Source of the DNA: a virus
IMG/VR virus record: IMGVR_UViG_3300025379_000094
Span: 1-21,014 of that record
Strand: one strand, 5' to 3'
DNA length: 21,014 nucleotides
The position numbers and the translations under genes were made by a program. Shown piece by piece: positions 1-21,014 of this stretch. How positions within the stretch are numbered: position 1 is the stretch's first letter; every line of letters begins with the position of its first letter. Below the pieces are notes generated by a model. That model was not told the origin of the DNA. It searched no databases and was given only the letters and a program-made list of their open reading frames with translations.

Positions 1-1
1 C

Positions 2-1627
2 CTGGTGACATTCAAATCAGGTTTAATCATTGCTAAACAAAAACCTGCTGGCTCGATTGTCAATCGCTTAATGCAAAATGCTGCTGGTATCAAGCGCACC
101 TATTTGCAAGAAGGCGGTACTGGTAATGTGCTCTCCATTGATATTGATGAGGAAATCAACTCCATTGATTTGACCAATACCGCAACATCTATGACAACTG
201 CCAGAGATAACATCATTGCTAATATCGCTGCTGCTTCTGATGTTCCTGCAATGCTGCTTAAAGATGAAGCCTTCACCCAGGGATTTGGTGAGGGTACTGA
301 AGATGCTAAAGCCATTGTGCAATACATTGATGGCATCCGAGTTGACATGGAAAGCCTATTCGCTTTCTTTGACAAAATTGTCATGCACCGAGCCTGGAAT
401 AAAGAATTCTATGAAGCTGTCAAGAAATCCTATCCAGAGATTTATCGCAAGATGTCTTATGAGCAAGCCTTCTATAGCTGGCAAAAGAACTTCAAAGCTG
501 AGTGGGAATCCCTCATGGAAGAACCAGAGTCTGAAAAGGTCAAGGTTGCTGACATCAAGCTAAAAGGTATTACTGAAATTCTTCGGACTGTATTGCCAGT
601 TGCAGATGGTCAAAATAGAGCCATTCTCATTCAATGGGCGCAAGATAATATCAATGAAATGCCTGATATGTTTCAAAGCAGCTTACAAATTGATACTGAT
701 GCCCTGGCTGAATATGAGCCACCGCAAGAGTCAATGCCAGAAGAAAAAATGCCAAGAGCAGATGGGGGGAAATGGGCTAACCCCATCCCAAAGGCTGATG
801 CTTTCCTAGAAGCAGATCATCCAAGAGATGCTGATGGGAAATTTACTACTGGTTCAGGTGGTAGTGTTGCTACTGAACCTATGGGTAGACAGACCGCAGC
901 GATTACTGCACCAGTAGCTAAGACTGCGCTGATCGAAAAACCACAAGCACCAAAGGCTAAGACTGTCGAAAAGCCAAAAGCACCAACCGCTAATCGAGTG
1001 AAAGAGTTGTTATCAGGTAAGCTGCAACAAGCTGATGTAGAGAGATTGCCTGAAGAAAAGCAAAAAATCTTTACTGAAATGTATGAGAAGGCAGCCGAGA
1101 ATAAAGATCACTTTGACAATACCAATACAAGGATCGCTGAAGAACTAGGTGGTCGGGCTGCCATTGTGCCATTGAAGGGATCGCAAAGAGCAGTCGATAA
1201 GATTACTAAGTCTTATGACAATGATCCAACCAAGATTAAAGATTTACTTCGCACAACCATTGAGATTAAATCGCTAAAGGATGTCAATAGCGCAATTGAT
1301 AAACTCAAAGCTGAATATGGTGAACCAGTAAAGCTAAGAAATTTACTTGATCCTAAGACTGACTCATTGGGTGGATCTGGCTATCGAGATGTCAATATGG
1401 TAGTTGAGGTAAATGGCTCTTATGCTGAAGTGCAGATTAATCTACCAGCAATGATGGAAGCCAAAGAAAAGGCACATGGTTACTATGAGGAAGTTCGCAT
1501 CATTTTAGAAGATGCAGCACAAGCTGGTAAACAACTTAATGTCTATGAAGAAGCTAAGGTCAAAAACCTAAATGATAAGATGAAGGCTCTTTATGATGCA
1601 GCCTGGGAATCCATCACTAAGGCTTGA
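2..1627 (+). CDS. Phage portal protein (DUF1073 type), 5'-truncated, with C-terminal RelA/SpoT-like domain
   Basis: This is the 3' part of a portal gene. The frame is open to the window edge, so the GTG at 5 is only the first possible start codon in view and the true start lies upstream. Numbering from that GTG, residues 1 to about 240 look like the end of a DUF1073 portal, the dodecameric DNA gate of the capsid, followed by acidic/proline linker. At about 270-287 there is a DHPRDADGKFTTGSGG junction of the type seen before cargo domains in phage head proteins. An Ala/Pro/Lys-rich spacer follows. Residues about 331-540 resemble a RelA/SpoT synthetase fold: a KGSQR segment (391-395), DLLRTTIEI (413-421), GYRDVN with Y460 in the place of the G-loop tyrosine, and AEVQI with E475 in the place of the catalytic glutamate. 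The arginine that follows QI in RelA is Asn here. The portal call is fairly firm. Enzymatic activity of the C-terminal domain is unproven. Confidence 0.82.
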   Translation: MVTFKSGLIIAKQKPAGSIVNRLMQNAAGIKRTYLQEGGTGNVLSIDIDEEINSIDLTNTATSMTTARDNIIANIAAASDVPAMLLKDEAFTQGFGEGTEDAKAIVQYIDGIRVDMESLFAFFDKIVMHRAWNKEFYEAVKKSYPEIYRKMSYEQAFYSWQKNFKAEWESLMEEPESEKVKVADIKLKGITEILRTVLPVADGQNRAILIQWAQDNINEMPDMFQSSLQIDTDALAEYEPPQESMPEEKMPRADGGKWANPIPKADAFLEADHPRDADGKFTTGSGGSVATEPMGRQTAAITAPVAKTALIEKPQAPKAKTVEKPKAPTANRVKELLSGKLQQADVERLPEEKQKIFTEMYEKAAENKDHFDNTNTRIAEELGGRAAIVPLKGSQRAVDKITKSYDNDPTKIKDLLRTTIEIKSLKDVNSAIDKLKAEYGEPVKLRNLLDPKTDSLGGSGYRDVNMVVEVNGSYAEVQINLPAMMEAKEKAHGYYEEVRIILEDAAQAGKQLNVYEEAKVKNLNDKMKALYDAAWESITKA

Positions 1628-1809
1628 AATACTTGAGCATTGCTAGGCAGCAGGAATTCTTCTTTGAGTGAAAATTCTTTTGGTTCACCTTTAATCCAGA
1701 TAGCTACCATTGGTATATCTTTTCCAGCATTGACTGATACTGGCAAACCATCTTCTGAAGTTACATAGAAGATAGCTGATGGACTGATTTCGTAATTACC
1801 AATTTTCAT
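1591..1809 (-). CDS. Hypothetical small phage protein (72 aa), convergent with the portal gene
   Basis: I do not recognise this protein. It starts MKIGNYEISPSAIFYV and reads like a small beta-rich soluble protein, with no membrane segment or signal peptide. I chose the ATG at 1809 because AAAGGG lies 6 nt upstream on the minus strand. A TTG five codons earlier has no comparable ribosome binding site. Its 3' end overlaps the 3' end of the portal gene by 37 nt on the opposite strand. It is the last gene of the leftward block and is separated from the next gene upstream by a minus-strand terminator hairpin. It may therefore depend on read-through or on a weak promoter of its own (TTGAGG, 16 nt, TAAAAT) overlapping that terminator. 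Confidence 0.6.
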   Translation of the reverse strand: MKIGNYEISPSAIFYVTSEDGLPVSVNAGKDIPMVAIWIKGEPKEFSLKEEFLLPSNAQVFQALVMDSQAAS

Positions 1810-1841
1810 ATATTGCCCTTTCAATTCATTTTATCATATAA

Positions 1842-1863
1842 CAAAAAGCCCTCAAAAGGGCTT
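1842..1863 (-). terminator. Rho-independent terminator of the leftward small-gene block
   Basis: Read on the minus strand, AAGCCC, a TTTTGA loop and GGGCTT form a six-pair stem followed directly by TTTGTT, giving a U-rich tail. The plus-strand reading has no T tract after the stem. It therefore serves leftward transcripts coming from the genes at 2452 to 1880. Confidence 0.65.
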
Positions 1864-1879
1864 GTAATAATAGGAATTT

Positions 1880-2062
1880 TTACTCGTAGACCACTTCGAC
1901 ATCCGAGCACAATTCGCTAATATAGGCAGCACACTCTGGATTGTTATTGGAATCAAACTCAGAAATAGCATCTTCTTTTGAGAATCCGCTATAGAGAATG
2001 AAGTACTTCAAACAATCGTCATAATCAACTTCCGAACTTTCAATAAAATATTTGACTGACAT
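1880..2062 (-). CDS. Hypothetical small acidic protein (60 aa)
   Basis: This is an unrecognised acidic protein starting MSVKYFIESSEVDYDDCLKY, with scattered cysteines but no clear metal-binding spacing and no transmembrane segment. The ATG at 2062 is preceded on the minus strand by AACCACGAAAGGGAAATC, a copy of the CACGAAAGG leader used by several genes of this island, which supports both the start and the gene being real. It lies in the leftward block, 16 nt downstream of the 76 aa gene and just before a terminator. Small acidic proteins in such accessory islands are often host-takeover or anti-defence factors, but nothing in the sequence shows that here. Confidence 0.6.
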   Translation of the reverse strand: MSVKYFIESSEVDYDDCLKYFILYSGFSKEDAISEFDSNNNPECAAYISELCSDVEVVYE

Positions 2063-2078
2063 GATTTCCCTTTCGTGG

Positions 2079-2309
2079 TTATCTTGGTACTTCCAAAATC
2101 ATTTTGCCATCCATGATTTCAAACAAGATCGCTTTGGCTCTATTCAAACTCTGCCTGGCTCTCTCATTCGCACCCATCGCAATTTCTTCCTGGGCATCAC
2201 TCATAAGACCAGCAACAACAATACCAGCCCCACCCAACTTGTAGCTGGCTGATGATCTGATCTGCGCTATAAATTGCTCAATGTCGCAACCATACATTTC
2301 CTGACTCAT
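2079..2309 (-). CDS. Hypothetical small protein (76 aa)
   Basis: I do not recognise a family. The protein begins MSQEMYGCDIEQFIAQIRSS and appears largely helical, with an Ala/Gly-rich centre and a charged second half (RARQSLNRAKAILFEIMDGK). The start at 2309 overlaps the stop of the upstream 48 aa gene in an ATGA arrangement, and AAGAAAGGGG lies upstream, so the two genes are probably translationally coupled. It is the second gene of the leftward block driven by the promoter near 2488-2516. Confidence 0.6.
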   Translation of the reverse strand: MSQEMYGCDIEQFIAQIRSSASYKLGGAGIVVAGLMSDAQEEIAMGANERARQSLNRAKAILFEIMDGKMILEVPR

Positions 2310-2452
2310 GCTGCACCCCTTTCTTGAAATTGCTGGATAACTGCTCTAGCAGCAGCAGCCCTGCCCATCTGACCTTTTGCCAAAGCCAAGATCAAAATCC
2401 CCTGGGCTTGGGCAATACTGAAAACCTCATATCCATACAAAGGCAAACTCAT
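2306..2452 (-). CDS. Hypothetical very small protein (48 aa), first gene of the leftward block
   Basis: This short gene begins MSLPLYGYEVFSIAQAQG and ends QQFQERGAA. It has a hydrophobic middle (GILILALAKG) and an Ala/Arg-rich, probably helical end. Support for it being real: the minus-strand leader TTAATCACGAAAGGAGTTTGAA directly precedes the ATG at 2452, a good sigma70 promoter sits just upstream, and its TGA overlaps the ATG of the next gene by 4 nt. The hydrophobic part is too short and too interrupted to call a membrane anchor. Function is unknown. Confidence 0.6.
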   Translation of the reverse strand: MSLPLYGYEVFSIAQAQGILILALAKGQMGRAAAARAVIQQFQERGAA

Positions 2453-2487
2453 TTCAAACTCCTTTCGTGATTAACTACTACACTTAC

Positions 2488-2516
2488 ATATTAATGCTTA
2501 TTAGGTATAAGCACAA
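2488..2516 (-). promoter_or_regulatory. Sigma70-type promoter, leftward
   Basis: On the minus strand there is TTGTGC (2511-2516), a 17 nt spacer, then TAATAT (2488-2493). The spacer (TTATACCTAATAAG) and the downstream leader (GTGTAGTAGTTAATCACGAAAGG) match those of the rightward promoters in this island. It would drive the 48, 76 and 60 aa genes. Confidence 0.6.
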
Positions 2517-2532
2517 GGACTATTTCACTATT

Positions 2533-2556
2533 TGTTGTATTTGTGCAAAAACAACA
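2533..2556. repeat. Inverted repeat between divergent promoters, possible operator
   Basis: TGTTGT (2533-2538) and ACAACA (2551-2556) form six-base arms around a 12-base centre that contains TGTGCA. The repeat lies between the leftward promoter (2488-2516) and the rightward promoter (2573-2601). A larger repeat with similar GTTGT and TGCA elements is found at 3295-3325, over another promoter. A repressor site is a reasonable guess. The arms are short, so chance is not excluded. Confidence 0.3.
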
Positions 2557-2572
2557 CTTTAGGTAAATATAT

Positions 2573-2601
2573 TTGACACTTATACTAAATAGGAATAATA
2601 T
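2573..2601 (+). promoter_or_regulatory. Strong sigma70-type promoter, rightward
   Basis: TTGACA (2573-2578) is the perfect -35 consensus, followed by a 17 nt spacer and TAATAT (2596-2601). The spacer contains ATACTAAATAGG, which recurs in the promoter at 3319. The transcript would begin just before the TGTAGT...TTAACCACGAAAGG leader of the 57 aa gene. Confidence 0.75.
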
Positions 2602-2608
2602 AAGAATG

Positions 2609-2633
2609 TAGTCTTAATTAACCACGAAAGGAA
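2609..2633 (+). repeat. Recurrent leader/ribosome-binding cassette TTAAYCACGAAAGGA
   Basis: The stretch TAGTCTTAATTAACCACGAA plus AGGAA precedes the ATG at 2641. Close copies lie at 3031-3041, 3351-3373 and 4032-4055 on the plus strand, and at about 2461-2484 and 2071-2080 on the minus strand. A shorter copy (ACGAAAGGA) is at 3735-3743. The AAAGGA part is the Shine-Dalgarno. The conserved bases on its 5' side (TGTAGT and TTAAYCACG) exceed what ribosome binding needs, so they may be a shared 5' UTR control element. Confidence 0.6.
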
Positions 2634-2640
2634 ATTAAAA

Positions 2641-2814
2641 ATGCAGATCGACCAAGCCATTGCAATTATTGAGGAATATCGCCAGGACTATGGAATTGGG
2701 TTCTTGGAAGCCTTGATTGAAATTCGTCAGAATCCAGAGGAATTTAGCGAGCAGCAATTGATCGCTTATCGGATTTTTATGAATGATGCTCGTCAGATGT
2801 TTCAACCAGCTTAA
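2641..2814 (+). CDS. Hypothetical small protein (57 aa)
   Basis: The gene is short but well supported. The ATG at 2641 follows a consensus promoter and the CACGAAAGGAAAT leader at proper distance, and it is followed 9 nt later by the next gene. The protein begins MQIDQAIAIIEEYRQDYGIG, is charged and predicted helical, and contains no recognised motif. Its phrase ALIEIRQNPEEFS recalls short phage regulatory or host-interaction proteins, but I cannot place it in a family. Confidence 0.65.
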   Translation: MQIDQAIAIIEEYRQDYGIGFLEALIEIRQNPEEFSEQQLIAYRIFMNDARQMFQPA

Positions 2815-2823
2815 GGGGGTTTT

Positions 2824-3021
2824 ATGAATTTATTGATTGCTGAAAAAGTTGGCGGTTCTTTTCAAAAAATCGGTGTCATGAATGGCGATGAGTTGCTTGC
2901 AGATTGTTTGCTTGCTGTCGGTCTTGCCTACAATGCCAAAAGGTTTTTTGAAGGAGATTCGGCAGCAGTTTTTCTGGATTATCAGTTAGAGGGTATTGAG
3001 TACAGAGTTTTAAAGTTTTAA
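2824..3021 (+). CDS. Hypothetical small protein (65 aa)
   Basis: I do not recognise this protein (MNLLIAEKVGGSFQKIGVMN...). It has alternating hydrophobic and polar residues with a helical centre (ADCLLAVGLAYNAKRFF), and is probably a small soluble alpha/beta protein. AAGGGGG lies 5 nt before the ATG, and the gene follows the 57 aa gene closely, so it is in the same rightward transcript. The next gene begins 26 nt after its stop. Confidence 0.62.
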   Translation: MNLLIAEKVGGSFQKIGVMNGDELLADCLLAVGLAYNAKRFFEGDSAAVFLDYQLEGIEYRVLKF

Positions 3022-3047
3022 GTAGTTCAACCACGAAAGGAGTTGTT

Positions 3048-3290
3048 ATGAAATACCAATTAGATGTTAGTCGTGATGTAGATGCGGATGGCGATGCCTA
3101 TATGCTCTGGCTGCCATTCGGCTTTAGATTTTCAGATGATTTAGTCCATGTCCGAGGTTTTGACACTATGGCTGAAATTCGACAAGCTGCCAAAAATGAT
3201 GTTATTCCCTGCGATTGTGAAGATTGCAAGTTGAATATCAAAGAATTGGCTGCCAAGAAAGCATCTTTTATGAAGGAAATGCTGAAGTAG
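3048..3290 (+). CDS. Hypothetical protein (80 aa) with a CDCEDC cysteine cluster
   Basis: Start at 3048 is set by CCACGAAAGGAG 8 nt upstream, another copy of the island leader. The protein is acidic in its first third (DVSRDVDADGDAY), has an aromatic stretch (MLWLPFGFRF) and carries CDCEDC near residues 55-60 followed by a Lys-rich helix. Three closely spaced cysteines could bind metal, but there is no second cluster for a classical zinc ribbon. No family recognised. A hairpin and then another promoter follow at once, so it is probably the last gene of the first rightward transcript. Confidence 0.62.
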   Translation: MKYQLDVSRDVDADGDAYMLWLPFGFRFSDDLVHVRGFDTMAEIRQAAKNDVIPCDCEDCKLNIKELAAKKASFMKEMLK

Positions 3291-3294
3291 CAAA

Positions 3295-3325
3295 AATGCA
3301 ACAACCCTAAAAAAGTTGTTGCATT
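3295..3325. repeat. Perfect 11-bp inverted repeat overlapping a promoter
   Basis: AATGCAACAAC (3295-3305) and GTTGTTGCATT (3315-3325) are perfect complements around the nine-base loop CCTAAAAAA. On the plus strand no T tract follows, so it is a poor rightward terminator. On the minus strand the stem is followed by TTTGC, but I see no leftward gene it would serve. The right arm contains the TTGCAT -35 box of the next promoter, so it may be a repressor site or a transcript-end stabiliser. Confidence 0.6.
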
Positions 3326-3346
3326 AATACTAAATAGGTATATACT
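3319..3346 (+). promoter_or_regulatory. Sigma70-type promoter, rightward (second cassette)
   Basis: TTGCAT (3319-3324), 16 nt, TATACT (3341-3346). The spacer shares ATACTAAATAGG with the promoter at 2573, and the downstream GTGTAGTAATTAACCACGAAAGGA leader matches too. The -35 box is inside the right arm of the 3295-3325 inverted repeat. Confidence 0.6.
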
Positions 3347-3380
3347 GAAAGTGTAGTAATTAACCACGAAAGGAAAAATT

Positions 3381-3713
3381 ATGAAAGAAGTTGAAATCTG
3401 GGCTGGCAAAAAAGTCATGGCATACCAGGATGCTGACTTGGTCGAGAAAATGCCCTACATCAAAGCTGCTGAATCTGTCTGGTATCAAAGCTGGTTGGAC
3501 AATGGCGGTGAGGATGTCGGTAGCTGCTGCGGTGGCAAAGCGATTCGGATTTACTACTTGGGCAAAGGCAAAAGAAATGTTGTAGAAAAAAGCATTGTGC
3601 CTTGCAGCTTTGTCCAGGGAAATGTGGCTGCTGCGAAATCAGTTGCCCCTGCTTTGGAATTTTTGGCTGCTCATGGGATTGTCGGTGAGTATTACGATGG
3701 TTGGATGGATTGA
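3381..3713 (+). CDS. Hypothetical protein (110 aa)
   Basis: The ATG at 3381 follows TAACCACGAAAGGAAAAATT, the common island leader, and its own promoter. The protein starts MKEVEIWAGKKVMAYQDADL and has a central SCCGGKAIRIYYLGKGKR segment with a Cys-Cys pair in a Gly-rich loop followed by basic residues. The second half is more helical (AAAKSVAPALEFLAAHG), ending YYDGWMD. I do not recognise a family. It looks like a compact soluble protein and shows no membrane segment. It is the first gene of the second rightward transcript, before a small GC hairpin. Confidence 0.65.
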   Translation: MKEVEIWAGKKVMAYQDADLVEKMPYIKAAESVWYQSWLDNGGEDVGSCCGGKAIRIYYLGKGKRNVVEKSIVPCSFVQGNVAAAKSVAPALEFLAAHGIVGEYYDGWMD

Positions 3714-3718
3714 TTAAT

Positions 3719-3732
3719 GCCCCTTCGGGGGC
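3719..3732 (+). other. Small GC-rich hairpin with UUCG loop
   Basis: GCCCC (3719-3723), TTCG loop, GGGGC (3728-3732). The C(UUCG)G tetraloop makes it very stable for its size. It is followed by TTACGAAAGGA rather than a T tract, so it is more likely an intercistronic processing, stabilising or partial-termination hairpin than a full terminator. It sits just upstream of the ribosome binding site of the next gene. Confidence 0.5.
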
Positions 3733-3749
3733 TTACGAAAGGAATCAAA

Positions 3750-4001
3750 ATGGCAATGCCTTATAAAGATTTGGTTGTGTTTGCAAGATATGTTTACAGC
3801 TTCTATGGCGATGGCGGTATTTATGACATGGGAGTGCCTTATGAAATCATTAAGCAAGCTATCCGCTTTTTGCAATCTAAGGATGGTCGCAAGTATCGCT
3901 GCGGTATTCCTGTGTGTGGCGATTCTGTAGACCGAGAGCACATTCGCATGATCTTGGAAGAAGAATATGGATATTGTGAAAAAAAGCTACAAGCTGCTTG
4001 A
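3750..4001 (+). CDS. Hypothetical protein (83 aa)
   Basis: I chose the ATG at 3750 because ACGAAAGGA lies 6 nt upstream. An in-frame ATG at 3717 would run through the stable UUCG hairpin and has no ribosome binding site. The protein starts MAMPYKDLVVFARYVYSFYG, contains three spaced cysteines (RCGIPVC and YGYC) and ends in a charged helix. No family recognised. Its stop overlaps the start of the next promoter by a few bases, so the -35 box of that promoter is partly inside this gene. Confidence 0.62.
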   Translation: MAMPYKDLVVFARYVYSFYGDGGIYDMGVPYEIIKQAIRFLQSKDGRKYRCGIPVCGDSVDREHIRMILEEEYGYCEKKLQAA

Positions 4002-4025
4002 CATTATCCCAAATTAGTATATTAT
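3998..4025 (+). promoter_or_regulatory. Sigma70-type promoter, rightward (third cassette)
   Basis: TTGACA (3998-4003) followed by 16 nt and TATTAT (4020-4025), with TATATT slightly upstream as an alternative -10. Downstream comes TTGTAGTTTCAATTAATCAC and GAAAGGAAATT, the island leader. It would drive the LPD29, alarmone hydrolase and HTH genes and read on into the head genes. Confidence 0.6.
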
Positions 4026-4063
4026 TAAGTTGTAGTTTCAATTAATCACGAAAGGAAATTGAG

Positions 4064-4552
4064 ATGGAAAAGCAAGTTAGTCGTCATGCTGGTGCTGCCA
4101 AAATGATTCGGGCTTACATGAAAGCCAAAGGAATCCCTGGTAGTGTTCGCAGCAAAAGTTATTCAATGGGTAGTAGTGTTCATGTGGATGTTGTCGATTT
4201 GCCACCAGCCCAGTATGAAGATTTGAGAAAGTATGTTGCTCAGTTTGAATATGGTCATTTTGATGGAATGATTGACTACTATGAAATGGACAATGTGAGA
4301 GATGACATTCCCCAGGTCAAGTATGCCTTTGTTAACAACAAAATGAGTGATGAGTTGGGCGAGAAGATTTACCAATTCATGAAAGGCTATTACTCTGGTA
4401 TGGAAGGTGCTCCAGATAGTTTCAAAGATGCTCATAGTTTCTTCAATATGAGTTTCAATGGGTATGCCAGCCACTTGGTTTACAAGTTGTTTGCTGGTGG
4501 TTATATGCAAAACCAGTACTATGAGTTTGTAGAAGGACAGAAAGCAGCATAA
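4064..4552 (+). CDS. LPD29-domain protein (large polyvalent protein-associated domain 29)
   Basis: The 162 aa protein has near residues 10-77 a pattern I associate with LPD29: an N-terminal helix (AAKMIRAYMKAKG), then SVRSKSYSMGSSVHVDV, then FEYGHFDGMIDYYE. This domain is usually part of very large polyvalent proteins that phages and conjugative elements are thought to deliver with their DNA, but free copies also occur. Its activity is not known. The second half (to residue 162) is aromatic-rich and unassigned. The start follows the CACGAAAGGAAATT leader. Its stop overlaps the start of the alarmone hydrolase gene by one base (TAATG), so the two are likely translated together. Confidence 0.6.
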   Translation: MEKQVSRHAGAAKMIRAYMKAKGIPGSVRSKSYSMGSSVHVDVVDLPPAQYEDLRKYVAQFEYGHFDGMIDYYEMDNVRDDIPQVKYAFVNNKMSDELGEKIYQFMKGYYSGMEGAPDSFKDAHSFFNMSFNGYASHLVYKLFAGGYMQNQYYEFVEGQKAA

Positions 4553-5079
4553 TGAATATAGATATTATTTTGGATGCCATATCTTTTGCTATTGATAAGC
4601 ATGGAAAGCAGGTTCGGAAAGATGCTGAAGAATCTGCCTACATTAGACACCCAATCGAGGTGGCTCAATTGTTGATTATGGCTGGTGTTGTTGATGAGGA
4701 TGTGATCGCTGCTGCGGTCTTGCATGATGTAGTAGAAGATTGTGGGGTTTCGGTGGCTGACATTTCTGCTCGCTTTAATCCTAGAATTGGATTGATTGTG
4801 CAAGAGGTTAGCGATGATCCTGCTTTAAGTGGCATGGCTCGTAAAGATGCCCAGGTAGTCAAAGTTGGCATGATTAGTCCAGAAGGTAAATTAATCAAAG
4901 TAGCGGATAAAATCTGTAACTTGCAAGATGTTTTGTATAGACCCCCTGTAACTTGGGATGATGCTAAAAAGGCTGCCTATTTTGATTTTGCAGAAAGAGT
5001 TTTTAATGCTGCCAATATTAAAAACCCTTATTTGATTGAGTGCTTCAATGATTTAATGGAAAAAAGAATTGTAATTTAA
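4552..5079 (+). CDS. HD-domain (p)ppGpp hydrolase, Mesh1/small alarmone hydrolase type
   Basis: This 175 aa protein covers the typical length of a stand-alone SpoT/Mesh1 hydrolase. In order: H17 in the KHGKQVRK segment; YIRHPIEVA with metal ligand H33; AAAVLHDVVED with H58-D59 and the catalytic pair E62-D63; and KLIKVADKICNL with D119 and N123. All match the HD hydrolase pattern that removes the 3'-pyrophosphate from ppGpp and, in toxSAS antitoxins, can also undo pyrophosphorylated tRNA or alarmone analogues. There is no synthetase, TGS or ACT domain. It is cytosolic. The start overlaps the LPD29 stop (TAATG), and its own stop overlaps the HTH start in the same way. Likely roles are lowering alarmone levels during infection, or protecting the cell from the RelA/SpoT-like domain on this phage's portal. 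Confidence 0.85.
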   Translation: MNIDIILDAISFAIDKHGKQVRKDAEESAYIRHPIEVAQLLIMAGVVDEDVIAAAVLHDVVEDCGVSVADISARFNPRIGLIVQEVSDDPALSGMARKDAQVVKVGMISPEGKLIKVADKICNLQDVLYRPPVTWDDAKKAAYFDFAERVFNAANIKNPYLIECFNDLMEKRIVI

Positions 5080-5285
5080 TGAATAAAAGAAATCGGGGTA
5101 CTGCTGGTGTAGTGCCTAATACAACTGAAATTATTGCAGCCAGGGGTGATTTATCACAATCCAAAGCAGCATCTTTAATATATACTACCCAAGCTAGGTG
5201 GAGTAATTACGAAACTGGAAAGAGTCGTATGCACCCTGCTTCTTGGGAACTTTTTATATTAAAGACTAAGCATGACATTTTATGA
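5079..5285 (+). CDS. Small helix-turn-helix DNA-binding protein (XRE-like)
   Basis: The 68 aa protein has one HTH: LSQSKAASLIYTTQARWSNYE around residues 25-45, followed by TGKSRMHPASWELFILKT. This matches a common phage/plasmid class of compact HTH proteins that bind DNA as regulators. It has no other domain, so there is no effector-binding part visible. The start overlaps the stop of the alarmone hydrolase (TAATG) and its end overlaps the next gene by 14 nt, so translation of hydrolase, HTH and minor head protein may be coupled. It is a natural candidate to act on the repeated promoters or the inverted repeats of the island, but no binding site is proven. Confidence 0.72.
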   Translation: MNKRNRGTAGVVPNTTEIIAARGDLSQSKAASLIYTTQARWSNYETGKSRMHPASWELFILKTKHDIL

Positions 5286-6072
5286 AGTCTTAACTGCTGC
5301 CATCAATGACTTTATCGAGCATGGTTTCGATTCCCAAAGTCGAGTAGATTCCTGGCTAAAGAAAATCAAAGAAGCTGCGGAAAAGGCTTTAATTTCTGAT
5401 GAGCAAATGCAAAGAGAAATGGAAAAGGCTTTAAATGCAGCCTTCTCCAGACTAGTAACCAAAGGCGGTTTAGTTAACAAAGATGTCAGTAAATATGACA
5501 TTGAGAAACTCAAGCCTAAACTTCGGGCTGAATTAGATCGCAGAATAATGGCTTCTGCCAATCTGATTAAATACAACCGAGAGCAAAGTATTACAGATGT
5601 CCTCAGAAGGTTTGAAGGATGGGCTACATCCATTCCTAAAGGCGGTTCACTCGCAGTAGATCGCAACAAAGAAAAACAAAATATCAAGAAATCTTTAGCA
5701 AAGATGCCTTTTAATCAAAGGCGAGTTGTAATAGATCAAACCCATAAACTCATTGCTAACATTAATGACATTGTCGCTATTGATAATGGCGCAATTGCTG
5801 GTAAATGGCACTCTCATTGGAAGCAGATTAATTATGATTACCGCAAGGATCATAAAGAGAGAGATGAAAAAGTTTATGTCATCCGAGGTAATTGGGCTTC
5901 GGAAAAGGGTTACATTAAAGCAATTAATGGATATACTGATGACATTACCTCACCAGGTGAGGAAGTGTATTGTCGGTGTAACTACAAGTATATTTACAGC
6001 TTGCGAAAAATGCCTAAAGAAATGCTGACAAAAAAGGGTGAACTAGCGGTACAATCGTCAAAAATATTGTAG
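5272..6072 (+). CDS. Minor head / head morphogenesis protein (SPP1 gp7 / Mu gpF type)
   Basis: The 266 aa protein has a long helical first half. The C-terminal region (WHSHWKQINYDYRKDHKERD, then KVYVIRGNW, and SPGEEVYCRCNYKY near residues 185-245) is the usual ending of Mu gpF-like minor head proteins, including the paired cysteines of CRC. These proteins bind near the portal inside the capsid and help assembly or DNA injection. Normally they directly follow the portal gene. Here about 3.6 kb of accessory genes lie between. The start is inside the HTH gene (14 nt overlap) with only a weak ribosome binding site. I see no toxin domain on its C-terminus, unlike the portal in this genome. Confidence 0.75.
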   Translation: MTFYEVLTAAINDFIEHGFDSQSRVDSWLKKIKEAAEKALISDEQMQREMEKALNAAFSRLVTKGGLVNKDVSKYDIEKLKPKLRAELDRRIMASANLIKYNREQSITDVLRRFEGWATSIPKGGSLAVDRNKEKQNIKKSLAKMPFNQRRVVIDQTHKLIANINDIVAIDNGAIAGKWHSHWKQINYDYRKDHKERDEKVYVIRGNWASEKGYIKAINGYTDDITSPGEEVYCRCNYKYIYSLRKMPKEMLTKKGELAVQSSKIL

Positions 6073-6080
6073 GGTAGTTT

Positions 6081-8285
6081 ATGCCATTTGAATCCGAAGC
6101 ACAAAGAAAAGCTATGTATGCTGCTTTAGCAGGGCATAGCAATATCGGAATTCCTAAAGAAGTGGCTAAAAAATTCATCAAACATAGTGAAGATGAAGTC
6201 CCAGAAGAACCTACTCTTTTATCTACCCCAGAAGAAGAAATCCAAGTTCGCAATGGTAGAAAAGAAGAAATTAAAAAATTTAAAGGTGATTTGGCTGATG
6301 TAGCCAGAATCATTCAAGGTCTTAAAGATCAATCTCAGGTTGTACCTCGCTTTGGTCAAGATGCCGATCCTTGTTGGGAAGGCTACAAACAAGTTGGCAT
6401 GAAAGAAAAAGATGGCAAAGAAGTGCCAAATTGTGTGCCAGATGCTGCTGATCTAGTAGCCAAAACTCCAGAAGTAGTTATGCCAGTTGCTAATAATGCA
6501 GGTGCAGCAGGTCGGGCTTCTGGAATCATGTTTGTTACTGGTGAAGGTCATACCCTATTAATTCGCAGGGGCGCAGGTGGTGGAGATTACCCTAGTACCT
6601 GGTGTGTGCCTGGCGGTCATCAAAAAGAAGGCGAAACCCTAGAAGAAGCTGCTCGCAGAGAAACCAAGGAAGAAACTGGTATTGAGTACAAGGGTAAGCT
6701 AGAAGTATTACATGATGATGGACAATTCTGCACCTACATTGCTAGAAATGTAGAAAAAGTCGATGTCAAACTCAATTATGAGTCTACTGGCTATGATTGG
6801 TGCGATCCATTAAATCCACCATTGCCATTGCATCCTGGTTTAGAAGTTGCTTTTAAGATTGCATCTGCTAAGACTGAAACCGATGTAGCACAATTAATGG
6901 CTGATGACTTATTACCAAGTCCTCAGATGTATGCAAATATTGGTCTTTTTGCTATTCGCATTACTGGTACTGGCTTGGCTTATCGGTCAAGCATTGGCGA
7001 GAATGTATGGCGAGATCCATCCCTTTATTTGAATGAAGAATTCTTAAAGAGATGTAATGGCTTGATGGTAATCATGGATCACCCAGAGACTGCGGTTTTG
7101 ACTTCTAAGGAATTTAAAGATCGAGCAGTCGGAAGTATTATGCTTCCCTACATCAAAGGTGATGAAGTCTGGGGCATTGCAAAAATCTATGACCAAGATG
7201 CTGTCGATGAAATTTGTGAGGGAGAGATTTCTACCTCACCTTCAGTAGTATTTGACAATACTGCTGGAAACACTACACTAACTACTGAGAATGGCGAGCC
7301 ACTCTTAATAGAAGGTGTCCCATTCCTTTTAGATCATATAGCTATTGTTACAAAAGCTAGAGGATCTAAGGGTGTATGGGATAAGGGTGGCGATGCCACA
7401 GGAGTTCTTTTAAATAACCAAGAGGTGTCTGATATGAATGACAATACTATTGCACCAAAGGCAGATGCCCAAGGTGATAAGTTGGATGCTGTACTCGCTA
7501 TGCTAGGCGATTTGGCTGCAAGAATGGATGCGATGGAGAAGGAATTACCTGCTCCACCATTAGTTACTGCTGCTGATAAAAAAGCAAAAAAAGATGATGA
7601 TATGAAGAAACATCGTAAAGATGACGATGAAGAAGCATATTCTGATGACGAAGAAGAAGCTAAGAAGGATGACGATGAGTCTGAAGGCGAAGCTAAAAAA
7701 GAAATGATGCGTAAAGTGGATGCTAAGAAAAAGCACCGCAAAGATGCAGAAGGCTCTGATCCTAAAGAGCATGACAAAGGTGAAATTAAGCCAGATGATG
7801 AAGGCGAAGTTGAGCACCCAGGTCACATGGAATTCAAAAAAGATGATGACGAAGAAGAAGAAGCAATGCGTAAAGATGAAGAAGAAGCTGCAATGTGTGA
7901 TGCACAAGCTAAAGCTGACTCTGTATTCGCTTCCTTTGGCAAGTCTGCATCTCGCCCATTAAAAGGCGAAGGTTTAATGTCTTATCGCAAGCGTCTGCTT
8001 CGTGGCTTACAAGCCTATTCTGACAGCTACAAGTCAGTAAACTTGGCTTCCATCAAAGATGCTCAATTGTTGAATATCGCTGAAAAGCAGATTTTCAATG
8101 ATGCTTTAATGGCTGCTAAATCCCCAAGTATGTTCGCTGCTGACCAACTCATTGAAATGAATGAGAAGGATCGTGCTGGTCGTACTATTACGAAGTTCAA
8201 AGGCTCAATGGAAGCATGGTTAGGTGACTTTAAAGTACCTTCTATGCGAGTTAAAGAATTTCATCTTTTCAACAACAAGCGATAA
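6081..8285 (+). CDS. Nudix hydrolase - prohead protease (DUF2213) - scaffold fusion protein
   Basis: This 734 aa protein appears to have four parts. Residues 1-40 form a short phage leader motif (MPFESEAQRKAMYAALAG). A Nudix domain lies near 145-262 with a full Nudix box: G179, E185, R193, E194, E197, E198, G200. A DUF2213-like capsid protease lies near 280-445, with H334 in MDHP, serines in STSPS (385-389) and H419 in LDHIAIV as likely active-site residues. A coiled/acidic scaffold region runs from about 452, with Lys/Asp/Glu low complexity at 500-605 and a conserved-looking helical end. The protease matures the procapsid and the scaffold is cut and expelled. The role of the Nudix part is unclear: it could hydrolyse nucleoside diphosphate-linked compounds. 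A good internal ribosome binding site may also give free scaffold. Confidence 0.78.
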   Translation: MPFESEAQRKAMYAALAGHSNIGIPKEVAKKFIKHSEDEVPEEPTLLSTPEEEIQVRNGRKEEIKKFKGDLADVARIIQGLKDQSQVVPRFGQDADPCWEGYKQVGMKEKDGKEVPNCVPDAADLVAKTPEVVMPVANNAGAAGRASGIMFVTGEGHTLLIRRGAGGGDYPSTWCVPGGHQKEGETLEEAARRETKEETGIEYKGKLEVLHDDGQFCTYIARNVEKVDVKLNYESTGYDWCDPLNPPLPLHPGLEVAFKIASAKTETDVAQLMADDLLPSPQMYANIGLFAIRITGTGLAYRSSIGENVWRDPSLYLNEEFLKRCNGLMVIMDHPETAVLTSKEFKDRAVGSIMLPYIKGDEVWGIAKIYDQDAVDEICEGEISTSPSVVFDNTAGNTTLTTENGEPLLIEGVPFLLDHIAIVTKARGSKGVWDKGGDATGVLLNNQEVSDMNDNTIAPKADAQGDKLDAVLAMLGDLAARMDAMEKELPAPPLVTAADKKAKKDDDMKKHRKDDDEEAYSDDEEEAKKDDDESEGEAKKEMMRKVDAKKKHRKDAEGSDPKEHDKGEIKPDDEGEVEHPGHMEFKKDDDEEEEAMRKDEEEAAMCDAQAKADSVFASFGKSASRPLKGEGLMSYRKRLLRGLQAYSDSYKSVNLASIKDAQLLNIAEKQIFNDALMAAKSPSMFAADQLIEMNEKDRAGRTITKFKGSMEAWLGDFKVPSMRVKEFHLFNNKR
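7422..7436 (+). promoter_or_regulatory. Internal ribosome binding site and start for a nested scaffold protein
   Basis: GAGGTG (7422-7427) lies 6 nt before an in-frame ATG (7434-7436), codon 452 of the fusion gene. This falls exactly between the protease domain and the coiled scaffold region. Starting here would give a 283 aa scaffold (MNDNTIAPKADAQGDK...) ending at 8285, as with lambda Nu3 nested in gene C. Confidence 0.5.
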
Positions 8286-8295
8286 GGAATAAGCC

Positions 8296-8931
8296 ATGAC
8301 AGCGCAAATCTCTTTACAGCCAATGGTAACAACTGTAGCTGGTGGTTTATTTAACACCAATAGCAATGGTTTTACTCAAGGCGATGCACTCGATGATCCA
8401 GCAGTTAAGTTTGCTTTAGCATCTGGTACTCTTTCAACTTCTGCAACAACTCCTTTGTGGGGCGGTGTTCCAATTACTGAGTTCATCCCAACTCTGCAAA
8501 ATGGTTACTATTCGCAGCCACAACCAGGTACTGATACATTAGGTGGTACAGTTGCTCAAGCTACTGTATCTTCTGCTCCTACTGGTATTGCTGTATACAA
8601 CCAAGCATTTGGTGGTATTACAACTCCTCAGTCCACAGCACCTTTGTTCTCACCTGGTATGTCTGTAAACTTCTACCGCTTCGGTAGTAATGCTCGTATT
8701 CCATTGCCTTGCGATACTTCTATCGTAGCTTTGGATGGTTCATCCATTACTGAGACTGTATACTGGGACACTACCAACCTACTCTTGACTACAACTGCTA
8801 CTAGCAACTTTGCTGTACCTTGCAAGATTCTTCGCACAAGTACTGCTAATAACAAGTTAGTATCATATTCAAGCGTAACTGGTAATGCTAACTGGACTTC
8901 AACTGGCTATATTGCAGTTGTTCAAATCTAA
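8296..8931 (+). CDS. Probable head decoration / capsid-associated structural protein
   Basis: This is a 211 aa, Ser/Thr/Gly-rich, beta-rich protein starting MTAQISLQPMVTTVAGGLFN, with almost no lysine and no long helix. AAGGAATAAGCC sits before the ATG. Its position, directly between the protease/scaffold gene and the major capsid gene, is where tailed phages of the DUF2213/DUF2184 type keep their cement or decoration protein. Composition and place suggest it binds the outside of the capsid. I cannot see a specific family motif. A head fibre is the alternative. Confidence 0.6.
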   Translation: MTAQISLQPMVTTVAGGLFNTNSNGFTQGDALDDPAVKFALASGTLSTSATTPLWGGVPITEFIPTLQNGYYSQPQPGTDTLGGTVAQATVSSAPTGIAVYNQAFGGITTPQSTAPLFSPGMSVNFYRFGSNARIPLPCDTSIVALDGSSITETVYWDTTNLLLTTTATSNFAVPCKILRTSTANNKLVSYSSVTGNANWTSTGYIAVVQI

Positions 8932-8946
8932 CAAAGGAAAAATATT

Positions 8947-9972
8947 ATGTCAGGTTTTGCTCCTTCATTTGTAACAGTAAATCCGCACTACATGATGCCT
9001 GAGTTGATTATGCAATACAGCTTGGCTTCAGGTGCTTTTACAACCCTTGCTACAGAAAATCCAATGCCTCGCCTTGGCGAAGCGGATTTGTATGTTTATG
9101 CTAAAAAGATTCAGTTGACAACTCAGGTTGCAGCTAATCAATCTACAGCTAACCAACTGCCTAGCGCATCTGTAATCCCTTCAATGATCTCTACAGCGAC
9201 TTATCGCTTGCAAACTCGTGCTCAGTATGACAACTTCGATGAAGCTGCTACTGGTGCATGGGGCTATGCGCTGCCACAAGCAATGCGCCTGGCTGCTCGC
9301 CAAGGTATCGCCCAACAACTTCGCAATGCTTTGTTGTATGGCTATAACCCTGCTAATGGCGAAGGTCTAGTAAACACCAATGGTGCTACCCATCAAGTTT
9401 TGGGTTCAGACACCAATGGCAATACTGGCTACAGCACATGGGATAGCGGTCAACTTGCTCAGTATTTGCTGAACATGATTGGCAGCTTGAAAGTGTCTAC
9501 TTTGCAAATCGGTCAACCTTTGCGCTTAGTTTTCCTTGCTCCACAGCGATTCATTAGCCAAATCTCCTACTCTGGTGTAGTGTCCTTGACACAATTCCAG
9601 CGCATTGGTGCTGGTGTTGAAACTGCTGCTGGCTTGGTTGAGACTGTCGCACAATGGGCAGGTGGCGATGATGTTTCATTCGCTGCTGATGACACTTTGA
9701 TTGGTCAAGGTGCTGGTGGTACAGATTTGATCCTTTTGATTGCTCCAGAATTAAAGATTCCTAAAGCAAATGCTCAAATCAATACCAACATTTTTGCAAC
9801 ATTGACACCTAATCAGACTGCAACTTCATTGATGTTGACTGATGTGTCTGCTCCTACTGAAATCCCTACTCCTATTGCTGATGGTGGTATTACTACCCTC
9901 TACACTATGCGTAGCACTTCAGGTTGGGGTATTCGCCCAGAAGCAATCAGCCTTTTGTCTGCTGCTTACTAA
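8947..9972 (+). CDS. Major capsid protein (DUF2184 type)
   Basis: The 341 aa protein fits the DUF2184 major capsid family: an N-terminal MMPELIMQYSLASGAF segment, VYAKKIQLTTQVAANQ, then a long alpha/beta part (AAATGAWGYALPQAMRLAAR with the typical helix) and a late FATLTPNQTATSLMLTDVSA segment, ending WGIRPEAISLLSAAY. It would have the HK97 fold and form the icosahedral shell. A good Shine-Dalgarno (AAAGGAAAA) precedes the ATG. It is the most strongly terminated gene in the window, with a hairpin 20 nt past the stop, as is usual for a highly expressed capsid gene. Confidence 0.8.
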   Translation: MSGFAPSFVTVNPHYMMPELIMQYSLASGAFTTLATENPMPRLGEADLYVYAKKIQLTTQVAANQSTANQLPSASVIPSMISTATYRLQTRAQYDNFDEAATGAWGYALPQAMRLAARQGIAQQLRNALLYGYNPANGEGLVNTNGATHQVLGSDTNGNTGYSTWDSGQLAQYLLNMIGSLKVSTLQIGQPLRLVFLAPQRFISQISYSGVVSLTQFQRIGAGVETAAGLVETVAQWAGGDDVSFAADDTLIGQGAGGTDLILLIAPELKIPKANAQINTNIFATLTPNQTATSLMLTDVSAPTEIPTPIADGGITTLYTMRSTSGWGIRPEAISLLSAAY

Positions 9973-9990
9973 GCAAACTAGCCTTATCAG

Positions 9991-10016
9991 AAAGCCCCAC
10001 TTTGGTGGGGTTTTTT
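9991..10016 (+). terminator. Rho-independent terminator after the major capsid gene
   Basis: CCCCAC (9995-10000), TTTG loop, GTGGGG (10005-10010), then TTTTTT. AA before the stem and TT after it can extend the pairing. This is a classical rightward intrinsic terminator. Confidence 0.9.
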
Positions 10017-10032
10017 GTTATCATATTTAGAC

Positions 10033-10124
10033 CTCGTGTGATGCCGAGATGCCTTATATGGGGGGCAGGGAATCCTTAAAGAAGATTCCGCATCATCTGT
10101 CCCCCACCCTTTTGGGAGAATTAA
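10033..10124 (+). ncRNA. Structured 5' leader, possible cis-regulatory RNA
   Basis: This is the gap between the capsid terminator and the next gene. GGGGGGCAG (10060-10068) pairs over nine bases with CTGTCCCCC (10097-10105, one G-U). Inside it GGAATC (10069-10074) pairs with GATTCC (10084-10089) around CTTAAAGAA. Upstream, CTCG/CGAG (10033-10048) is a weak stem, and GATGC (10048-10052) could pair with GCATC (10090-10094) as a pseudoknot. CCC TTTT GGG at 10107-10116 overlaps the GGGAG ribosome binding site. I do not recognise a known riboswitch class and see no sigma70 promoter here. Confidence 0.4.
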
Positions 10125-10628
10125 ATGAAACTTTATGTAGCTAATTGCTCAAAGCAAGATTTCAACTTCACTTATATGTTGTTGGAAAATCCTCGCCCAT
10201 TTAGCCACCGCATCAGGGCTGGTGGACAATGGGAAATTAATGGTAGTTTGGATGAAATCGACCATATTATTAAGCAGCACTCAATTTATGGAATGATGGA
10301 AGCCAGCAAGGTCAAAAAAGGCTTTGGCGGTATTGCCTATCGCATTGATAAACCAATCAATGTAGAAGCGATTGAAGCTGGACTTAGCCAAAGCGAACAA
10401 GAAGCGATTGACCGAGCACAACAAGCTAGAAATGTCACCGCAGCAGCAGCCGATCAAATCCTCTCTAATAAAGCTCAAGAAATGGGTCTGAAACAAAAAT
10501 CAGGTCTTGAGATAGAAGTAGTGGAAGAAAAGCGAAATGCAGGTGATAATAGTGAAAAATTCGAGCAAACTATCGAAGTAGTTCGAGAAGGTGTTCAGCC
10601 TATCAAGAGTCGTGGAAGAAAGAAATAA
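10125..10628 (+). CDS. Conserved phage protein of the head-connector region (167 aa)
   Basis: The protein starts MKLYVANCSKQDFNFTYMLL, with a beta-rich first 90 residues including an RIRAGGQWEI segment. It continues as a charged, helical tail (EAIDRAQQARNVTAAAADQI) and ends very basic (PIKSRGRKK). I recall similar unnamed proteins next to capsid genes in other phages but cannot give a function. It follows a structured leader with GGGAG 6 nt before the ATG. The gene is 3 nt from the next, so it is the first gene of the connector transcript. Confidence 0.62.
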   Translation: MKLYVANCSKQDFNFTYMLLENPRPFSHRIRAGGQWEINGSLDEIDHIIKQHSIYGMMEASKVKKGFGGIAYRIDKPINVEAIEAGLSQSEQEAIDRAQQARNVTAAAADQILSNKAQEMGLKQKSGLEIEVVEEKRNAGDNSEKFEQTIEVVREGVQPIKSRGRKK

Positions 10629-10631
10629 GTC

Positions 10632-11087
10632 ATGAGTGATCCCATTACAAACCCTTCATTAGCTGGATTCATTGCTTGGACAAGGGCTGTAATGGGCATC
10701 CCCACTACTGCTATCGCTGATAATGATGTTGGTTATCAGTATGCTTACCAAGTAGCATTAGACTTAGTCCCACTCGATTTTTCAGTCACTTCCCCAGATA
10801 TATATACCCTTGCTATATACAATCTGGGTGGTAGCAATCTATTACAATGGCAGCAAGACCAGCCAGGTCAAACCTTCTTTGCAGATGCAAGATTGGCTTA
10901 TGGCATGAATAACTTTGTGGCTGGTGTCATTAGCAATGCAGGGGATGTCTCTACCAATGAATCTTTGGCAGTCGGTCTTGGGCTACAAAACTTAGACCTG
11001 ATTTCCTTACAAGCGATTAAAAACCCCTATGGCAGACAAGCGATGGCATTTTTGCAATCTCTTGGTACTCTCTGGGGACTGACTTGA
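10632..11087 (+). CDS. Putative head-tail adaptor / connector protein (151 aa)
   Basis: This mostly helical protein has the repeated short helices typical of portal-proximal adaptors (GFIAWTRAVMGIP, YQYAYQVALDLVP, DIYTLAIYNLGGSNLL), with a conserved-looking end (NPYGRQAMAFLQSLGTLWGL). It stands at the usual place for the first head-tail adaptor, after the capsid gene and before the neck and sheath genes. The assignment rests on position and fold impression, not on a motif. Its stop overlaps the TTG start of the next gene (TTGA). Confidence 0.55.
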   Translation: MSDPITNPSLAGFIAWTRAVMGIPTTAIADNDVGYQYAYQVALDLVPLDFSVTSPDIYTLAIYNLGGSNLLQWQQDQPGQTFFADARLAYGMNNFVAGVISNAGDVSTNESLAVGLGLQNLDLISLQAIKNPYGRQAMAFLQSLGTLWGLT

Positions 11088-11542
11088 TTCTCCACCTTGG
11101 GGTTATTGATGTCCCAGAGCCTGAAGGGAATACCACCTATGGGGTGGCTACTGCATTAGAAGAAAAATATGAATTGTTTTCGGTATTCGCTAAAGTCTAT
11201 GAGACAAAAATAGTCGATAGCCTTACAGAAAGCATGGCAGGGGCTTTGGAAACTCTCATGCAAGGGGGTAGTGTCAAAAATCCTTACAGCGATGCTACAA
11301 GCGAAATAGAAGCCAATTTCAAGCACTTTTTAAGTAGCCAAGAAGTTGAGCAACAAGGTATTCCTGGAGTGCCAACTAAAGCTGCTTTGGAAGGCAGAAG
11401 TATTCGCTTTAAGAATAGATTGACAGCCAAGGGCTATGTCAAAGGAAAAAGGGCTGGATTTACCAGAGTTACTGGACTTCGCAGACCTTCTTTCATAGAT
11501 TCAGGTGTATTACAAGCATCTTTTAAATCATGGGTTGATTAA
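11084..11542 (+). CDS. Putative neck / tail completion protein (152 aa)
   Basis: It probably starts at TTG 11084, overlapping the upstream stop as TTGA, with GGGGA 4 nt before. No in-frame ATG occurs until well inside. The middle is helical (ALEEKYELFSVFAKVYETKI) and the end has RPSFIDSGVLQASFKSWVD, which resembles the conserved ID(S/T)G-L..SF ending of HK97 gp10-like neck and tail completion proteins. Those proteins join the connector to the tail. The position before the sheath gene agrees. The following gene starts in its stop codon (TAATG). Confidence 0.55.
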   Translation: MILHLGVIDVPEPEGNTTYGVATALEEKYELFSVFAKVYETKIVDSLTESMAGALETLMQGGSVKNPYSDATSEIEANFKHFLSSQEVEQQGIPGVPTKAALEGRSIRFKNRLTAKGYVKGKRAGFTRVTGLRRPSFIDSGVLQASFKSWVD

Positions 11543-12564
11543 TGGCTAATGTATTTGAAACTTCAGGCGCAAAACCGCAACTCGCTTCTGGATTAGCAGA
11601 AGGAGTCAATACCCTATCAGGTAATGAACAAGTCACCTTTACTTTGTATGTCAAGCTGGTTTTGCCTTTGGATGGCTATGTTTTCTGGGTTAATGCAGCC
11701 CTTTTAACTGATACTGCTATCTATAATGCAGCGCAATATGATCGCTTGCTTTATGACAACTACAATGGCGCAGTACCATCCAGGTCGATTACTGCCCAGG
11801 GATCATTCCACTTAGCCCAAGAATTGCATCAATTGGATGATAGGACTACTGCCTACAACCATATCATTTTTACCTCTTTGCGACCCATCCAGGATTTCAA
11901 CCTAGTCAATCCTCAATTGATCTATGTTGCAAGCTATCAGGGTGTCAAGTTTGCCTTCAGTCGCAAGGACAATTATTACAAGCAAGCTGATCTTTATCAC
12001 TATCGAGGTGATGCTTTGTACTCCATTATGGATACTCAGCTTATCGACTCAATGACCGACTTTGATAGTTCAAGTGTCATTGTCTCTAATAGCCTTCCTA
12101 TTTGGCTTGCTTTAAACCAGTATTTCCCAATGTATCCATCCTATTTGGTGGAGCAAAATTTACCCCCACCTTATGCTTCGGTAGACATTGTTGGCTCTAG
12201 TACTGAAGCGATTGGTCAATTCCCAATAGTTAATAATATTGTGCCTACAAGTGGCGATCCAGTATCCTCAACAATCAATCAATTAGCGACTGATACTGTC
12301 AAGATTAGCATCTATGGAATCCGCAACAATGAGGCTTTAAACTTTGCCAATTATGTGTTTCAATACAGCTTAGATACTGATAATATTGGTATTCAGAATA
12401 TGCCTATAATGCAAGATGAGAAAGTCACTCAGCCTGAATTTGGCATTATTGCAATGAAGAAAAGTATTACCTTCAAGGTCAGTTACTATCAAAATACTGT
12501 CAATGAAGTGGCTTTAAAATTAATTAAATCTTGTTTTATCAGTTACAACCCAACATCACCCTAG
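11542..12564 (+). CDS. Conserved structural protein of the neck/tail region (340 aa)
   Basis: The protein begins MANVFETSGAKPQLASGLAE and includes VKLVLPLDGYVFWVNA, FTSLRPIQDFNLVNP, ADLYHYRGDALYS, SNSLPIWLALNQYFPMYPSY and a final MQDEKVTQPEFGIIAMKKS segment. I know similar uncharacterised proteins just upstream of sheath genes in other myophages, but not their function. The likely role is tail terminator or neck/collar component. It overlaps the previous stop by one base (TAATG), supporting coupled expression. No toxin, enzyme or membrane motif is seen. Confidence 0.6.
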   Translation: MANVFETSGAKPQLASGLAEGVNTLSGNEQVTFTLYVKLVLPLDGYVFWVNAALLTDTAIYNAAQYDRLLYDNYNGAVPSRSITAQGSFHLAQELHQLDDRTTAYNHIIFTSLRPIQDFNLVNPQLIYVASYQGVKFAFSRKDNYYKQADLYHYRGDALYSIMDTQLIDSMTDFDSSSVIVSNSLPIWLALNQYFPMYPSYLVEQNLPPPYASVDIVGSSTEAIGQFPIVNNIVPTSGDPVSSTINQLATDTVKISIYGIRNNEALNFANYVFQYSLDTDNIGIQNMPIMQDEKVTQPEFGIIAMKKSITFKVSYYQNTVNEVALKLIKSCFISYNPTSP

Positions 12565-12582
12565 TGTAAAAAGGAGTTTCAA

Positions 12583-12897
12583 ATGGCAATTACTTCAAAT
12601 CCAGCAGTCATCAATGGCGCAGCTATTACTGCTCAAGGTATCAATTCTTTCCTCAATATTTCTGCTGCTACAGCAGTTAAGTCCACCAAAGGTCGCATTG
12701 TTAAAGTCAATGTCACTACTGCTGGTTCTACAAATGGCGCAATTTATGACCATGCTACTACCTCTGGTACTGGAGCAGCTAATCTAGTTGCTTCTATCCC
12801 TGATGTTGTGGGTTCTTACACTATTGATTTCCCATGCGCTACTGGTATTGTTGTTGTTCCTGGTACTGGAATGGTTGTTTCTGTCAGCTTTAATTAA
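12583..12897 (+). CDS. Small beta-rich virion protein (104 aa)
   Basis: AAAAAGGAG precedes the ATG. The protein (MAITSNPAVINGAAITAQG...) is almost wholly beta-strand/loop, rich in Thr, Ala, Gly and Val, with NGAIYDHATT and a final PCATGIVVVPGTGMVVSVSF. Small proteins of this kind recur in phage structural clusters as decoration, collar or fibre-associated pieces. I cannot say which this is. It is immediately upstream of the sheath gene. Confidence 0.58.
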   Translation: MAITSNPAVINGAAITAQGINSFLNISAATAVKSTKGRIVKVNVTTAGSTNGAIYDHATTSGTGAANLVASIPDVVGSYTIDFPCATGIVVVPGTGMVVSVSFN

Positions 12898-12910
12898 TTA
12901 GGGGTCTAAT

Positions 12911-14224
12911 ATGACAACTCAAATTGTTACAGTTAATGTAACTCAAACCCTTGCTCCAGCACCCAATACTCTGCAAAGAACTGGTGCTTTGGTTAGCCAA
13001 GGTGCGACTACATTAGCTACTGGTTCTTCCCAACTCTTAACTCAGTTTGCTGATTTAAGTTCTATTTTGACAGGTGCGGTTGCTATTAGTTCAATGGTAA
13101 CTAGTGGTACAGCACCAAGTGTGACAGTTACTGTAACTACAGCTACTGCTCATGGTATCCCTACAGGCGATACTATTTTGGGCATCATTGCTGGTGTTAC
13201 TCCATCTGCATACAATGGTACTTTCCAAATCACTTCTACTGGTACTAATACCTTTACATACCCATTGACAGTAAATCCTGGTGCAGTAACTATTCAGGGT
13301 GTTTTTACCAATGAATCAGTACAAGACTTGGTCGCTATGGCAACCACTTATTTTGCACAAGGTTCAGCAAATGGTATCTATGTTCTTGAATTAGGTGCTG
13401 GTACAGGCGCACAAGGTGTTACAGCTTTAGGCAATTACATTGTTGCTAACCCACTTGAGTATTATGCTTATTGTGTAACTACTGAAATGTCTAGCGAAAC
13501 ATCAATGGTGACATTGGCTAGAAACAATGATTCCACTACTGCTCAAGTGTATTTCTGGGTGACTGAAACTATTGCTTCTTATGGCGCATTTAAAGGCATC
13601 AAGTCTGTAATCTCAATGGTTCAAGACAACAATGCTCCAGTTACCGAATGGTCAATTGCAGCGATGATGTACAATGCGCTGAATTACAACCCAAGCGACA
13701 CTAATAAAGTTGCTCCAATGGCTTTCCAATATGTTGTTGGTGTAACTCCATTTAGCGGTACTAATGCACAATGCCAGTTGTTAAAGACTGCCAATGTGAA
13801 CTACATCGGTACTGGTGCTGAAGGTGGTATCAGCAATACTCTGGTTCTCTGGGGTGTTAATGCTGATGGCAATGACTACACTTACTGGTATTCAGTAGAT
13901 TGGGTTCAGATCAACATTAACTTGTTTATCTCTAATGCAATCATTAATGGTTCTAACAACCCAATTAATCCTTTGTATTACAACCAAGCTGGTATTAATC
14001 GACTGCAAAAAGTTGCACAAGGTGTCATGAATAGCGGTATTGCTTATGGGTTAGTTCTTGCGCCTGTAACTGTCAATGCAGTTAATTTTGTTACCTATGT
14101 AACCAATAATCCAAGCGACTATGCAATTGGTAAATATGCAGGTCTTTCAGTATCTTACACACCAGCTAGAGGCTTCATACAGATCATATTTAATGTGAAT
14201 GTATCCAGCTTCGCTTTGGTATAA
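12911..14224 (+). CDS. Tail sheath protein (DUF3383-like)
   Basis: The 437 aa protein has features of a short DUF3383-type contractile sheath: an N-terminal strand arm (TQIVTVNVTQTL), an alpha/beta core (NGIYVLELGAGT, YYAYCVTTEMSSE), a central segment SIAAMMYNALNYNPSD in the usual core, and a C-terminal strand used for handshaking between subunits (GFIQIIFNVNVSSFAL). Residues about 60-130 form an additional small Ig-like module (TATAHGIPTGDTI, TPSAYNGTFQITSTG). The sheath directly before a tube gene, with a good SD (AGGGG), makes this the protein that contracts around the tube. Confidence 0.75.
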   Translation: MTTQIVTVNVTQTLAPAPNTLQRTGALVSQGATTLATGSSQLLTQFADLSSILTGAVAISSMVTSGTAPSVTVTVTTATAHGIPTGDTILGIIAGVTPSAYNGTFQITSTGTNTFTYPLTVNPGAVTIQGVFTNESVQDLVAMATTYFAQGSANGIYVLELGAGTGAQGVTALGNYIVANPLEYYAYCVTTEMSSETSMVTLARNNDSTTAQVYFWVTETIASYGAFKGIKSVISMVQDNNAPVTEWSIAAMMYNALNYNPSDTNKVAPMAFQYVVGVTPFSGTNAQCQLLKTANVNYIGTGAEGGISNTLVLWGVNADGNDYTYWYSVDWVQININLFISNAIINGSNNPINPLYYNQAGINRLQKVAQGVMNSGIAYGLVLAPVTVNAVNFVTYVTNNPSDYAIGKYAGLSVSYTPARGFIQIIFNVNVSSFALV

Positions 14225-14235
14225 AGGAATAAATC

Positions 14236-14676
14236 ATGGCAGCCCCATTAATTCAACAAGGTACTCTTAATAGACTAAGAGGATCGGTAGTTTATGCTAC
14301 TAATGCAACACTTAATGTAACCGCACCATACTTGGCTAGGGAAGCTATTAGCATCGCTTTTGAAGGCGATGCAGGTATGCTCATCCCAACCCTTACTGGT
14401 GGTGTTACTTCCCCAGAACCCTATCAAATGGCAACTGTAACCATCAATTTGCTTAAAAGCCAGGCACTAGCTAATGCTTATAAGACACAAATTGAAACCA
14501 ATGTGAATGTAGGCGATATTTCGGTTATTGCTGATTCGGCAACTTTGTCGGATTATCAAATCGGAAATTGTGTTCTCAAAGGTATTCGGGATGTTACCTA
14601 TGATGGTAATGTACCTGGCTTTGTAGTTACCTTAACTGGTGTCTACCAAGTCAACTCAGCACTTTGGAGTCTATAA
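14236..14676 (+). CDS. Tail tube protein
   Basis: This is a 146 aa beta-sandwich-like protein right after the sheath gene, as the tail tube normally is. Sequence signs are NVTAPYLAREAISIAFEG, an early loop GGVTSPEPYQMATVTINLLK that fits the tube's stacking loop, and the final GFVVTLTGVYQVNSALWSL. Length is typical for tube proteins of short-genome myophages. The ATG has AAAGGAATAAATC upstream. Only 4 nt separate it from the tail assembly chaperone gene. Confidence 0.72.
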   Translation: MAAPLIQQGTLNRLRGSVVYATNATLNVTAPYLAREAISIAFEGDAGMLIPTLTGGVTSPEPYQMATVTINLLKSQALANAYKTQIETNVNVGDISVIADSATLSDYQIGNCVLKGIRDVTYDGNVPGFVVTLTGVYQVNSALWSL

Positions 14677-14680
14677 CTAG

Positions 14681-15253
14681 ATGAAAATTAATCGAGCCTT
14701 GAACTTAGTAATTCCGATTGAATCGGAAAAAGGACAGCTATATGTTCACAGCACCCCAATCTCAAGAGAGATTTTTGAGCAGTATTTCTTGGTAATCTCC
14801 AAGACTTTTGCTTCAATCTTCTCTCAAGGGCTTGGGGCGATTTGCGGATCAAGAATAGCCTATCTAATGCTTAAGCAAACCGCAGAAGATATGGGTATTT
14901 GGAATGGAGTTTCTGGGGTCAAGGCTGGATTAGTGAATGAAATAGTTAGACTTTCCAATGTAATGATGCCATCCGATAAAGGCTGGAAAAGTATTCCTCT
15001 TTACACCGCTATAGAAAAAGGTGATTTAGATAGCGAAACAATCGCAGAGATCGAAGGCGAACTCATTTTTTTTACTTGTGTGTCTATGATAAACAAGAAG
15101 AATCAAATCCAATCAATCATGGACACAGTCAATGGCTTATGGGGTTCGCAAACAACATCATTAGATTCTATGGAGTTTCAGAATTCCTTGATGACATCGA
15201 CAGAGGGCGAGAGTTCTGGAGAGATGGAGACCACCTCATCTCTGCCTGTCTAG
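14681..15253 (+). CDS. Tail assembly chaperone, short (zero-frame) form
   Basis: The 190 aa product lies between the tube and tape measure genes, where tail chaperones of the lambda gpG type are found. The first 131 residues look folded and helical (YFLVISKTFASIFSQGLG, AEIEGELIFF), while the part after the slippery site (TCVSMINKKNQIQS onward) is polar low complexity rich in Ser, Thr, Gly and Glu. That fits a protein whose useful C-terminus is in the other frame. Chaperones coat the tape measure protein before the tube polymerises. This form ends at the TAG at 15251. Confidence 0.7.
   Translation: MKINRALNLVIPIESEKGQLYVHSTPISREIFEQYFLVISKTFASIFSQGLGAICGSRIAYLMLKQTAEDMGIWNGVSGVKAGLVNEIVRLSNVMMPSDKGWKSIPLYTAIEKGDLDSETIAEIEGELIFFTCVSMINKKNQIQSIMDTVNGLWGSQTTSLDSMEFQNSLMTSTEGESSGEMETTSSLPV
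15067..15073 (+). other. Programmed -1 frameshift slippery site U UUU UUU
   Basis: The zero-frame codons TTT (15068-70) and TTT (15071-73) are preceded by T15067, a perfect X XXY YYZ heptamer (all T). A weak stem CTTGT/ACAAG (15075-15097) follows. The -1 frame is open from here to 15378. Confidence 0.7.
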
Positions 15254-15378
15254 ACTATGTAGCTGGTGAGGGATTTTCCAAGTTTTTTGAGGATATACAT
15301 ATAGAATATAAGTCAAGCGCACATGAGTTTCGCCAAAGACATATTTTGAGAGCATTAGAAAGAAGCAATGGCTACTAA
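15073..15378 (+). CDS. Tail assembly chaperone, -1 frame extension (gpGT-like)
   Basis: This stretch is open in the -1 frame relative to the chaperone gene and encodes a believable acidic/aromatic protein domain (FANNIIRFYGVSEFLDDIDR and HEFRQRHILRALERSNGY). It has no ribosome binding site or good start of its own. The only nearby initiation codon is an unsupported TTG at 15076. A slip at the U heptamer would fuse it to the first 131 residues, giving a product of about 232 aa, like lambda gpGT. Its stop lies 11 nt inside the tape measure gene. Taken alone it could be called an independent ORF, but I consider that less likely. Confidence 0.68.
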   Translation, partial: YLCVYDKQEESNPINHGHSQWLMGFANNIIRFYGVSEFLDDIDRGREFWRDGDHLISACLDYVAGEGFSKFFEDIHIEYKSSAHEFRQRHILRALERSNGY

Positions 15379-17134
15379 AAGTGTAATTGACATTGATATT
15401 AATGATGAGAAATTCAAAGAGTTTCAAAGACTCTTTGAAAAGTATCAATCATCCCTGGGCAAAATGCCTAATCAATGGGGAAAAATCAATAAAGAAGTAA
15501 ACTCTTTGCAAGGCAACTTTAATCGAGTGCAACACGCACTCGATACTATTGCTGGTCGATTAGACAAAAATTACAAGACTTTACAAAATACTGACCAAGT
15601 AGTTAATAAGACTGAAAAGCATTTCCAAGGCATTGGAAAGACTGCTGCATCTATTAGCAAAAATGTGGCAGCAACCACCTTCAATTTATTAAAGTGGGGT
15701 AGTGTTGGGGCTGCTTTAGGTCTTTTAGGTAGCGCAGGTGGCTTATTTGGTTTAGGCTCATTATCTGGTGCTGCAAGCGATACCAGAAGGCAAGCACAAG
15801 GTCTTGGAGTTACCGCAGGTGAACTCAAGGCTGCTCAAGTCAATTTCCAAAGAGTGACCGATGTTAACTCAGTATTAGGCACAATCGCTTCAGCACAAAC
15901 CGACATTACAAAACAATATGCTTTTGGAGCAGCGCAGGTCAATCCAAATCAAAGTGCAGCCCAACTTCTTCCGCAGCTTCTTAAAAGGGCTGGAGAAGTC
16001 TATAAAGCTGGTTCTCCAGCTACTGCACAACAAAGACTAGAAGTAAGTGGACTATCTGCCCTGGGCATTGATGTCGAGACTGCTCGAAGAATGGCATCTT
16101 TGCGAAAAGGGGAAATGGATGACCTTGAGAAAAAGTATGCAGCCGATACCAAAACTCTAGCCCTTACCGATGCTTTATTAAAAAGATGGCAAGACCTTGA
16201 TGTGCAATTAAGTCGATCTAAACAAAAGATTGAAAATGTGTTTATTTCTGGTCTTGAAGGGCTTGTAACTCCATTAGAAAACCTATCAGATTCTTTTTCT
16301 AATGCAGTTAAGACTTTCCTAGAAAGCCCTAAGTTAAAAGAATGGATTGGTACTTTAGGTGTCAAATTAGAAGAATTTGCTAAATACCTTGAAAAACCAG
16401 ATTTTAAAAATGATGTAGAAAACTTCTTAACCAATGTTGGAAAAATTGGAGAAGCAGCCCTAGATTTGGCTGAAGCGATTATTTGGCTTGCAGGTATTGT
16501 CAAAAATCCTTTGAATCCAGGAAATCTTGGAATTCTTCAAAAAGGGATGCCAGAAGGAAAAGCAGAATTTGATCCTTCCAGAGAAGGCATGAAAAAAGGA
16601 TTTAAGGCTTGGTGGAATAATTTAAGTGGTGTAAACCCTGAATTAGCCAATGCAGTACAAGCTGCTGGTTTGCCTGTCATTAGTGGCAAAAGAGATGAAA
16701 ATTGGGCTAAAGAGCATGGAATTTTAAATCCTGCTGATGGCAAATATTACACAAAACCCAATGGTCAAGGCAATCCAGTTGCTATGGAAAATAGCAAACA
16801 CCTTACTGGAGAAGCAGTTGATATTGCAAATCCAGAAAAATATTCTGATGAATATTTAGCGCAATATGGTCTTTATAGAAGATTGGGTGCTAAAGACCCA
16901 GGGCATATTGAACTTAAGAAAAAACTAGAGGGCGAATCTACTAATAATAAGGGTTCAGGAGTGCCACAATCTTCAAGTGCTCCTACTGCTGGCTATGCTG
17001 CTAATTTAGGATCGCTTAATTGGAATCCAACCCCAATTGCTTTAAGTATTCAAACTACTAAAATACCAGGTCAAGACACCAATATTGATATGTTAAAAGC
17101 TGGTGGATATTACACAGGTATAGGAATTAGATAA
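15368..17134 (+). CDS. Tape measure protein with peptidase M15-like (VanY/endolysin type) domain
   Basis: The 588 aa protein follows the chaperone. Residues 10-100 and 240-360 are helical and coiled-coil-like, with a hydrophobic Gly/Ala/Leu segment at 105-136 as in tape measures. Residues about 434-516 resemble peptidase M15: SGKR (439-442), SKHLTGEAVD with H478 and D485 as zinc ligands, and DPGHIEL with H513. M15 enzymes cut peptide bridges of peptidoglycan, so the domain may help the tail tip pass the cell wall. In the usual ExxH motif the Glu is Asp510 here, so activity is uncertain. At about 588 residues it suggests a short tail, roughly 0.09 micrometres at 1.5 angstrom per residue. The start overlaps the previous gene by 11 nt. 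Confidence 0.75.
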   Translation: MATKSVIDIDINDEKFKEFQRLFEKYQSSLGKMPNQWGKINKEVNSLQGNFNRVQHALDTIAGRLDKNYKTLQNTDQVVNKTEKHFQGIGKTAASISKNVAATTFNLLKWGSVGAALGLLGSAGGLFGLGSLSGAASDTRRQAQGLGVTAGELKAAQVNFQRVTDVNSVLGTIASAQTDITKQYAFGAAQVNPNQSAAQLLPQLLKRAGEVYKAGSPATAQQRLEVSGLSALGIDVETARRMASLRKGEMDDLEKKYAADTKTLALTDALLKRWQDLDVQLSRSKQKIENVFISGLEGLVTPLENLSDSFSNAVKTFLESPKLKEWIGTLGVKLEEFAKYLEKPDFKNDVENFLTNVGKIGEAALDLAEAIIWLAGIVKNPLNPGNLGILQKGMPEGKAEFDPSREGMKKGFKAWWNNLSGVNPELANAVQAAGLPVISGKRDENWAKEHGILNPADGKYYTKPNGQGNPVAMENSKHLTGEAVDIANPEKYSDEYLAQYGLYRRLGAKDPGHIELKKKLEGESTNNKGSGVPQSSSAPTAGYAANLGSLNWNPTPIALSIQTTKIPGQDTNIDMLKAGGYYTGIGIR

Positions 17135-17739
17135 TGTCAAGTATCGGTAAATCAATCTATCAGATAGCCTATGAAATCTCGCCAATCATTTTGTCGAATG
17201 GATTAGCAAAGGTTGTACCAGGTGGTCTATTGCCAATCATTGCAATTACTGAAGCTGCCAACTTTGGATTTTCTCTTTTAAATGGCAAAAATCCCTTAGA
17301 TTTAAACAATTTCTTTGGGCATTTCAGACCTTTGCCTGGTGCTACTTTAGTAGACAATGACATTGCAATGTATCCTTTTGCAAACCAATCTTATGCTGCT
17401 AATGCGATTATTGCCAAGCCATTAAAGATTTCTATGCTGATGAATTGCCCTGCCAATGTCAATGGTGGATATGTATCAAAAATGATTACCTTTACTGCCC
17501 TACAAGCAGCCTTGCAATCCCATGTCCAATCAGGTGGCACTTTTGTAGTCGCAACTCCTTCTTATGTCTATCTTAATTGCATCCTTACCAATCTGACAGA
17601 TGTATCAAGACCTGATAGTCAACAACCTCAAAATGCCTGGCAATTTGATTTTGTGCAACCTTTGTTATCTCAATCCCCTCAAAGTACATTGGGCGCATTG
17701 ATGAGTTCTTTTCAATCTGGCACTCCATTAGCAGGTTAA
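17134..17739 (+). CDS. Baseplate / tail hub adaptor protein (201 aa)
   Basis: The start overlaps the tape measure stop by one base (TAATG). The first 80 residues are hydrophobic and Gly/Pro-rich (NGLAKVVPGGLLPIIAITEA). The second part is a compact beta domain (PLKISMLMNCPANVNGGYVS, then FTALQAALQSHVQSGGTFVV, YVYLNCILTNLTDVSR, and QNAWQFDFVQPL). Its order directly after the tape measure and before the plug and hub matches the inner baseplate adaptor of simple myophages. No specific motif identifies it further. Confidence 0.6.
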   Translation: MSSIGKSIYQIAYEISPIILSNGLAKVVPGGLLPIIAITEAANFGFSLLNGKNPLDLNNFFGHFRPLPGATLVDNDIAMYPFANQSYAANAIIAKPLKISMLMNCPANVNGGYVSKMITFTALQAALQSHVQSGGTFVVATPSYVYLNCILTNLTDVSRPDSQQPQNAWQFDFVQPLLSQSPQSTLGALMSSFQSGTPLAG

Positions 17740-17740
17740 T

Positions 17741-18145
17741 ATGTCAAATAATTTATGGTCAGGAATTAATAGTGTCATTGGAAATAATAATTCCATTACT
17801 ACCCCTTTGTATGGTGGGTCTGTAAATACCCAGGGCGCAGCTTCTACCTATAGCACCAATCAAAATATCGCTGCCAATGTCACCGATATTATTCGCTTTA
17901 CCCCATCGACCACTTCTAATTTCCAATTCCAAGTGACTTTAGATGGCTCTCAATACAATGTCATTGTTAATTGGAATATCTATGGTCAAAGATATTATGT
18001 CAATATTTATGATGTAAACAATACTTTGGTAGTTTGTTTGCCTTTAATTGGTTCACCATTAAATTACAACATTTCATTGACTGCTGGATACTTCAAGACT
18101 CAATTAGTCTATCGAGTGCAAAATTCTCAATTTGAGGTTATCTAA
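17741..18145 (+). CDS. Baseplate plug protein (Pam3 gp18-like)
   Basis: The 134 aa protein has a disordered Asn/Ser/Thr-rich first 50 residues. A beta domain follows (FQFQVTLDGSQYNVIVNWNI, QRYYVNIYDVNNTLVVCLPL, SLTAGYFKTQLVYRV) that resembles the cyanophage Pam3 baseplate plug domain, which closes the tube at the hub. Spacing to neighbours is 1 nt upstream and a one-base overlap downstream (TAATG). The order adaptor-plug-hub-spike supports the call. Confidence 0.7.
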   Translation: MSNNLWSGINSVIGNNNSITTPLYGGSVNTQGAASTYSTNQNIAANVTDIIRFTPSTTSNFQFQVTLDGSQYNVIVNWNIYGQRYYVNIYDVNNTLVVCLPLIGSPLNYNISLTAGYFKTQLVYRVQNSQFEVI

Positions 18146-19206
18146 TGAGAAGGTATGAAATTACCATTACCGATCAAGATGGTAATCCCAAGGTGGTTCG
18201 AGGATCAAATGGAGAAGTGCTATTTAATGGCACTTTTACTAGTTATGGGACTAATGGAAGTATATTCGGTGCATTTACAGGGGTTAAGAGCACCATTCCA
18301 GGGGCTTTGAATGTCGAGTGGGATCTACCCATCTCAGTCTATAACTCACCCCTTGGTGGCTCATCTTTAAGGGTTTATGGAGTAGGACTTCCCTTACTAG
18401 CCCAGGCTGCAAACTTTAATCCAAGTCCAGATGGCAAAAAATATTGCAACATCAAGATTTCTGGTGGTATGGCACAAGGACTTCCTTTAGCTAACCCAGA
18501 GCAATATGGAGTTTTAATGAATTCCAGAATTCAACAAGCCTTTGGTAATTGGCAGGGAACTTCACAAACCCTTGATTTTATTATGGTTTTACCTGCTGGA
18601 TCTAGGGAAAGCCCTTATAACTTTAGCTTTACTTGCGACAAAGATGCACCTTTAGCGCCCTCTATTCAGACTACATTGCAAAATGTATTTCCTAATGCTT
18701 CTGCGGTCAATGTCAATATCAGCCCTAATTTGGTAGCACCAGAGCCACTCTATCAGCAAAACTTTACTTTGACTGATTTTGCTAAATACTTAAATGAGAA
18801 AAGCAGAAGTATTATAGGTGGAACTACTTATCCAGGAATTCAAATTTCTTATGTAGACAACATTATTAGTGTCTATGACTATTCTGTCCCATCACTAGCG
18901 CAGCCTATCAAAATTGCTTTTACTGATTTAATTGGTCAGCCCACTTGGATTGCACCCTATACCTTGACTTTTAAGACTGTCATGCGATATGACATCAAAG
19001 TTGGGGGTCAAGTCACCATGCCACAAAAATCAGCTACTAGTGGATTGATTCTGACTTTGCCTTCTTCTCAATCTCAATATAAAGAAGTAGTTAATTTTCA
19101 AGGTACATTTTATGTACAAAATGTTCGACATCTTGGAATATTTAGGCAGCCAGATGCAAATAGTTGGGTTACAGTTGTGCAAGCCTATAACCAGCCTTTA
19201 AGTTAA
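18145..19206 (+). CDS. Baseplate hub protein (gp27-like)
   Basis: The 353 aa protein begins MRRYEITITDQDGNPKVVRG and is beta-rich with a helix-containing insert (FTLTDFAKYLNEKSRSI), ending with EVVNFQGTFYVQNVRHLGIF and a final VQAYNQPL. Such an arrangement, followed by a spike gene, is that of the trimeric hub that extends the tube and holds the spike. I saw no lysozyme or peptidase motif in it. The start overlaps the plug stop by one base. Confidence 0.68.
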   Translation: MRRYEITITDQDGNPKVVRGSNGEVLFNGTFTSYGTNGSIFGAFTGVKSTIPGALNVEWDLPISVYNSPLGGSSLRVYGVGLPLLAQAANFNPSPDGKKYCNIKISGGMAQGLPLANPEQYGVLMNSRIQQAFGNWQGTSQTLDFIMVLPAGSRESPYNFSFTCDKDAPLAPSIQTTLQNVFPNASAVNVNISPNLVAPEPLYQQNFTLTDFAKYLNEKSRSIIGGTTYPGIQISYVDNIISVYDYSVPSLAQPIKIAFTDLIGQPTWIAPYTLTFKTVMRYDIKVGGQVTMPQKSATSGLILTLPSSQSQYKEVVNFQGTFYVQNVRHLGIFRQPDANSWVTVVQAYNQPLS

Positions 19207-19208
19207 AA

Positions 19209-19949
19209 ATGTCAGATATAGATCAAAAAATTCCCTTTTCGCAGTCGATTAATCTTTTTGCAGATAGAAAGATTGCTGATGCTTTACAGTCTTATGGGCA
19301 GTCTTATCCTTGCTATGTAACTTCGGTTAATGGCTCTATTGTGACTGTCAAGTTCGATGTGGCTGTCCCTGAAGGAATAACCCTTCCTGAAGTGACCTGC
19401 CCTATAGCTGGATCTGAATATATTCGCTACCCTATTCAACCTGGCTGCAAGGGCTATTGTATCCCTGCCAATGTCAGTCTTAGAAAGGCTTCTGGTCTAG
19501 GTACTGGAACTCCTGACATTTTTGAGCCTGGCAATTTGACTGCTTTGGTATTTTTCCCTTTTGGCAATACCAGCTTCTTTGCAGTTAATGGTCAATACCT
19601 ATTTATGTATGGTGAAACTGGTGTAGAAATAACCACCAAAAACCAAGATTGCACCTTAACTTTAACTTCTTCAGGAATTACAATTAACCTAAATGGTGGC
19701 AATCTAATTGTCAATAATGGTAATACAACTATGAATGGCAACCTGACAGTCAATGGACTGATTACAGGTACTAATGGCTTTGCTATTAGCGGTGGAACTG
19801 GTGGAACTATGAGTGTAACTGGAGATATTAGTCAAACTGGTAATTTTGCCAATACTGGAACTCTTACCAACAATGGAAAAGCTGTGGGAAGCACTCATAC
19901 TCATGGCGGTGTACAAACTGGCGGTGGAACTACAGGAACTCCAACATGA
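19209..19949 (+). CDS. Baseplate central spike protein (gpV / gp138-like)
   Basis: The 246 aa protein consists of an OB-fold-like N-terminal part (YPCYVTSVNGSIVTVKFDVA, residues ~30-130), then a repetitive Asn/Gly/Thr stretch (GITINLNGGNLIVNNGNTT, MNGNLTVNGLITGTNG) that suits a triple-stranded beta-helix. It ends in STHTHGGVQTGGG. The HTH sequence is the HxH motif that binds the iron ion at the spike apex in P2 gpV and phi92 gp138. It pierces the outer membrane when the tail contracts. It overlaps the sheath initiator gene by 4 nt (ATGA). Confidence 0.8.
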   Translation: MSDIDQKIPFSQSINLFADRKIADALQSYGQSYPCYVTSVNGSIVTVKFDVAVPEGITLPEVTCPIAGSEYIRYPIQPGCKGYCIPANVSLRKASGLGTGTPDIFEPGNLTALVFFPFGNTSFFAVNGQYLFMYGETGVEITTKNQDCTLTLTSSGITINLNGGNLIVNNGNTTMNGNLTVNGLITGTNGFAISGGTGGTMSVTGDISQTGNFANTGTLTNNGKAVGSTHTHGGVQTGGGTTGTPT

Positions 19950-20290
19950 GAACTTATGGCAGAGTAACCAATTCGGCTGGAGATTTAGTTTGGGTAGAAA
20001 TAGACCAAGATCCTTCTGGCAACTTTGAGTATGGATATGCAACCACTCTTATTCAAGTTTTAAAATTAAGTTTAGGTGAATCACCTTTTTATGCTAATTA
20101 TGGTATTCCAGCACAAAGGTCAGTTATTCAACAAGTATTCCCAGATTACTATGTGACAGTCACTCAGCAACAATTCTCACCATTTTTTGCAAGTTTGACT
20201 ATTACTAAGGCAGAATCAACTACCCCAACTTATAATGTGGACATTGTGACAACCCAGGGAACTAAAATTCAACAACAGGTGGCAGTATGA
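19946..20290 (+). CDS. Sheath initiator / gp25-like baseplate wedge protein
   Basis: The 114 aa protein (MRTYGRVTNSAGDLVWVEID...) contains the gp25/W-like pattern LKLSLGESPFYANYGIP followed by a long strand segment (YYVTVTQQQFSPFFASLTIT). This family starts polymerisation of the contractile sheath at the baseplate. Coupled starts occur on both sides: ATGA with the spike gene and ATGA with the J-like gene. Confidence 0.7.
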   Translation: MRTYGRVTNSAGDLVWVEIDQDPSGNFEYGYATTLIQVLKLSLGESPFYANYGIPAQRSVIQQVFPDYYVTVTQQQFSPFFASLTITKAESTTPTYNVDIVTTQGTKIQQQVAV

Positions 20291-21014
20291 CAATTACTAC
20301 AGACATTAATTCTTCGGGGTTGCAACCAACTTCGCCAACAACTCTGCAATCAGAGTTAATTGCGCTGGTTTCTTCTACAAACCCTGGCTATACCGCCAAT
20401 CTTCCTGGTTCATTGATTGAAGATATTAGTTCTACCGATGTAGGTGCTCTAGCCCTTATCGACTCTGCTAGAGTGGATCTTTACAATAGTATTACACCTT
20501 ATACTGCAAACTCCTATTTATTGAACCAATTGGGTCAGATTTATGGGGTTCAGCAAGGTGTCGGATCAAATACTTCAGTCTATGTAACCTTCCTTGGAAG
20601 CCCTGGTTTTTTAATTCCAAAGGGCTTTGTGGTATCTGATGGCTCTCATCAATATACTGTCCAAGATGGTGGCATTATTGCTTCTACAGGTCAAAGCGCA
20701 GAATTATATTGCTTGGCAGTTAATCAAGGATCTTGGGCTGTCCCAGTAGGTACTGTCACTTCCATTGTGACTTCAATTCCTTCTGGAGTCATTTTATCTT
20801 GTATTAACCAGGTGGCAGGTTTACCTGGTGCTGCTGCTCAATCTTTAGAAGATTATCAAGCACAAGTCATTCAAGCTGGTCTGGCAGTTGCTTCAGGTAT
20901 GCCAACATTCCTAAAAACCCAATTGCAAAAAGTATCAGGTGTTCAAGCCAGACTTATTGCGGTCAGACAATCTGGCACAAATTGGGAAGTTATTGTCGGT
21001 GGTGGAGATCCTTA
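20287..21014 (+). CDS. Baseplate wedge protein J-like, 3'-truncated
   Basis: The first 242 codons of a J-like protein are visible before the window ends. It starts at ATG 20287, overlapping the previous stop as ATGA. Motifs are GSLIEDISSTDVGALALIDS, SYLLNQLGQIYGVQQG, a beta domain (VYVTFLGSPGFLIPKGFVVS), and GLPGAAAQSLEDYQAQVIQA, all usual in baseplate_J family members. These proteins build the wedge ring around the hub. The C-terminal part and the following tail fibre genes are outside this window. Confidence 0.8.
   Translation, partial: MTITTDINSSGLQPTSPTTLQSELIALVSSTNPGYTANLPGSLIEDISSTDVGALALIDSARVDLYNSITPYTANSYLLNQLGQIYGVQQGVGSNTSVYVTFLGSPGFLIPKGFVVSDGSHQYTVQDGGIIASTGQSAELYCLAVNQGSWAVPVGTVTSIVTSIPSGVILSCINQVAGLPGAAAQSLEDYQAQVIQAGLAVASGMPTFLKTQLQKVSGVQARLIAVRQSGTNWEVIVGGGDP

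What the first reader, a model, noticed from the sequence alone, without database searches (positions are those of the whole stretch)
1000..1627. RelA/SpoT-like nucleotidyltransferase domain fused to the C-terminus of a phage portal protein
Residues about 331-540 of the truncated portal gene show an ordered set of RelA/SpoT-like elements: KGSQR, DLLRTTIEI, GYRDVN (Y460) and AEVQI (E475). In known synthetases the tyrosine stacks on the guanine base and the glutamate is catalytic. One usual arginine after EVQI is replaced by asparagine, as in some divergent toxin-type members. A domain that makes alarmones or pyrophosphorylates tRNA, placed on the portal, would be present in about 12 copies in each virion. 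DUF1073 portals are known to carry the anti-CBASS Acb1 domain at this position, so this may be a cargo slot. Presence in the virion is inference.
Basis: partly seen in the sequence, partly recalled or inferred. Interest (0 to 1): 0.85.

Follow-up and report, generated by a model that had tools for sequence, protein, structure and literature searches.

The report
Portal-borne toxin-type alarmone synthetase with antidotes
A lake phage carries, fused to the end of its DNA-gate (portal) protein, an enzyme domain closely related to a bacterial weapon that burns up ATP to make a toxic nucleotide, next to two probable antidote genes, and related phages carry a different toxin or none at the same spot, which suggests that the portal is an exchangeable cargo carrier.

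Summary
Sequence (E 4e-15) and AlphaFold2/Foldseek (pLDDT 96; top hit E 6e-9) both put it next to Tas1/Apk1, the T6SS (p)ppApp synthetase. Synthetase-motif residues are invariant in 27 relatives; selection is purifying.

(1) A convergent 72-aa gene ('IA', 1591-1809, minus strand) accompanies the domain in 11/11 relative clusters and 0/43 without it; in a MuF-synthetase locus it lies in the classical downstream immunity position. (2) A MESH1-like alarmone hydrolase gene (4552-5079): 7/9 against 0/34. This mirrors the known Apk2-IapK-Aph1 set, although IA resembles no solved immunity protein. (3) The slot is exchangeable: sister portals carry a zeta-toxin-like kinase or nothing (at least 11 state changes on the portal tree), behind a junction motif DHPRDxDGKF that also precedes ADP-ribosyltransferase, PBECR3, zeta and topoisomerase cargo on other head proteins.

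Verdict: new variant of a known kind, a portal-carried counterpart of MuF-Apk2 polymorphic toxins. Enzyme activity, virion location and delivery are untested.

The parts
2..760 (+). C-terminal part of the phage portal protein (PF06381/DUF1073 family), gene cut by the window edge
   Evidence: L010 full-length copy: PF06381 E 1.4e-16; 41-46% identical to DUF1073 portals of Klebsiella, Yersinia and Pantoea phages
815..844 (+). Junction motif DHPRDADGKF that precedes cargo domains, fused or separate
   Evidence: In Rel-type, zeta-type and separate cargo ORFs; 0 matches in reversed ORFs; one match in the window; 110 stretches in IMG/VR
845..1015 (+). Pro/Ala/Lys/Gly-rich linker
   Evidence: sequence
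1016..1624 (+). RelA/SpoT-type synthetase domain of Tas1/Apk type (motifs KGSQR, DLLR, GYRDVN with Y460 at 1382-1384, AEVQI with E475 at 1427-1429)
   Evidence: phmmer Tas1 3.9e-15; AF2 pLDDT 96; Foldseek Tas1 6.3e-9; catalytic residues invariant in 27 sequences; dN/dS 0.08-0.25
1591..1809 (-). IA: 72-aa candidate immunity protein gene, convergent with and overlapping the 3' end of the toxin frame
   Evidence: 11/11 Rel clusters against 0/43 others; collection-wide IA scan gives 29 contigs, all Rel-bearing; dN/dS 0.06-0.53, most below 0.3; + strand operon position after MuF-Rel in L112, E 1.7e-8; AF2 pLDDT 94
1828..1863 (-). Terminator-like hairpin of the upstream minus-strand gene and a promoter-like site reading toward IA
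   Evidence: consensus scan only, numbers near chance; similar TATGATA-like and Shine-Dalgarno-like sequences upstream of IA in L019, L073, L034, L108
4552..5079 (+). HD: MESH1-like small alarmone hydrolase gene (Aph1-like role)
   Evidence: full-length match to human MESH1/HDDC3 E 8.7e-30 with HD motifs; HD_4 1.6e-15; 7/9 Rel clusters against 0/34 others

Best explanation
It is a phage-encoded polymorphic toxin whose trafficking part is the portal protein. The C-terminal domain is an Apk-type (Tas1-like) 3'-pyrophosphokinase that most likely transfers pyrophosphate from ATP to ADP/ATP, giving (p)ppApp and draining ATP. Being part of the portal, it is built into every head (about 12 copies, inferred from portal symmetry). 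I infer that it is released or ejected with the DNA at infection, possibly after cleavage near the DHPRDxDGKF junction. IA (by binding the enzyme) and the HD protein (by hydrolysing its product) protect the phage-producing cell and the phage's own replication. The cargo is swapped between relatives by recombination behind the conserved junction. Shown here: fold, family, intact motifs, selection, linkage to IA and HD, cargo exchange. Inferred: catalysis, adenine preference, virion location, delivery, neutralisation by IA.
For: Tas1 as nearest relative by sequence and fold. 13 invariant positions, including K72, R76, K80, D94, R97, Y141, E156 and Q158 of the domain. The syn2 RxT and syn3 N are the Apk rather than the RSH pattern of PMC12226406. 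Purifying selection on domain and IA. IA tied to the domain both ways. HD is MESH1-like and tied to the domain. The same domain in Bordetella phage PHB04 lies on the gene after the portal with an HD hydrolase gene just downstream, and that hydrolase is the best match to the window's HD gene among 50,697 phage records. MuF-Apk2, IapK and Aph1 form an experimentally proven toxin plus two antidotes (PMC12226406). Cargo alternates with a zeta-toxin-like kinase (Zeta_1 toxin 6eph E 4.3e-11) and changes at least 11 times on the portal tree.
Against: No biochemical evidence. Portals normally stay in the capsid, so delivery needs release or cleavage that is not shown. IA has no sequence or fold match to any solved protein, Tis1 of the Tas1 complex included, so its immunity role rests on linkage alone. 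The HD gene is absent from the 3'-flanking region of some Rel loci (clusters of L026 and L104). syn4 is IN, as in Tas1 (VN) but not as in Apk2. Known MuF toxins are linked to temperate phages, whereas no tyrosine integrase was found in 21 relatives.
Confidence: 0.62

Rival explanations
1. Toxin acting in the producing cell: the domain works as a late-infection or superinfection-exclusion toxin (TA-like), and the portal fusion merely times, places or silences it when packed into the head; it is not delivered to new cells.
For: Portals are not known to be ejected; IA and HD genes are in the same genome, so the producing cell is clearly exposed. In two clusters the domain is a separate ORF next to the portal.
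Against: Fusion to a virion protein or placement behind the same junction motif recurs in unrelated head proteins, which fits packaging better than timing.
Confidence: 0.18
2. Counter-defence or host reprogramming: the virion-borne synthetase and the phage hydrolase tune host alarmone or nucleotide signalling for the phage, without being a toxin against rivals.
For: Enzyme and product hydrolase encoded together; RelA/SpoT domains in polyvalent proteins have been read as possible signalling effectors (PMC5512222).
Against: Nearest kin is a bactericidal toxin; the linked small partner and the alternation with a zeta-toxin-like domain are toxin-immunity traits.
Confidence: 0.1
3. tRNA 3'-CCA pyrophosphokinase like FaRel2/CapRel rather than a nucleotide alarmone synthetase.
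For: Same superfamily; FaRel2 appears in the Foldseek list (ranks 38-45).
Against: Tas1 and exported alarmone synthetases score far better; the HD hydrolase partner fits a free nucleotide product at least as well.
Confidence: 0.07
4. Decayed, non-catalytic structural appendage of the portal.
For: Only that activity was not measured.
Against: Catalytic motif residues invariant across 27 diverse sequences, dN/dS 0.08-0.25, strict linkage to IA.
Confidence: 0.03

Closest known systems
Apk2: MuF polymorphic toxins with (p)ppApp synthetase domain plus IapK and Aph1 (Streptococcus pneumoniae, Mannheimia, Pasteurella, Bacteroides prophages; PMC12226406, PMC12691689)
   Same: C-terminal synthetase on a phage head protein; a small partner gene and an alarmone hydrolase gene nearby
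   Different: Carrier is the portal, not MuF; the small partner is convergent on the other strand and shows no detected relation to a solved immunity protein (IapK sequences were not compared); the hydrolase lies about 2.9 kb downstream instead of in a tight operon; no integrase found
Tas1/Apk1-Tis1 (Pseudomonas aeruginosa T6SS effector, PDB 6ox6)
   Same: Nearest solved relative by sequence and fold; shared motifs including an EIQVN-type syn4
   Different: Delivered by PAAR/T6SS; immunity Tis1 has no detected similarity to IA
Polyvalent proteins and portal fusions with PBECR, 2H and inorganic pyrophosphatase domains (PMC5512222)
   Same: Effector domains fused to portal or MuF and thought to be injected; RelA/SpoT known on MuF and in polyvalent proteins
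   Different: A portal-RelA fusion, its antidote genes, and the shared junction motif were not found described in the passages read
Neisseria Zeta_1 toxin (PDB 6eph)
   Same: Relative of the alternative cargo in the same portal slot (E 4.3e-11)
   Different: Here fused to or placed next to a portal; its antidote was not sought

Membership tests
RelA/SpoT synthetase superfamily (SYNTH domain) | SYNTH fold | tested here: met
   AF2 pLDDT 96.2; Foldseek ranks 1-45 all alarmone synthetases
RelA/SpoT synthetase superfamily (SYNTH domain) | ATP, Mg, base-stacking Tyr and catalytic Glu motif residues | tested here: met
   K72, R76, K80, D94, R97, Y141, E156, Q158 invariant in 27 sequences
RelA/SpoT synthetase superfamily (SYNTH domain) | Match to Pfam PF04607 | tested here: inconclusive
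   Window domain not reported at E<=1; homologue in PHB04 passes the cut-off
Apk ((p)ppApp synthetase toxins) | Closest similarity to Tas1/Apk1 | tested here: met
   phmmer 3.9e-15, profile 5.9e-21, Foldseek 6.3e-9
Apk ((p)ppApp synthetase toxins) | Apk-type syn2/syn3/syn4 signatures (RYT, GxN, YH against AVR, SxH, IR) | tested here: inconclusive
   RTT and DVN are Apk-like in two of three motifs; syn4 IN matches Tas1 (V-N) only in part
Apk ((p)ppApp synthetase toxins) | Makes (p)ppApp and is toxic in cells | not testable with these tools
   needs enzyme assay and expression
Apk2 (MuF polymorphic toxin) | N-terminal MuF carrier | tested here: not met
   carrier is PF06381 portal
Apk2 (MuF polymorphic toxin) | Linked (p)ppApp hydrolase (Aph1) | tested here: met
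   MESH1-like HD gene, 7/9 clusters against 0/34; substrate not tested
Apk2 (MuF polymorphic toxin) | Linked small binding immunity protein (IapK) | tested here: inconclusive
   IA strictly linked but with no detected homology to a solved immunity protein; IapK sequences not compared
Polymorphic toxin system | Constant carrier with exchangeable C-terminal toxins | tested here: met
   Rel, zeta-like or no cargo behind the same junction; at least 11 state changes on the portal tree

The most novel reading that the evidence does not exclude
The portal vertex is a general carrier for a previously unnamed class of polymorphic phage toxins, marked by a DHPRDxDGKF junction used by fused and stand-alone cargo alike (alarmone synthetase, zeta kinase, ADP-ribosyltransferase, nuclease, topoisomerase). 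For the synthetase branch the immunity gene is written on the opposite strand, overlapping the toxin's end, and in some polyvalent relatives nested antisense inside the toxin gene, so that toxin and antidote cannot be separated by recombination and are expressed at different times.
Probability: 0.4. Interest if true: 0.85.

Novelty: new variant of a known kind. Interest (0 to 1): 0.72.

Why it matters
MuF-borne toxins have proven enzymatic activity, but why a virion carries them and whether they reach a new host is open. A portal carrier gives a defined stoichiometry and position, sister phages with an empty, zeta-type or synthetase-type slot, and two antidote genes, so delivery, self-protection and phage-phage conflict become directly testable. 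The junction motif offers a sequence handle for finding virion-packed effectors that profile searches miss, since Pfam does not see this domain.

Tried and rejected
Pfam, PHROGs and NCBIfam on the window domain gave only weak or irrelevant hits (ING, ChaB), which alone would wrongly argue against the call. The idea that HD is in all Rel phages was rejected: it is missing downstream in two clusters, and a different, weaker HD gene upstream in L028 and L029 may or may not replace it. The idea that IA is an antisense artefact of the conserved toxin C-terminus was tested by training a profile without the overlapping end and without the nested and L112 sequences: L112 (sense strand) still scores 1.7e-8, three nested ones about 1e-3 and one 0.2 (two others not found), profile-profile 97.9%. 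Changes by codon position in L119/L120 cannot tell the two frames apart, because third positions coincide. The idea that IA is Tis1-like was dropped for lack of sequence or fold match. IA was not found in the phages collection. The genome-contig scan gave only one weak relative, so no host could be named. The scan with the wide IA alignment failed and was repeated with closer sequences. No tyrosine integrase (PF00589) was found in 21 relatives. A first, un-deduplicated co-occurrence count was discarded.

Full report
What is there. The window is a 21-kb viral record with no flanking genome. Its first gene, cut by the window edge, runs to the stop at 1625-1627. The complete gene in the contig of L010, 100% identical over portal and domain, encodes 760 aa with Phage_portal_3/DUF1073 at 40-332. 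The C-terminal 221 aa match the T6SS effector Tas1 (6ox6) at E 3.9e-15 by plain phmmer and 5.9e-21 by family profile. AlphaFold2 with 27 aligned sequences gives pLDDT 96.2, pTM 0.89 and the alpha/beta order of a SYNTH domain. Foldseek puts Tas1 first (6.3e-9), then exported SAS, RelP, Rel, RelQ, SpoT and FaRel2, with nothing else among the first 45. Thirteen positions are invariant over sequences down to 24% identity, including the ATP-binding K/R/K, the Mg-binding D, the base-stacking Y141 (Y460) and the catalytic E156 (E475) (roles from general knowledge of the family). dN/dS of the domain is 0.08-0.25. The enzyme is therefore under selection to stay intact.

Which reaction. PMC12226406 lists Apk signatures syn2 RYT, syn3 GxN, syn4 YH against RSH AVR, SxH, IR. 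The window has RTT, DVN and IN: two of three lean to Apk, and the third is Tas1-like (EIQVN). I take adenine nucleotides as the likeliest acceptors, without proof.

First partner. A minus-strand ORF, 1591-1809, ends inside the toxin frame. Homologues flank the domain in every portal-family locus with enough sequence: 11 of 11 clusters with the domain, 0 of 43 without (Fisher 1e-11; the 'none' class there includes loci with a separate zeta ORF). A scan of 2.9 million viral contigs with this small protein alone returned 29 contigs, all of which are in the list of domain-bearing contigs. dN/dS outside the overlap is 0.06-0.53, in most computable pairs below 0.3. Shine-Dalgarno-like sequences precede its ATG in several loci. 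In L112 a MuF-type head protein (phrog_241) carries the synthetase domain, and the IA homologue begins at the toxin's stop on the same strand, E 1.7e-8 with a profile that had not seen it. This is the standard place of an immunity gene. The AF2 model of IA is confident (pLDDT 93.8) but matches no solved fold, so it is not recognisably Tis1-like.

Second partner. Gene 4552-5079 aligns over its full length with human MESH1 (8.7e-30) with HD motifs kept. It lies downstream within 5 kb in 7 of 9 clusters with the domain and in 0 of 34 without (Fisher 1e-6). Pfam HD_4 finds a strong match in 14 records, none of them zeta-type or cargo-free. Independently, Bordetella phage PHB04 has the domain on the protein after its portal with an HD hydrolase gene close downstream, and that hydrolase is the closest of 50,697 phage records to the window's. 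Synthetase, small partner and hydrolase is the known Apk2-IapK-Aph1 arrangement.

The slot. Portals of the same family end after about 470 aa, or continue with the synthetase domain, or with a P-loop domain that matches Zeta_1 toxin (4.3e-11). On the portal tree the state changes at least 11 times (shuffled mean 22: clustered, but far from a single origin; a quick tree with open forks, and one 'none' row, L192, comes from a truncated locus). Both cargo types, fused or as a separate ORF beside the portal, follow a motif of the form [DE]HPR[DG]xxG[KQ]F and a Gly-rich stretch; 102 ORFs have it, none in the reversed set. A strict DNA form of the motif hits 110 stretches in IMG/VR. Of ten sampled proteins, six have PF06381 above cut-off and one Portal_Mu, and the others show weaker portal or head-protein similarity. 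Behind the motif lie ADP-ribosyltransferase (1e-19), zeta toxin (1e-19), topoisomerase IB, PBECR3, or nothing recognised. The motif may be a packaging or processing signal; that is inference.

Mechanism. Best supported: a virion-borne Apk-type toxin with phage-encoded self-protection. A portal fusion implies about twelve copies in each head, with the C-terminus facing the capsid interior in known portals (general knowledge). How it would leave the portal and enter the cell is unknown; a cut at the junction is possible. The opposite-strand IA gene could be expressed when late genes are silent, that is early after entry, which would protect the phage's own infection. This is inference.

Relation to the known. 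Toxin domains on MuF, RelA/SpoT on MuF and in polyvalent proteins, and PBECR, 2H and pyrophosphatase fusions to portals are published. I found no paper that describes a portal-synthetase fusion or the convergent partner, within the open-licence library only. Hence: new variant of a known kind. By the letter of the definition it is not Apk2, because the carrier is not MuF.

Noticed in passing
L119:6600-6803 (-), L120:6585-6788 (-), L122:6570-6806 (-), L125:6585-6773 (-); weaker L121, L123: IA-like ORFs lie antisense, nested inside larger synthetase-bearing ORFs (in L122, L123, L125 the sense frame continues to ParB or topoisomerase domains): possible double coding of toxin and antidote. Clean-profile E 1e-3 to 0.2, profile-profile probability 97.9%.
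   Followed up: partly
window 815-844; 110 stretches in IMG/VR (from L208 on): Motif DHPRDxDGKF plus Gly-rich stretch marks the junction between head proteins and diverse effector domains; it also stands in separate cargo ORFs behind a common leader of about 45 aa.
   Followed up: partly
window 6081-8285 (+): One gene joins a NUDIX domain to a DUF2213 head-maturation-protease-like part; a further nucleotide-hydrolysing domain on a head protein, a fusion type reported in PMC9503650.
   Followed up: no
L168:6398-8260 (+): Two tagged cargo ORFs in tandem after one portal: an unknown 230-aa protein and a zeta-like kinase.
   Followed up: no
L077, L073, L074, L076, L080, L104: In these portal relatives the synthetase is a separate ORF with its own tagged leader, still with IA convergent to it.
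   Followed up: partly
L028:2530-3045, L029:2349-2864: A different, weaker HD-domain gene upstream of the portal in synthetase phages of the class that lacks the MESH1-like gene downstream.
   Followed up: no
window 1880-2309 (-), 2824-4552 (+): Set of small genes of unknown function between portal and head-morphogenesis gene; in several plain relatives these two genes are adjacent, so the cargo and its antidotes sit in an inserted island.
   Followed up: partly

What the first reader, a model, noticed from the sequence alone, without database searches (positions are those of the whole stretch)
4552..5079. Intact Mesh1-type alarmone hydrolase in the same phage, candidate antidote for the portal-fused domain
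The 175 aa protein keeps H33, H58, D59, E62, D63, D119 and N123, i.e. every HD-hydrolase residue I can check. In toxSAS systems a small alarmone hydrolase can be the antitoxin of a RelA/SpoT-fold toxin. Here the two are not adjacent genes but sit about 3 kb apart, separated by accessory genes. One model is that the host cell is protected during virion production while the enzyme is packed. An alternative is that the hydrolase alone simply removes host (p)ppGpp to keep rRNA and protein synthesis high. Both parts in one genome raise the odds of linked function.
Basis: partly seen in the sequence, partly recalled or inferred. Interest (0 to 1): 0.85.

Follow-up and report, generated by a model that had tools for sequence, protein, structure and literature searches.

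The report
Hydrolase antidote to portal-fused alarmone toxin
This phage carries an intact alarmone-destroying enzyme that, across related viruses, is present only where an alarmone-making toxin rides on the virus's DNA-entry (portal) protein, so it is most likely a second, general antidote beside a small dedicated antidote gene lying directly behind the toxin.

Summary
4552-5079 (+) encodes a 175-aa small alarmone hydrolase (SAH) with all seven named residues; its best solved relative is human MESH1 (E 9e-30). The portal C-terminal domain 3 kb upstream is best matched, by sequence and by fold, by Tas1, a (p)ppApp-making toxin.

The pairing idea is supported but incomplete. Records of relatives with the toxin domain and adequate flanks all carry an HD hydrolase; 24 records with the same portal but no toxin carry none, although they share other accessory genes of the region. 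In Bordetella phage PHB04 and relatives the hydrolase sits just behind the toxin.

A third gene was missed: a 71-aa ORF on the minus strand (1591-1806), tail-to-tail with the toxin, without match in Pfam or the PDB. It accompanies nearly every toxin copy. In two pairs of near-identical phages, toxin and small gene were replaced together while the hydrolase stayed. This fits a specific, binding immunity plus a general, product-hydrolysing one, the published logic of the MuF toxin Apk2 with IapK and Aph1.

I call it a new variant of the known Apk/IapK/Aph1 system, on a portal carrier. Activity, substrate and delivery are untested.

The parts
4552..5079 (+). SAH: MESH1-type HD hydrolase, 175 aa; proposed product-hydrolysing (Aph1-like) immunity
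   Evidence: purifying selection; presence tracks the toxin domain
2..1627 (+). portal protein, 5'-truncated by the window (760 aa in the identical L003); carries the toxin domain at its C-terminus
   Evidence: full-length relatives match PF06381 Phage_portal_3
989..1624 (+). toxin domain (TAS): Tas1/Apk-like alarmone synthetase; conserved K63, R67, D85, R88, T90, GYRD, E147, Q149, K159, H163
   Evidence: AF2 pLDDT 95.6; top fold hit Tas1 6ox6_A, E 2e-8
815..988 (+). linker between portal core and toxin: DHPRDADGKFTTGSGG then Ala/Pro/Lys-rich; the DHPR..G.F motif recurs in portals with other C-terminal domains and in free-standing TAS ORFs
1591..1806 (-). IMM: 71-aa ORF, tail-to-tail with the portal gene (37-nt overlap); proposed cognate binding immunity protein
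   Evidence: dN/dS 0.10-0.18 on the non-overlapping part; AF2 pLDDT 93; swapped with TAS
1828..1863 (-). terminator-like hairpin (1863-1846) and promoter-like TTGAGG-16-TAAAAT (1855-1828) ahead of IMM; weak, numbers found in the scan are near chance
5079..5285 (+). 68-aa weak HTH-like ORF directly behind SAH; context gene, also present in 6 of 24 TAS-minus loci
5272..6072 (+). MuF-like head morphogenesis protein without toxin domain; places SAH inside the head-gene block
   Evidence: phrog_324, 3.8e-25

Best explanation
The window holds a dispersed three-gene toxin-immunity set. The toxin is a Tas1/Apk-like alarmone synthetase domain fused to the portal protein; it probably pyrophosphorylates ADP/ATP to (p)ppApp and drains ATP. 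The small protein at 1591-1806(-) is probably the cognate immunity that binds and blocks that domain. The finding's hydrolase, SAH, is most likely the second, general immunity: an Mn-dependent HD enzyme that removes the 3'-pyrophosphate from the product and returns ADP/ATP, so that the cell making virions is not killed while portal-toxin accumulates. Shown here: the genes, intact catalytic residues, purifying selection, co-occurrence, co-replacement of toxin and small gene, retention of the hydrolase. Inferred: enzymatic activity, substrate, binding, timing, and any delivery with the virion.
For: (1) Homology: SAH to MESH1, TAS to Tas1 by sequence and fold. Human Mesh1 lowers killing by Apk1/Tas1 by two orders of magnitude (PMC12691689). 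(2) Association: 14 TAS+ portal records with adequate flanks carry an HD protein, one of them seen only as its last 14 codons at a contig end; 0 of 24 TAS-minus portal records do (Fisher 1e-10 by record, 5e-5 by 97% portal clusters). LPD29, HTH and other accessory genes occur in 1-8 of those TAS-minus loci, SAH and IMM in none. (3) The trio TAS-small gene-SAH lies head to tail in Bordetella phage PHB04 and in L091, L066, L089, L090. (4) Swaps: L145 vs L146 portal 98%, SAH 180/182, TAS 52%, IMM 46%; D vs F families portal 491/492, upstream HD 171/172, TAS 52%, IMM 54%. (5) Cassette exchange: L148, otherwise 98-99% identical in DNA to L145, has a metalloprotease ORF and a 57-codon ORF in place of TAS...SAH. 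(6) Distances correlate: TAS-IMM r 0.96, TAS-SAH r 0.87. (7) Precedent: apk2-iapK-aph1, Aph1 universal and IapK mostly cognate-specific.
Against: No enzyme assay. Most phage HD hydrolases have no such toxin, so a hydrolase can serve a phage alone. L092 (97.9 kb) has TAS and IMM but no HD_4 protein, and the E family (L018, 21 kb record) shows none. D and F families carry a different, more distant HD protein upstream instead of SAH. IMM has no sequence or fold match to Tis1 or any solved protein. TAS syn3 reads GYRDVN, not the GxN of Apk2. The portal normally stays on the capsid, so delivery needs cleavage or another route. Mantel values mix two phage groups and partly reflect shared ancestry.
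Confidence: 0.7

Rival explanations
1. SAH is independent of the toxin: it removes host (p)ppGpp during infection to keep rRNA and protein synthesis high, and merely lies in the same variable region.
For: HD/SAH proteins are widespread in phages without the toxin domain: 223 phage records against 2 records (one phage) with TAS. MESH1-type enzymes also act on (p)ppGpp. SAH is in one piece with ordinary accessory genes.
Against: Absent from 24 TAS-minus records of the same portal lineage while other accessory genes of the region are present there. Adjacent to TAS and the small gene in unrelated phages. TAS-linked SAHs cluster in the tree.
Confidence: 0.2
2. IMM alone is the antitoxin; SAH is a leftover or a defence against alarmones made by other phages or by host toxSAS (CapRel-type) defences.
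For: IMM is found directly behind nearly every TAS with downstream sequence; SAH is missing in L092 and not seen in the E family. SAH could relieve CapRel-like or T6SS toxins of others.
Against: The strict SAH-TAS association within the portal lineage. SAH is under strong purifying selection. Precedent of paired binding and enzymatic immunities (PMC12226406, PMC11699363).
Confidence: 0.15
3. The portal domain is not a toxin but a pacing enzyme: it makes an alarmone during the late phase or in the virion, and SAH resets the signal.
For: The fusion is to an essential structural protein; TAS is also close in fold to the exported alarmone synthetase SaEAS, which does not affect its producer's growth (PMC12691689).
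Against: Toxin/IMM allele swapping and replacement by zeta-kinase or metalloprotease domains at the same place is the signature of polymorphic toxins, not of a phage housekeeping signal.
Confidence: 0.1

Closest known systems
Apk2-IapK-Aph1 of temperate phages (S. pneumoniae, M. haemolytica, P. multocida, B. caccae)
   Same: phage head-gene locus; C-terminal (p)ppApp-synthetase-like domain on a head protein; followed by a small non-enzymatic gene and an HD hydrolase; small gene co-varies with the toxin, hydrolase does not
   Different: carrier is the portal protein instead of MuF; small gene is on the opposite strand; hydrolase displaced by 2.9 kb of accessory genes; IMM shows no detectable relation to solved immunity proteins
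Apk1 = Tas1 / Tis1 (type VI secretion, P. aeruginosa)
   Same: closest solved relative of the toxin domain by sequence (5e-15) and fold (2e-8)
   Different: no PAAR domain or secretion system; IMM matches no PDB chain by profile or fold, the Tas1-immunity complex 6ox6 included
MESH1 / small alarmone hydrolases
   Same: same HD_4 fold family, all catalytic residues, aligned over nearly the whole length
   Different: phage gene; substrate untested
MuF polymorphic toxins (Jamet 2017) and portal-fused effectors (Iyer 2017)
   Same: variable C-terminal enzyme domains on head proteins; portal fusions to PBECR, 2H and InPase domains were already reported
   Different: portal carries alarmone synthetase, zeta-like kinase or an uncharacterised domain, TAS with paired immunities; no report of this found in the papers searched
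toxSAS toxin-antitoxin modules (FaRel, FaRel2, CapRel, PhRel)
   Same: RelA/SpoT-fold toxin opposed by hydrolase and/or binding antitoxin
   Different: fold match to FaRel2 is far weaker than to Tas1; not a compact operon; fused to a virion protein

Membership tests
Small alarmone hydrolase (MESH1/SAH) | HD_4 fold with H, HD, ED, D, N catalytic set and RKD motif | tested here: met
Small alarmone hydrolase (MESH1/SAH) | hydrolysis of (p)ppGpp and/or (p)ppApp | not testable with these tools
   needs purified protein
Apk-IapK-Aph1 phage toxin system | synthetase domain of the Apk type (R-x-T at syn2, N at syn3, non-R at syn4) | tested here: met
   window KDLLRTT, GYRDVN, EVQIN; syn3 has D where Apk2 has G (motif definitions)
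Apk-IapK-Aph1 phage toxin system | small immunity gene next to the toxin | tested here: met
   small ORF directly behind TAS in nearly all loci with downstream sequence; homology to IapK itself not tested, no IapK sequence at hand
Apk-IapK-Aph1 phage toxin system | HD hydrolase encoded with the toxin | tested here: met
   2.9 kb away in the window, adjacent in PHB04-type phages; exceptions L092, E family
Apk2 (in the strict sense) | toxin domain fused to MuF | tested here: not met
   fused to the portal; the MuF-like protein 5272-6072 has no toxin domain. Only L021 is a MuF fusion
Apk1/Tas1 | PAAR/T6SS carrier and Tis1-type immunity | tested here: not met
   portal carrier; IMM profile and model do not match any PDB chain
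Polymorphic toxin | variable C-terminal toxin domains on a constant carrier, each with its own small downstream gene | tested here: met
   TAS, zeta-like kinase (Pfam Zeta_toxin E 7e-4, below cut-off, L100) and others on the same portal; metalloprotease ORF in L148/L105. Toxicity itself untested
toxSAS toxin-antitoxin | tRNA- or nucleotide-pyrophosphorylating toxin in a bicistronic TA operon | tested here: not met
   no bicistronic operon in the window; closest fold is Tas1, not FaRel2; activity untested

The most novel reading that the evidence does not exclude
The portal protein of a large group of freshwater phages that lack recognisable integrases is a general carrier of interchangeable toxins (alarmone synthetase, zeta-like kinase, others). 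The toxins are stored at the DNA-entry vertex, possibly freed by cleavage at the DHPR linker, and delivered or used against competing phages. Producers protect themselves with a cognate inhibitor plus a universal alarmone hydrolase, which also protects against foreign alleles.
Probability: 0.3. Interest if true: 0.8.

Novelty: new variant of a known kind. Interest (0 to 1): 0.6.

Why it matters
It extends phage-head polymorphic toxins from the minor head protein MuF to the portal, an essential ring (12 subunits in characterised tailed phages, from general knowledge) through which all DNA passes, and gives natural experiments separating two layers of immunity. The near-identical pairs (L145/L146, D/F, L145/L148) make the roles of specific and universal immunity directly testable. 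It also names a new small candidate immunity family with a confident predicted fold and no solved relative.

Tried and rejected
SAH as the sole, cognate antidote: rejected because IMM is more tightly linked and is swapped with the toxin. IMM homologous to Tis1: profile search of the PDB gave no hit at E<=10, and fold searches of PDB and viral models gave nothing at E<=0.001. PADLOC models: no hits for SAH, TAS or IMM. NCBIfam: SAH matches only RelA/SpoT models and a phosphonate-degradation HD model, all far below cut-off. Programmed frameshift joining portal and TAS in L145: rejected, TAS there is a separate ORF starting at an ATG with an AGGAG-like site behind the portal stop. Lysogeny as the reason for immunity: no tyrosine or serine integrase model hit in eight 43-52 kb portal-family records, though the PHB04 group has a tyrosine integrase. 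Promoter/terminator scan: counts near chance, so used only as a hint. The PNAS 2023 paper on (p)ppApp hydrolases was not held.

Full report
Observation. The ORF at 4552-5079 is real, 175 aa, with every named HD residue. It matches Pfam HD_4 at 1.6e-15, and its best solved relatives are human and fly MESH1. It evolves under purifying selection (dN/dS 0.035-0.10). The partner domain, window 989-1624 at the C-terminus of the portal (5'-truncated here, 760 aa in the identical L003), has one PDB sequence hit, Tas1 (5e-15). A confident model (pLDDT 95.6) finds Tas1 first (E 2e-8) and the exported alarmone synthetase SaEAS second; FaRel2 comes far behind. Across 21 diverse copies K63, R67, D85, R88, T90, GYRD, E147, Q149, K159 and H163 never vary. 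The syn motifs read R-x-T, N and [IV]N like Tas1, not the AVR/SxH/IR of (p)ppGpp synthetases. The syn3 glycine of Apk2 is D here, so (p)ppApp as product is likely but inferred.

A missed third gene. Mapping relatives showed a small ORF, window 1591-1806 minus, overlapping the last 37 nt of the portal gene tail-to-tail. It lies in the same place behind TAS copies down to about 39% identity, in families A-F and in free-standing TAS ORFs. In L021, where TAS is fused to a MuF protein, its homologue follows on the plus strand with overlapping stop and start. In PHB04-type phages a short, similarly placed ORF follows; its homology to the window's ORF is weak (19% identity for PHB04), and the profile that found it was built with PHB04 included. 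Loci without a recognisable copy, apart from those cut off inside or right after TAS, are L064, L085, L087 and the fragmentary L093-L095. The window's ORF folds confidently (pLDDT 93) but matches nothing solved or viral. dN/dS on its non-overlapping part is 0.10-0.18 against close relatives.

Co-occurrence. Relatives of the portal core give a comparison set. Pfam HD_4 and the divergent HD protein of L015 were sought in whole records. Fourteen TAS+ records with adequate flanks have an HD protein: most the SAH itself; families D and F a more distant HD protein about 4.5 kb upstream of the portal, one (L071) seen only as its last 14 codons at the contig end. Three further D/F records are cut off before that position. 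None of 24 TAS-minus records (10-52 kb) has one. Fisher p is 1e-10 by record, 2e-8 with the truncated three counted against, 5e-5 by portal clusters at 97% (one mixed cluster set aside) and 3e-4 at 90%; at 80% clusters mix and the test has no power. As a specificity control, most other accessory genes of the window region occur in 1-8 of the TAS-minus loci, IMM and SAH in 0.

Swaps. L145 and L146 share portal (98%), linker (84/85) and SAH (180/182), but TAS is 52% and IMM 46% identical. D and F share portal (491/492) and upstream HD (171/172), but TAS is 52% and IMM 54% identical. So TAS and IMM change as a unit and the hydrolase stays. L148 matches L145 at 97.8% and 98.9% DNA identity on both sides, yet in place of TAS, IMM, small genes and SAH it has an ORF with an HEMTH metalloprotease motif and a small ORF. 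The replaced segment also holds other accessory genes, so this case alone does not single out SAH. Other portals carry a zeta-like kinase (L100, L112, L117, L121, L154) at the same place.

Independent linkage. In the cultured Bordetella phage PHB04 the order is portal, TAS protein, 70-aa gene, SAH, all on one strand; the same trio is seen in L091, L066 (an Oxalobacteraceae MAG), L089 and L090. TAS-linked SAHs fall mostly into two clades, and the label needs 6 changes against 15 in shuffles (one row, L001, is the window's own and was mislabelled 'no'). TAS, IMM and SAH distances correlate, partly through shared ancestry.

Mechanism. Published work on phage Apk2 shows the same three-part logic: a toxin domain on a head protein, IapK that binds it and is mostly allele-specific, and Aph1 that hydrolyses the product and protects across alleles (PMC12226406; PMC11699363). 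Mesh1 partly rescues Apk1 killing (PMC12691689). I therefore read SAH as the Aph1-like layer and IMM as the IapK-like layer. How a portal-fused toxin leaves the capsid is open; the DHPR linker and the separate TAS ORFs of L145/L146 suggest cleavage or separate packaging, which is speculation. Earlier work knew portal fusions to other enzymes (PBECR, 2H, InPase) and RelA/SpoT or zeta fusions to MuF (PMC5512222; PMC5576092). I found no report of a portal-fused alarmone synthetase with immunities, within an open-access library only.

Limits. Records are mostly fragments; clusters are few; L092 and the E family have TAS and IMM without a detected hydrolase; most phage HD hydrolases have no TAS. 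No activity was tested.

Noticed in passing
L100 9245-11845, L112, L117, L121, L154: Portals of the same lineage carry a zeta-toxin-like P-loop kinase domain instead of TAS; L117, L121 and L154 are followed by a small acidic ORF (about 65 aa) that may be its immunity.
   Followed up: partly
L148 968-2638, L105 10667-12154: A free-standing ORF behind the portal with the same N-terminus as the TAS ORF of L145 but an HEMTH metalloprotease-like C-terminus, followed by a 50-57-codon ORF.
   Followed up: partly
window 815-870; L018, L100, L110, L115, L117, L146: DHPR-x-x-x-G-[KQ]-F-x-x-G-x-G-G linker motif shared by portals with different C-terminal domains, by an unrelated portal type (L018) and by free-standing TAS ORFs; possible cleavage or packaging signal.
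   Followed up: partly
window 6081-8285: 734-aa protein joins a Nudix domain (4.7e-15) to DUF2213 (prohead-protease-like); a Nudix hydrolase in a head-maturation protein could also act on nucleotides.
   Followed up: no
NC_047861 (L062) 5472-8432 -: Cultured Bordetella phage PHB04 has TAS, small gene, SAH and a serine/threonine phosphatase head to tail behind the portal, annotated as hypothetical proteins and a phosphohydrolase.
   Followed up: yes
L107 4431-4949, L111 4250-4768: Families D and F have a divergent HD (alarmone-hydrolase-like) gene upstream of the portal in place of SAH in the downstream slot.
   Followed up: yes
window 5079-5285; L018 5175-5393: The small HTH-like gene is 73% identical between phages with unrelated portals (window and L018) and sits near the toxin in both; it also occurs without TAS.
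   Followed up: partly
L156 (Azospirillum plasmid) 2950-3669, L157 (Photobacterium plasmid) 3001-3534: TAS-like domains on plasmids outside phage head genes; no immunity-like or hydrolase gene is annotated beside the Azospirillum one; possibly exported alarmone synthetases.
   Followed up: no
L095 7950-8318, L093, L094: 122-aa fragment of the TAS domain just upstream of a MuF-like gene, in a record that also has an HD_4 protein; looks like a remnant.
   Followed up: no
contig IMGVR_UViG_3300025789_000007 (L002, L023): 49-kb record identical to the window with TAS near its end and SAH near its start; looks like a circularly permuted, near-complete genome of the same phage.
   Followed up: partly
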